Positions 1 through 64,000 of a DNA stretch of 64,000 nt are shown in pieces; the stretch's first letter is position 1, and every line of letters begins with the position of its first letter. The notes below the pieces were generated by a model that had not been told where the DNA came from, searched no databases, and saw only the letters and a program-made list of their open reading frames with translations. This stretch comes from Malus domestica (taxonomy: Eukaryota; Streptophyta; Magnoliopsida; Rosales; Rosaceae). The translations under genes were made by a program, and so were the position numbers. The DNA lies in NCBI RefSeq assembly GCF_042453785.1, contig NC_091674.1, positions 26,143,001 through 26,207,000 of the forward strand. The letters are read 5' to 3'.

Positions 1-3000
1 TTCCTCCCCAACACTATGATGGATGGCATGGTGGTCCAGTAAATAATCCACAAGGTGGTGTTTGGTACAGAGGACCTCCTGGAGCTCCCTACGGAGCTCC
101 GGTCCCTCCTGGGGGCTTTCCAATGGAACCATTTCCATATTATCCTCCAGGACCTCCACAGATACCACCTGCTGCTCTTGGCAATCAGCAATCTGTTCCT
201 CCATCTGGAGCAGGACCAAGAGGACACCATCCTAAAAATGGAGATATGTACAGACCTCATATGCAGGATACATATATTCGCCCTGTTATGCCAATTAGAC
301 CTGGCTTTTACCCTGGTCCAGTGGCCTTTGAGGGCTATTACAATTCTCCAATGGGTTACTGCAATCCAAATGAAAGAGATGTTCCATTTGTGGGAATGAC
401 AGCTGGTCCCCCTGTTTATAATAACTACCCTAGCCAAAGCGCTCATGGGCCTGCCAATTCTCATGGCAGACCCAGTGGATATGGTCCTCCCAACCCAAAG
501 GTGATGTCCGAGCAATTAGAACCTGGCCATCCACCTGATTCTCACGGACCTTACAAAGTTCTTTTGAAGCAGCATGATGGTTGGGATAGAAGAAATGAGG
601 AGCAAAGGAATGAGGGTACTGTCACAAGCCTTTCAACTGATGCATCATCTGTTGTGAGGGAGGACCAACCAAGAGGTTTGGCAGCAGAGAATGATTGGAG
701 ATCCGACCACAGAAAGGAGGGAGTGAGGGATCAAAGGAAAATTGTCAGTGAAGAAGCTGCTTCAAGGAAGTTTGACAACCAAGGAGCCTCTTCTGTTCCA
801 AAGAAAGTGAAGTCTCCTGAAAGTTTGGAACAGATAAAGACAGTTGATGTCATTTCAGTGAAGAAATCAGGAACTGAAGCCTCTGGCATGCCAGAAGTTG
901 CACAACCGCTCCTGGCTGCTGCAAAAGACTCCAGTCTGATTCAGAAAATAGAGGGATTAAATGCAAAGGCACGTATTTCTGATGGACGAAGTGATACATC
1001 ATCTGTTTCCAGTAGAGAGGAGCAGAATAACAGATTCGAAGTCAATGCTAAAGCTAACATTTCAGTTAATGAACCTGTTGGTGGTGGTAGTGTAAATCTG
1101 GAAAGATCTCATGTCCCTGAGAGTGTAAATCCTTCTCATGAAGTGGGCAGTGCAATTTCCATCTCCAGGTTTGTTGGCAACTTTTTAGTTTTCTCTGAGA
1201 ATGTACATGTTATTCGAAATTATTGGAACATGCTGATTTTCTGATGTACAGGCGACCCAATCATGCCATACATGGTGGTAGATCAGATCATCGTGGTAGA
1301 GGAAGGTTTAGTAATCAAGAAGGTGAAGGGTGGGCAAAGAAATCCTTGGTCGAACCAACAACTGTGGTATCAACTGCACATTTGGAAATGCCTTCTAATG
1401 TTCATGTGCATGACCACCTTGTTTCAACGGAAGCAACTGAAAAGTCAGGGTCATATCCACAAGGCAGACATGAGGAGGAATCTGCCACTCCAATGGTTGA
1501 TCCAAATGATTCTGAGGCACAGGTATACATTTTATTCCAATTCTTGTTAGATTTTGTGTCAGAGCTTTGCAGCTAACCTCTCTTCTTACCAGCGTGCTAA
1601 GATGAGGGAATTAGCCAAGCAACGTACCAAACAGTTACAGGAGGAAGAGGAGGAACGGACAAGAAGGCAGATGGCCAAGGCTCGTGCAAAATTGGAAGAG
1701 TTGAACAGACGTACTCAAGTGGAGAGTTCAGATCAGAAGATTGAAAGTCACTCAAGTGGTGCCATCCAGATTAAGCAAGAAGTGTCTCAAACCTCGGGTG
1801 AACCACTAATTGCTGGCATGAAATCAGCTTTAGGATTTAATCTGGATGGTGCTTCACAGATTAGCGAGGGTAACACTGGAAAAGCTGAAAAGTCAACTGT
1901 TCCATCAAGTGAGCTCCCTTCAGATACGCTAAAGAATGTCTGCAAGGAACCTGTTCTGATGCATGATGAATCTGTACCCAAACCGAAGGAGGTTATTGTT
2001 GCTAATGTCGTTCATCACAACAATGCCCCCCAGGCTCATGAAAGCAATACCACTAGGGCGAAGCAGGCCCCTAAACAAAGACATAACAATCAGTTAGAAA
2101 AGAAGCCTACTGGAAAGTTTACTTCCACCAGCACAGCTGATGCAACAAATTGTCAGACAGATCTTCCCACATCACTTGGACTTGTACCAAATGAAACAGC
2201 CTCGAGCAGTGAGTCAAGCCTGACTGCTAATCCCAGTGCCATACTTGAGTCATCTTCTCATCTGAGAAAGAAAGACAACAGAAATGGCAAGAATAAGCAC
2301 AAAACAGAGAGTACATCGACAGCTGCTGCTCTGACATCATCTACATCAAAAGAAACAAATATTGCAAATGCCAATGTTGAAAGTGGAATGCCAAAGGTAT
2401 CTGAGTTGGAGTTCGATCCTACCTCAGTTCAGTCCCAGACCGTTATTAGGGATGCATACCAGTCTTCTGAGCAACATTTGTCTCTATCAAATGAAGAATC
2501 TCAAGGTAGAGGAAATAGCCAGCGGAAACCTCAGCATCCTCGCAGGGTGTCAAGGAATTCACAAGCTATTAAGCATTCAGAAAAGTCTCACAGCACTGAT
2601 ACTGTTGTCTGGGCACCTGTGCGGTCACAGAACAAAGCTGATGTAACTGATGGAGCCATCCCTAAAAATGAAGTTGAGGCAGTTAGTGCTGTAAAAGCTG
2701 AATGTAAAGTGCAAAATAGTTCAAAAAATAGTTCAAAAAATAAGAGGGCAGAAATGGAGAGGTATGTTCCAAAACCTGTAGCTAAAGAGATGGCGCATCA
2801 AGGAAGCACACAACAGCAAGTGGCCTCTGTAAACAATCAAACTGCAATAAACAAGACCATTGAGAGATCAGATTCTGGTCCTCAAGTTGCTGAAAGTTCT
2901 CAACCTATTACTCTAACTATTGGAGAAGTGGGGATTGCCATAGAGTTGAGGCATGGGAGTAGCAGAGAGAGTAAGCCTGGAAAAGCACATGGACCATGGA

Positions 3001-4109
3001 AGCAACGGGGGTCAACAGAATCACCTACCATGCATTGCTCGGAAGATGGACCATCATATACTTCAAATGTTGGTCAGAGTGATAAAAATTCAGTCCAGCA
3101 TCATCAACCCCAGAAGCCTGATGTTGTCTCAGAGAGAGAGCAACCAAAGAGTTATGATTGGAATGATTCTGACGGATGGAACATGCCCGAAGAGCCTGTT
3201 GCTGTTGCACCAGTCTCTGTTTCTGCAAAAGACCAGAGAAGAGGAAGACAGCATCCATTAAAGGGACACAAAACCATGGGAAATAATCATGAACTGGTTG
3301 AAAAGAAAAATAGCAGAGGGGGGGATACCTACAAAAATAACAATCAATTTTCAGCCTCTGAAACGGGTCAAACAGACTTAGCTGCCGCTTCCAAAGAGAA
3401 TCGAGCTGTTGGGGAACGTGCAGCGCCTCATTGGCAACCCAAATCTAAGGCACCTTCAGGCAATAGTCAAGAAGGAAATAGGGCCAATGGTGGTCAAAAC
3501 ATTGTTGTGGAAGTTGGTCGGACTTTCAAAAAGGAGACCAGTCCCCGAGGTGGGGTGCCACGTCAGGCAACACCTAACAAGGATAATACTGAATATGTGG
3601 CCCAGCATCAACATGATCAGGTGATATCTGAGAGAAACAATGCTGGGGAAGGACATAATAAGAGAGAGAGGAAAGCCTCATTCAAGGGACTCCCCCGGTC
3701 TCCGAACCAGGGTCATGTTACCCCTGTTGAAACAGCTCCTGTTAGTATGGATGCTAGACAAGAGCAGCATTTTGACACAGGGTTCCGCAAGAATGGAAAC
3801 CAAAACGGCCGTTTTGGGAGAGGTCAAGAGTCTCGTGGGGATTGGAATTACTCGGGGCATGATAGCAGGCAGCACAACCCCCCTGCAAACCGGGAGAGAC
3901 AGAGGCACAGTTCGCATTTTGAGTACCAGCCAGTTGGGCCATACAACAACAACAAAAAATTCAACTATTCCGAGGAACCGCGAGATGGTTCTTACAATAC
4001 AGGTGGAAGAGTCAAGGAAAGAGGTCAGAGCCATCCACGACGTGGTGGTGGTAACTTCCATGGACGGGAAAGTGGCGCTGTCCGAGTAGATGCAGATATT
4101 GAGCAGTAG
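1..4109 (+). CDS. MOS1: MOS1-like protein (MODIFIER OF SNC1 1), 3' part of gene
   Basis: The reading frame is already open at base 3, so the start lies upstream. Exons seen: 1-1168, 1252-1522 and 1593-4109; introns 1169-1251 and 1523-1592 have GT/AG ends and keep the frame (AG|G makes Arg; CAG ends exon 2). About 1,317 residues are present, ending at TAG 4107-4109. The protein is low-complexity: a Pro/Gly/Tyr-rich stretch (PPGAPYGAPVPPGGF, YYPPGPPQIPP), a charged helix at the start of exon 3 (RAKMRELAKQRTKQLQEEEE, then a KARAKLEELNRR segment), long Ser/Asn/Gln-rich disorder and an RG/RGG-like C-terminus (HPRRGGGNFHGRES). This order matches plant MOS1, a BAT2-domain nuclear protein known in Arabidopsis to modulate expression of the immune receptor gene SNC1. 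The BAT2 N-terminus would be outside the window. Identification rests on recognised composition and motifs; no break is seen. Confidence 0.85.
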
Positions 4110-4720
4110 CTAGAAGGATTAAAGATTCTGAAGATGAGGTTTTTATCGGGTGAAACCCACTCTTTACCACTCACGCATGGTTAGCACTGACCGATAGCAT
4201 TCTCAGGTATTCTTTCAATTGGTCAAATTCACAACTGTGTTCGTACATGTTAATTAGACAAATGACGGCTTTTGTCCACCGAGCAGGGCTTGCGGCAAAG
4301 TAGACGGTGCTGAAGTAGTTAGCTGCGGTTGGAGGTAGTCGAACGTGTCTTATTTCTTAATTTTTTTGTTCGTGTTTCAATTGAATCGGATGTGAAACAT
4401 TGTGATTTGGTCACCCCTTGTTTCCTATGGAACGATTTACCATTTTTCTGCTTGTTCTGGCCTTTGTATTTACTATTTTAGAGCGACTCCTCGACGAATA
4501 TATCATCTTTTGCTGCTGCAAGGCTGTACTCAATCGATTCTTTTTGTCTGAAATAGGACTTCCATATTGATAAAAGTTGAAAGGTGTCTAGGGATTAACA
4601 ACGTTTACCGCTCTACAAACTTTTGAGACCGGACTCCAACAGCGGTATATACATTTACTTAATATATTCACCATTTAACACTCGTTTATGGTCAAACATG
4701 ATATTCTCATGAGTGGTACT
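4110..4720 (+). other. 3' UTR and downstream spacer of the MOS1-like gene
   Basis: No coding signal. The first 400-450 bases are probably 3' UTR (T-rich stretches near 4355-4380 and 4440-4480); the exact poly(A) site cannot be fixed. The last nine bases, TATTCTCAT at 4712-4720, are the left target-site copy of the next element. Confidence 0.5.
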
Positions 4721-5525
4721 ACGCTCATCCTATTGTCTTATTTTCTCACTTCATTTTATTTTTTCACCCACCAAAAATGTTAAAAGAAGAAAACACTCTT
4801 TTCTCACCCACCATCATTCCTAAAATACCCTAATGTGATTTCAGCCCTCGACACCCCTACTCTGCTGGCGTGCCGCACCAACTCCCAACACCCAACCAAG
4901 GTCCCCCAACCATCAGAACACCACCATGACAGCAAAACTGCCTCACCACTCATCTTCTTGTTCCCTACATAGTCTAGATATTTTATTTTTCCTATGAATT
5001 TCAAGTATTGCAGATTGCAATGGAATTCAATGGGTGAGTTATGTATTCAAATTTTTAGAATAAAGGAAATTAGAGAGAAGGGAGGTGAGGTTTGGGTTGG
5101 GATTAGAACAAAAGAAGGGGCTGGGCGTACAGAGAGTTTAAAGCCATGGATGTTATGAAGCAATGATGGGTGATATATGATCGATTGGTTCGCATTTGAT
5201 TAGATCCTTGAAATTAGGGTTTTGGAGAAAGAAACAATGGAAGTAGAAATACTTGTTTACAAGAGATGAGATTTCGTCCCAGAAAGGCACAATAATTAAA
5301 TTGAAAGAGAGAAGGATTTTTTTTTTCTTTTACAGAGATGGTGAACGGGCATAAGGAAATGGGGCAATCCGGCAATGTGTGGTGGGCACAAGGAAATTGG
5401 CAATCTGCAGTACATTTTTGTTTTGGTCCTTACATGTCACTTTACAAGAGGGTAAAATTAACATTAAAATTTATACTAAAATACGGGTGAGAAAATAAGA
5501 CAATGGGATGAGTTTATCAACACTC
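4721..5525. mobile_element. Mutator-like non-autonomous DNA transposon (805 bp)
   Basis: Terminal inverted repeats are visible: 4734-4759 (starting CTCATCCTATTGTCTTATTT) and the reverse complement of 5487-5512 agree at 25 of 26 positions. Weaker similarity extends outward to GAGTG at both tips. Outside the tips, TATTCTCAT (4712-4720) and TATTCTTAT (5526-5534) form a 9-bp target duplication with one mismatch, the size typical of Mutator-like elements. The interior has no transposase ORF. The superfamily is inferred from target size and TIR length. Confidence 0.75.
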
Positions 5526-5534
5526 TATTCTTAT

Positions 5535-6104
5535 TTATCAAAATGCAAAATGTGAAGCTTCCTATATTCCAAAAATACCCATTCTTAATTAGGATTCTAA
5601 AATAAAACAACTTAATTTTTAAAAAGTTCAAACTAAAATATAAATAAAAATTACAAATAAATAATAAAAAAAAACAAATTGTCCCATGCTTGAGCGTATA
5701 GTAAAGAGTAGTATCCTCCGCTCAAAGAAGCTAACCGAAACGGCCCAAGTCCAAACAAAGCGACCCGGTCCAAAGTTTTATTAGATTTTCATCTGCTTCC
5801 CTCTACGCTCCGGCTTCAATTTCACCTTACCCTCCTCCGGTGTGCTTCATTATCCTCCACATTCCGCTGTTAAAAAATAAATTGAAAAATAAATAAATTA
5901 AAAATCCATATAAAACCCCTAAATTTCACCACAAAGAGTCCAAGACCTTCTTCCCCTTTTTCTTCTGTCTATCTCTTTCTTCTATCCACTCTCTATTTTT
6001 AGCATAATTCAATTCGGAGAGCGCGACAAAGATAAAAGCGGCACTCTTAGCTATTTTTCCCCAAATTTCAACAATTTTTGTCAAGGGAGGGAAGTTCATG
6101 GCAG
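5535..6104 (+). promoter_or_regulatory. Promoter and 5' UTR exon of the EMB2759-like gene
   Basis: AT-rich sequence (about 5580-5670) leads into a C/T-rich stretch at 5790-5860 and 5940-6000, as is common around plant transcription starts. A likely non-coding first exon ends at 6104, with donor GTTAGT at 6105 and a probable acceptor at 6617-6618. The transcription start is not determined. Confidence 0.45.
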
Positions 6105-6632
6105 GTTAGTTTGAATTTACTCGTCAATTCTCCCGTTCTGAATTTCAATTCTTGCAATTTAATTGTTTTTGTTTAGTTAGGGTTTGATTTCTGAGCTTGG
6201 GGTTATTGGGTTGTTTGGTTTTTTGTAAATGGAGGAAATGGGAAGGAAACGAAGTATAAAGCTGTGAACTTTGCGTTGTTTTGGTGAAAATTGAGCTTCT
6301 TTTTGCTTTCTTTGGGTGATTTAGTAGGTTTGGGAATCATTTGTTTGTTGGGTTGCTGAGAATTTTGAGGAAAAGGGAAAGGGCAAAGAGTTTTCAAGCT
6401 ATTGCTCAATTTTGTTTATGGATTCCTTTGAATGTTTGTGTTTCTTTTGTCCGAATCTTCGTGTAGTACGCTAGCTTAAGATGAATTGGTGTTCTTGGTT
6501 TTGGATTGTTAACTGTTTGTGATAAGTTTTTGAATTCTTTTTTGATGGTGTTGAATTGTTCCTTCTGGTTTGCTTGCTGCAAGAGTTAGTGCTTATGTGT
6601 GGTTGTTTATGAAATTAGGCCCTGCTGAGTAA
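6098..6632 (+). promoter_or_regulatory. Candidate upstream ORF created by 5' UTR splicing
   Basis: ATG at 6098-6100 sits just before donor GTTAGT (6105). If 6105-6618 is removed, the joined sequence reads a six-codon uORF (Met-Ala-Gly-Pro-Ala-Glu) ending at TAA 6630-6632, 26 bases before the main ATG at 6659. The unspliced transcript would read a different peptide. This rests on an inferred intron. Confidence 0.4.
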
Positions 6633-6658
6633 ATGATTTGGTCGTTGGGGTGAAGACG

Positions 6659-8278
6659 ATGGCTTTGGTTACCCATCAAATGCAGGTAATTTGATATTAA
6701 GAGTACCATGAATTGCATATTACATTGTATCCGTTTAATGTATGAGAGAAATGATCTATGTTGAGGTTATGCCCCTTCACATGTTTTGAGATTACTGGTT
6801 TTCAGTTTACCCCGCCAAGTTCTTGAATTTGGGATTTTATCTTTCTGTTGCTAGCTTTCTCTTTTTATGCTCATGTTTCTTTTTTTACTGTTGCATTTCA
6901 GGGTTCTTATGTGACTTATCCCTCTAGGCCTTTGTCATGGAGCAAAGGGATGAAGTTGAAGCAGTGTGTAACAACACATCAAATGGTCGGGAGGAAAGAG
7001 AAGTGCTTTATGCTAAAGCGCAACCTTTGTTTAAGGTGGGAGTTTTTCTTCTATAAGTTTGTTATCTTTTTCTTTGTTCTATTTACTTTTCTTTAGGTCT
7101 CCTACCAGCTGAACTTTGTGGTTTGCATTGAAATTCTTCTACTTGCACTTGTGGGAGCACATATGCACTATGAGGGAATGGACGCGCACACCCACATCCA
7201 GACCAAATACACATTTTTTATCGTGTCCATTTAAATTCAGAGAACTTGTTTCAGTGTAGGGGCTTCTCTCATGCGGGGACCAAAAGTTAAACCTTTCAGA
7301 GTTTCAGCCTTCAAGGGCAGTGCTCAGAATGATAAATCTGGAGGTAGAACAAATGGATCAAAGCTTCCCAAGAATTCGGTCAAACTAAAAGAGAATGAGG
7401 ATACTATCACGGGATCTCCTCAGGCAAATGATATTCCTCTTTCTTATGCCTCTGAAGCAGATGAGAGAATTGCATCTTCCCCCGTCATTCATAGTTTATT
7501 TAAGAAATGGTTGAGAATGCTTCGAACACAATCACCAAGTGAAGTAGAAGATGGGCTTTTGGGGGAAGAACCGCCTCCAATGGAGACATCAGAAACTAAG
7601 CATGAGATTCAAAACAAGGAAAATGATGGGATTCTACGGACGGTTTGGTGCAATTTTCTGGGTCTAAACGCTACAGTAAAGATACCCTTACTTATTTTGT
7701 AAGTATAATGTGTGCTCTATCTCTCCATCTGCTTGTCTGTTTTTTCAAGTCTGCAATTATTCTATTTAAACGAACTTCTGGTTTTATGCGGTTAACATAA
7801 GACGTCTTGGATTTATTTTCTTTTATCTTACAACATCATTTTAATTGTTCACTTAATATGCAGCATCCCCATGTACCTGGCAGTTAATATGATTCATGGG
7901 GCCAAAGTTTCAAAGGAGTTGACACCTTTGTGGGTTTTAGGACCCCTCATTGTAGCACTCTACATCAAGATGCTTCAGTGGTTGTGTGCACTCTATGTTT
8001 TCAGCTTCAAGCAGACTGTTAAAGTAATCAAGAATTTACCCACTTACTACATGGTGGCCTATACATACATTACACATGGGAAGCTTAAAGAGGAAATACG
8101 GGCTCGTTTCTGGCAACCTTTACTGAACGTTAAGAACTTAGACTACAAGAAATTATCCAGAAGAAAGATGAAAGCATTGCAAGGGTTGATAATCGAGAAA
8201 TACCTTGATTTCGTGGAATCAATATGGCCTTATTACTGCAGAACAATCAGATTCCTAAAGAGGGCTAATCTCATTTAG
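6659..8278 (+). CDS. Plastid-targeted membrane protein, EMB2759-like
   Basis: Four coding exons give 339 residues: 6659-6685, 6902-7035, 7255-7698 and 7864-8278; all introns are GT-AG and phases agree. Acceptor 7253-7254 was chosen over AG at 7258-7259 because only the first keeps the frame. The N-terminal ~75 residues are rich in Ser, Lys and Arg and poor in acidic residues, like a chloroplast transit peptide. Next come a hydrophilic segment with SLFKKWLRMLRTQSP and two hydrophobic segments near the exon 3/4 junction (IPLLIFIPMYLAVNM and LWVLGPLIVALYIKMLQWL). The C-terminal basic region (YKKLSRRKMKALQGLIIEKY) is well formed. Pattern and length resemble Arabidopsis EMBRYO DEFECTIVE 2759 (At5g63050), whose biochemical function I do not know. 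The name is from memory of the family and of gene order; the gene model is firmer than the name. Confidence 0.75.
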
Positions 8279-8835
8279 ATGCATCTGAGGAATGTCTTCT
8301 GTGGGAGCAATGGCTGAAATCCGGAGTTACTCCTGATGATGGTTTAGAAGTTGGAGTTTCTTTCGAGGAGCCAACCGACCCCATTTTAGATCGGGGTTCT
8401 TCTTGATGTCTAGCTAGCCGAGGATCATGACAAGCGGATTTGTCCGGTTTCTGTAATTTTTTCAAGGCAGCATTCTTAATTTTTGGATGAGTTCCCAATT
8501 ATTTTGTTTCTGTATTGTATTCAGCTGCCACGAATGTTTTTTCTTGGGGTTCCAAATTGAGGAAGTATTTTCAACTTCTGTAGCAAGTCACTTATTTTCT
8601 GGGGTTTGGATGTTATCGAACTTATTCTGTTCTTTTACTGCTATGGCAGCTACTCTGAGAATCATCATGCATCTCACTTTAAATTTTCTGCATTCTTCCC
8701 CCCATCCTCTCTTCCTCTTCTTCTTTGGAAAATCGATTAGGGTTAGGGCCGGATCGAGTCCTACTACTCCGTTGTTGGAAGAGATAAAAGTATGGTCGGG
8801 ATTGATACTCGGATGAGAATGAATCATATTATGTG
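8279..8835 (+). other. 3' UTR and spacer after the EMB2759-like gene
   Basis: Follows the TAG at 8276-8278. No coding pattern on either strand; short ORFs here lack codon bias or motifs. Probably 3' UTR to around 8650. Confidence 0.45.
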
Positions 8836-8993
8836 ACTGTCGCACTAAAAAAATTGCAAGAACATAAATGAAGGTTTCTCTTGGGATATCTTGTGTAGAA
8901 ACACTTATAAGCATACTGTCGCACTAAAAAAAATTGCAAGAACATAAATGAAGGTTTCTCTTGGGATATCTTGTGTAGAAACACTTATAAGCA
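8836..8993. repeat. Tandem duplication, 79-bp unit, two copies
   Basis: The unit starting ACTGTCGCACTAAAA occurs at 8836 and again at 8915, nearly identical (one extra A in the A run). No coding content. Confidence 0.9.
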
Positions 8994-9535
8994 CTTTTTT
9001 TTAAGAAGTGATTTTATTATGGACAAGTTAAAATCTTTAATAAAAAATCATGTGTTTTTTGAATAAATATTATTAATTTTTTTGCGAACGCAACCTCAAA
9101 CATTTTAATTATCACATCGTTTTTAGTTTTTTCAGAAACAGTTTTATACATGCTCGAAAGAGAGAAAAAAAAGAAAAAGATAAACAAATAAGAGAAAAAA
9201 TCTGGTGAGAAACAAAGAGAGGGAAATGAAACAAAACAAAATCCGCATAAATATAACGTGAGAATAGGATTTTGTCCAAACTATAGGCGCCCGCTTCGCC
9301 CCCACCGAATTACACACAACAAACGAAAGCCGCTGTCTTCCGCAATAACTCCAAAACTACTCCTCAGTTTCTCCGGATTCCTCCACTTTCTCACCCTTTC
9401 CTTCATTTTCCCGGAAAATTTTCTTTATGGGTGGCCTCATATATTCCTCGAATCAAATGGGTTTGCGTTAGAATCCCGCAGCATGCAGCCGTTGAGTCTC
9501 TGACAAGCTCGGCCTCTTGTTATTGCTTCACAGAT
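8994..9535 (+). promoter_or_regulatory. Spacer, promoter and 5' UTR of the five-exon membrane protein gene
   Basis: AT-rich to about 9260, then C-rich leader-like sequence. Two short upstream ORFs precede the chosen ATG: 9427-9471 (14 codons before TAG) and 9484-9504 (MQPLSL, stop). The transcription start is unknown, so it is not certain that both uORFs are transcribed. Confidence 0.4.
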
Positions 9536-12500
9536 ATGGCGATTAAATGTGGTTCTTCGTTTTCTTGCCTGGCAACTTATCCTGCTTCCCATTGCCAAAC
9601 CACAAGGGGTTCCCAGGTGCGTTATAGGGCTGTTTGGTTACTGAGAAAAAGTCTTGATATCCCCCAAATTTTTGTTATTTTGTTTTTGTTTTGATGTTTG
9701 CATGTGAACTTGTGAGAATGCATGCTGAGTTTGTATCTGGTAGCTAAAAAGGTTTGGAATTGGTGTTTGTTTTTTGGTAAAAGGGTGGGGAATTGGTGTT
9801 TGTTTTTTGGTCAGAAGGTGGGGAATTGGTGTTTGTTTTTTGGTCAAAAGGTGGGGAATTGGTGTTTGTTTTTTGGTGAAAAGGTGTGGAATTGGTAGGT
9901 GAAATTGATTCCACAAATAGAAAATAAAAGTAGGATATTGTTTAAGCTCTTTGATGTACGAAAGAGGGTGTTATGATGTTAAAGAACCTGGCTTTGGAGA
10001 GATTTTAGTTGCACTGGTGGTGTTTGTATTTGAAATCTTACGGATTAGACATGGCTTTGTGAGAAGTTAGAGGTATTACTTTGGGGTATTATGTTTAGTT
10101 CATAACCTCTAATGTTTTGTACATGAACTAGGTATATATATATTTGTTACTTATGCTACTACTATTGAGCTTAAGCTTCTTGGGATGATACACATTAACA
10201 CATTTGAATGCACGGTGCGCGGTGGATTTTACCGTTATTGACTATTTGGAGTCATTTTGCTATGCTGAAGTAAGTTATGCTCGAATTCACTTCTAATTGG
10301 AGTCATTTCTGTATAGGATTTTTAAAATTCACTTCTAGTTGTATTGTATGAGTCTGGTCTGATAATGTCAAATGACTGCCTCCTTTTAGAAGAACTTTAT
10401 CGATTTTTCAGCTTATAAATTGATTCCTTTGATATGCAGTTGAGCTTATTGCGTGTACCGTACTGCAGCCAACAACGTAATGGTCAACAGCTGAGATATG
10501 CTAAAGGTAGCTTTTCATATTTGTTGCATAATTACTGAAGTCTTCAAATTTTCCTTATGTGCAATATAGCCAGCATAAGATTTGTTTTTTCCCCGAGGTA
10601 CTGAGCATAGTATAGTTGTAGAAGGGAACCTATGGATTTCATTTTATTGAAGCTACTTTTTCTAATTTGACCATTATTAACCTTTTTACCAAATAGTTTA
10701 TGAACTGTAATGCCATTTCTTTAAAAAGTGCGAGATTGTTTTGAATTGCTCTAAATATGTTTGGTCTATTTCTTCTGCCACTGTAAGCAGGTAATTCATG
10801 CATATTGAGACATCGAGTAGGGCAGTCAAGCAAAAGGATCCCAAACAGTCACAGTGTTCTTTTTGCTGTTGCTGAAGATCAGTCACAATATAGTGAGATA
10901 AAAACAGATGCTATGGAGCAAGAAACTCACCTTCCTAATTCTGAAGATATATTTCCTTCTAACAGTTCATATATCCATTTTGATGGTACTGGTGGAAAAC
11001 CGGGTTTAATCTCATTTTATAACCGTCCGTATAAAGGGGAAGAAGAAGTTTCTACAAATAATCCAGAAAGGAACCAAAACAGCCTCTTATGGTTCATTGG
11101 TCCAGCTGTTCTCCTAGCTTCTTTCATTTTCCCCTCACTCTATCTGCGCAAAATACTATCTACTATATTTGAGGATTCTTTGTTGACAGGTGAGGATGCA
11201 TATCTATATGTCGTGATTTTATGTTTATTAAATTCCGGTATTTTTCATCACTTGTTTTTAACTAAAACTATGATTGTAGTAGATAGGATAGGCACAGAAA
11301 ATTTGTCTCGCCAGCTTGAGATTTTGTCTCCTTACATATATCTGTATACACCTTTCTGTGTATCACTTTCTATACACTACAACTTGCATTGTTTTTATTT
11401 CGGGTAAGACTATCTTGGGGTGTTGGAGTGACTCTACTAGGGTGATTATTCTAGGATGAAAGTTAGTGCAGCCCACTCAAATGGATGAGGGTTAGGGACT
11501 CTAGATAGTTGTTGGTGAAGGAATGATCCTAGGAAACTTTAAGGGCTTCTAATGAAGAGTGAAGACAGAGGAAAGGGACTGGAAGTGATTTTGGGCAACT
11601 TGTGAAGTAGGTTGGATAATTTTAACATGAATATGATAGAAATAGACGACTAGAGGGTTGTGGTACAGAGAAATATCTACAAGTGAAGGGCAATAATCAA
11701 TGGAACATGGATGAAAATATTGAATAATGACTTGAAGTTCTAAGAAGTAACATTAGATGTGGCTCAATGGACTGGCAAAGTAATGTCTGTTGTTGGTTCA
11801 ACTCTTGGGAACTAAATGAACGTTGGCATTATGTAAAAAGTTGACACGTTCATAGAGTCTATAGCGTATCACAACTTTTGGCTCATATCCTTCTTAACAT
11901 ATACATTCTATTTTTCTTTATAAACTCATTTAATTCTTTCAGTTTAGAAAGTAAACCTTTTTCTCCCGTCTAAACCATGATATGTTTCTTCTCAGATTTT
12001 CTCATCTTGTTCTTCACGGAAGCTCTCTTCTACAGTGGTGTTGCAGTGTTTCTTCTTCTGATTGACTGTTCAAGGAGGACAGCTGAACCAGAATTGGTTG
12101 TCCCCAGTAACAGAACCCCAGCCTCTCAGTTAGGACAGCGAATCTCATCTGTTGCTTCCTTGGTACTCAGTCTTATAATTCCTATGGTGACTATGGGTTA
12201 TGTCTGGCCATGGACTGGCCCTGCAGCTTCTGCTACTCTTGCTCCATATCTGGTTGGTATAGTGGTCCAATTTGCATTTGAGCAGTACGCAAGATATAAG
12301 AAGTCACCTTCATGGCCTGTTATCCCTGTCATCTTTCAAGTAAGCCAATCTGTTCCTTTTCCTTATGGATATTGCAAGAAAATTGAATTTGATTGTATGA
12401 AAAATCTTGTTTCTCTTGTTGTCTAGTAGGTTGTCGGATTACTACCGGATGATAGTTCTTAAATTCTAGTCTGTCTAATTAGATATGCATCCATCAATCT

Positions 12501-12868
12501 CCGTCATTAAACTCTTTGTGATTTCATAATCTCAGTTGAATTCAACTTGGAAAACGAGAAAATGATAAGAAAGTCCTCCTGTATGTATTTTATAATTGTG
12601 TACACATGCTGGTCTACGAATCAAAATTTTTTATTTCCATTATGATCGGCAGGTCTATAGATTGCATCAACTGAATAGAGCAGCGCAACTGGTGACTGCT
12701 CTGTCCTTTACAGTCAGAGGCGCTGAGACGACACCGCACAACTTGGCAATAAACAGTTCCTTGGGCACACTGTTGAATGTCCTTCAATGCCTAGGAGTTA
12801 TCTGCATTTGGTCTCTCTCAAGTTTCCTTATGAGGTTTTTCTCTTCCACCACTGCTAATCCACCTTAA
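9536..12868 (+). CDS. Multi-pass chloroplast-type membrane protein of unknown function
   Basis: Five exons give 368 residues: 9536-9616, 10440-10506, 10791-11189, 11996-12339 and 12653-12868, with GT-AG introns and compatible phases. ATG 9536 is the first Met in the frame continuous with exon 1. The N-terminus (MAIKCGSSFSCLATYPASH) is Ser/Cys/Thr-rich and lacks acidic residues, like a transit peptide. Five hydrophobic segments follow: SLLWFIGPAVLLASFIFPSL, LFFTEALFYSGVAVFLLLI, ISSVASLVLSLIIPMVTMGY, TLAPYLVGIVVQFAFE and LLNVLQCLGVICIWSLSSFL. I do not recognise a catalytic motif. From memory the likely Arabidopsis counterpart is At5g63040, next to EMB2759, which fits the order here. The function is unknown; the location is inferred only from the N-terminus and the helices. 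Confidence 0.8.
9756..9900. repeat. 33-bp minisatellite in intron 1
   Basis: Copies of a unit beginning GGAATTGGTGTTTGTTTTTT start at 9756, 9789, 9822 and 9855, with a partial copy at 9888. Because 33 is a multiple of three, the reverse strand shows a spurious repetitive ORF. Confidence 0.9.
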
Positions 12869-13082
12869 AGCCCGCGATATCATGTACGGATCATGTAACT
12901 CAGCTACAATGTCATCCGGCTTCTTTCAAGAAAATTAAATGAATATCAGTTGGATCCAATTTCCTTTTTTCCGTGGTTTAGTTCCGCTCGGGCTGGAGTT
13001 TGACAGCAAGTGGCCATTGAAGTTTTGACTGGTCTCAAGCAAAGTCAGAAGGTAGTTGCAGGATTTTGTAAATGAGATTCTT

Positions 13083-13127
<45 letters not shown>

Positions 13128-14027
13128 AAAGTTGATGAGAATTTTGTGCTGCTATTTCCATATGATTTGGTTTACTACATTTTCATTGCACATAAGATTA
13201 TTTTTGTTTCATTAAATCCTATTTGTTTAGAATTTAACAGAGAACTCAGTTCCAAGCTTATCTGATTTCTTTATGAAACCCCATCAAAGTTTAGCTAACC
13301 ATACGCTTATCCTAACAGAGGAAGGACTTTGCTACGGTCAGCCGCTCACCCACGAGTGCCTAAGCGATTTATAATCTTACTTATCACAAGTCTCACGTCT
13401 AATGAAACCCTAGCGGTCCAAGTTCTACATTTTTGCCCTAAATAACTGGGATTTGCTGTTATATTCCAGAGTATCCTATACTTAGGAGTTTTTAGTTGTT
13501 GAAACCTTAATTAAGAATATAACTGCCACAAATCCTAGAGTTTAGGATATCTCGAAACATAATAGAATTTCGTGAGTACCCTACAAGCCATTTTTTATTA
13601 TTTAGAGAATTAAATCAGTCTCTTCCCTGACCTGATATACTTTCGGTGGTCCAGCTTTGAAGAGCCTGTACAAAATTACAAATAGAGTTGGCCAACCAAC
13701 TAAACTAAGAAAAATAAAATTTATAGAAAAAAAAAAGCAAAGTAAAGTCAACATGCCCCGAAAGATCCAAGGGAAATATATAAACTAAAAAAATAAAAGG
13801 TTTAGAAGGATATTAATACTTGACTTCTCATTTCTCAAAGATAAAAGAGTCCATGTTCTTGAGAGTATTACATGTCATCAAAAATTATAATCCGGGATTA
13901 ATTATTAATAAGTTAATTTTTAATTAATATATTTATTAAAAAGTAAAAAAGTACACTATTTGGAGGATTTTTTTTAATTTTAGAAATAATTAAAATTGTT
14001 TGTTTGGTGTTGATATAATTAATAAAT
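12869..14027. other. 3' UTR and AT-rich intergenic sequence
   Basis: The first ~80 bases probably end the preceding transcript. The rest is AT-rich with many stops in all frames; no gene is recognised. Confidence 0.45.
13088..13126. repeat. (GA)n microsatellite
   Basis: An uninterrupted GA tract of about 39 bases, seen directly. Confidence 0.95.
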
Positions 14028-14182
14028 AAGGAAAACTAATGATAGAGGTTTGAAAACTTTGAGTTTTAATGATAAGAACAAAATAAAGGATAAAGTGAAT
14101 AGTACCATGATTGACTTTTTAATGTAAAAAAATGGATTTTCGTTAAAGTGAACAGTATCGAGAACTTTTCGTTAAAATTCCA
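14028..14182. repeat. Short interspersed MITE-like repeat
   Basis: A block from AGGAAAACTAATGATAGAGG to CTTTTCGTTAAAATTCC, with internal TAAAGTGAATAGTACCATGA and a second TTAAAGTGAACAGTATCG. I recognise it as a dispersed Rosaceae repeat; only one copy is in this window, so repetitiveness is from memory. Confidence 0.5.
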
Positions 14183-14448
14183 TAATAAATATTACTTTGA
14201 AATGACTTTAATGATGTACCTTCTCTTTTGTCTGTGTTGCTTAATTATTTGAGTGATATTATATATAATTTAAACTTAATTGTCTTCTGGTTTGGTGGAG
14301 ATTAACATTTTTTTCCTCTTATTTCTTGTATTGAAATAAAATAAGGTGATAGAATGTATAATATGCAGTCAGAAAGAAAACTACAAAAGAATATATATTA
14401 GGTGTTTAACAAACCGAATAAATCTATAATATATAAAGGAAAATATAA

Positions 14449-14507
<59 letters not shown>

Positions 14508-14574
14508 CATTTAGTTGGAGTTAAAATTAAACGAACATTGTTGTTCAAGACAACAAATGGTTATAAAAAAAGTG
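14183..14574. other. AT-rich spacer with a compound microsatellite
   Basis: A (TA)n tract at 14452-14484 runs directly into a (GA)n tract at 14485-14508. The remainder is low-complexity AT-rich sequence without a gene. Confidence 0.8.
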
Positions 14575-14699
14575 ACACCTAAGCTTTACTCCATTAAGTG
14601 GGGTCAACTGTATGACTATTAGAATTTTACTGCGTTCGATTTTACGCCATATCTTTTGTTTGCTCCAAGTACTCTATATTTTCTCTTAAAGCATCAAAT
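14575..14699 (-). mobile_element. Degenerate 3' end of an RTE-type LINE
   Basis: The ATTAAGTGGGGTCAACTGTA region followed by GCTCCAAGTACTCTATATTT matches, in reverse orientation and with many differences, the 3' ends of the LINE copies at 22895-23127 and 62108-62715. The (CAA)n tail is lost. Confidence 0.55.
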
Positions 14700-14930
14700 C
14701 ACGGACCCGACTCCGTCTGGCCACGTCCTCACGGTTTTGTTTTTAGGAATTCATGAGCAACTTCCCAGTGGGTCACCCATTCTGAGATTGCTCTAGCCAA
14801 ACTCGCTTAACTTCGGAGTTCCGATGGAACTCGAGTCAGTGAGTTCCCAAAATGCCTCATACTAAAGGAGGTGGGCATGTACATATAAGGCATAGATGAT
14901 CCACTCCCCTAGACGATGTGGGATCTAACA
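14700..14930 (-). mobile_element. Cassandra TRIM LTR with embedded 5S rRNA-like sequence
   Basis: Read on the minus strand, the LTR starts TGTTAGATCCCACATCG at 14930 and continues with GGGGAGTGGATCATCTATGC. A 5S rRNA-like core follows at about 14758-14835: it includes AACTCCGAAGTTAAGCGAGT (A-box region) and ATGGGTGACCCACTGGGAAG (C-box region). It is truncated at its 3' end, near 14700, next to the LINE remnant. Cassandra LTRs are known to carry 5S sequences with Pol III control elements. This copy has diverged from true 5S and is not an rRNA gene. Confidence 0.85.
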
Positions 14931-16074
14931 TAAAGTCTCTTTCTAAGTCTTTCTAAATCTTCCTCAGCGATTTAGATAAACTGAAATATAATTCAAAGTA
15001 AACCTTATTGAAGGGCTCTCTAAATTCAAGCTCATATGTGAGCACATCTTGAGCAAGTAGATTTGCGGCCATGAAAATGTTGGTGACCTAGTACCAACTT
15101 GTTGCATGTGCAAACACTTGGTTCACTTTTTACCTTTATGTAGTCTATTTGGTAATTATATCCACTCTAGAAAATAATTGCTACTTCAAATTTTCTTGTC
15201 CAAATAATTGAAAGGAATAAAGATGAAAAAAAAGGTATCCTATATAGAAAAAACTAGAAGTGAAAAATAAGCATTTGGGCGTGATATGATCTTTCCCTTT
15301 CCTAATCAAGCATTTGAGGGCAACTTTTCTGCGAGATTGTAACACCACTGCAAGCCGTGATTGATAATCATAACATAACACGTGTATATTTATAATACTA
15401 TTAAGTTTTTTTTAACAATAATGTACTTTAAGATTGACATAACTCCTCACTTTGGTCCCTAAGATTGGAAATAAATAGAAGTGGACCAAAGTGAAGAGTT
15501 ATGCCAATCTTAGAAACCATTTTCGCTAAAAAGTCATACTACTACTCTAAAGTTCATCGCTACTTCATCTTCTATCACCTAACTAATCACACTACGTGAC
15601 GGTAATCTAGTACCACAACAATTTTTCAGACTTGATTCATCCATATTGTTTCTCTCTTTCTTGATCCTGAAAACCAAGCAAAGTCGAAAAGATATAAAGC
15701 TATGGCGGATAGCTAAGCACTTAGAGAGAACTTCTCTATCAAAAGATTTAGAAACCCGACTTTGAAGCAACCTTGTTTGTCCTCTTGTTTTAGGGTTCAC
15801 TAGTAGCAAGAATAATCCCTTCAATAATACATTAATTATACAATTACTGAGGCAATTATATATATTCTGATTAGATTATACCTAATTAAATTTAATTCTG
15901 GCCAACGCAGCATGTTTGAATGTATTACACCAAACCTCACATGATATTTGGATCTTCTCTATTGCGCGTTTCACCATGATTGATCAGTCCAATGAGGTTG
16001 TTTTGGTTTGTGTTTTCTTCCTGTATTTAATTTGGTATTTGGTAGTTTAGGTTACAATAGAAATATATATATAT
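14931..16074. other. Intergenic sequence with a fold-back repeat
   Basis: No gene is recognised. It contains an inverted repeat: 15430-15458 (AAGATTGACATAACTCCTCA...) pairs with 15483-15511 at 27 of 29 positions, with a 24-base loop, resembling a small fold-back MITE. The minus-strand ORF at 15579-15824 has no recognisable motif. Confidence 0.6.
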
Positions 16075-16255
16075 ATAGACGGATCCGTGTCACTACTTTA
16101 TTTATACAAGTTTTGGTGAGATTCATTTCGTAATATATTTTAACGATCTGATCTATATATTTTTTAGAACATCATCAAATGAATAATTTTCTAAAAGATA
16201 GACGGTTAGATCATTAAAATATATAATGGAGTGAGCTCCGCAAAAAAATTGTGTC
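16075..16255. repeat. Fold-back MITE, related to the element at 55430-55860
   Basis: It starts GACGGATCCGTGTCACTA. The segment TTCGTAATATATTTTAACGA (about 16127-16146) is complementary to the segment around ATCATTAAAATATATAATGG (16212-16231). The same pair of motifs occurs near 55450-55850. Confidence 0.6.
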
Positions 16256-17839
16256 ACGACCCATCCCAAAATGAATGAAAGAACTAATTCCGTCTCGAAA
16301 TGACAGAGTCGGCCCTCTTCTTCTTTCTTTTACGAATCAGGGAAGCAAAATCCTTTCTAGGTGGGGGAGAAAAGGTTAAGCGGAGGCAGGAAAATTCGTA
16401 AGGTAGAGTTCCTCTAACTAGTACTCCATCTTTTAAAACGACCAAAAGCATATATATACTTCAAACATAAGAAAACTTGTGAAGGGCTAGAAACTATGTT
16501 AATATAGGCATTCAATCTCACTTCATTGAACTACTAACTTTGAGTACTTAGTCATTTGGTCTAGTAACGTTTAGTCTTCGTTATGTTGGAACAAATACAA
16601 CATTCTAATTTCATGAACGATAGTTGTCAATAAGAAGGAAAGCATTCAATTGTACATGCCAGAATTTATTTCCTTTTGTTCCTCATTTAGTTGTTTTTAG
16701 ATCCTGGAACGTGGAAACCCTAATGCAAATTGACAGTAGAAAGATGCATGAATCTATCAATTTTTCTAAGCCCTTTTTTCTACATTCTGTAGCTACAACA
16801 GCATCATGGATTTGTACCTATTTAGTGGACCAACAATCCTAGAAGTTAAATTGAACATGTCCATAAGAAAGTCCAATGCTACTCAATTCTTCTTGGAATA
16901 ATTGTAAATTGGATATTAGAAAGAAAAAAAAAATCATGACAGCTACGTGGATAGCCGATAGTATATTCACACTAAAGAAGAAATTTTGGGGAATACTACC
17001 TAACCACGTTATCTGTAGGGCACTTCTCGTAAAATTATGAGACTCTGTATTTTAGTTATAGCTAATTCTACATTGACACTCAGCGTAAGAATTGTCCTAA
17101 TCAGACAGCGAATATCAACTTCAAATTTAAAGTGAGCCTAGAGTGAGGTCCACCTCTTGAACTTACTGTTAGGTTGCAAGTGGAATACTTTTCTACTAAG
17201 CGTTTCTTCTTTTAGCCATGCTTACACTACCCTTATCTCTCCATGCACTTCCCTTCCCCACACCTCCATAAGATTCTAAAAACATCTTTCAGCATCCATA
17301 ACATTCCTTGATGAGAAGAAAAAGGAGAGGAAAATCATCATATCTTTTAGCAGAACTAGAAAAAAGGTGAGAAAGATTGCTACCTTAAAAAAGAGAAGAC
17401 CTCTGTGCTTAAAGCCTAATTACTTTCGATATAAGCGATATTGGGGAAGGAGGGGTCAAAATCGGGACTTCAAGTGCATGAGGTGAATGCTTTTAATCAG
17501 CTGATCGCTACAATCGAGCAAACAAAAAAAAACCCTAATTATTTTTTATGCATGTTAGTTATCAACTTGCTTTTCAAACTGATTAGGTAAGCCTAGTTCT
17601 ACTGCAGAAGAGTATTTAAACTCCAAGGCATCCATTTATCCCACCATAGTTTTAAACTTCTTGTCTTAACTCTTAATCAAATTCCCTCCTCCGGTTCTCA
17701 TTCCATCTCTTGTTTCCATTTGTATTTCTTTCAACATGAAATTTCTGAGTAGAAATACTACTAAATCTTCGAAATTGATCTCAGATAGTTTGGTTTCTGC
17801 TTGATCTTGATCATGCATTTTGTAATTGGCAGCGTTGAA
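16256..17839 (+). promoter_or_regulatory. Upstream region and 5' leader of the LRR receptor-like protein gene
   Basis: No protein-coding gene is recognised. The last 200 bases are leader-like (C/T-rich near 17680-17720). An alternative in-frame ATG lies at 17813. The sequence TAATTGGCAG before 17832 resembles an acceptor site, so a 5' UTR intron is possible. Confidence 0.35.
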
Positions 17840-20746
17840 ATGTCTCATTTCTTGCTGTTTTTTGGAATAATTTATGCTGTTCTTGCTGTTTCTCTCGGAG
17901 ACGATTCGAGGGTTTCCTCCCTACTTCTGAGAATCAAATCAGAACTTGTTGATCCAGTAGGAGTTTTGAGCAACTGGTCTCCAAGTGCTCATATATGCAG
18001 TTGGAATGGCCTATCGTGTTCAGACGATCAGCTGCATATTATTGGTCTTAACCTATCGGGATCAGGATTAGCCGGTCAAATCCCTCGCGAGCTTTCGCAA
18101 CTCTCTTCGATCCAAACACTCGATTTCTCTTCAAATTCCCTCGCTGGTCCACTTCCTCCCGAGTTGGGACAGCTTCAAGGTCTCAAAACACTCCTCCTCT
18201 ACTCGAACTTTCTCTCCGGCGAGATTCCTGCAGAAATAGGCCTTTTGAGGAACTTACAAGTTCTTCGGATAGGAGATAACTTGTTTTCAGGTGCAATTCC
18301 ACCAAGCATTGGAAACCTGACTGAGCTGAGAGTGTTGGGACTTGCCTACTGCCAATTAAATGGAAGCATTCCAGTTGAAATTGGTGATTTGAAGAAGCTG
18401 ACATCTCTTGATCTGCAGAACAATAGCCTCACTGGCCTCATACCAGAAGAGATTCATGGCCTCGAAGAGATTCAAAACTTTGCAGCATCCAACAACATGC
18501 TTGAAGGAGATATCCCTTCTTCGATCGGATCACTTAAATCGCTGCAAATCTTGAACCTGGCCAACAACAGCCTCTCTGGAACAATTCCTTACGCGCTAAG
18601 CCAGCTCGCAAATTTAAACTACTTAAATTTGGCAGGGAACAGATTGAACGGCGATATCCCTTCAGGGCTTAACCAATTAGCACAGCTCGAGATTCTTGAC
18701 TTGTCGCGAAACAACCTCTCAGGAAGCATAGGCCTCCTCAGCACGCAACTAAAGAATCTCGAATCTTTGGTTCTGTCTGATAATGCCTTGACAGGTACAA
18801 TTTCAAGCAATTTCTGCCTCAGCAACTCAAATCTTCGACAACTTCTTCTCGCTCGAAACAAGCTCACTGGAAAATTTCCTCTAGACCTACTCAGCTGCTC
18901 TTCACTCCAACAGCTAGACCTTTCGGATAACACTTTCGAAGGAGAGCTGCCAACTGCCCTGGACAAGCTACAGAATCTCACAGATCTTGTACTCAATAAC
19001 AACAGCTTCACTGGAACTCTACCTCCTGAAATAGGAAACATGAGCTACCTAGAAAATCTGTATCTGTTCGGAAACATGATCACAGGTAGAATCCCGGCAG
19101 AGATTGGGAAGCTGAAAATTTTGAAAACCCTTTACCTGTATGACAACCAGCTGTCAGGATCCATACCAAGAGAGTTAACCAATTGCACAGAGCTAATAGA
19201 AATTGATTTTTTCGGAAACCATTTCACGGGCTCCATCCCTGCAACGATTGGAAAGCTTAAGAGTCTTGTTCTGCTTCACCTGAGGCAGAACGGCTTGTCA
19301 GGACCTATCCCGCCAAGCTTAGGTTACTGCAGAAGTCTCCGGTTACTGGCCTTGGCAGATAATAAACTCACCGGAACCTTGCCACCCACATTTCGATTCA
19401 TTTCTCAGCTAAGCACCATTACCCTTTACAACAACTCCCTTGAAGGCCCTCTTCCTGCATCCCTTTTTCTTCTCAAAAACCTCAAGATCATAAATTTTTC
19501 CCACAACCGGTTTAATGGAAGCCTCTATCCACTGTCTGGTTCGAGTTCTCTGACCAAAGTGGACTTGACAAACAACAGCTTTTCAGGTTCAATCCCTTCT
19601 AGACTAGCGATGGCTAGAAACTTAACCCGTCTCCGCCTTGCATACAATCACCTCGCCGGCACCATCCCTTCTGAATTCGGCCAGCTCACACAGCTCAAAT
19701 TTCTTGACTTGTCATTCAACAATCTGACAGGAGAAGTGCCACCTCAATTGTCTTCTGCAAAGCTTATCGAGCATTTTCTACTGAGTAACAACCGATTCGA
19801 AGGAAAAATACCTGCATGGTTAGGGAGCTTACAAGAGTTGGGAGAACTTGACTTGTCAACAAACAACTTCCAAGGAACACTACCGGCAGAGATCGGCAAC
19901 TGTTCGAAGTTACTGAAACTTTCTCTGCAAGGCAACAGCCTCTCAAGCATGATCCCGGAGGAGATAGGAAATCTCACTTCTCTCAATGTTCTCAATCTTC
20001 AAAGAAACAGTTTTTCGGGTTCAATCCCATCAACGATCGGGCAATGCGAGAAGCTATATGAACTGAGGCTCTCAGAAAACAACTTAACCGGTTCGATCCC
20101 ATCCGGGCTAGGAGAACTCACTGAGCTGCAAGTAATCCTCGATCTAAGCGAAAACTTCCTCTCCGGAAAAATCCCATCATCCCTCGGAAACCTAATGAAG
20201 TTGGAGAGATTGAATCTTTCTTCCAATCAACTCCAAGGAGAAGTTCCGTCCTCACTCGGAAAGCTGACAAGCCTGCACATGCTAAACCTATCAAATAATC
20301 ACCTCCAAGGTCAAATCCCATCAACCTTTTCAGGATTCCCACCCAGCTCCTTCTCGAGTAATCCAAAGCTCTGCGGCCCACCACTAGCGTCGTGTTCGGA
20401 ATCCGAAAGGCAGAGGAAGAAGGGCCTTTCTGCTGCTGCAGAGACTGGGATTACAGTGGCCATTGTTTTAACGTCTGCAGTAATATGCTTGGCGATGCTT
20501 TATGTCATGCTGAGGATGTGGTGCAACTGGAGAAGAGTTTCCGTCTCGAATATGGACGGCGGCGGAGGCGGGGCGGAGTGCAAGAGGGAAGAGGAGTTGT
20601 GGGGTTTTGGGAATGAGAAGAAGAGGGGTGGTGAGTGTTGGAATGTGGACTCTTTGGCTCTCGTCAATTCAAAAGATGAAGAAATGCAGCAACAGCAGCA
20701 TGCACTATACTCTACACCACACAGTGAAAAGAAGATGCCATGGTAA
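17840..20746 (+). CDS. LRR receptor-like protein without kinase domain (GSO-like ectodomain)
   Basis: A single uninterrupted exon gives 968 residues from ATG 17840. That start was chosen over 17813 because it begins a clean signal peptide (MSHFLLFFGIIYAVLAVSLG). An N-terminal LRR cap with the CSWNGLSC motif comes first. I then count about 32 tandem 24-residue LRRs (residues ~62-832, consensus LxxLxLxxNxLxGxIPxxIGN) with many N-glycosylation sequons. A C-terminal cap with the LCGPPLASC pair and one transmembrane helix at about 870-895 (ITVAIVLTSAVICLAMLYVM) follow. Only ~73 cytoplasmic residues remain, with a Gly run and a Gln run, ending KKMPW. The repeats resemble GSO1/GSO2-class receptor kinases, but no kinase motif is present or follows within 300 bases. 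It would act at the plasma membrane, probably with a partner kinase (inference from receptor-like proteins). Ligand and true family branch are unknown. Confidence 0.88.
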   Translation: MSHFLLFFGIIYAVLAVSLGDDSRVSSLLLRIKSELVDPVGVLSNWSPSAHICSWNGLSCSDDQLHIIGLNLSGSGLAGQIPRELSQLSSIQTLDFSSNSLAGPLPPELGQLQGLKTLLLYSNFLSGEIPAEIGLLRNLQVLRIGDNLFSGAIPPSIGNLTELRVLGLAYCQLNGSIPVEIGDLKKLTSLDLQNNSLTGLIPEEIHGLEEIQNFAASNNMLEGDIPSSIGSLKSLQILNLANNSLSGTIPYALSQLANLNYLNLAGNRLNGDIPSGLNQLAQLEILDLSRNNLSGSIGLLSTQLKNLESLVLSDNALTGTISSNFCLSNSNLRQLLLARNKLTGKFPLDLLSCSSLQQLDLSDNTFEGELPTALDKLQNLTDLVLNNNSFTGTLPPEIGNMSYLENLYLFGNMITGRIPAEIGKLKILKTLYLYDNQLSGSIPRELTNCTELIEIDFFGNHFTGSIPATIGKLKSLVLLHLRQNGLSGPIPPSLGYCRSLRLLALADNKLTGTLPPTFRFISQLSTITLYNNSLEGPLPASLFLLKNLKIINFSHNRFNGSLYPLSGSSSLTKVDLTNNSFSGSIPSRLAMARNLTRLRLAYNHLAGTIPSEFGQLTQLKFLDLSFNNLTGEVPPQLSSAKLIEHFLLSNNRFEGKIPAWLGSLQELGELDLSTNNFQGTLPAEIGNCSKLLKLSLQGNSLSSMIPEEIGNLTSLNVLNLQRNSFSGSIPSTIGQCEKLYELRLSENNLTGSIPSGLGELTELQVILDLSENFLSGKIPSSLGNLMKLERLNLSSNQLQGEVPSSLGKLTSLHMLNLSNNHLQGQIPSTFSGFPPSSFSSNPKLCGPPLASCSESERQRKKGLSAAAETGITVAIVLTSAVICLAMLYVMLRMWCNWRRVSVSNMDGGGGGAECKREEELWGFGNEKKRGGECWNVDSLALVNSKDEEMQQQQHALYSTPHSEKKMPW

Positions 20747-21080
20747 ATAGTAAATAACTTAGTTCGAAGCCATGAATATTACCCAAGAGTTCGAAATCCA
20801 TGGAAATTACCCAAGTCATCTTTTACCTCCTTCTTACATTTTTTTAACTAAATTGTTGTACAATCTCTCTTTACTTTAATTTTTTCAGTATTTTTTTTTA
20901 AACCTGGGTGGAAATGGTTGAGTTTTTTCAGCGTATAGATTTCTACAGTAAAGAGGCATTTTGAATTGGATTCTCTTATTGAAGTGGGTGATTCACACCA
21001 ACCAATGTTGAGTTGCTCCATATTTCTTTGTTCTAAAGAAGAGTAGAAATTCTCTACGCTATACGTTCGTCATTGGGTTT
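20747..21080. other. 3' flank of the LRR gene
   Basis: AT-rich, with no kinase-like remnant in any frame. A short duplication (GTTCGAA.CCATG.A.ATTACCCAAG) lies near 20761-20813. Confidence 0.5.
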
Positions 21081-21356
21081 TGTACTGATAACGATAACAT
21101 CGATATCTTCATCTATAGTATTAATAGTTGATAAAACTATCGATATTTGTATATGTAATATTGATACAAGTATTAATTGGACGTTGATACATTTTAACAT
21201 TGACATATTATCCACCAATGTACTGATAACGATAACATCGATTTCTGTATCTATAGTATTGATAGTTGATAAAACTATCGATATTTGTATATGTAATAAA
21301 AATACAAATATTAATAAAACATTGATACATTTTGATATTGACATATTATCCACCAA
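21081..21356. repeat. 138-bp tandem duplication
   Basis: The unit starting TGTACTGATAACGATAACAT occurs at 21081 and 21219 with scattered differences. As 138 is divisible by three, both strands show long spurious ORFs of repetitive Ile/Asp/Ser. Confidence 0.88.
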
Positions 21357-21974
21357 TGTTATTTGCCGACACCATAGCGACAATATTCTTTCACTAAACA
21401 AAGACTTGTGCTGCCGAGTCTTCAAATGTTAGGCCGACTCTAAGCAGGCGTTTGAACTTTGGACCTGCATAATTAGAGGGCCGCACCTCCTTGTACAACT
21501 CAAACTCTACCACTCTTTTGAGGCCCTAAATCAACGATGCCAAACTTGCAAAAGCACAAGTGGTTTTATGACAGAATCCACCCAATATGTGTCTCAATAT
21601 CTTGTCCCTCCCAAGTCCCAACCATCCCTATCAGATATACTACTGTATCAGAGATGATATACATCTCCAAATCTTGTCCCCTCCCAACCATCCCTATCAA
21701 ATATACTGCCGTATTCAAGTAGCGTATAGACTTACGCTGGTGTTTGCCAATGTCAGTTGTGTGCTCAGCATTTTCAGTTTGAAACGAAAGAAGTAGTCAA
21801 ATTCGCAACGGAAACTTGGCAGAAAAACGACGACTTTTCAAGCACAATGATTCAAGTAGCTACATTATTTTCATCAAACTATTATTACATTGTTCATGTA
21901 GGTCCGTTTCTTCAACCCCGATGGAGGAATATGGGTAAGTTTAGTTTCACCTCTTCATTCGCGGGACAAAGTCG
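21357..21974. other. Spacer between convergent LRR and GRXC1 genes
   Basis: Contains an imperfect direct repeat (TCTTGTCCC/CCAACCATCCCTATCA at about 21600-21635 and 21673-21700) and probably the GRXC1 3' UTR next to 21974. No gene is recognised. Confidence 0.45.
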
Positions 21975-23782
21975 TTACTTGGAGGCAAGGGCACCGGCTT
22001 CAGTGAGAAGGGGCACAAGCTGACCTGCATTGTGCTTCTCCAAAACAGCTGTACGATCCAAAAAAAGTAAATTACTATTTGAAAAACAACTAAATTGAGA
22101 TGAATTGAGGGGTCTTTTTTTGATATCATATTGCAGTAAACATGGAATAAGCAAGAATATATGCACTTACAGTCACAACCACCAACATGTTTTCCCCCGA
22201 TAAACACGCTAGGTACAGTCGTTTGCCCAGTCCACTGCGCTAGAGCTGCTTGCATTTCACCTCCATCAACTTCAAAAATCAAACATGACTTCCTTAGTAA
22301 TTTGGTATTACGAGTTTAGGGGTAGCTTAGCATTAGAAACTTCTTATAACACCAATCAGAAGAAGATTCTCAGTTTACTTGTCATGACACTGAATTAGCA
22401 TTTACCCGTTTCGGGTTTCAATTTCTTAGGAATGGACTAGGCACTATAACAATAACTAGTTGAAGAAGTCGAGGTTCCACAGTATAGCCAAACTACTTAT
22501 AAGCACATGCAAAGTCCCTCATTTTCCAATGTGGGATTGATACTCTCAACACTAGTGTTGTAAAAAACAGCTCAGTTGGAGAAAGAAACCCGTCAACTAT
22601 CGACTTATCATGTTCTAATTGATTCTTAGTTGCAATATTCCTTTGATGCACTTGTCCCATTGCAAAGTACGAAGGGTGCTTTTAGTATTGGGTTTGAAGC
22701 TTTTTCTTTAAGTTGTAATCTTATAAAGGGCTTCTATGTGAAAAACCCTTTCACTGCTTTAGGACTCAAAATTTACGTTGCTGGAATGTTCTGCAAAGTC
22801 ATCAAAATTTGTTCTAAATGTTGATGACTTGTTTGGACTTTTGATTCCTTTGTCATATCCTTAATCCTTACTCCTTTAAGAATAAAGACTTCAACAACAA
22901 CAACAACAACAAAGCATTTTCCCACTAAGTGGGGTTGGCTGTATGAATCCTAGAACGCCATTGCACTCGGTTTTGTGTCCCGTCTTCCGTTAGATCCAAG
23001 TATTCTAAGTCTTTTCTTAGAGTCTCTTCCAAAGTCCTTTTAGGTTTTCCTCTACCCCTTCGACCCTGAACCCCTGTCCTGTAATCGCATATTCTAACCG
23101 GAGCGTCAGTAGGCCTTCCTTTCACAGGAATAAAGACTTCAAATTTATATTTTTTATAAAGACTTCAAATTTATATTTTTTATGAGCTACTAACTCAGTT
23201 AGGATTATAATTTGAATAAATTAAAGACTCCCAGACTATTAAGTTCTTAATTGTGCATTGAACCTTGTTAAAATCTTATTAAATCCATATGATTTACTCT
23301 ATTTTCTTAAAGTTGATGGTCCAGTAATGAAATTGGAAAATAAATTCTACCAAATCACAAACAAAAACTAATAAAAAGGATAAAGGGAGACTTACTTCCC
23401 TCATCCAATTCAATGACCTTGAAAGTTGCTCCAAGCTGAGTGAGCAGCTGCTTCACCCTCTTGCAATAACCACAGTAAGTTTTACTGCCAGCAACAACAA
23501 ACAACACAACACATCAAATTATTAAGCAAAGCTAATGAAATTTTTTTAACAACAAATTGGATTAATCACCTAATTAATTGGCACAAAAAACACATTTAAT
23601 TCCACAATTTATGTGTAAGAAAAAGAAAGAAATACATGAAATTGGTAAATTGGGTGATGAGAAATTAAAAGAAAAACAAACCTGAAAACCACAACTGGGT
23701 TGGAGTTGACGATGTTTTTGACCTTGGTGAGCGCCATTTCTAGCTGTTCCTCGCTGATACTCTTGGTGAACAGTGAACCCAT
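21975..23782 (-). CDS. GRXC1: Class I glutaredoxin C1 with CGYC active site
   Basis: Four exons on the minus strand encode 120 residues: 23682-23782, 23396-23484, 22171-22269 and 21975-22048, all with GT-AG introns. Glutaredoxins reduce disulfides and glutathione mixed disulfides using glutathione. The active site is KTYCGYCKRVK, the glutathione-binding TVP loop is TVPSVFIGGKH, and GGCD follows. Length and the absence of a targeting peptide fit a cytosolic form. CGYC rather than CPYC is the mark of plant GrxC1, whose Arabidopsis and poplar forms are known to be able to bind a [2Fe-2S] cluster; that this one does is inferred. Intron 2 (22270-23395) is enlarged by a LINE insertion. A GA tract lies in the probable 5' UTR. 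Confidence 0.92.
22895..23127 (-). mobile_element. 5'-truncated RTE-type LINE in GRXC1 intron 2
   Basis: On the minus strand this is the last ~230 bases of the LINE also seen at 62108-62715, ending in a (TTG)n tail, seen as (CAA)n from about 22895. A 15-bp target duplication GAATAAAGACTTCAA flanks it exactly (22880-22894 and 23128-23142). The translated end keeps the family signature [20 protein letters not shown]. Antisense to the window strand but co-oriented with GRXC1. Confidence 0.9.
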
Positions 23783-23810
23783 TTGACCCCTTTTTATATG
23801 CGATTTGAAA

Positions 23811-23844
<34 letters not shown>

Positions 23845-26114
23845 TGTGTTTGCTTAGTGTCGAGAGATTACAAGAACAGAGAGGGAGGGAAGAGCACAGG
23901 TGTTGGAATCAGATCAGCTGTGATTTTATCAGCTTCGCCGATCAACGAGACAGAGCGAGGAACTCGATTCGGTAATTCCAATTTGGATGTTGCTTTTGTC
24001 TCTGTCGTTTTCTTAGCGACACCGTAATCGGTGATGCCTTTAACTCCGTCGTTTTCGCTTAAGGCGAAAGCCACTAGTTATAATATATTTATATTATCCC
24101 AGTTTGAAATGAGTTTAAACGGAACGCAATGGATTAGAGCATCTGAAAGGCAATGAAATTATTCTTATTATTTACTTTAAATAGAAATGGTATTTGTGCA
24201 GGTTCACTCGTTTAAGAGGTGAAAGGGCAAGGTAAAGACGATTACTATTCACATACATGTATATGTTTTATATTTTATTGGTAACAAGAGGATTTGGAAG
24301 GTAGAAATTTATATAAGAGATTGTAGCAAAAATAATATTGAGTTGTGGTGTGGAAAATGAAGAATATGGTAGGGTATTTATAGAAAAAAAATTTGGTTAT
24401 TTTTTGTTTTTTCAAAATTTTTGTTTTTTTTAATGTTTTATCGTAAGAATAATCTTGATGGTTGATGTTCAAAATTATTGCCGTTGGATGGCAGGATCTA
24501 CCCATCTGGCAGTTGCAGAAGAAATGACATTTTTTTTTAACCCTTTGAAATCCAACAGCTCGGATTGAAAGGCAATGAGTCATTTGGCTCTGTGTGGCAC
24601 CATGCGGGGGTTAGGGGTGGGGTGGGGGGCTTTGTTTCCAGACGTCAGTCAATCTAATTAGGGTTGGGTTCGACTGGAAAACTGTGCCAAATTCTTTGTG
24701 CTACCAGCTAACCATATATACACAATTACCGAAAATCATCTATCGCCAACCAACCGTTCTCTTGCGATTGCCGAAAATCGGTTTAACCAAAACCGTTGGC
24801 TGGTTTGGTTGGTAAATGGCACAACCGGCAGTAGCAATTGCTATAATACAAATTATTTAATAGTTCACAAACTTCGTAAGCATATATAGAATGTCATAGT
24901 TTCATAAGGCAAGAAACAACTACTATCGTACATGCCATTTTAATAAGGCAGCAAGCACAAGGTAACAAGCAGAAAATGATATCATATATACACAAACTAT
25001 TATAATTTAAATATAATCAAATCACATTAATTCGAACCTTGTAAGCATCATTCATATAGAATGGAAATCAAATCATTTGTGCAATCTGTTATGGGAGAGC
25101 AGGTCACCAGCGCAGTGGCTGTTGATTCGTCAATGACCTTGCAGTTAGGCTTCTGCTGGAGATGCTCTTACAGAGAAAATATAATGGGTTTTACACACCT
25201 CTTTTTACCTCCCATATATTTTTGTTAATTTTTGTCTCTTAATTTTCTTCAATTCATTTTGTCTCTCAATCTTCTTCAATTCATTTGATCCAAACTACCA
25301 GAATAATTTATCATTCGCAAAGCCACATGATTTCGCACTTGGTAGACGAAACAACCCTTTAACTTGGCACGTTTCAAACAATTAACAAACTCATGACCAA
25401 ATTGAAAGTTCAAAAGGCAAATTGTGATAAGACGGACATTACTAAAGTTTTTCTTCCAGATGGCATTTAATTTTTTTAATTTTTTTTTCAAGTCCTGTGT
25501 GCACATAGTGACACTGTTTGTATGTTAATATTCCGCTTAATGTACGAAACGATGTCTTAAGATTATCAATCATTCATACAAAAACAAAACAGAAAGTTGA
25601 GAGAGAGAACCCACCAATCCTTGTTAGAATCACGAGTTATGTGATTTCTGTCAACTATACATTATCTGTTGAGACTTGAGATACAAGCAATTGCAAAACA
25701 ATTTGGAACATATTTTGCTGTTGGGAAAACTCCTCTCTTTTCTCTCTCTCACTTGGATGCAAAAATAGCCTCTAAATCTTTGTACAACCCTCTTGGTTTT
25801 GATTTGTAATCAATAGAAGAATTCGGAGTTGAGGAGCTCTCGCCCCCTTTCGCACTCCAAAACCCGCTCCATCTGGTTCGGGTGTGACTGCTCGAAACTC
25901 TTCCCAAAACAGTCAGATTAAGGATTGTTTACCTTCCGAAAGTCACGAATGAGAGAGCAAACAACAAAATGCATGTTGATTGGGTTCTAGTTTAAGGAAA
26001 TAAACGGGTTATGACTCGATGCTGATATCCAATTACTCGTCTGTATATACTAAAACATGAAATAGAAAATCTAAGCAAATCTAAAGATGTTTCGACTCCT
26101 GCCAATGGTAAAAC
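23783..26114. other. GRXC1 5' UTR/promoter and unassigned spacer
   Basis: A GA microsatellite spans 23811-23835 and the GRXC1 leader probably extends to about 24060. From 24100 to 26114 I recognise no gene on either strand. Short ORFs there (for example 24275-24583 minus) are AT-driven and lack motifs. The stretch 25600-25930 looks like a decayed LTR or leader but cannot be assigned. Confidence 0.4.
23811..23835. repeat. (GA)n microsatellite in the probable GRXC1 5' UTR
   Basis: A pure GA tract about 29 bases upstream of the GRXC1 start codon on the minus strand; seen directly. Confidence 0.9.
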
Positions 26115-26749
26115 TTAGAGAAACGAGGGCGCAAAAGAAACAGTTCTAGAGTAAAAAGTACCTCTAACTAGAGCAGCAGAGGCCTCATTAATGCAAGACA
26201 ATGCAAGTATTACAAGAAATATCTCAAATCTGGAGAATGTGAATGCTCCATAACATCCCCGTTTCTCAGAATTCTTCCTCATTTTCAGGATAAAAAGGAC
26301 TAAAGGACGTAACAGAATCAAACTTCCACAAATCACAGCTAAACAGAACATCGTTCTATCAAAATTCCTCCACCTACACGGGAAACAAAATCTTTAAAAA
26401 GATAACTCGTTCTTTCATACTTCAACCTGAGGTTTAACACAAGAACTACTGATTTTGTGTTTATTCCTCCCACTTTGAAGTATATCCGTTTTGGTAACAT
26501 ATGTACATAATGACTACCGTTAACTTACCTGTTAACATTATAAGGATTGGAGAGATCTTCAGCTTCGGGTTTAATATTTTCACTGTCCAACTGAACAATG
26601 CAATTATCATAATTATAGCCACTGTATACTAATAGAAACCGCTGTTTACTGGAAGGGCCAATGTTTATCACCTCAAAAAACAAGAGAACTGCGTCATCAC
26701 TTGAAGGAAGACATTCATATAAATTTATCATCGGAAAACTTGAACACAT
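26115..26749 (-). pseudogene. Fragment of a multi-pass membrane protein gene of unknown function
   Basis: Two adjacent minus-strand exons are convincing. The first ends near 26532 with AACAG|GTAAGT and carries KQRFLLVYSGYNYDNC and AEDLSNPYNVN. The second starts at about 26373, after a GTGTAG acceptor, and reads WRNFDRTMFCLAVICGSLIL, a basic loop KMRKNSEKRG and a second hydrophobic helix FEIFLVILALSCINEASAAL to a donor near 26161. The sequence is typical of an uncharacterised plant membrane protein family. Further upstream and downstream exons are not found: a copia element begins at 26847. I infer a truncated remnant, although a gene continuing in undetected exons cannot be excluded. Confidence 0.5.
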
Positions 26750-26846
26750 TAGTTTATTGTTCCTTTATATAAATATATATATTTCTCCCTCTATTTCTTT
26801 AGTTTACAAAGCTCATGTATAGTGAAGGTGCCTTTCCACTGGAAAT

Positions 26847-27450
26847 TGTTGGTATATGGTCCAGCCCATGATCAATGTTCTAGATTATTCTAGTAAGCAA
26901 GAGAGATGGCTGGAGCATGCTAGACAATTCTAGCATGTTATTAAGTTGATGGAAGAAGCTAGAGAGTACTAGCTTCCTTGGTTGCAAATGGAAAGATCTA
27001 GAAGCCACACTTTTGTGGCTAGTCTAGATCTTTCTATGCTAGAGGTTTGAAGAATACACTAGAAACTAGTAGAATGCCAAACCCTCACCTATAAATATGG
27101 GTGTGATGTTGTAGTGAACCAACAAATCAAGAGAGTAGTGAGTAGCAAAGGATCAAGTCCAAAGCTAGAGTTCCACTCCAAGAGTGAGAGTGAGAGTGAG
27201 AGTGTTCCACTACACATTGTGTGAGTGAAGTTTAGTGTGATAGAAAGTGTGTGTCCTACTTTCTTGTATCCATCAAGCCTTGTCTTTGGCTTGGTAAGAC
27301 TACTCTTGTTGTACTCATCTTTTCATATAGTGAAGATTGATCCTTGTTTGGTGGACGTAGGCATAAATTGCCGAACCACATAAATTTTTGGTGTCCATTT
27401 TCTACTTTACTTTGTGCATTCTCTATCTTGTAGTACCGACATTCCTAACA
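26847..27450 (+). repeat. 5' LTR of the deleted copia element
   Basis: Starts TGTTGGTATATGG and ends ATTCCTAACA. TATAAATA near 27091 is the likely promoter, and GAGAGT repeats lie near 27184-27200. Confidence 0.9.
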
Positions 27451-27485
27451 AGTGGTATCAGAGCCCGGTTGGCTCGTACTACGAG

Positions 27486-28710
27486 ATGGAAGGAAGTGGC
27501 ACTATGATCAAACTCACCAACTCCAATTGGGTAACATGGAAGCCAAGGATGGAGGACATTCTCTATTGCAAGGATTTGCATGAGCCAATTGAAGGAGATG
27601 CCGCTAAGCCCGAGAGCATGTCCGAGACAGTGGAATAAGAAGTTCAACTCATTCATGGTGAGTAATGGGTACAAGAGAACTCATGCTGACTCTTGTGTCT
27701 ATATCAAACAATTTTCTGGAGGTAAATTCATCATTTTGTTGCTTTATGTTGATGACATGTTGATTGTCGGTCAAGATGCTTTTATGATTAAAAAGCTCAA
27801 AGAAGAGTTATCTAAGTCCTTTGACATGAAGGACTTAGGGCCAGCCAAGCAGATTTTGGGCATGGAGATAATTCGTGACAGAAAATCCAAGAAGTTGTGG
27901 CTGTCACAAGAAAAATATGTTGAACGGGTGCTTGAAAGGTTCAACATGAAAGCAGCCAAATCGGTAAGCTCACCTTTAGCCAATCATATCAAGTTGAGCA
28001 AAGAGTCGTGTCCAAAAACATATGAAGAAAAGGAGAAAATGGCAGTTGTTCCCTACTCTTCAGCAGTAGGAAGTATCATGTATGCAATGGTGTGCACACG
28101 GCCAGATATTGCTCATGCAGTAGGTGTGGTGAGCAGGTTTCTCTCTAATCCAGGGAAAGACCATTGGGAAGCTGTTAAGTGGATTCTCAGATATTTGAAG
28201 GGGACTTCTAAGATGTGCTTGTGCTTTGGCGGTTCCAAACCAATCTTGGAAGGATTTACAGATGCTGACATGGGAGGTGACCTGGATGGCAGAAAATCTA
28301 CGTCTGGGTACTTGTTTACTTTTGCAGGGGGAGCCGTGTCTTGGCAATCCAAGTTGCAAAAGTGTGTTGCTTTGTCTACAACCGAGGCTGAATACATAGC
28401 CGCTACAGAAGCATGCAAGGAGTTGTTGTGGCTGAAGCGGTTTCTCCAAGAGTTGGGTTTTAAGCAAAGTGATTATGGCGTTTATTGTGATAGTCAGAGT
28501 GCTCTGGATTTGAGCAAGAACACTGCATACCATTCACGCACCAAGCACATTGATATTCGTTATCACTGGATTAGAGATGCTATCGAGAACAAGATGCTAC
28601 AGCTGAAGAAGATTCATACCGATAATAATTCTTCAGACATGTTGACAAAGGTGGTCACAAAATCAAAGTTGGAATTCTGCATTAAGGCTGCTGGGATGGA
28701 CTCCAGGTAA
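27486..28710 (+). pseudogene. Deleted copia gag-pol: gag start joined to RT C-terminus and RNase H
   Basis: From ATG 27486 the gag N-terminus reads IKLTNSNWVTWKPRMEDILY to about 27628. The sequence then jumps into RT: WNKKFNSFMVSNGYKRTHAD, YVDDM catalytic motif, LSQEKYVERVLERF, then RNase H with FTDADMGGDLDGRKSTSGY, ALSTTEAEYIAATEA and SRTKHIDIRYH, ending TAA 28708-28710. The gag part stops in its own frame at 27636, so the join is out of frame. The polymerase half itself is open for about 376 codons. Confidence 0.88.
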
Positions 28711-28758
28711 CTTGGAGTCATGATCGGAATTCCTCCCTCATGGACTGGAGGGGGAGAT

Positions 28759-29362
28759 TGTTGGTATATGGTCCAGCCCATGATCAATGTTCTAGATTAT
28801 TCTAGTAAGCAAGAGAGATGGCTGGAGCATGCTAGACAATTCTAGCATGTTATTAAGTTGATGGAAGAAGCTAGAGAGTACTAGCTTCCTTGGTTGCAAA
28901 TGGAAAGATCTAGAAGCCACACTTTTGTGGCTAGTCTAGATCTTTCTATGCTAGAGGTTTGAAGAATACACTAGAAACTAGTAGAATGCCAAACCCTCAC
29001 CTATAAATATGGGTGTGATGTTGTAGTGAACCAACAAATCAAGAGAGTAGTGAGTAGCAAAGGATCAAGTCCAAAGCTAGAGTTCCACTCCAAGAGTGAG
29101 AGTGAGAGTGAGAGTGTTCCACTACACATTGTGTGAGTGAAGTTTAGTGTGATAGAAAGTGTGTGTCCTACTTTCTTGTATCCATCAAGCCTTGTCTTTG
29201 GCTTGGTAAGACTACTCTTGTTGTACTCATCTTTTCATATAGTGAAGATTGATCCTTGTTTGGTGGACGTAGGCATAAATTGCCGAACCACATAAATTTT
29301 TGGTGTCCATTTTCTACTTTACTTTGTGCATTCTCTATCTTGTAGTACCGACATTCCTAACA
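28759..29362 (+). repeat. 3' LTR of the deleted copia element
   Basis: Same length and, by eye, same sequence as 26847-27450; followed by target copy GAAAT. Confidence 0.9.
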
Positions 29363-29367
29363 GAAAT

Positions 29368-29663
29368 ATCCCAGTAAAGCAGGACCCCCCCCCCTTTTTC
29401 CTGTTTCAAGGTTGCTGTCCAATCTTAGCAATTAGTAAAGTGTTAGTTGCTTAATCTTAAGACAACTAGAACCTGAAGTAATTAATAGAAAAACAAAATG
29501 ATTAATTCAAACTCCACTGAGAACAATCGTAGAAGCAAAAGCAGACCATGTTTCATGGGTTCCTGTCTTAGCTTTAGTTAAGAAAGTAGTAACCATGTTC
29601 ATTGTTTAATCTTAACATAGCCAGAACTTGAATTTCTCGTATTAACTTAATCGAGAAAAGATA
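29368..29663. other. Host spacer between two copia insertions
   Basis: Holds a C run (9 C's at about 29386) and no ORF. It continues the host sequence interrupted at 26846 and, on its right, at 29668. Confidence 0.5.
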
Positions 29664-29668
29664 GATAG

Positions 29669-30022
29669 TATTGAAAGACCTCTGGTTACTTAGGGTTCCT
29701 CATGTTTAGGGTTTCTCGGTATTATTCGGGTAATAGGGTTCGTGTTAACCCTATTAGTGTTTTACCTAGTTAATAGCCGTTTAATTTCTTCTTGTTCTTA
29801 TCAACTTGTATAAGGGTCGTATCTTGTTGTCAACTCCTTAATCCAAGGAGATTAGTTATGTTCCTTATGCTGGCTGTTTAGCATGATTCAAGGAGATTTG
29901 GGATAGGTAACTTGAGTGTTCAGTGTAGTTTGCAACTCACTCAAACTCCCCTATATATTTGTAACCTGTGTATGCTCTTATCATGATTTCCATAATAAAA
30001 TCAGAAACTTCAAAAGTCAACA
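29669..30022 (+). repeat. 5' LTR of the decayed copia element
   Basis: 354 bp; ends ACTTCAAAAGTCAACA; followed by a degenerate primer-binding region GTTATCAAAGTGGG. Confidence 0.85.
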
Positions 30023-30096
30023 TGTTATCAAAGTGGGCATCATTTTGAGCCTGTCTCTGTATATCTCACTTGTTGTGATTTTCCTTCAACAAAAAT

Positions 30097-30894
30097 ATGG
30101 CTGATGAGAATTCAGAGGATGAAAGCACCATTGCTTCTCATTCTGCTCACATCTCTGAAATGGATATCAATCCAAATCAACGACTCAGTTCAGTGTTACT
30201 GAATGAGTTTAATTATTTGTCATGGGCAAGAGATGTTAGTCTTGTGCTTGGTGGAAGATCCAAACTTGGTTTCATCAATGGCAGTCATCCTACTCCTAAA
30301 GTTACTTCTCCAAAATATGAAGGGTGGCTTTGTAAAGATCAATTGGTTATGTCATGGTTGCTTAATTCCATGGAAAGGAAAATTGCTGAAATCTTCAACT
30401 ATTCCGAGTCATCTCTCACTCTCTGGACAACTGTGAAGGAGATGTATGGTAATCAAAACAACTCTGCACGCATCTTTCAACTCAAGAAGGATATCTCCAA
30501 CATTCAACAAGAAGGTAAAACTTTTGTTCAACATCTTGGTTCTCTGAGAAGCATGTGGAATGAAATGGATGTCTACAGACCTCACACAACTGATCCCATG
30601 GTGCTTCTTAAAAGAACTGAAGAAGATAAAAAATTTCAATTGTTGTCTAGCTTGAGCTCAAAATATAAGGATTTGAGAAGTCATATCCTTATGAATCCTA
30701 AGCTACCATCCTTCACTAGCATTTGTGCAACCATCCAACATGAGGAAGTAAGAAGAAAAGTCATGAACAGTGGTACAAAATCCAATGTGACTAAAGCTAG
30801 GGCTTATCTAACAAATGAAAAAAGGCACAAAGGAAAAAACCTTTATCTGAAGTGCCTACACTGTGACAACATCGAGCATGTAAGAGATAAGTGA
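30097..30894 (+). pseudogene. Copia gag, ended by a stop inside the zinc knuckle
   Basis: 265 codons are open from ATG 30097. The gag domain is recognisable (LNEFNYLSWARDVSLVLGGR, LWTTVKEMYGNQNNSARIFQ, FVQHLGSLRSMWNEMD). The C-terminal knuckle CLHCDNIEHVRDK is cut by TGA 30892-30894 exactly where the final Cys of CX2CX4HX4C is expected; in-frame coding resemblance continues after the stop. Confidence 0.85.
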
Positions 30895-33800
30895 TGGATC
30901 CTGCATCCAGAGCTCAAGCATGAATTCATGAAGGATAAGACTGCACATAAGACAAGTCGAGCATATTCTCTTGCCAACAGTTCATTGCAAATCCTGTTAC
31001 TCTTATAAATGAGTTTACAGCCTATTTCCAACAGGAGAAAGGAAGGGAAGATCGAGCTGTTGACCATGAAGATAGAAGTGCCACTGCATTGTTGGGCAAG
31101 TTTGTAGGTTTTTTGGCCGATGTTGATCGCTTACCTCAACAAGACATGAAAGGTATCGTGAATGCTTTCAAAACTACTCTTAAAATCAATGAGTTGCATG
31201 ATTTTTGGGTTGCAGATTCAGGTGCTACAGATCATATGACTAATCAAGTGTCAAACTTGCATAAATTTGAGAAACTTCATAAACCATCACATGTGTCTGT
31301 AGCTAATGGTGATGGTGCTAGGATTGTAGGAAATAGAAAAATTCACTTGATATCAGACCAAATAGAGTTTATGGCCTTATATGTTCCTTCATTTCCATTC
31401 CAACTTCTCTCAGTAGGAAAAATCACAAATTCCTTAAACTATTTAGACCTAGTTTGGGAGTGAGGTGCTTAAAAAAAAGCACCCATGAAAAAAAGCTGTG
31501 AGAGTTTTAAGTGTTTGGTAAACTGAAAAAAAAAGGCTTATTTTGAAAGCTGCTGTGAGAATAAGCTGAAATCAAAGGAAAAAACTGAAGCTGCTGTTTG
31601 CAACTTTAGAAAACTGGTTTTTTTTCAAAGCACACGGAGCTACAGTGCTTCTTTAATGAAAAGACCCACTATTAGACTGCTTTTTTTTTTTCCAAAAGCA
31701 CTTTTACAAAAAAATTTACCAAACACTCTGTTGATTTATTTCACAGCCGTTTATTCTCACAGCATAGCCGCTTATTCTCATAGCAGTTTTTTTTCAAAGC
31801 ACAACAATACCAAACCAGCCCTTAGCCATTTTTTCAGGATTATGTCACCAAAAGGACGATTGGTGAGGGTTTTACCTAGATGGTCTCTATTACATATCGA
31901 AAAGCTTTCCTAGTGGATTCTAAGCCAAGTCTAAGTTCATCCATGCCTCCATTCAAGATCATTCCTTATGGCACCAACGACTAACTCACAATTCTCAACA
32001 TGTTTTGTCAACCTTGTTTCCCGACTTAGGCAAAGAACAAATTCACTGTGAAACTTGCCATATGTCAAAGGCAACTAGACTACCTCTAGGTTCATCTTTG
32101 TCTAGAGGCTTTTCATCTTTTTAAACTTGTACACTCTGATATATGGGGACCAACTAGTGAATCTTCTGATGGTTACAAATATTTCATAACCCTTGTTAAT
32201 GATTATTCAAGAGCCACTTGGTTATATTTGTTAAAATCAAAGAGTGAAGTGATGGAAGTGTTTAAGAACTTTCATAACCTTGTTAAAAATCATTTTTCCT
32301 TTCAAATCAAAACTCTAAGGTCTAATAATGGCACCGAATACATGTCCCAAGTCATGACTCGATATTTAAGCTACAATGGCATCATGCATCAAACTAGTTG
32401 TATTGGCACACCCCAACAAAATGGTATTGTCGAGAGAAAAAATCGAGATCTTCTTGAAAAAACTAGGGCCATAATGTTCCAAATGAATGTACCAAAACAA
32501 TTTTGGTCTCAAAGTGTTATGGCAGCAGCTTACCTGATCAACAGGTTACCTAGTAGGGTTTTGGGGTTCAAATCACCAATGGAAATGGTCAACAATAGAA
32601 AAGTGGACTTGTCACACCTTAAAGTCTTTGGATGCATTTGTTTTATCCATACTCAACCCTTGCATCAAGACAAACTAGATCCTAGGGCAACCAAATGTAT
32701 TTTCCTTGGTTACTCGTCCACACAAAAAGGATACAAATGTTACAATCCATAACTTAAGAGATTAATTGTTTCCAAGGATGTTAGATTTCATGAAACTAAC
32801 CCTTATTACAGCAAATCTCTGGATAGTACAAGTCAGGGGGAGTGTTTCTTGGACCTTTTTCCATTGCCAAAGACTGAGATACTTGCCACTGAAGTCACTC
32901 AATCTAAGGCAATAGTGTTTGCACATCACACAAAGTTCCATGCTGAAACTAACCAACCAGATTCAAGTGGTGACACCAACACTTCTGTTGAAGATGAATC
33001 TCTCCACAGCGTTGCACCTGAGGAATCTCCATACGAGTCTCTTTCTGTTGCGCCTCGACGAAATCCCATTCGTGAAAGACATTATCCAGCAAGACTGCAA
33101 GACTTTGTCACTTACAAGCCAAGGTATCCATTGTCCAACTTTGTGTCCCATCAAAAACTGTCATCTAAATACGCCGTTTTTCTTTGTAATGTATCTGAGC
33201 ATGTTGAGCCTCAATCATTTCAAGAAGCAAATCATTCACAGGTTTGGCAGCAAGATATACAATATGAACTGCATGCCCTTAATCAATATAAAACTTGGAG
33301 CATTGTGACACTGCCCAAGGGAAAGAAGACAATAGGTTGTAAGTGGATATACAAGGTTAAATTTAACTCAGATGGATCCATAAAAAGACACAAGGCAAGA
33401 TTAGTGGCTCGTGGCTTTACTCAAACATTTGATATGGACTACAAGGAAACCTTTGCTCATGTTGCAAAGATGAACTCAGTGAGAGTACTCATTTCAGTTG
33501 TTGTTAACAAAGGGTGGCCTATGTATCAAATGGATGTAAAGAACGCCTTTTTACATGGTGATCTTGAAGAAGAAGTCTACATGAGATTACCCCCAGGTCA
33601 TCCTCAAAGTCATGAACCTGATGTTGTGTGTAAATTGCACAAATCAATTTATGGTCTTAAACAGTCACCAAGAGCTTGGTATGCCAAGCTCAGTTCAATC
33701 CTTACAAGTGTTGGTTTTAAAAGAAGCAATGCAGACTTTTCACTGTTTGTGCGCACAGGAACTGCTGGGAAATTAATAATCCTCGTATATGTAGATAATT

Positions 33801-34640
33801 TGATCATTACATGAGACAATTCTAAAGAAATAAATTAGCTCAAGCATTCACTACAACAATGTTTTGCAATCACTTACTGAGATATTTTCTTGGCATAGAA
33901 ATGGCAACCTCTCACAAGGGTTTCTTTCTCAGCCAGCGGAAGTATGTTCTGGATCTTCTCAAGGAAGCAAACATGAGTGATGCTAAACCTGTCTATACAC
34001 CTCTTGACATCAAGCTCAAACTTAGCTTAGAGGGGCAACCACTTCTAAACATAAGCTATTATCAGCGACTTGTTAGTAAGTTGATATATTTGACTATTAC
34101 AAGGCCTGACATAGCTTATTCAGTAAGCATTGCTAACCAATTTATGCACTCTCCCACGATGGAGCATTTTAATCTTCTTAAAAGAATACTTCGGTACCTA
34201 AAAAGTTTAGTGGGTCGTGGCATAATCATGAAGAAGAATGAGAGCTCTCAGATCACAGGTTATTATGATGCTGATTGGGCTGGCAACTTTATTGATCGTA
34301 AGTCTACAACAGGGTATTGCACGTTTGTGGAAGGTAACCTTGTTACATGGAAAAGTAAAAAGCAAACAGTCGTTGCAAGATCAAGTACTGAAGCTAAATA
34401 TCGAGCCATGGCATCTACTGTGTGTAAACTAATATGGCTGAAAGGTCTACTGTGACTTTGGTGTCTTCACTCCTCAATCCATGTCCCTTTTTTGGGACAA
34501 CCAGTTAGCAATGCACATTGCTTCCAACCCCGTCTCCCACGAGAAAACCAAGCACATTGAAGTTGTCTGTCACTACGTTCGTGCACAAGTACAATCACAG
34601 GTCATCAAAACTCATTTTGTCAGGAGCTACGATTAACTTG
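30895..34640 (+). pseudogene. Copia protease-integrase-RT-RNase H, multiply broken
   Basis: Order visible: protease (FWVADSGATDHMTNQVSNLH, ~31200), integrase (CETCHMSKATRLPL near 32050, then YLKS-like segments, NGIVERKNRDLLEKTRAIMF near 32420), RT (WIYKVKFNSDGSIKRHKARL, MDVKNAFLHGDLEEEVYM, SIYGLKQSPRAWYAKLSSIL) and RNase H (YYDADWAGNFIDRKSTTGYC, ARSSTEAKYRAMA). The frame is lost several times, including TAA 32750-32752 and TGA 33812-33814. The catalytic YVDD is YVDN (AAT 33797-33799). The element cannot make its own enzymes. Confidence 0.88.
31446..31821. mobile_element. PIF/Harbinger (Tourist-like) MITE inserted in the copia pol
   Basis: 376 bp flanked by TTA (31443-31445 and 31822-31824). 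The ends GACCTAGTTTGG and, reverse-complemented, GGGCTGGTTTGG agree at 9 of 12 positions and match the family-typical tips. The body is A/T-run rich with internal inverted AAGCAC/GTGCTT motifs and no ORF. It interrupts coding sequence between protease and integrase. Confidence 0.75.
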
Positions 34641-34736
34641 CAGACTTATTCACCAAACCATTAGCCTCCCATCAATTTCAAAAGCTTCTTGGCAAGCTTG
34701 GATCCATCAACCTTCTGGATCCAGCTTGAAGGGGAG

Positions 34737-35090
34737 TATTGAAAGACCTCTGGTTACTTAGGGTTCCTCATAATTAGGGTTTCTTGGTATTATCTGGGCA
34801 ATAAGGTTTTTGTCAACCCTATTAGTGTTTTACCTAGTTAATAGCCATTTATTTTCTTCTTGTTCTTATCAACTTGTATAAGGTTTTATCTTGTTGTCAA
34901 CTCTTTAATCCAAGGAGCTTAGTTATGTTCCCTATGCTGGTTGTTTAGCATGATTCAAGGAGATTTGGGATAGGTAACTTGAGTGTTGAGTGTAGTTTAC
35001 AACTCACTCAAACTCCCCTATATATTTGTAACCTGCGTATGCTCTTATCATGATTTCCATAATAAAAATCAGAAACTTCAAAAGTCAACA
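34737..35090 (+). repeat. 3' LTR of the decayed copia element
   Basis: 354 bp, about 6% different from the 5' LTR by eye; followed by the target copy GATAG. Confidence 0.85.
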
Positions 35091-35190
35091 GATAGGTTCC
35101 ATGACTAATCCGTACCTAATGAGGTGCGAATGCAGAATCCCCGAAAGTGACACCATTTGGATCGTTCCCAGCTCAACTAAAGTGATGTAC

Positions 35191-36314
35191 TCAAATGGAA
35201 AAACCTTGCGAATTGCTTTCCGGTGTCCATATCCGAAGAAGCCGGTCATAAAATGAGCAAGTAGCAACTAAAGTGCTATTCCTTTTGCCTTCATTGAGTG
35301 ATTTGTCTGTGTGCCAGTCAGCTCCATATGCAAATGACTCATGCTTGCTGTATGTTTCAATCACTTCAGTATTATCCTCATTATTGTTGACAATCGAAAA
35401 CCCGTTGTGCATACAAGGTGTCAATACGAGACCAGCTGCAAAAGGATGGAACTTGATTCTCCACACTCCTCCCCCTAAGCAAATAGAGGCTTCATTAACA
35501 GGTTTTTTATATTGATCTTACATCCCACACCCTCAGGTACTCATCATAGCTACCAGTAACTACGTTATTCGTGTCATTGGGATTTTTGGCTATGCAGCAA
35601 ACTCCCATTGTGTGGGCCTTTGTGTTCTGAAATGCCAAGTTGGAAGGACCGTCCTGCAAATCCCAGCATTTGAATTTGCAGTCATCTGAACCAGTTTACC
35701 AACTGGGGCTGGTGGATATCAAATGAAGTTGTCCAAACCTCAAAATCGTGCGCATTCCACATTTCGTTTGTCTCAAGTTGGGATTCCCGGATTGAACCAT
35801 CTGAAAGCCCCACGGTGATAGACGTCGTTGAAGGGTTCCAATCTAGGAAAAGGCACATGGAATGACTGATCTTTTCATAAGTTATCTCTTTCAAATAAAA
35901 CCCTGCACCAAAATTTCACAACACTTTAGCATATTGAAAACCCTAAAATGTTTTCATTGCTTACTACTCAAGGAACACATAAGCATTCCATTCCTTGAGC
36001 TTCATCTGAGCACGACTCTAGACCGTGAATTCTCAAGTAACCATCAACGTAGGCTTGAGCAAGAAGAGACTCACACTGTCTCCAACTGGGTTCCACTTAG
36101 TATTGAAAATACCCGCTGTTTCAATCCGCTGAAACAAATCAAGCCGACCCAATTCAGCACCAACGTTAAAAAGTGATATCCTTCCAGCTTGGCTCGGCCG
36201 ATCACCCTCTTGCAGTATGTATGTTGAAGCTGTCAGAACATGGCGGCACCTGTCGTGGGGACAAAACTCTACAGCGTCAGCATTGCCCTCCAAATTACAA
36301 CGTGCCACATCCAT
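35191..36314 (-). pseudogene. Broken WD40 gene, DPH7-like (diphthine methyl ester hydrolase)
   Basis: On the minus strand, ATG 36314 opens ADAVEFCPHDRCRHVLTAST and FQRIETAGIFNTKWNPVGDS. Later parts carry CLFLDWNPSTTSITVGLSDG, NNVVTGSYDEYLRVWDVRS and VATCSFYDRLLRIWTPES, ending near 35191. This order matches the plant WD40 protein related to yeast/human DPH7, which acts in diphthamide synthesis on elongation factor 2. Lesions: frame loss at ~36068-36075, frame loss at ~35692-35699, and frame change plus stop at ~35503-35512; several residues also seem missing after GLSDGSI. One probable intron lies at about 35906-35960. Three separate lesions point to a pseudogene rather than a single sequencing error. 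A copia element lies 33 bases upstream of the ATG. Confidence 0.82.
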
Positions 36315-36347
36315 TCCCGGATTACTTTCGAACAAATTAGATACTCA

Positions 36348-37002
36348 TGTTGAGGAAAAACTTAGAGTACACAACTCTAACACAAGTGTTGGCAAGACAA
36401 CACAAGTAAACAAATTACTTGTATTACACTCACAAAATATAACAACACAACAAACTCTCAAGGACACACTTGAGAAGCAATGACACTCACTCACTTTGTA
36501 GAGACAAACTCTAGACCACTCACATTCCTGCAAGACTATTCTTGCTTCTCACTCTCACTTGGCTGCTTACTACTTCTTTACAAGCTTACTTGATTGTTGC
36601 TTGTTTGATTGCTTACTTATATTACAACATACATACATATTTATAGTGAGGTTTGCCGACTAACTAAGTCGGTTAACATGGCTTAAATTCATCCTAGCCA
36701 CAAACTTAGTTATTCTAGATTATTCCAGCCTATTAAGTCGGTGGACTTGCTTTTCAACCCAAACACTAATCGTTGCACTTTGGCTAGAGTTTTCTAGCAT
36801 ATTCTTAATATGCATGCACCTTTTATACATGCATCACCATCCAAACAACTTGCTAGAATTATCTAGCATTTCCTAGCATGCATCGGCCACCTTCAATATT
36901 ACTTACTAGAATCTTCTAGCACAATCCCATGCATGTTTGAACTAGAACAATCTAGTTTCTTTATAGCAACTGATCTTAATGGGCTGGTGTTGATCTTTAA
37001 CA
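36348..37002 (-). repeat. 3' LTR (type L) of the mismatched copia element
   Basis: Plus-strand reading TGTTGAGGAAAAAC...GATCTTTAACA; TATA-like TATAAATATG on the minus strand near 36635-36645; CTAGAA/TTCTAG-rich U3. Confidence 0.75.
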
Positions 37003-37034
37003 CTCCCCCTCAACACCAGCTCATTCTTTTCTTC

Positions 37035-37490
37035 TCATTGAGTCGATATTTTATCTTGAACACCTATTTGCATGATATGGGTTTCACATCTCTTGGCCTT
37101 GCCACTGGATCCCAAGTTTGACATTTCTTTAACGCATCGACCTCTTCTTCTAGCTTTATGCCACTCAGAGTTTTGTGATGCTTCGTTAAGCATCTCAGCT
37201 TCAACTGCTTCTTCTACTATGGTTGCGTTGGCGTATTTGGGATTTGACTTTGGTATTTTCGTTGACCTCATCAGTTGTGATTGTGGACTTGATACTTCCA
37301 CTTCACTAGGTCTTACTTCTCTTGGTGGTTGATACACACCTACTTGCCAATGACTCTTAGGTACTTCTTGCTTGACATCGTCACCATCAAGCAATTCCTT
37401 GAGCTCATCTGGACTCGATTGGATTTGGGCAGCTTGGTCTCCCATTTTCTCCTGCAACATATCTTTAATCTCTCTTGAGTCAGGCAACAC
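37035..37490 (-). pseudogene. Copia integrase-RT linker remnant
   Basis: The frame reads PPREVRPSEVEVSSPQSQLM and ends NEASQNSEWHKA, the sequence just before the copia RT domain; RT itself is absent because the interior is deleted. It is separated from gag by frame breaks near 37490-37560. Confidence 0.65.
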
Positions 37491-37624
37491 TTCATTTTTT
37501 GAGCACCACCAAAAAGATGCTTCAGCGTCTTATTCTTTCCCATAACTAGATATGTTACGACATCCCAATCATCTTCACTTTTCTTCTTTGAGTTGACAAC
37601 GTTACTTTCTGCATGCTTTTTGAA

Positions 37625-38458
37625 CTAGCAATCCTTCGCCATGTGGCCCTTCTTTCCACAATTGTAGCACTTACCCTCAAACCTTTTATTGTTTTGGGAC
37701 TGACCACGGTTGTCGTGATACGATGGAGCTCCCCCTGGTCGAGAAATCCCTCTTCTTTGATGACCTTTCGCCTTGTCACCATTTATTTTAGATCCACCAT
37801 GAGCATGGTGCTTAAAGCTGCCTTTACTTTTGGTGTAGAGCGTTTCCTCTTCACCTTTTAACGAGACCCCTCCCATTTGCTTTGCCAAAGCTTCTTGATC
37901 AGCAAGCAAATTCTCAAACTCAACAAGTGATGGTTGGGTCGGCCATCCTTGTACAGCGGCAATGAAACCTCGATATTCGGGTCTCAATCCATGGATAATT
38001 ATTCTTTTTATCTTGGATTCTACAATGGCAACACTATGATCTAATTCAGAAATTTCACGGCAAATAGACTTTACCTTGTGGAAATATTCGGCAATCGTCA
38101 TGTCTCGTTGAGCCACCGATAACAACTCATTCTCGAAAAGCTGCAGTCTTGTATCGTTCCTCTTTGAAAAGAGTGTGGTGAAGGTGTCCCACGCTTCTTT
38201 TGGTGTCTTGGCCTTCCATATGTGCTCCAACATGTCATCTTCAACTGTGGTTTTTAAGGCAAACATGGCCTTACCTGCCTTGATCTTCCACTTCCTCAAA
38301 GTGCAGCTGGTGTCTTTATATGGCTGCATAACTTCATTACTGGCGACGACATCCCAAAGATCTTGGCCTTGTAGGTAAGACTCCATACACATCACCCATG
38401 TGTTGTAATTTTTGTTGTTCAACTTCTTGATTCCTCCAACAACTTGAAGGTCTCCCAT
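37625..38458 (-). CDS. Copia gag polyprotein with CCHC zinc knuckle
   Basis: 278 open codons from ATG 38458. The gag domain is intact: LNNKNYNTWVMCMESYLQGQ, WKAKTPKEAWDTFTTLFSKR, SKIKRIIIHGLRPEYRGFIA and the knuckle CYNCGKKGHMAKDC (CX2CX4HX4C) near the end. It would package RNA into virus-like particles. A stop closes the ORF just after the knuckle, at 37625-37627. Since the rest of pol is deleted this copy could at most supply Gag. Confidence 0.82.
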   Translation of the reverse strand: MGDLQVVGGIKKLNNKNYNTWVMCMESYLQGQDLWDVVASNEVMQPYKDTSCTLRKWKIKAGKAMFALKTTVEDDMLEHIWKAKTPKEAWDTFTTLFSKRNDTRLQLFENELLSVAQRDMTIAEYFHKVKSICREISELDHSVAIVESKIKRIIIHGLRPEYRGFIAAVQGWPTQPSLVEFENLLADQEALAKQMGGVSLKGEEETLYTKSKGSFKHHAHGGSKINGDKAKGHQRRGISRPGGAPSYHDNRGQSQNNKRFEGKCYNCGKKGHMAKDC

Positions 38459-38583
38459 CGTGTCGGCAGAGCTTCGATAAGCCGAACAAGATTAACCAAT
38501 AATCTTGCGAAGTACTAAACTTCTCACGATTCTCAAAAGCTTCAATAGAGACGGTCCCTGATCGTACCGCACTGATACCAATT

Positions 38584-39074
38584 TGTTGGGGCTTAAAAAG
38601 ACTTCACTACTTTGGAGATGTTTATCTCACAAAGAAGAATGTAATGCAGCGAAATTCATAGGCAAGAGAAAGAAAGAACACTCAAAATTTTTACACAAGA
38701 TTTTTTATTCACTCACAAACTAGTACAAGAGGAAACACTCAAACACTCTTAGAAGCTTTGTTGCTTCTTCTCACTTCTCACTACTTGCTCTCTTGGTTGT
38801 TTCAAATGGTGTGGATGCCTTCTCCTTTTATAGGCATGGATGGAACCTTGGAGAAGCATGGAAATATCATGCTAGATATATCTAGACAATTCCACTACCT
38901 TCCTATACTAGAATTATCAACACTAATCTTGTATGTTGGTGGAATCCTCACCATTCTTCTAGACTCTTCCACCAACTTGAACTTTGCTAGAATTCTCTAG
39001 CATGTGCATAGATCTTTCTTTGTGTATGGGCTAGATCCATTATCTTTGGGCCAAGACAAGATTACAATTCAACA
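38584..39074 (-). repeat. 5' LTR (type R) of the mismatched copia element
   Basis: Plus-strand reading TGTTGGGGCTTAAAAAGAC...ACAATTCAACA; followed by the target copy ACTCA. Confidence 0.75.
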
Positions 39075-39079
39075 ACTCA

Positions 39080-40071
39080 TTCATCGATTCAAAACTACTT
39101 AGGCATTTCGTCAAACAATAAACACCTTACAGGCATAACTTGAAGGGATTATAATTTGTGTCAAGGTGTGGGCTTCGACCAAAATTAGATTCACAATTTA
39201 AATAGAAGAAGATGTTACCTTTGTTTGTTGGCGGCTGCAAAAGCCGGTGAGTATTTGAATTAACAGAGATTTTTAGTGTGACCGGAACACGAGTATAAAA
39301 ACAATTTCCCACCACTTGTATAAAAACACGTGATGTACCATCCGTGTTCCAGTCACAAGAAAAATTTTCTGAAAATAAACGAAGTTTGGGTTGTGTTTGG
39401 TGTGTGTGTTTTGTTACGCGGAGAGTGCGGACACAACTTAAGGAAAAAACCGGTAACCTCAAACACAGCTCAAAAAAAAAAAAAAATATTAGTCCTTTTG
39501 GATTTTCAAATCAAATTTATGTTTCGTCCTCTTTTATTGATTACCTGTTGACAAAGGATTCGTGATTATGCCATTTTTTTTAGTATTTAAAGCTAATGCA
39601 TTCATATTATAAACCCATTTCATCAAAATAATTTCTTGAGCAAAGATACAAATGAGAAATAAAGGATAATATAATTCATCAATTGTTATTGCTTTCCTTG
39701 TTTCCATTAGAATGTGTTAGGAATCTAGGATTAGATACTCTATCGTTGCTTGTTTAACTAATATTTTATCACGGACCATCTCTAATTAGTGGTGGATCCA
39801 GAATTTTTTCGGGTGGTCCCAATCTAAAAGCTCTAAAAAAATTAGATAAAAATAATATTGAAAAATTAAACGATAAACTACAAATTTTTCATTCCTAATC
39901 TTTGTACAAACAACGTTACAAGCTACAAAGACTAAATGTAGTTTACGTGCTACATACTACAGTTTGGGACATTTTCAAAATGAAACACAAGGTTTTAACT
40001 TTAGCTTTTTCTACCTAAATGTTTTTATTTTAGTTTTCATGACTTGTTTAAAATGAAGCAAAACACAAGTA
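39080..40071. other. Intergenic sequence, no gene seen
   Basis: Probably begins with the former promoter of the DPH7-like gene. AT-rich, with a run of 16 A's near 39471. No coding pattern. Confidence 0.4.
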
Positions 40072-40200
40072 GTGGATTGTCCTAGTGGTTAAGGTTTTCC
40101 TCTTCAACTCATTGTGTCCAAGGTCAAGCTTTTCCCGCTCTCTTATTGTAAATCAAGTGTAGAATTATCATCTTTAATTAAAAAAAACAAAGCAAACAAA
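40072..40200 (+). repeat. Candidate tRNA-derived SINE
   Basis: TGGATTGTCCTAGTGGTTAA resembles a tRNA A-box region; GTCCAAGGTCAAGC may be a decayed B-box. An A-rich tail follows at about 40180-40190. No clear target duplication was found. Confidence 0.35.
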
Positions 40201-40629
40201 TGAAAATACACAAAAAAAAAAAAAAAAAGGAACAACAGAAAAGAACATACACATAACCAAGATAAAATTGATAGCAACGAAAAAATAGACTAGAAAAAGG
40301 AAGGATGAATGTAGCTGTAAAGAACCAAAAGGTAACTGTTCATTTTGCTATAATAGATACACTTTTATAGAGGTTGTTGGAGATGAGATTTTTAGATTTA
40401 ACTCTTTGAAATAGAGTTTTAGTGATTTTACTGTTTCTATTAAAGATGCTCTTATACTAGCCTTTAAGTTTGACTCTTATACTAGCCCTTAAGTTTGGCA
40501 TTTGTGTTATTGTGTCAGTTCCTGCAGTAGATCCAGATACTCCAGGGCGCTGAATGTCATGTACAATTATTAGGCCTCGTTTGGTAGATCGTATAAAGAA
40601 TCAGATAGAACTAGTTATATGGACTCGGT
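40201..40629. other. Spacer with short repeats
   Basis: Contains an A run (~40212-40228) and a small duplication (CTTATACTAGCC at 40450 and 40476). No gene. Confidence 0.4.
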
Positions 40630-40971
40630 CGTTTGACGTTCACTCGTATGAAATAAGCGATCTATGTAAAAGGGGAGGAGCCCTTAGTCTATAAAAGGGA
40701 CTCCTCACCCTCACAATCAAGGGGCCTCATATCCCTAAACATAGGCTTTCATATTTAGAGCAAAGCTCTCTCAAACTCTCTCTTTCTCTGGGGGACTCCC
40801 CCTCACATTTGTAATCCATACATACAGTTACAGAGAAATACAATCAACATCAGTGTGGACGTAGCCCAAACATTGAGGTGAACCACGATACATCTTGTGT
40901 TTTTTACTTTCTTGCAGGTTCACGGTCGGATTTACGTTGTTCCAAGACCCATCCGGTTTTGTGCATCAACA
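40630..40971 (+). mobile_element. 5'-truncated gypsy LTR (same family as the split LTR at 56208-63443)
   Basis: Shares GTGTGGACGTAGCCCAAACA, GGTGAACCACGATACATCTT and the end GTTCCAAGACCC..CATCAACA with 63300-63443, and the TATAAAAGGG promoter area with 56330. The left boundary is approximate. Confidence 0.7.
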
Positions 40972-41757
40972 CACATGCTTAATAAAACCAACCAAAAGGC
41001 TTGGATTATTAGTCGGTTTTGCTCTCATCTCTCATGAACTCGACCCTCTCTCTCTTGCCTTCTCTCAGCGTCATCGTCCTCCCCGTCACCTTCTTTAGTC
41101 ATCGTCGTCCTCCCGGTTGCCTTCTCTTGCCATTGCCTTCTCTCGCCATCCATGCTCTCTTCATCCTCATCGTCATCTCCTTGTGGCCTTCCTCGTCGCC
41201 TACTCTCCATCTGATAATTGGAGATGCCCACAAATTCTCTCACTGGCTGTCTAACTCACTCACACCAACCACCGCACAAAGAGAGTTTCATTCTCGTTTC
41301 AAAACAGTCAATTCGAATTGGGTTTTTTTTTTGGTACTGCAATGGGTTTCAGATTTTAATTGTGATATTTAGGAGATCTGATAATTTGGCTGTTTGAATT
41401 TAAGTGGGATTTGAGTTTATCATTTTGCTGCTGTGATCTAGTCTGGGTTTATCACATAATGAAATTACATTAAAAGTTTATTGATTTGTTTTCAAGCATC
41501 TCTAATCATGCTCTCTAATTTATAGCAAAAGTTTAGCTAAAATTATCAAAAAGTTATTTTATGAGCGCTCTAAAAAAGTTGTACTCAAATGATACTCCTT
41601 AAAACGAAAAAACACACGTTAGTAGAAAGAAAATAACTTTGACAACTGAATTGAGAAACTAAAACGGAAAAAAGAAAATGAAAAAATAGGTGTGCCTTCT
41701 AAAGCTTTTATATGTCCCGTCTTATGAGATTGATATTTGAGTGTTTTTTCCATTATA
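40972..41757. other. Intergenic sequence, no gene seen
   Basis: C/T-rich at 41030-41210 (a 'TCCTC.TCGTC' low-complexity zone giving shadow ORFs on both strands), then AT-rich to the TAGGA target site at 41758-41762. Confidence 0.4.
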
Positions 41758-41762
41758 TAGGA

Positions 41763-42275
41763 TGTTTGTACCATACTTGACCAATCCCGAAACTACCGAG
41801 CACCGGCCAACGCTATACTGTCAAGGACCCAGAAGAGTTCCCCTCCGACCAGGAGGCCAATCACTACTCGACACGTGTCAAGATTAGAAGCCAATCAGAG
41901 CGCAGCACGTGTCAACATCAAGAACCAATCATAACATGACACATGTCAATGTGACAAAGCTACAAGTTTTTCTATAAATAGGGGTCATTCCCCCACAATA
42001 TGGCCGAATGCCATTTTGTGTGAAATCATTCACAAGAACTCACTAAATTGAGAGCTTGATCCTTTGTACTTGTGTAAGCCCTCCACTACTAATAAGAACT
42101 CCTCTACTCCGTGGACGTAGCCAATCTGGGTGAACCACGTACATCCTGTGTTTGCTTCTCTGTCTCTATTCATTTACGTACTTATCCTCACTAGTGACCG
42201 AAGCAACCAAGCGAAGGTCATAAAACCTGACACTTTCTGTTGTACCAAAGTCTTCGCTGATTTTGTGCATCAACA
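41763..42275 (+). repeat. 5' LTR of the Tat element
   Basis: TGTTTGTACC...GCATCAACA. The U3 has three ~34-bp repeats with CACGTGTCA/CACATGTCA (from 41871, 41905 and 41939) alternating with CCAATCA boxes, and TATAAATA at 41973-41980. Confidence 0.95.
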
Positions 42276-42277
42276 TT

Positions 42278-42293
42278 TGGCGCCGTCTGTGGG
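42278..42293 (+). promoter_or_regulatory. Primer-binding site of the Tat element
   Basis: TGGCGCCGTCTGTGGG, two bases after the LTR end, the position and form usual in plant gypsy elements, where a tRNA 3' end primes minus-strand synthesis. The specific tRNA was not identified. Confidence 0.85.
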
Positions 42294-42382
42294 AAACGAC
42301 ACTTATTCCTACTCTCTTCAGCTGTGTCAAGCTGGTTTCTATCATTCGTACACTTTCTTTTGACCAGGCATCCCTCTCCAAC

Positions 42383-45007
42383 ATGGGAAGCGAAGGAAGC
42401 CACAGCACACAGAATGACACCCCCCTTGCACATAGTGCGAAACAACGAAAGAAGGAAGGAAAACGAGTTCTTCTTCAAGCTAAAGTCGATGAGTTGGAAG
42501 CTCAGAACAACAAGATAGCAATGAGGAATGAGGTCCTCCAGGAGCAATATGAGAAGCTCTTCGAGACACTCCACGAAGCTAGGCAAGCTCAGACACGCGA
42601 GCTTGTTGCCCCCGTGGAAGTCAACCATCAACTGGGTGCCCTCCAACATGGAGGGTCACATGCATTCGACATAGATATCCCTGATAGGGAACAGATTACC
42701 CTTCGACTTGATAATCAACATGAGGCTTCTCTTAACCCAGTTGCTTCGACCCGAACCATGAGAAGTGGAGGGAGACACCTCTTTGCTGAAGGGGCAGAAG
42801 GATCGAAAGCCGTCTTTCGCGATTGTCGGGATTTCCTGAAGCAACGTCGAGAGAATTCCATCCATATAAGCTCAAAGATCAATGACCCAAGGATTTCTGA
42901 GAGACTCGGTCCCCTGCCACGGCCCGAGCCGGCCACCAATTTGGGGAAGGGGCAACAAGTCCTAGAGAGACATGAGGGTACAGGGGACTCAGAGGTGTTC
43001 CGACAGACATACCCTGGAAGCCAGTACAACGAGTCCAGGGAAAAATCACATGCCCTTGATCAAACCTTCCTAATTCCAAGAGGAGATGGAGATTTACGAA
43101 AGAAAGCTCCAGTGGCACATAACTCCGCTCAGGACCCCCTTGTCCTACAACTTCTTGAGGAAGTAAACAAGTTGAAGGCTGAACGACAGGCTGAAATACC
43201 TGACTGGAACCAACCCAGGCCTGGCCCTCTTACAAGGAGGATCCTCAACACCCCCCTTCAAGCAAAGACAAAGCAAAAGCTTGGCTTGCAACTTTATACT
43301 GGAAAAGAGGACCCGATTGAGCACCTTAACCTCTTTGAGTCCACCATGGCATACCGAATGCACACCGACGAAGAGCGATGTCTTCTCTTCCCCTCCACCC
43401 TCTCTGGCGGAGCTCTAAATTGGTATTGTCGTCTTACACCTGAGACGGTAGACTCATTTGAGGAATTGAGGAAACTATTTGTTTCCCAACACATTTTCCA
43501 AACCGATCGCTTGCACTCTGCAGATGACCTGTACACTATCCGCCAGAAGCCAGATGAGTCATTACGTATGTATGCTGGCCGCTTCAGCCATGAATACTCC
43601 CGGTGTGCCGAGGCAGACGACAAGACTGCCCTCAAAGCCTTCACGGCAGGCCTACGTGATTGTTTCTTTAAATACATGATCAATGCCAATACTTGGAAGA
43701 CTTACTCTGAGGTGATGGCGCAGGCTTATAACCATGCCTCCGCCGAGGCAAAGACATATCAGGAGAAACCCCCTACAACCATCCTTTATCAACAAGTGGG
43801 AGGTGGAAGCCAGACTCACCTAAATGAGAAGACCTCGACTTTCCAAACAGCAGTGGCACCTCCCCATGCCTTGCATAATGCTTCGCCGAATCAACAGACA
43901 TATCAATTTCAAGGCAAGAGGAAGGATTTCCATCCTCACCACTCTCATTTCAGTAAAAAGAGTAAGGGACACTATCCCGATAACCAAGGGTATCGCCACA
44001 ATAACGCTCGCCCCCAGGCAGTCAATGCAGTGGGTCAAACCCGCGTCAAGATACCCCCTACCCCAAGGTATGAGACATACACGCCCTTGAATGCCACATG
44101 CGCGGCCATTTACCCCAGCATAGCTCACCTGATACCAAAGCCAAAGCCGAGGCACCCAGATTACACGCCCCCGAATAACGCGGGCATGTTTTGTTGCTAC
44201 CATGAGCATAACAGCCATGATAGCGAGAAATGTATCATCCTCCGTGATCGTATTGAAGCTTTGGCACGAGAAGGAAAAATTGATCAATTCCTCCTTCACC
44301 CTCAAAGGGATAACCGTAACCAACGCCAGGTGAATGTCATATATTCCATAAGCGGCGGCACACCCATATCTGAATCTTCCAATAGGGCCATGAAAAACAG
44401 TGAACGAATTCTGAGGCCTGGTCACCAAGTGTTTCACGTGGAAGACATCAGGGGAGGGAAGTATCAAAAGCCTAACTGGGATCCGATATGTTTCTACCCT
44501 GAGGAAGAAAGAGGCATCATCTACCCTCATAACGACCCATTGATCGTGGAGGCTCACATAGCCAACTTTGATGTTCGACGAATCCTCGTAGACACAGGGG
44601 CTTCGGTCAATATCATGTTTGCCGAAGCTTTCAGGGCACTCAGTGTAGCTGAACACTTGCTCGATCGCTCGATTTCTCCTCTGATAAGCTTCTCCGGTGA
44701 TATCGTGCAACCCTTAGGGAGCATACATTTACCCTTTACTATTGGTACAGGCCCTTACACGGCTACCATTACCACTAACTTCCTAGTGGTTGACTGCCCA
44801 ACGGCATACAATGTCATCTTTGGGCGCACAGGCATCAATGATCTCAAGGCTATGGTATCCACGCATATGCTGTTGATGAAATTTCCAACCCCCCATGGCA
44901 ACGGCTACATCAGAGGAGATCAGCTTAGTGCACGATCATGTTACAACACTTCAGTTAAGCAACAACACTTGCCCGGACCCAAGGAAACCCTGTCTGTACA
45001 TGACTAA
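42383..45007 (+). CDS. Tat element gag-protease polyprotein
   Basis: 874 residues from ATG 42383 (chosen because the frame upstream has no Met outside the leader) to TAA 45005-45007. An N-terminal coiled-coil segment (LEAQNNKIAMRNEVLQEQYE) leads to the retrotransposon gag domain at residues ~280-420 (LGLQLYTGKEDPIEHLNLFE, GALNWYCRLTPETVDSFEEL, FTAGLRDCFFKYMI). A knuckle-like FCCYHEHNSHDSEKC follows, then an aspartic protease with DTGAS at 44591-44605 (residues 737-741). Gag forms the particle and packages RNA; the protease matures the polyproteins. The ORF is intact. The stop is in frame with pol. Confidence 0.94.
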   Translation: MGSEGSHSTQNDTPLAHSAKQRKKEGKRVLLQAKVDELEAQNNKIAMRNEVLQEQYEKLFETLHEARQAQTRELVAPVEVNHQLGALQHGGSHAFDIDIPDREQITLRLDNQHEASLNPVASTRTMRSGGRHLFAEGAEGSKAVFRDCRDFLKQRRENSIHISSKINDPRISERLGPLPRPEPATNLGKGQQVLERHEGTGDSEVFRQTYPGSQYNESREKSHALDQTFLIPRGDGDLRKKAPVAHNSAQDPLVLQLLEEVNKLKAERQAEIPDWNQPRPGPLTRRILNTPLQAKTKQKLGLQLYTGKEDPIEHLNLFESTMAYRMHTDEERCLLFPSTLSGGALNWYCRLTPETVDSFEELRKLFVSQHIFQTDRLHSADDLYTIRQKPDESLRMYAGRFSHEYSRCAEADDKTALKAFTAGLRDCFFKYMINANTWKTYSEVMAQAYNHASAEAKTYQEKPPTTILYQQVGGGSQTHLNEKTSTFQTAVAPPHALHNASPNQQTYQFQGKRKDFHPHHSHFSKKSKGHYPDNQGYRHNNARPQAVNAVGQTRVKIPPTPRYETYTPLNATCAAIYPSIAHLIPKPKPRHPDYTPPNNAGMFCCYHEHNSHDSEKCIILRDRIEALAREGKIDQFLLHPQRDNRNQRQVNVIYSISGGTPISESSNRAMKNSERILRPGHQVFHVEDIRGGKYQKPNWDPICFYPEEERGIIYPHNDPLIVEAHIANFDVRRILVDTGASVNIMFAEAFRALSVAEHLLDRSISPLISFSGDIVQPLGSIHLPFTIGTGPYTATITTNFLVVDCPTAYNVIFGRTGINDLKAMVSTHMLLMKFPTPHGNGYIRGDQLSARSCYNTSVKQQHLPGPKETLSVHD

Positions 45008-48000
45008 GTCACAAAGACCAGCCTAGATGAAGCGAACTTGGATCTTCCTGATAGCAACAATCAACCCGATGATCCTCGAGATGACTCTTTCACCCAGCAA
45101 GCCCAACCTGCTGAAGAGTTGGAGAAGGTACCTATCTCAAGAGATTATCCAGATCGCATGGTGAAGATTGGCACCACATTGTCACCACCCCTTCGGTTAG
45201 CATTGATATCTTTTTTGAAAGAGAACACTGAAGTCTTCGCCTGGTCATACGAGGACATGCCAGGCATCTCTCCCGATGTCATCTGTCATCGTTTGAGTAT
45301 TGACCCCAAGATCAAGCCGGTGAGACAGAAGCGAAGATCTTATGACGCTGAACGATACGAGGCAATGAAAGCAGAAGTTGAAAAACTCAAAGGCATAGGC
45401 TTTGTCCGCGAAGTCAATTACCCGACATGGGTAGCAAATGTGGTCCTTGTTAAGAAAAATCCGACCAAAGAAAGTCTTTTGCTTCAAAAGGTCTTGTGGA
45501 GAATGTGTGTTGACTACACCGACCTAAACAAAGGGTGTCCGAAAGATAGCTTCCCTCTTCCTCTTATTGACAGACTTATAGACTCTACGGCCGGGTGTGA
45601 ACTCCTGAGCTTCATGGATGCTTACTCAGGATACAACCAAATCCTCATGAACCCTTCGGATCAAGAACACACAGCCTTCACTACCGACAGAGGACTATAC
45701 TGCTATAAAGTCATGCCTTTCGGCCTAAAGAATGCAGGAGCGACTTATCAAAGACTAGTCAACTCAATGTTCGCCGAGCAGATTGGGAAGAGCATGGAAG
45801 TTTACGTTGATGATATGTTAGTCAAGAGCAAACATGCTGACCAACACATCACCAACCTATCTGAAACTTTCACTATTTTGAAGAGGTATCGAATGAGGTT
45901 AAACCCCAACAAATGTGCCTTCGGCGTAGGCTCTGGCAAATTCTTAGGTTTCATGATTAGCCAACGAGGCATTGAAGCTAATCCCGAGAAGATCAAAGCA
46001 ATCCTCGACATGAAGGAACCGGTAACTTCAAAGGACATCCAGAGCCTTACTGGCAAGGTGGCAGCCTTAACCAGGTTCATTTCTAAGGCCACAGACAAAT
46101 GTGCTCCCTTTTTTAAAGCACTTAAGGGAAGTAGGAAGTACATTACATGGACTGATGAATGTGCCGAGGCATTCAAAAACCTCAAGGAGTACATGAGTAA
46201 AGCCCCTCTACTCTCCAAGCCCGAGGTAGGAGACATTCTCATTATCTACCTATCGGTATCAGCTTCAGCCGTAAGTTCCGTTCTCATTCGAAAGGATGGG
46301 AATATTGAGCGACCTGTCTACTACGCTAGCAAAGCCTTACAAGATGCGGAGACACGGTACTCTAACATTGAGAAATTGGCTCTGGCATTGGTCATGTCTG
46401 CTCGAAAACTCCGCCCTTACTTCCAAGCGCACTCCATCATCGTGCTTACCAATTATCCTCTTCGACAGATACTCCAAAGTCCTGACACTTCAGGGCGAAT
46501 GATCAAATGGGCAATAGCGTTGGGTGAGTTTGACATCTCCTACCAACCAAAGCCAGCTGAGAAGGGCCAAGCAGTGGCAGACTTCATTGCCGACTTCACA
46601 TATCCGGTTGACATTGCTTCTACACCTGAAGCAGTGGCTTCATTACCCCCAGAAGCTCAGAAGATAGAACCAACAACCCCAGCATGGAGTCTGTATGTTG
46701 ATGGCTCATCCAACCAACAGGGCTGTGGAGCGGGACTAGTCTTGACTACACCCGACAAAGTAGCAATGGAGTATGCTCTTCGTTTCAAATTCAAGGCATC
46801 AAATAATGAGGCCGAGTATGAAGCCCTTCTAGCAGGATTACGTTTGGCCAAACACCTCGGGGTTAAACAAATTGATATTTTCAGTGACTCCCAATTGGTG
46901 GTCAACCAGGTTACCAACAACTTTGATGCTAAGGACAGCTCCATGGCAGCATATCTTGCGCAAACACAACTTTTGCTCAAGCACTTCCACTACCAGATCA
47001 CCCAAGTTCCTCGAGCGGCAAACAGTCATGCAGACGCCCTGGCTCGCCTCGCCTCGGCTGTGGAAGACAAGATTGGAAGAAAAATTCATGTCGAACTGTT
47101 GGCAACACCAAGCACCATGGCCGCAGAAGTATGCAACTTACAACAGGGGGATAGTTGGATCACCCCGATCTATAATTTCCTTGCTCATGGCATCCTCCCA
47201 AATGATAAAGTCCAGGCTAAGCAAATTCGATACAAGTCTACCCGCTACCTGATCATCAATGATCAACTCTATAAGCGAGGTTTTAGCCTGCCATACTTAA
47301 GGTGTCTTACGCCTGCCGAGGCGGAAATCGTCCTTCGGGAAATACATGAGGGAGTCTGTGGAGATCATGCTGGATCTCGGTCCCTAGCACACAAGACTTT
47401 TCGCCAAGGATATTACTGGCCAACACTCCACCAGGATGCCATCAAAGTATCCCGCTCATGTGACAAATGTCAACGATATGCGGCTATTCCTCATTCCCCT
47501 CCAGAGCCTCTTACTCCTATGATCAGCCCTTGGCCCTTCGCCCAGTGGGGACTTGATTTGATCGGCCCAATGCCGGCAGGGAAGGGCAAAGTCTGTTACG
47601 CAGTCGTTGCAGTGGACTACTTCACAAAGTGGGCCGAAGTAGAACCCTTGGCAACCATTACTGAGGCAAAGATAGAAGACTTCGTGTGGAAGAACATCCT
47701 TTGTAGATTCGGCATTCCCAATGCGATAGTCACTGACAATGGGCGACAGTTTGACAACAAGAAGTTCAGGTTGTTCTGCTCTAAGTTCAACATCAGCTTA
47801 TGCTTTGCCTCTCCAGCTCATCCCCAGTCTAATGGACAAGTTGAGGCAATCAACAAAATAATCAAGCGCACTTTGAAAACCAGCTTGGACAAAGCTAAAG
47901 GCTGTTGGCCAGAATTTGTACCCCAAGTTCTTTGGTCATATCGCACTTCATATCGGACTTCAACAGGAGAAACTCCATTCTCACTTGCCTTTGGCACAGA

Positions 48001-48391
48001 GGCGGTTGTCCCTGTTGAGCTCGAGCAAGCAACATTCCGAGTCCAGAACTACATTCAAAGTGAAAATGACAAACAACTCACCCTCAACTTGGATTTAGTC
48101 GAGGAACACAGAAACCAAGCTCACTTGAGGAATGTCACCTACAAGCAGCGCATCTCCAACTATTATGACTCTAGGGTCAAGCCTCGTTCTTTCAAAATAG
48201 GAGACTGGGTCTTAAAGAAAAGATTACTCTGCGACAGAGTCCCGAGTGAAGGCACACTTAGTCCAAACTGGGATGGACCGTATGAAGTCATTGGCATCAG
48301 TCGCCCTGGCTCTTACACACTTAGAAGCTCCGATGGCAAGACCCTTGGCCATCCATGGAACGCTGATCACTTGAAGTACTACTATAAATAG
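45008..48391 (+). CDS. Tat element pol: RT, RNase H, archaeal-type RNase H, integrase
   Basis: Open from the base after the gag stop, in the same frame, to TAG 48389-48391 (1,127 codons); there is no Met near its start, so it should be made as a gag-pol fusion. RT has FMDAYSGYNQILMNPSDQEH and YVDD at 45803-45814. RNase H has YYASKALQDAETRYSNIEKL. The second RNase H has WSLYVDGSSNQQGCGAGLVL and FSDSQLVVNQV. Integrase has the HHCC finger (HAGSRSLAHKTFR...CDKCQ) and the DDE core (GLDLIGPM, VTDNGRQFDNKKF, SNGQVEAINKI). No frameshift is seen and all catalytic motifs are present, so the protein is likely active if translated past the stop. Confidence 0.94.
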   Translation, partial: VTKTSLDEANLDLPDSNNQPDDPRDDSFTQQAQPAEELEKVPISRDYPDRMVKIGTTLSPPLRLALISFLKENTEVFAWSYEDMPGISPDVICHRLSIDPKIKPVRQKRRSYDAERYEAMKAEVEKLKGIGFVREVNYPTWVANVVLVKKNPTKESLLLQKVLWRMCVDYTDLNKGCPKDSFPLPLIDRLIDSTAGCELLSFMDAYSGYNQILMNPSDQEHTAFTTDRGLYCYKVMPFGLKNAGATYQRLVNSMFAEQIGKSMEVYVDDMLVKSKHADQHITNLSETFTILKRYRMRLNPNKCAFGVGSGKFLGFMISQRGIEANPEKIKAILDMKEPVTSKDIQSLTGKVAALTRFISKATDKCAPFFKALKGSRKYITWTDECAEAFKNLKEYMSKAPLLSKPEVGDILIIYLSVSASAVSSVLIRKDGNIERPVYYASKALQDAETRYSNIEKLALALVMSARKLRPYFQAHSIIVLTNYPLRQILQSPDTSGRMIKWAIALGEFDISYQPKPAEKGQAVADFIADFTYPVDIASTPEAVASLPPEAQKIEPTTPAWSLYVDGSSNQQGCGAGLVLTTPDKVAMEYALRFKFKASNNEAEYEALLAGLRLAKHLGVKQIDIFSDSQLVVNQVTNNFDAKDSSMAAYLAQTQLLLKHFHYQITQVPRAANSHADALARLASAVEDKIGRKIHVELLATPSTMAAEVCNLQQGDSWITPIYNFLAHGILPNDKVQAKQIRYKSTRYLIINDQLYKRGFSLPYLRCLTPAEAEIVLREIHEGVCGDHAGSRSLAHKTFRQGYYWPTLHQDAIKVSRSCDKCQRYAAIPHSPPEPLTPMISPWPFAQWGLDLIGPMPAGKGKVCYAVVAVDYFTKWAEVEPLATITEAKIEDFVWKNILCRFGIPNAIVTDNGRQFDNKKFRLFCSKFNISLCFASPAHPQSNGQVEAINKIIKRTLKTSLDKAKGCWPEFVPQVLWSYRTSYRTSTGETPFSLAFGTEAVVPVELEQATFRVQNYIQSENDKQLTLNLDLVEEHRNQAHLRNVTYKQRISNYYDSRVKPRSFKIGDWVLKKRLLCDRVPSEGTLSPNWDGPYEVIGISRPGSYTLRSSDGKTLGHPWNADHLKYYYK

Positions 48392-48539
48392 ACTCACGAT
48401 GTACAAGTGTTGAGCTATAGCCGTTCGGCATCCTATGTAATGAAGGCCATTTGGCAATGAATTCAATAAAGAGGTAATTGAGCTATATCCGTCTTCCACA
48501 GTCACTACAAAACAAGCAAATGAAGACCGTGTCAAGCGC

Positions 48540-48580
<41 letters not shown>

Positions 48581-49040
48581 AGCTCCATCCAAAAAGCTTC
48601 ACCCGAAAAGCTTCACCTCCAAAGCTTCACCATCAAAGCTTCACCTAAAAAGCTTCACCCAAAAAGCTTCACCCGAAAAGCTTCACCTCCAACGCTTCAC
48701 CCACAAAGCTTCACCCACAAAGCTTCACTTAAAAAAGCTTCACCTACAAAGCTTCATCTACAAAGCTTCATCTACAAAGCTTCACCATCAAAGCTTCACC
48801 TAAAAAGCTTCACCCAAAAAGCTTCACCCGAAAAGCTTCACCTCCAACGCTTCACCCACAAAGCTTCACCTAAAAAGCTTCACCTAAAAAGCTTCACCCA
48901 CAAAGCTTCACCCAAAAAAAAAAACTTCACCCGAAAAGCTTCACTTAAAAAAGTTTCACCTACAAAGCTTCATCTACAAAGCTTCACCATTAAAGCTTCA
49001 CCATCAAAGCTTCAACACCAAAGCTTCAACACAAAACCTT
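48392..49040 (+). repeat. Poly(A) tract and AAGCTTCACC minisatellite in the Tat 3' region
   Basis: About 150 bases after pol comes an uninterrupted run of ~39 A's (48541-48579). Then about 40 degenerate copies of a 10-11-base unit (AAGCTTCACC with CCA/CAA/CCG variants) run to about 49030. No spacers of constant length, so it is a simple tandem array. Confidence 0.9.
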
Positions 49041-49609
49041 GCTCCAAATAAACAAATTTTGTTCACAAAACCCAAGATGCCCTTGAACTTGTACAAAAAC
49101 ACTTGGGTAAACATAAACATTTTTTGTTTTACACCCACAAGGGCCCAAAATTTTCCTTCTTATTTATTCACTTATATATGTTCCCAAACATATTATAATA
49201 GATCCAACAACAAGCCAAAGTCCCAAGTTTCATAATGGACAAAAGTACAAGCAATTCATCAATAATGAAGGTGCTACAAAACTTGGAATCTGCCCCAAAA
49301 TAGAAATCCAACCCAAGAGACTTTTTCTCTCTCTCCCTCTTCCGCCTCCTTTCATCTATCAAATTTCTGCAACCTCTGCTCTTCTCCAATGGAGCTGAAT
49401 TTTGGACACCCTATAGTTCTTGAGCATATGAACAACTTTCAAGAAGGAACCATTTCTGTTTGAGCGACGGAAATTAAAGTGTTGAAGCTCCAAACATGAT
49501 AGTCGGCTTTTTGCAGATTTCGAAGCTGTTGTGATGTTTCGAAGATCTGGAAATATTTAACCGTTAGTTCATCCTGAATTTTTGATATGTTATGAAAGAG
49601 TCGATGATG
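49041..49609. other. Tat 3' region, non-coding
   Basis: No ORF with recognisable content; a C/T-rich stretch at 49320-49390. Leads into the 181-bp array. Confidence 0.5.
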
Positions 49610-50160
49610 AACAACTTCAATGAAGAAAGCATACCGATCTGAACAAGAGAAAATGGAGTTTCGCAACTCACAACAAATCTGACGGGTTGACAGACAAATA
49701 ATAACCAGTCATTCATCATACCTGAGTTTCTTGAGTTATAAAGCTCCGAGGGATCTCAAATTTGGATATGTTGTAGTTCACAAGCTGAGGAACAACTTCA
49801 ATAAAGAAAGCATACCGATCTGAACAAGAGAAAATGGAGTTTCGAAGCTCACAACAAATCTGACGGTTTGACAGAAAAATAATAACCAGTCATTCATCAT
49901 ACCTGAGTTTCTTGAGTTATACAGCTCCGAGGGATCTCAAATTTGGATATGTTGTAGTTCACAAGCTGAGGAACAACTTCAATGAAGAAAGCATGCTGAT
50001 CTGAGCAAGAGAAAATAGAGTTTCAAAGCTCACAACAAATCTGACGGGTTGACAGACAAATGATAAACAGTCACTCATCATACCTGGATTTCTGGAGTTG
50101 TACTGCTCCGATGGCTCTCCAATTTGGATATGTTGTAGTTAAGGAATTAACGAACAACTT
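49610..50160. repeat. 181-bp tandem repeat array
   Basis: The landmark CAAATCTGACGG occurs at period 181 (GACGG at 49681, 49862 and 50043), with about three copies differing at scattered sites. Contained in the Tat 3' region. Confidence 0.9.
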
Positions 50161-50863
50161 TCATGAAGACAACTTTGTGATTCGACCTACAGATGATGGT
50201 GTTATGTTGAAAAACAATTCCGGTTGTTAGGGGAAATGAAAAACAATTCCACCAAAGAAACATCATTATGATGTTTCATCATTATGGTGTTTTCATCATT
50301 ATGATGCTTTCATCATTGTGATGCTTCCATCATTGTGATGCTTCCATTATGATGTTAATGCACCAACGGTTACACCTTCTGCAATTCCACTTATTCGGGC
50401 CTAGCAACCTTCATAAACAAAATCTATGAAGAAAAAGTCCGGGGCTACCACTTAGAAAACAAAAGAATGAAGTTTTGGTACTTACGACATGGACTATTAG
50501 CAAGACACCTCATTCGTCAACTCCCTCGACTAGAGACTTGGGGGACTCCCACCATATGCTACTACGCCTTGGTACTCAAAAGTTCGTGACTACTCAGTGA
50601 CTTGGATTTTTCAAGTCTCCAACCGAGAAGTTTTCCTCACTCGGGAAATTAAGGGAACACTACCTCAGACTACATGCTTCACTCACAAAGCTTCAACAAT
50701 ACAGGTTTCAACAAAAGCAAAAATTCAAAGAACTTTATGAAGAAGGCTTTGGTGTATTTAACACAATATGTTGAAATGAAGCAAAGCTTATTTATTAATA
50801 TTTTCGATAAGCCACAAATATGTACATATACATGAGTCAAAATAAACAAACAAAAGGGAGCCT
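50161..50863. other. Tat 3' region between arrays and the antisense ORF
   Basis: Includes a short array of ATCATTATGATG/TTTC-type units at 50263-50350. From 50590 the sequence (GTGACTTGGATTTTTCAAGT...) recurs at 57628 in the second, rearranged copy. Probably carries the 3' end of the antisense transcript. Confidence 0.5.
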
Positions 50864-51544
50864 TCACAAAGGTTGCTTAGGGGAAGTCTCAGCAGTCGGT
50901 AGAGCCCCAGAAAGAGAAAGCACCGGAGGGTGGTTATCCGGAGCCTCAGTACTTGACAAAACCCCAGAAGGAGGAGGCATTGGAGGTTCATCATTTGAAG
51001 CTTCATTACCAGGTACAGCCCCAGAGGACGAAGGCAATAAATGCCTTTGGAACAAACCCACAAACCGCTGATGATCAAGTAAAACCTTACCATCAGATTC
51101 CTTCATCTGGTCAAGCTTCCTCTTCATGTTTGTAGCATAGTCATGGGCGAGCCGGTGCAACTGCTTATTCTCATGCTTGAGCCCTCTAATCTCCTGTTTG
51201 AGACTCATCACTTCAGCAGCCAATGATTCAACTTGGCGGGTTCTAGCAAATAGGCGTTGGGCCATATTAGACACAGAACCTGCACACTGAACACTAAGAG
51301 CCAGAGAGTCCTTAACAGCCAACTCATCAGACCGTTTGGAAAGTAGTCTGTTATCTTTGGGAGTGAGAAGGTTCCTGGCCACCACTGCAGCGGTCATATC
51401 ATTCTTCATCACAGAATCCCCAACGGTAAGAGGACCAGTAGGGGATATGAAGGATGGGCGCCATATGTTGTCTGGAGAAGGCGTGGCTGTCTCTTCTCCA
51501 AGGTTCAAGTCAAAACGACGGTCGGAGGGTCCAGACATTTTCAA
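50864..51544 (-). CDS. Antisense protein of the Tat element: EAR-like motif and coiled coil
   Basis: 226 codons on the strand opposite to gag-pol; the second copy suggests the true start is MSGPSDRRF at 51538 (224 residues). N-terminus: FDLNL at 51500-51514, the core of the plant EAR repression motif. Middle: conserved LTPKDNRLLSKRSDELAVKD, then a leucine-rich coiled coil (VESLAAEVMSLKQEIRGLKH...LHRLAHDY) at about residues 105-150, resembling bZIP-type dimerisation. C-terminus: three degenerate Pro/Ser/Glu repeats (SGAVPGNE, SGVLSSTEAP, SGALPTAET). No retrotransposon enzyme domain. The copy at 57904-58578 is intact with an identical middle. Tat elements are known to carry extra ORFs in the 3' region, some antisense. 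Function unknown; a repressor-type regulator or a domesticated-gene-derived protein are possibilities. Confidence 0.82.
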   Translation of the reverse strand: MKMSGPSDRRFDLNLGEETATPSPDNIWRPSFISPTGPLTVGDSVMKNDMTAAVVARNLLTPKDNRLLSKRSDELAVKDSLALSVQCAGSVSNMAQRLFARTRQVESLAAEVMSLKQEIRGLKHENKQLHRLAHDYATNMKRKLDQMKESDGKVLLDHQRFVGLFQRHLLPSSSGAVPGNEASNDEPPMPPPSGVLSSTEAPDNHPPVLSLSGALPTAETSPKQPL

Positions 51545-53714
51545 ATGTGTTGAAGAAGGAAGAGGTCAGACAAATCAAGATCTTAGAAGTGCAAGAAATG
51601 AGCTTCTACTGGTAGAGATTCAAGTGTGCTGTGGAACTTAATGTCAGCCTCTATAAAAATCTGCACTCGACGGAGCTTCAGAAATCGAAGAGGCGTTTGC
51701 TTTCTCAAAAGCTGGGCTGCTCAGAGACCACGAGGGCCGATCTCAGAAATCGAAGAGGCGTTTGCTTTCTCAAAAGATGGGCTGCTCAGAGACCACGAAG
51801 GCTGATCTCAGAAATCGAAGAAGCACCTGCTTTTTCAGCCTCGTCAGCACCTGTCACATGCACACTCAGCTTTGCGGAAATTACGGGCAATCTGTCGAAG
51901 ATTTCTGGTGAAGTAGAAAGCACGTGAATCTTACTGTTCAATCACCGCTCTCCATATGCACCATCAACACCTCGGGTACCACATATAACTTTGTCAAAGA
52001 TCTCTGACAAAGTTTAGGCACGAGAATTTCGAAGTTCCAGCTACCCTACTATTACCCATAAGGGTAAAGGAACAGCACCACTGCTTGACAACTGGAAAGT
52101 CCCTATGTGTGTCGACCTCCGTGTTTTGCGGCAAGACAGGTTGGCAAGAACGTCCAACCTTTACTCACATTCGAGAAAAGACTCCCAACATAATTACTTT
52201 CTCAAAAACCGGAGTAGCACCGCTTTCCGAATCTCGAGAGTCAGATCCTCGACGGGATTGCTTGTTCGAAAACCGAAGAGGCACAACTCTCAGAACTTCG
52301 AGAGCCAGATTTCCTTAGATAAAGCTTGTCTGTAATCTTCACACGTAACATCAGCTTTCCAGATACCACATACCACTTTTTCAAAGTGCTCTGACAAAAT
52401 TAAAACACGTGAAGCTGGCAGCTCCCACTACATTGATGTGACCAAGAAGGGTAAAAGAATAGCATTACTACTTGTTATTGGGAAATCCCTATATACATTG
52501 ACCTCCCTCCTCAACGGACAGGCAAACCTGCAAAAATGCTCAACCCTTTCTCGCATTCGAAGAGGCACCCTCAACATAACCTCTCGAAATACTCAGCTTT
52601 ATTTCCCCCCGATAATACCTCAGCAAATAAGCCACACCAAGAACAAGAGTATCTCATATCATCAGGGTCGAAAGCAAGAGTATCCTATATCATGCTTTCT
52701 CCCTGTCTTTGTCTTTGTCCTTGTCCACACCTGCAGGACAAGGAGAAAGAGAGCAGTCAGTCGGAACCTGAAATCAAACCTCCAATTTGGAACTGACTGC
52801 CTGGAGCCTTTGCCTGGTTGCTTACTTAGCATTGCTCTCGAGTACTCATCCTCAACTGCTGTCAAGGTCACGAATTCCACCGGCAAATACCTCATGACAG
52901 TTGATCAGATATTGGCTCTTTACACTGGAGCTGCCAAGCGTGGATGAGTCACTATGAAGGAATGTTCTGAAGGACCATTTAAATGCAAAGGTTGCACACC
53001 ACTTCTGCCATGCAAAAGATTGAAGCAGAAGGTTCAACGGTGAGCTGAAACAGATCACTACAGCACGACACCTTTCCATACCACATTCATTATTCCGTCA
53101 ACAGCAAAAGTATCCCATATCATCAAGGTCGAACGTACTCTAGATTTGATGGACTTGTTTTGACCCTCAAATTTTTGAATCGGCCTTATACTCTGAAGGG
53201 CACCAGAAAACCCTCCAGCACAGTTCAAGAATAAGCCTGTGGAAAGTTACTTCTTCAAAAGCAAAAGTATCTCATATCATCTCTTATCCATTTGCTTCTC
53301 CTTATCCTGGCAGTTGAATGAGAGACAAGGAGAATGAGAACAATCAACCGGAAGCCGACGTCAAACCTCTGATCCTGGGTTGCTTACTTGGAAGTTTGAC
53401 TGCTTACCTTGTCTGTCACCTCTTTCGGCAGATCTCCTAGCTCGGCGACTTGGGGGACTCCTACTATAGGGTTCGTATCACACTTGACTAAGCCCGAAAC
53501 TACAACTAAGCTTCAAGTGAAATTGATACATTACCTTGTGCGTCAACATCAGCTAAGTACACCATTCCCGGATGGAGGAAAGGTACTTCCAGAGAAGGGC
53601 AGATGAAGATCAGACCACACTTCGGTACTTAGAAGTTTCGTGATTACTCAAGGGATTGGATCTTGCAAGTCCCCAACCGAGGAGTTTCCCTCACTCGGGA
53701 ACTTAGGGGAGCAC
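51545..53714. other. Tat 3' region between antisense ORF and 3' LTR
   Basis: Contains two 65-75-base repeats (CAGAAATCGAAGAGGCGTTT) at 51680-51830, CTATAAAAA at 51652, and stretches repeated in the second copy: CTCCGAATCTCGAGAGCCAG type, CTTCTCCTTATC, and TCTAGATTTGATGGACTTGT. Plus-strand ORFs here (for example 52438-52947) are not conserved as proteins in the second copy. The polypurine stretch AGGGGAGCAC directly precedes the 3' LTR. Confidence 0.55.
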
Positions 53715-54227
53715 TGTTTGTACCATACTTGACCAATCCCGAAACTACCGAGCACCGGCCAACGCTATACTGTCAAGGACCCAGAAGAGTTCCCCTCCGA
53801 CCAGGAGGCCAATCACTACTCGACACGTGTCAAGATTAGAAGCCAATCAGAGCGCAGCACGTGTCAACATCAAGAACCAATCATAACATGACACATGTCA
53901 ATGTGACAAAGCTACAAGTTTTTCTATAAATAGGGGTCATTCCCCCACAATATGGCCGAATGCCATTTTGTGTGAAATCATTCACAAGAACTCACTAAAT
54001 TGAGAGCTTGATCCTTTGTACTTGTGTAAGCCCTCCACTACTAATAAGAACTCCTCTACTCCGTGGACGTAGCCAATCTGGGTGAACCACGTACATCCTG
54101 TGTTTGCTTCTCTGTCTCTATTCATTTACGTACTTATCCTCACTAGTGACCGAAGCAACCAAGCGAAGGTCATAAAACCTGACACTTTCTGTTGTACCAA
54201 AGTCTTCGCTGATTTTGTGCATCAACA
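53715..54227 (+). repeat. 3' LTR of the Tat element
   Basis: 513 bp, no difference from the 5' LTR seen; TATAAATA at 53925-53932; followed by the target copy TAGGA. Confidence 0.95.
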
Positions 54228-54232
54228 TAGGA

Positions 54233-55356
54233 AGTACTTATTCACCAAAACAAACCGCACGCATTAAGAATTCACTACCTAGAAAACAAAAGCCATAAAT
54301 CAAGGTTATCACCCAAGCGGAAGACCTTAAAGATCACTCCAAACTCTATGGATGCTTCCTTGTATTTTGGATCTTATATCCATGAAACATTGCTCCTTTA
54401 CTTCTTGAGGATTTGACAAAAAAGATCTCCAAAACTTCCAAAGTTGAAAACCCGACCTCCTATTGTTAGTGGGTTAATATCTCATTGTGTTTAAGTTGTT
54501 ATACAACTTAAGCTTAATGGGCCTTGTGGATCAAAACTCATTTGGGCTAGAAAACCCAAAACTAACTTAAAGCCTAATACGAACTTGTTATTATGATTAA
54601 TTAGTTAATTAATTAATCTTAATCTTCCACATTTAAAACTATTTAATTGCTTATTCAACTTATTGGTATTTCTTCACATTCATCCTTACATGGTGTACGA
54701 TCCATTAGATTCCAATTAGCGTGATAGTGGGCGATTATAACTCTTAACAATCGGTTATCAATTGAAACTAACTTTCAAAATTCTTCCTTTTTTTAAATAT
54801 TAGTGATTGCTAATCTTCAAGGCTTCCATAAATTATGAGTGACACATAACAGTATATCATGACTACCTAAGTAGAATTGATTGAAGAACTCATTCATTTT
54901 GGGATTACAATGCAATATTGTCCTTCACTATATCAATACTTTTGATCACATTGTTTGATTGATAGCTTATTCATGTCTACTATCTAGTGTGATTCTCTTA
55001 TCTATATAAATTATCTTGCATGTGATTTGGAACGTACTTCCTAATCTTATTCAGGTATTAAAGATTAGCAGCTAGGCATATCATTTCGTCCCCTGCTTTA
55101 TTTAGTTGCTTTGCAAGCTCGTAATCAAAATAACCAATAGATGCATGGGACGAAATGATCAGGACTCCAGATACATCCAAAGCCAAAGTCATTCCATATA
55201 TGTACTAATTCTGTTGTATAATATGGTTCAGGAACTTAGAAGTGTGCCCACAAGAGAATTGCTTTTGGAGACATAAGCTTGTGGCGAATCAGTTATATTC
55301 CATTGATGGGGTTTTAGTCACGTTTCGCTGCCCTAATTCGGCCGTGCTACTTAATT
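54233..55356. other. Intergenic sequence, no gene seen
   Basis: AT-rich with no long ORF. It shows features of an old LTR-like or promoter sequence but nothing assignable. Confidence 0.4.
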
Positions 55357-55597
55357 AAACTTTTACTTTATCATCATTTTCATAGCTTTATAATATATAT
55401 GTTTTTTTTTTTAATGAAGACAGATCCGTAACATTATTTTTTTACAAATCCACTTCGTAATGTATTTCAACGATTCAAACTTTTACTTTATCATCATTTT
55501 CATAGCTTTATAATATATTTGTCCTTTTTTTTTAATGAAGACAGATCCGTAACATCATTTTTTTACAAATCCACTTCGTAATGTATTTCAACGATTC
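55357..55597. repeat. 120-bp tandem duplication
   Basis: AAACTTTTACTTTATCATCA starts at 55357 and again at 55477; the units are nearly identical through CAACGATTC and differ mainly in T-run length. Confidence 0.9.
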
Positions 55598-55860
55598 AAA
55601 TCATCTATCTTTTAGATATTCATTCAAAGAATCATGTCTATCAAAAATTAACAAAACCTGAAACCATATGACCGTTGGATTAAGAGTTTAACTTTAAGGT
55701 AATCGTATTCGTCAATTTTCTTAACTAAATTATTGTCTTAATGATTTTGAGTTTTTGTAAGAATGATATATGATTAATGTTCTAAAAGAAAAACTATTCA
55801 AATCATTAAAATACATTACAATGTGAGCTTTACAAAATGTGTGTCAAATTTTGTGTAAAA
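55430..55860. repeat. Fold-back MITE, related to 16075-16255
   Basis: Left arm ACAGATCCGTAACAT...CTTCGTAATGTATTTCAACG (present twice because of the 120-bp duplication) pairs loosely with the right arm ATCATTAAAATACATTACAA near 55804-55823. No ORF. Confidence 0.55.
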
Positions 55861-56207
55861 AATGCGTCCCGGGCTCCATCATTTTTAATAATTTTGAAAA
55901 GTCACCGTGTTAGTCTTTTGTTGCATTTGTATGATGTACGAGAATAGGCTTCCTTAATTTCGTGCTAAAGAAAAGTTGAATATGCTTTTTGCTGCTTAAA
56001 AACATACTGATAATCCCACGAAACCAGCTTGGCCCCGATATGATGGATAGGGCAATACCGTAGTACCTGACGTACATGGAGAAATGTTTACTAATTAGTA
56101 TAATCAGACAACGATATACTTGTTTTGTTTCTTCTGTCTATTTAATTCACTTATAATAGGCACAGCTTAGTATTGAACTTAGCATGACCATTTGTCGTTT
56201 TTACTTC
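55861..56207. other. Spacer before the split LTR
   Basis: No gene. Ends with ACTTC (56203-56207), the left target copy of the LTR. Confidence 0.5.
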
Positions 56208-56614
56208 TGTTTGTATCATACTTAGGGTCTTCGTATTTACATTTCGTATAAATACTCGGATGACTCAAATGTAATTATGTAATAAATGAAGGGACAAATA
56301 TGTAATAAGTGAGGAACCCTTATTCTATAAAAAGGGTCTCCTCACCCTCACAAAGAGAGAGCCTCACTCAGCAAATACTCATTGGTTATGGGTAACTGCG
56401 GTTACCCGCCCATTTAAATTAAACGATTATTGGTAACCGTTTAGATAAATAAACGGTTATGGGTATAACCGTTTACTCGCGAAATTTAAATGGGAGGTTA
56501 CGGGTATTAACCGCAGTTATAAACGGGTAACCGTTTACTCACTTATTTTATATATGTAAAACTAACACAAATCATGTTCTTGATTCAATAATACTTAGCA
56601 TCCAATAAATTAGT

Positions 56615-57625
56615 AAGGAATTCATCGACCATAGGATTTTAGAGAAGAAAGGAGTACGAGTAGCATATATCCAAGCTATAAAGGATATGTATGAAGGAGC
56701 AAAGACTGCCGTAAGAACTCATGAAGGACAAACCGAAAGCTTTCCCATAACTGTAGGATTACATCAAGGCTCATCCTTAAGTCCTTACCTTTTTGCGTTG
56801 GTAATGGATGAGTTAACAGGACATATTCAAGATGATATTCCTTGGTGTATGCTTTTCGCAGACGATATAGTGTTGATAGATGAAACTCAGGAAGGGGTAA
56901 ATGCAAAGCTTAACCTTTGGAGAGAAGTGTTGGAATCTAAAGGTCTTCACCTAAGCCGATCAAAGACAGAATATATGGAGTGCAAGTTCAGTGCAAATGG
57001 AGGCCAAAACGAGTTAGGGGTGAGGATCGGAGATCAAGAAATACCAAAGAGCGACCGTTTTCGTTACCTAGGATCTATCTTGCAAAAGAACGGAGAATTA
57101 GATGGAGATCTCAACCATAGAATACAAGCTGGATGGATGAAGTGGAAGAGTGCATCCGGCGTGTTGTGTGACCGCCGTATGCCACTGAAGCTCAAGGGAA
57201 AATTTTATAGGACGGCAATAAGGCCGGCGATGCTGTATGGCACAGAATGTTGGGCGGTGAAACATCAACACGTACACAAAATGGGTGTAGCGGAGATGAG
57301 GATGCTTCGTTGGATGTGTGGGCACACGAGAAAGGATAAGATTAGGAATGAGGATATCCGGGGTAAAGTAGGAGTAGCCGAAATTGAAGGAAAGATGAGA
57401 GAAAATCGGTTACGGTGGTTTGGACATGTGCAAAGAAGGCCTACTGACGCTCCGATTAGAAGATGCGACTATGGGACAGAGGTTCAGGGCCGAAGGGGTA
57501 GAGGAAGACCTAGGAAAACTTTGGAAGAGACTCTAAGAAAAGACTTAGAGTACTTGGATCTAACGAAGGACATGACACAGGATCGAGCACAATGGCGTTC
57601 TAAGATTCATATAGCCGATCCCACT
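56615..57625 (+). mobile_element. RTE-type LINE fragment with reverse transcriptase C-terminal half
   Basis: Coding similarity begins near 56640 ([20 protein letters not shown]) and the frame stays open to 57629. RT motifs: [40 protein letters not shown] and [10 protein letters not shown]. The C-terminal region reads [20 protein letters not shown], then [19 protein letters not shown] and [20 protein letters not shown]. Endonuclease and the RT start are missing (5' truncation). The usual 3' end with (TTG)n is absent: at about 57615-57622 the sequence changes to Tat 3' region. Confidence 0.88.
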
Positions 57626-57903
57626 CAGTGACTTGGATTTTCCAAGTCTCCAACCGAGAAGTTTTCCTCACTCGGGAAATTAAGGGAACACTACCCCAAC
57701 CTACATGCTCCACTCAGAAAGCTTCAACATACAAGCTTCAACATACAAGCTTCAACAAAAGAAAATTCAAAGAACTTAGCGAAGAAGGCTTTGGTGTATT
57801 TAACACAATACGTTGAAATGAAGGAAAGCTTATTTATTGATATTCCCGATAAGCTACAAATATGTACATATACATGAGTCAAAATAAACACACGAGGGAG
57901 CCT

Positions 57904-58578
57904 TCACAAAGGTTGCTTAGGAGAAGTCTCAGCAGTCGGTAGAGCCCCAGAAAGAGAAGGCACCGGAGGGGGATCATTTGGAGCCTCAGTACTGGACAGA
58001 ACCCTAGAAGGAGGAGGCATCAGAGGTTGATCATTTGGAGCTTCATTACGCGGTACAGCCCCAGAAGACGAAGGCAATAAATGCCTTTGGAACAAACCCA
58101 CAAATCTCTGATGATCAAGTAAAACCTGACCATCAGTTTCCTTCATCTGGTCAAGCTTCCTCTTCATGTTTGTAGCATAGTCATGTGCGAGCCGGTGCAA
58201 CTGTTTATTCTCATGCTTGAGCCCTCTAATCTCCTGTTTGAGACTCATCACTTCAGCCGCCAATGATTCAACTTGGCGGGTTCGAGCAAATAGGCGTTGG
58301 GCCATATTAGACACAGAACCTGCACACTGAACACTGAGAGCCAGCGAATCCTTAACAGCTAACTCATCAGACCGTTTGGAAAGTAGTCTGTTATCTTTGG
58401 GAGTGAGAAGGTTCCTGGCCACCACCGCAGCGGTCATATCATTCTTCATCACGGAATCCCCAACGGTAAGAGGACCAGTAGGGGAGACGAAGGATGGGCG
58501 CCATATGTTGTCTGGAGAAGGCGGGGCTGCCTCTTCAACAAGGTTCAAGTCAAAACGACGGTCGGAGGGGCCAGACAT
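57904..58578 (-). CDS. Second copy of the Tat antisense protein
   Basis: 224 codons from MSGPSDRRF, intact. Compared with 50864-51538, the middle (from SPTGPLTVGD to KRKLDQMKE, about 115 residues) is identical although about ten bases differ. The N-terminal 30 and C-terminal 70 residues differ at around 15 positions (for example EETATPSP versus EEAAPPSP; PGNEASNDEPP versus PRNEAPNDQPL). FDLNL is kept at 58540-58554. The element around it is wrecked, yet this ORF is not. Confidence 0.8.
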   Translation of the reverse strand: MSGPSDRRFDLNLVEEAAPPSPDNIWRPSFVSPTGPLTVGDSVMKNDMTAAVVARNLLTPKDNRLLSKRSDELAVKDSLALSVQCAGSVSNMAQRLFARTRQVESLAAEVMSLKQEIRGLKHENKQLHRLAHDYATNMKRKLDQMKETDGQVLLDHQRFVGLFQRHLLPSSSGAVPRNEAPNDQPLMPPPSRVLSSTEAPNDPPPVPSLSGALPTAETSPKQPL

Positions 58579-58739
58579 TTTTCAAAGGTGTTGAAGAGAG
58601 AAGAGGTCGGACAAATCAAGATCTTAGAAGTGCAAGAATGAAGCTTCTACTGGTGGAGATTCAAGTGTGCTTTGGAACTTAATGCCAGCCCCTATAAAAA
58701 TCTGCACTCGACGGAGCTTCAAAAATCGAAGAGGCGCCT

Positions 58740-58960
58740 GCTCAGAAATCGAAGAGGCGTTTGCTTTCTCAAAAGTTGGGCTACTTAGAGATCACGAGGG
58801 TTGATCTCAGAAATCGAAGAGGTGTTTGCTTTCTCAAAAGTTGGGCTGCCCAAAGACCACGAAGGCCGATCTCAGAAATCGAAGAGGCGCTCGCTTTCTC
58901 AAAAGCTGGGCTCCCCAGAGACCACGAGGGCCGATCTCAGAAATCGAAGAGGCACCTACT
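58740..58960. repeat. 65-bp tandem repeat
   Basis: AGAAATCGAAGAGG recurs at 58744, 58809, 58874 and 58939. The 65-base period shifts frame each time, so several overlapping ORFs are artefacts. Confidence 0.92.
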
Positions 58961-60770
58961 TTTCCAACCTTGTCAGCACCTGTCACACGCACACTCAGCT
59001 TTGCGGAAATTATGGGCATTCTGTCAAAGACTTCTGGGGAAGTAGAAAACACATGAATCTTACTGTTCAATCACCCATTTCCCACACGCAACAATAGCTC
59101 ATGGGTACCACAGATAACTTTGCCAAAGTTCTCTGCCAAAGTTGAGCACGTGAAGCTTGCAGCTCCCACTACATCGCTCTGACCAAGAAGGGTAAAAGAA
59201 TAGCAAAGAAACAGCACTAACAAAGTTTAGACCCATAAATTTTGAAGGTCTAGCTACCATATTATTACCCACAAGGGTAAAGGAACAGTACCACTGCTGG
59301 ATAATTGGAAAGTCCCTGTGTGTCAACCTCTGTGCTTCGTGGCAAGGTAGACTAGCAAACATGCCCAACCTTTACTCACATTCGAGAAAACACTCCCAAT
59401 AAGATTGCTTGCTCCAAAATCGAAGATGCACCGTCCTCCGAATCTAAAGAGCCAGACTCCCAACATGACTATTTTCTTAAAAATCGAAGAGAGGGTAAAG
59501 GAACAGTACCATTGCTGGATAATTGGAAAGTCCCTGTGTGTCAACCTCTGTGCTTCGTGGCAAGGTAGACTAGCAAACATGCCCAACCTTTACTCACATT
59601 CGAGAAAACACTCCCAACAAGATTGCTTGCTCCAAAATCAAAGAGGCACCGCTCTCCGAATCTCGAGAGCCAGACTCCCAACATGATTACTTTCTCAAAA
59701 ATCGAAGAGACATTGCTCCCCGAATCTCGAGAGCCAGACCCCCAACATGATTGCTTTCTCAAAAATCGATGAGGCATCGTTCTCCGAATCAATCGAAGAG
59801 GCGCTCGCTTTCTCAAAAGCTGGGCTGCTCATAGACCACGAGGGTCGATCTCAGAAATCAAAGAGGCACCTACTTTTCTAGCCTTGTCAGCACCTGTCAC
59901 ACACACACTCAGCTTTGCAGAAATTATGGGCATTCTGTCGAAGACTTCTGGTGAAGTAGAAAGCACATGAATCTTACTGTTCAATCACTCACTTCCCACA
60001 CGCAACAATAACTCATGGGTACCACAGATAACTTTGCCAAAATTCTCTGCCAAAGTTGAGCACGTGAAGCTTGCAGCTCCCACTACATCGCTCTGACCAA
60101 GAAAGGTAAAAGAATAGCAAAGAAACAGCACTAACAAAGTTTAGACACATAAATTTTGAAGGTCTAGTTACCATATTATTACCCACAAGGGTAAAGGAAC
60201 AGTACCACTGCTGGATAATTGGAAAGTCCCTGTGTGTCAACCTCTGTGCTTCGTGGCAAGGTAGAGTAGCAAACATGCCCAACCTTTACTCACATTCGAG
60301 AAAACACTCCCAACAAGATTGCTTGCTCCAAAATCGAAGAGGCACCGTCCTCTGAATCTAAAGAGCCAGACTCCCAACATGACTACTTTCTCAAAATCGA
60401 AGAGAGGGTAAAGGAACAGTACCATTGCTGGATAATTGGAAAGTCCCTGTGTGTCAACCTTTGTGCTTCGTGGCAAGGTAGACTAGCAAACATGCCCAAC
60501 CTTTACTCACATTCGAGACAACACTCCCAACAAGATTGCTTGCTCCAAAATCGAAGAGGCACCGCCCTCCGAATCTCGAGAGCCAGACTCCCAACATGAT
60601 TACTTCCTCAAAAATCGAAGAGACTGCTCTCCGAATCTCGAGAGTCAGACCCCCAGCATGATTGCTTTCTCAAAAATCGAAGAGGCATCGTTCTCCGAAT
60701 CTCGAGAGCCATATACCACAGACCACTTTTTCAAAGTGCTCTGACAGAGTTAAAACATGTGAAACTGGCA
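58960..60770. repeat. 914-bp segmental tandem duplication with inner repeats
   Basis: GTTGAGCACGTGAAGCTTGC starts at 59141 and again at 60055, and the flanking sequence repeats with few changes. Inside, a ~200-base block starting GGGTAAAGGAACAGTACCA occurs four times (about 59275, 59494, 60189 and 60406). No conserved coding frame. Confidence 0.85.
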
Positions 60771-62107
60771 GCTCCCACTACTGTGCTATGACCAAGCAGG
60801 GTAAAGGAATAGCATTACTACTTGTTGTTAGGGAGACTCCTATATATGTCGACCTCCATCCCCAACGGACAGGCAGACTTGCAAAAATGCTCAACCCTTC
60901 ATCATATCTGAGAGGGCACTCCCAACGAAGCCTTTCGAAATATTCAGCTTTCTTTCCCCCCGATAATACCTCTGCAAACAAGCTATACTAGAGCAAGAAT
61001 ATCTCATATCATCAGGGTTAAAAGCAAGAGTATCCCATATCATGCTTTTTCCCTGTCTTTTCCTTTGGCCTTGTTTTTACCTGCAAGACAAGGAGAAAGA
61101 GAGCAATCAGTCAGCACTTGGAATCAAGCTTCCAGCCAGGAACTGACTGCCTGGAACCCCTTACCTGATTACTTACCTGGCATTGCTCTCGAGTACTCAT
61201 CTTCAACATCTTATGTTTCCAGGGAAGATTCCGCATCTGCTTGAGGAACAGATAGGGCAAGTGCGAAGGATACAAGGAAGCATGTGGAGACAAGCGTAAC
61301 AGCACACGTGCCGATACATCCATTACTCTGTCAAAAGCGAAAGTATCCCATATCAGCAGGGTGGAACGTACTCTAGATTTGATGGACTTGTTTTGACCCT
61401 CAAATTCTTCAGTCGGCCTTATACTCTGGAGGAAACCAAAAAACCCTCCAGCTCAGTTCAAGAATAAGCCTGTGGAACGTTACTTCTTCAAAAGCAAAAG
61501 TATCTCATATCATCTCTTCTCATTTTTCTTCTCTTTATCCTTCATGCTGCTGCAAGATGGGGAGAAGGTGAACAATCAGTCGGAGCTCTGATTGCTTACC
61601 TTGTCTGTCACCTCTTTCAGCAGACCCCCTAGCTCGGCGACTTGGGGGACTCCTACTACATGGTTTGTATCGCGCTTGACCAAGCCTGAAACTACAAGTA
61701 AGCTTCAAGTGAAATTGATACATTACCTTGTGCATCTCCACCAGTTAAAGATACCACCCCTGGATGGAGGAAGAGTATTTCCAGAGAAGATGCCACATCT
61801 ACCTATGAGACAGATAAGGCAAGTCAAGACGACACCACACTCCGATACTTAGAAGTTTCGTGATTACGAGATCATTCTCCCACAATATTTCCTAATGTCA
61901 TTTGTACTAAATCATTCACTTGTACTCACTAAAGGAGAGCTTGAACCTATGTACTTGTGTAAACCCTTCACAATTAATGAGAACTCTTCTATTCCGTGGA
62001 CGTAGCCAATCTGGGTGAACCACGTACATCTTGTGTTTGCTTTCCTATCTCTATCCATTTATATACTTATCCACACTAATGACCGGAGCAATCTAGCGAA
62101 GATCACA
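60771..62107. other. End of the Tat-derived segment with LTR remnant
   Basis: Matches the 52390-53640 part of the intact element. The partial LTR (61867-62107) keeps the U5 landmark GTGGACGTAGCCAATCTGGG but lacks U3 and promoter. Confidence 0.65.
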
Positions 62108-62717
62108 AAAAGCGACCGTTTTCGCTACCTAGGATCTATCTTGCAAGAGAACGGAGAATTAGATGGAGATCTCAACCATAGAATACGAGCTGGATGGAAA
62201 GAGTGCATCCGGCGTGTTGTGTGACCGTCGTAGGCCACTGAAGCTCAAGGGAAAATTTTATAGGACGGCAATAAGGCCAGCGATGTTGTATGGCACAGAA
62301 TGTTGGGTGGTGAAGCATCAACACGTACACAAAATGGGTGTAGCGGAGATGAGGATGCTTCGTGGGATGTGTGGGCACATGAGAAAGGATAAGATTGGGA
62401 ATGAGGATATCCGAGGTAAAGTAGGAGTAGCCGAAATTGTAGGAAAGATGAGAGAAAATCGGCTCCGGTGATTTGGACATGTGCAAAGAAGGCCGTCTGA
62501 CGCTCCGGTTCGAAGATGTGACTACGGGACAGAGGTTCAGGGCCGAAGGGGTAGAGGAAGACCTAGGAAAACTTTGGAAGAGACTCTAAGAAAAGACTTA
62601 GAGTACTTGGATCTAACGGAGGACATCACAAAATCGAGCGCAATGGCGTTCTAGGATTCATATAGCCGACCCCACTTAGTGGGAAAAGGCTTTGTTGTTG
62701 TTGTTGTTGTTGTTGTA
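62108..62717 (+). mobile_element. RTE-type LINE 3' fragment with (TTG)n tail
   Basis: Begins abruptly at AGCGACCGTTTTCGCTACCT (start of the [10 protein letters not shown] segment) and matches 57047-57620 closely. It then continues through the family 3' end CACTTAGTGGGAAAAGGCTT to (TTG)n at 62693-62717. Stops are present (TGA for Trp at about 62468) and an in-frame Met-Lys-Trp stretch is lost near 62197, so it is non-coding. Confidence 0.88.
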
Positions 62718-62989
62718 CAGGTAACCGTGAAATTGACAGAAATGTCTTCTAAACAATTTTTGTAACCCAATAATACTTAGCAAATATTATATTTACCTTC
62801 ATTGGTAACAGTTAAAAATATCGTCCGTAAACTATTATTTCAATTATTGGAATAGTATAAGGACTTAAAAAATTAAAATACGGAAATGTATGATGAATGT
62901 ACCTACCTATAACAGTGTTTAATTGTCATAAAAAAAAATTATGACATTTTTTTTTAAATTTTCAAGTTGTTAAAAAACATGTAGACGGG
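62718..62989. other. hAT-like element interior
   Basis: AT-rich with no ORF. CAATAATACTTAGCA (about 62769) also occurs at about 56586, on the other side of the LINE/Tat nest, suggesting these were once close together or were duplicated. Confidence 0.5.
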
Positions 62990-63448
62990 TGAAAAATGGG
63001 AGATGGTAAAAAAAAAAAAGATAAACGGGTTAAAAATGGTAAATGGGTAAACGGGTATTAAACGGTTACGGTTAAATGAGTATGTGGTTATGAGTATGGT
63101 TAACCGTTTATAAACAGTTATGGGTATGGATATAACCATTTATGCAATTACCTAACGGGTAAACGGTTATGCGGGTATGAGCATAAACAGTTATGGGTAA
63201 ATAACCGCGGTTACCTGCCCGCCATAACTGTTGCCCATTCCTACTCTCACCCTCAGAAGCTCACTCTCACATTACAGAGCTCTCACCCTCACAATCCTCT
63301 CACAAACAGAGAAATACAATATCAGTGTGGATGTAGCCCAAACATTGGGGTGAACCACGATACATCTTGTGTTCTTTACTTTCTTGCAGATTCACGATCG
63401 GATTTACATTGTTCCAAGACCCCTCCGATTTTGTACATCAACAACTTC

Positions 63449-64000
63449 TATAAAATCATGTACGGTTTGTTAACATGACACAAACATGCACAAAAATTTT
63501 GTATTATGAACTATAGCGCGGGTCGTACTGTTTTAGGATGGACCCGTTTTAAAATAAGTCATGTTCCTGTTAACCAACGAAATTCATTAGTAATCTGTTG
63601 ATAATTTAAGTTCTTGTATTCTATTATATGTTTAAGCTGTTGATATTATAACTTGGACAATATCTTTGGGTGTTTCTTTTGTGTTTTTAATCAAACTCAA
63701 TGTTTTTATGTATGATGTTTAAGTAAATAAATTATTTAGTAAAATATACTCGTTCATTCTTGGGTCATATTTGTGTTTGGATGTTTGTTAACTTAATGCG
63801 GTTGTTTGTGTCAATCCATTGCAATTCGTGTTCAACCCAACTTGAAATCGAAAATAATAATTTATTTGTCAGGTCTTCATTTGTATAAGCTGAAAGCTTG
63901 AAATTGAGACTCCCTTCAATTAAGAGAACATTAGGTAATGTTAAATCAACTAATCATGTGTAATAACAATTATTAACTACTGAAATAACACGAAGCGAAG
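63449..64000. other. Intergenic sequence at the window end
   Basis: AT-rich; contains GTTAACATGACACAAACATG and several GTTTGTTAAC-like motifs. No gene is recognised. Confidence 0.4.

Follow-up and report, generated by a model that had tools for sequence, protein, structure and literature searches.

A putative antisense accessory protein gene of Tat/Retand retrotransposons in apple and pear, captured by an RTE-like retrotransposon

Every cluster of recently active Retand elements is reported to contain antisense open reading frames (ORFs), with TRP28 in 97% (Vicient 2025, PMC11963269). The accessible text of that study assigns known domains to 72 of 104 Retand antisense ORFs, describes the antisense TRP28 ORFs as lacking similarity outside such elements, proposes a regulatory role for them, and locates the antisense ORF in a long region between pol and the 3' LTR (about 2.9-6.6 kb in Retand). 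The same text names HBZ of HTLV-1 as an antisense case. In the available excerpts of PMC7264820, GENE23 of maize Grande is classified as an aORF-3R with its own promoter and a nuclear protein, conserved in most copies, while excerpts of PMC6317226 give the order RNase H, second (archaeal-type) RNase H, integrase for both Ogre and Retand. Comarum palustre is a species of Rosaceae. It is listed in a table of PMC11963269, the main text of which, in the form available, does not contain the words Malus, Pyrus, Prunus, apple or Rosaceae. The original prediction on the apple locus studied here had noted that extra antisense ORFs are reported in some Tat elements, and for Retand the accessible text of PMC11963269 agrees.

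The window, that is, the whole stretch of DNA analysed, comprises 64,000 nucleotides of Malus domestica (NC_091674.1, positions 26,143,001 to 26,207,000), and genome searches covered the 651,096,769-base assembly of 19 contigs. Two minus-strand copies of an ORF, here called aORF1, lie in the window. The first belongs to element A, an LTR retrotransposon delimited by exact comparison (41758..54232, plus strand), with two LTRs of 513 bp each (41763-42275 and 53715-54227) and a target-site duplication TAGGA (41758-41762 and 54228-54232). Its gag-containing ORF (42263..45007, plus strand, 914 codons from TTG) includes Retrotrans_gag (PF03732), and its pol ORF (45038..48391, plus strand, 1117 codons) covers RT, RNase H, a second RNase H-like domain (RVT_3) and integrase. 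Because the LTRs are identical, the duplication is present and both the gag and the pol ORFs are found, element A is young and complete-looking. Among the Pfam domains of pol, RVT_3 (555-671) stands between the matches to RT_RNaseH (371-498) and rve (833-929), and on our reading it corresponds to the archaeal-type RNase H (aRH). The distance from pol to the 3' LTR (48391 to 53715) amounts to 5.3 kb, with the antisense ORF and tandem arrays inside. This region and the domain order point to the Tat/Retand lineage of Ty3-gypsy, and the Tat element originally proposed as carrier of the first ORF is accordingly best described as Retand-like. Downstream of pol, a spacer (48394..50590, no strand) with 14-bp and 181-bp tandem repeats precedes aORF1 itself (50864..51538, minus strand, 224 codons from ATG), which consists of FDLNL at residues 9-13, a core and a Pro/Ser-rich tail; 65-bp tandem repeats (51613..51902, minus strand), ~75-365 bp upstream of the aORF1 ATG, are a possible promoter region. 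The left-flank pattern of element A matches at 158 places in the genome. Two described groups of elements were also considered: HODOR is a 9,716-bp apple repeat in the part of PMC13334179 available, and the TGTT/AACA elements, which have their terminal letters in common with the elements studied here but are Copia-like or TRIM in the accessible part of PMC5659011, were rejected.

The first ORF (50864-51544, minus strand) is open over 226 codons from a TTG or 224 from the ATG at 51538, the better placed of the two as coding start, and the second (57904-58578, minus strand) is open over 224 codons, as had been predicted for two antisense ORFs of 224-226 residues; the other five frames of each copy contain 4-27 stops. 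Counted from the ATG, the two differ at 38 of 675 bases and in 33 of 224 codons, 18 of them synonymous and 15 with a replacement. The distribution of these differences also agrees with the original prediction, which had counted about ten base changes and no amino-acid change in the central codons and about 15 replacements at the ends: codons 32-147 differ at 10 bases without a single replacement, and the replacements fall at codons 14-31 (4) and 148-207 (11). The claim that a neutral ORF would not show such a pattern was upheld by three sets of 4000 neutral simulations with 38 changes each (mutation spectra taken from the singletons of older copies introduced below, uniform, or from the differences between the two ORFs), in which no run had a replacement-codon share of 15/33 or less and none reached a stretch of 10 synonymous codons. 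The ORF is also, as predicted, neither gag, pol nor env: aORF1 matches no Pfam family at cut-off and has no match to PF04195 (Transposase_28), and nothing was found for it among PDB sequences.

For the analysis of selection, dN/dS was computed by NG86 between group A (the copy of the LTR element), group C (that of the RTE composite described below) and group B (23 older copies, L049-L071, with L047 and L048 excluded as alignable only in part). The aORF1 core was defined as codons 26-174, limits chosen after the A-C differences had been seen; whole-ORF figures are independent of these limits. Between A and C, at a dS of 0.157, dN/dS is 0.19 over the whole ORF, 0.059 in the core and 0.44 at the ends, while A against the 23 B copies gives a median of 0.357 (0.276-0.465) and comparison within B gives 0.554. 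Against a divergent apple clade represented by one sequence (L076), dS rises to 1.1, with a dN/dS of 0.23, or 0.17 in the core. The tail of aORF1 is weakly constrained (0.45-0.57). With one pair each as yardsticks, dN/dS is 0.134 for pol (A vs L074) and 0.263 for gag (A vs L073), compared with 0.30 (L055) and 0.39 (L049) for aORF1 of A against the same elements; on these single pairs, aORF1 appears less constrained than pol and gag. Values near 1, which the original prediction had set against itself, were not seen over the part of the copies examined. As for its other reservation, frequent frameshifts, 22 of the 23 older copies are free of indels in the ORF; counting stops as well as indels, 13 are damaged and 10 intact, which is consistent with decay after insertion. 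Along sister elements, dS is uneven (aORF1 0.18, pol 0.41, gag 0.53, one pair each), and this suggests that the half with aORF1 and the LTR may have been exchanged between lineages by recombination.

Comparison of fixed differences with singletons leads in the same direction. Singletons among the 23 B copies comprise 134 replacement or stop changes and 54 silent ones, a reference that is only near-neutral (core 87/43 observed vs 89/33 expected from their own spectrum). Relative to it, replacements are depleted among the fixed A-C differences (15 replacement/23 silent, p=2.9e-4), a test that involves just 38 fixed changes and copies selected by score, and likewise among the fixed A-B differences (18/21, p=0.0045), whereas the C-B differences (16/12, p=0.19) are not significant over the whole ORF. 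In the core, all three comparisons deviate (A-C 3/14, p=1.3e-4; A-B 5/13, p=0.003; C-B 4/8, p=0.028), and at the ends significance is confined to A-C (p=0.042). Second codon positions account for 4 of the 38 A-C differences vs 58 of 188 singletons. With B as outgroup, 33 of these 38 changes could be placed on a lineage and 5 remained unassigned: the A lineage has 6 replacement and 16 silent changes (one-sided p=2.4e-5) and the C lineage 5 and 6 (p=0.065), which does not suffice to establish selection on the branch towards the RTE composite. The predicted purifying selection on the source lineages of the copies is therefore supported by dN/dS, by the fixed-versus-singleton test and by simulation, and it was the protein, and not merely the DNA, that was conserved along the LTR lineages leading to present copies. 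If the ORF had no function, its copies would be alike merely from recent copying, and a recent burst would fit the matches with the best scores: 150 of 150 scored matches to the composite ORF and 147 of 150 to the ORF of element A are open, none of the matches falling below 99% identity, although these shares are biased upwards, as the own-genome protein searches score the best 150 of about 10,000 candidates. However, the core is conserved despite a dS of 0.157 (A vs the composite) and 1.1 (A vs L076), and the simulations reject neutrality. Lack of function is hence hardly credible for the LTR lineages, a verdict that does not extend to the RTE composite.

The second copy had been predicted to sit in a wrecked element, which proved incorrect. 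The 586-bp repeats first taken for LTRs of a wrecked LTR element are RTE 3' ends, and the copy belongs to a high-copy RTE/Retand composite with target-site duplications. In the window, the composite begins with an RTE-like body (56633..57631, plus strand, RT ORF 56687-57631) that is shorter than in two full-length composite copies. It continues with a captured Retand 3' fragment (57632..62105, no strand) equivalent to the stretch from ~50592 to LTR position ~463, with internal duplications, and containing the second aORF1 (57904..58578, minus strand), and finishes in another RTE 3' end that bears a (TTG)n tail (62106..62715, end approximate, plus strand). Within the composite, 59262-60624 holds ~217-bp repeats and a duplicated 0.9-kb block, the layout of which varies between copies. 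This build recurs in three other composite copies, which also show a (TTG)n tail and a duplication of 14-16 bp. The tail is present in 4 of 4 copies inspected, and the duplications, judged by eye and one with a mismatch, in each of the three other copies (two full-length, one 5'-truncated); for the window copy no target-site duplication was made out by eye. An open frame of 1057 codons occurs in two of these three copies, the third being the 5'-truncated one, and Exo_endo_phos and RVT_1 were detected in the one copy scanned; the domain order and the tail are the grounds on which we presume the element to be an RTE. The RTE end adjoins aORF1 within 1.5 kb in 11 of 12 loci of the composite ORF type. 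The LTR|RTE junction is found at 2,492 places in the genome and the RTE|Retand junction at 2,347 (at most 3 mismatches, reversed-pattern control 0 for each), and tblastn (E 1e-3) detected no gag or pol within ~10 kb on either side of three sister copies. An RTE-like retrotransposon has evidently captured aORF1 and multiplied it, and, given the build of the copies and the number of both junctions, the composite most likely moves by RTE machinery, carrying the antisense gene with it.

A weak TATA-like box, TTTATAG (51651..51657, minus strand), stands 119 bp upstream of the aORF1 ATG in element A and at 119-120 bp in A and C alike; by eye, TTTTATAA occurs at about -119 in 20 of 24 older loci (L048 not among them), where the surrounding sequence is different. 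The strict pattern TATA[AT]A is absent from the near upstream region of A (only at -957) and C (none within 1 kb), and was found in 1 of 8 older copies scanned. From these positions we infer that aORF1 is probably transcribed from its own minus-strand promoter, with the TATA-like box ~119 bp before the ATG. A box of this kind, if present, would equally fit an explanation in which the antisense transcript is what matters, with minus-strand RNA pairing with element RNA and feeding small-RNA silencing and the ORF being incidental; antisense RNA regulation is indeed discussed for such genes in the accessible part of PMC7264820. The conservation at the amino-acid level, with replacements depleted, argues against it, as does the lack of any Rfam match in 50400-52300 at E 0.1, and this explanation is considered very improbable.

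Homologues of aORF1 were found in both apple and pear, with at least 120 listed from Malus and a second listing from Malus and Pyrus. In pear, where protein gene models and not DNA were compared, 14 homologues show 50-79% identity over at least a quarter of the query, and two shorter ones show 85%. In models P0135 and P0144, a part resembling aORF1 precedes a match to TRP28 that stays below threshold (E 0.001 and 8e-4), P0136 and P0156 have no TRP28 match, and P0135, P0136, P0152 and P0158 match the antisense of pol as well. Six pear models (P0137-P0139, P0141, P0147 and P0150) bear the names 'S ribonuclease' or 'outer dense fiber protein 2-like', which are probably wrong for retrotransposon ORFs. 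L076 (861 bp) represents a second, more divergent apple clade with LDLSL at the motif position, and the search for this clade gave 150 scored matches with 66-78% identity to the pear query, many of them open. The view that the older copies L049-L071 form a uniform family without gag-pol was rejected, as L049 and L055 differ. L049 (with L073 2888-7501) has an LTR, a primer-site region, a broken gag and an open aORF1, with no pol in the stretch examined, and is possibly part of a non-autonomous relative, while TRP28 and pol are present with L055, and L069 has a left LTR without a primer site after it. By its sequence, aORF1 qualifies as a protein-coding antisense accessory gene of Tat/Retand LTR elements in apple and pear.

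The relation to TRP28 is best seen in an apple element on contig C16 (L055, L074), where aORF1, a TRP28 gene and antisense pol follow in that order, and aORF1 is a gene separate from TRP28, lying on the side of it that faces the 3' LTR. Element A has 2,473 bp between pol and aORF1, the C16 element about 5.3 kb. Within the window, including the spacer 48394..50590, no TRP28 similarity was found; the 14-bp (48520-49087) and 181-bp (49605-50203) arrays occupy the spacer where the sister element has TRP28. Of 99 aORF1 places, at least 2 have TRP28 on the same strand within 4 kb (73 TRP28 places listed), and one, again a lower bound among listed places, has it 10.4 kb off on the other strand. The lineage of element A would appear to have lost TRP28 and kept aORF1. 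As to origin, aORF1 may have arisen when the C-terminal half of a TRP28-type antisense protein was split off or duplicated, since its residues 28-64 match a module that follows the TRP28 domain in apple family L026 (BLASTP E=4e-6, 33% over 66 residues; hhalign probability 71% over 37 columns). However, aORF1 does not resemble the C-terminal part of TRP28 from pear relatives of the sister elements (hhalign probability 0.3%), the hmmsearch link to L026 is weak (best E 0.0011 at set size 1000, six others 0.025-11), and the L026 ORF has no homologues at E<=0.001. This derivation, which is compatible with a regulatory role, is offered tentatively. In the open-licence literature searched, no description was found of a TRP28-less antisense protein, of the EAR-like motif or of capture by an RTE; the kind of gene, an antisense accessory ORF, is already known, and the apparently TRP28-less protein differs from the usual TRP28.

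AlphaFold, run with 31 sequences, predicts for aORF1 a single helix at 62-169, mostly with high confidence, with low confidence across most of the remainder and a pTM of 0.34, and one long helix at this pTM says little about partners. Together with the N-terminal (F/L)DL(N/S)x, we infer a coiled-coil protein with an EAR-like N-terminus. The presence of FDLN in 23 of 23 B copies reflects shared descent, not selection. DLN is found in 23 of the 24 alignment rows that have the N-terminal end (P0045 is the exception; the pear form is LDLN), whereas 7 of the 31 rows, all from pear, have other gene-model starts, and L076 has LDLSL at the same five residues as FDLNL. According to the accessible part of PMC9956375, EAR motifs take the form LxLxL or DLNx(x)P, and the N-terminal LDLNVE(SP) of wheat Q mediates TOPLESS interaction. 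The strict pattern is seen in LDLSL of L076 only, FDLNLGEE of A and LDLNV and LDLNA of pear deviating from it, and the motif is taken as a lead on a TOPLESS link, not as a test of it.

Considered together, these data favour aORF1 as a real gene, selected as a protein in the LTR lineages, and its role can be proposed with caution: with a probability of roughly 0.62, it would be an antisense accessory gene that acts through its protein, in a regulatory and not an enzymatic capacity. A specific mechanism is put forward with more reserve, as the likeliest in our view, though below even odds. The protein would recruit a TOPLESS-type corepressor to element or host chromatin, the recruited corepressor would hold back sense transcription or host responses, and aORF1 would then act like the antisense regulator HBZ of HTLV-1, to which it is unrelated. 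The fullest account, in which an antisense coiled-coil protein recruits TOPLESS through its EAR motif, was kept after the loss of TRP28 and was captured by an RTE that profits from it, is improbable as a whole. The predicted coiled-coil-like helix would also suit a structural helper of the particle or integration complex, for instance a nuclear-import or tethering coiled coil, in place of a regulator, and nuclear entry of the pre-integration complex is discussed in connection with antisense proteins in excerpts of PMC7264820. Two points, neither decisive, count against such a helper: antisense transcription implies a time or level other than that of Gag, and the EAR-like motif would be left unexplained. 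It is regarded as somewhat unlikely, and the regulatory reading is preferred.

For the question of what antisense genes do in plant retrotransposons, aORF1 offers a case in which dN/dS, with gag and pol as yardsticks, points to selection for such a protein; it separates one antisense protein from TRP28 and provides a short motif. Pathogen effectors that bind TOPLESS are described in the accessible parts of PMC8126959 and PMC7446885, and if the aORF1 motif binds TOPLESS, a selfish element would share a host hub with the effectors of some plant pathogens. The transfer into an RTE-like element, with more than 2,300 junction copies, may serve as a natural experiment on the benefit of the gene to its carrier.

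Among known systems, the closest are the Retand TRP28 ORFs, from which aORF1 differs in lacking PF04195 and in having a separate TRP28 gene as its neighbour in one apple element, although in two pear models it comes before a TRP28 match that misses the threshold and it has a weak 37-residue link to one TRP28-type gene. It fits the aORF-3R class, being antisense, located between pol and the 3' LTR, present in many copies and conserved in a coding manner. Like GENE23 of Grande, it is antisense with a putative promoter-like sequence upstream, the two being likened by description and not by sequence. With plant EAR repressors it shares a short N-terminal (F/L)DL(N/S)x, of which LDLSL of L076 fits LxLxL, and the pear form LDLNV is similar to LDLNVE at the N-terminus of wheat Q, cited above from PMC9956375, where it mediates TOPLESS interaction. 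Unlike these repressors, no known DNA-binding domain was found in aORF1, and FDLNLGEE departs from the strict consensus. HBZ of HTLV-1 has a coiled-coil region. Like HBZ, aORF1 is antisense-encoded by a reverse-transcribing element and has a predicted coiled coil, a likeness in the way of working only; unlike HBZ, it shows no bZIP among its weak Pfam matches, and element and host are unrelated. In LINE transduction and in chimeric LINEs, a non-LTR element carries and copies extra sequence between its ORF and its 3' end, whereas the cargo of the apple composite is an antisense gene with an LTR-element fragment, closed by a second RTE 3' end.
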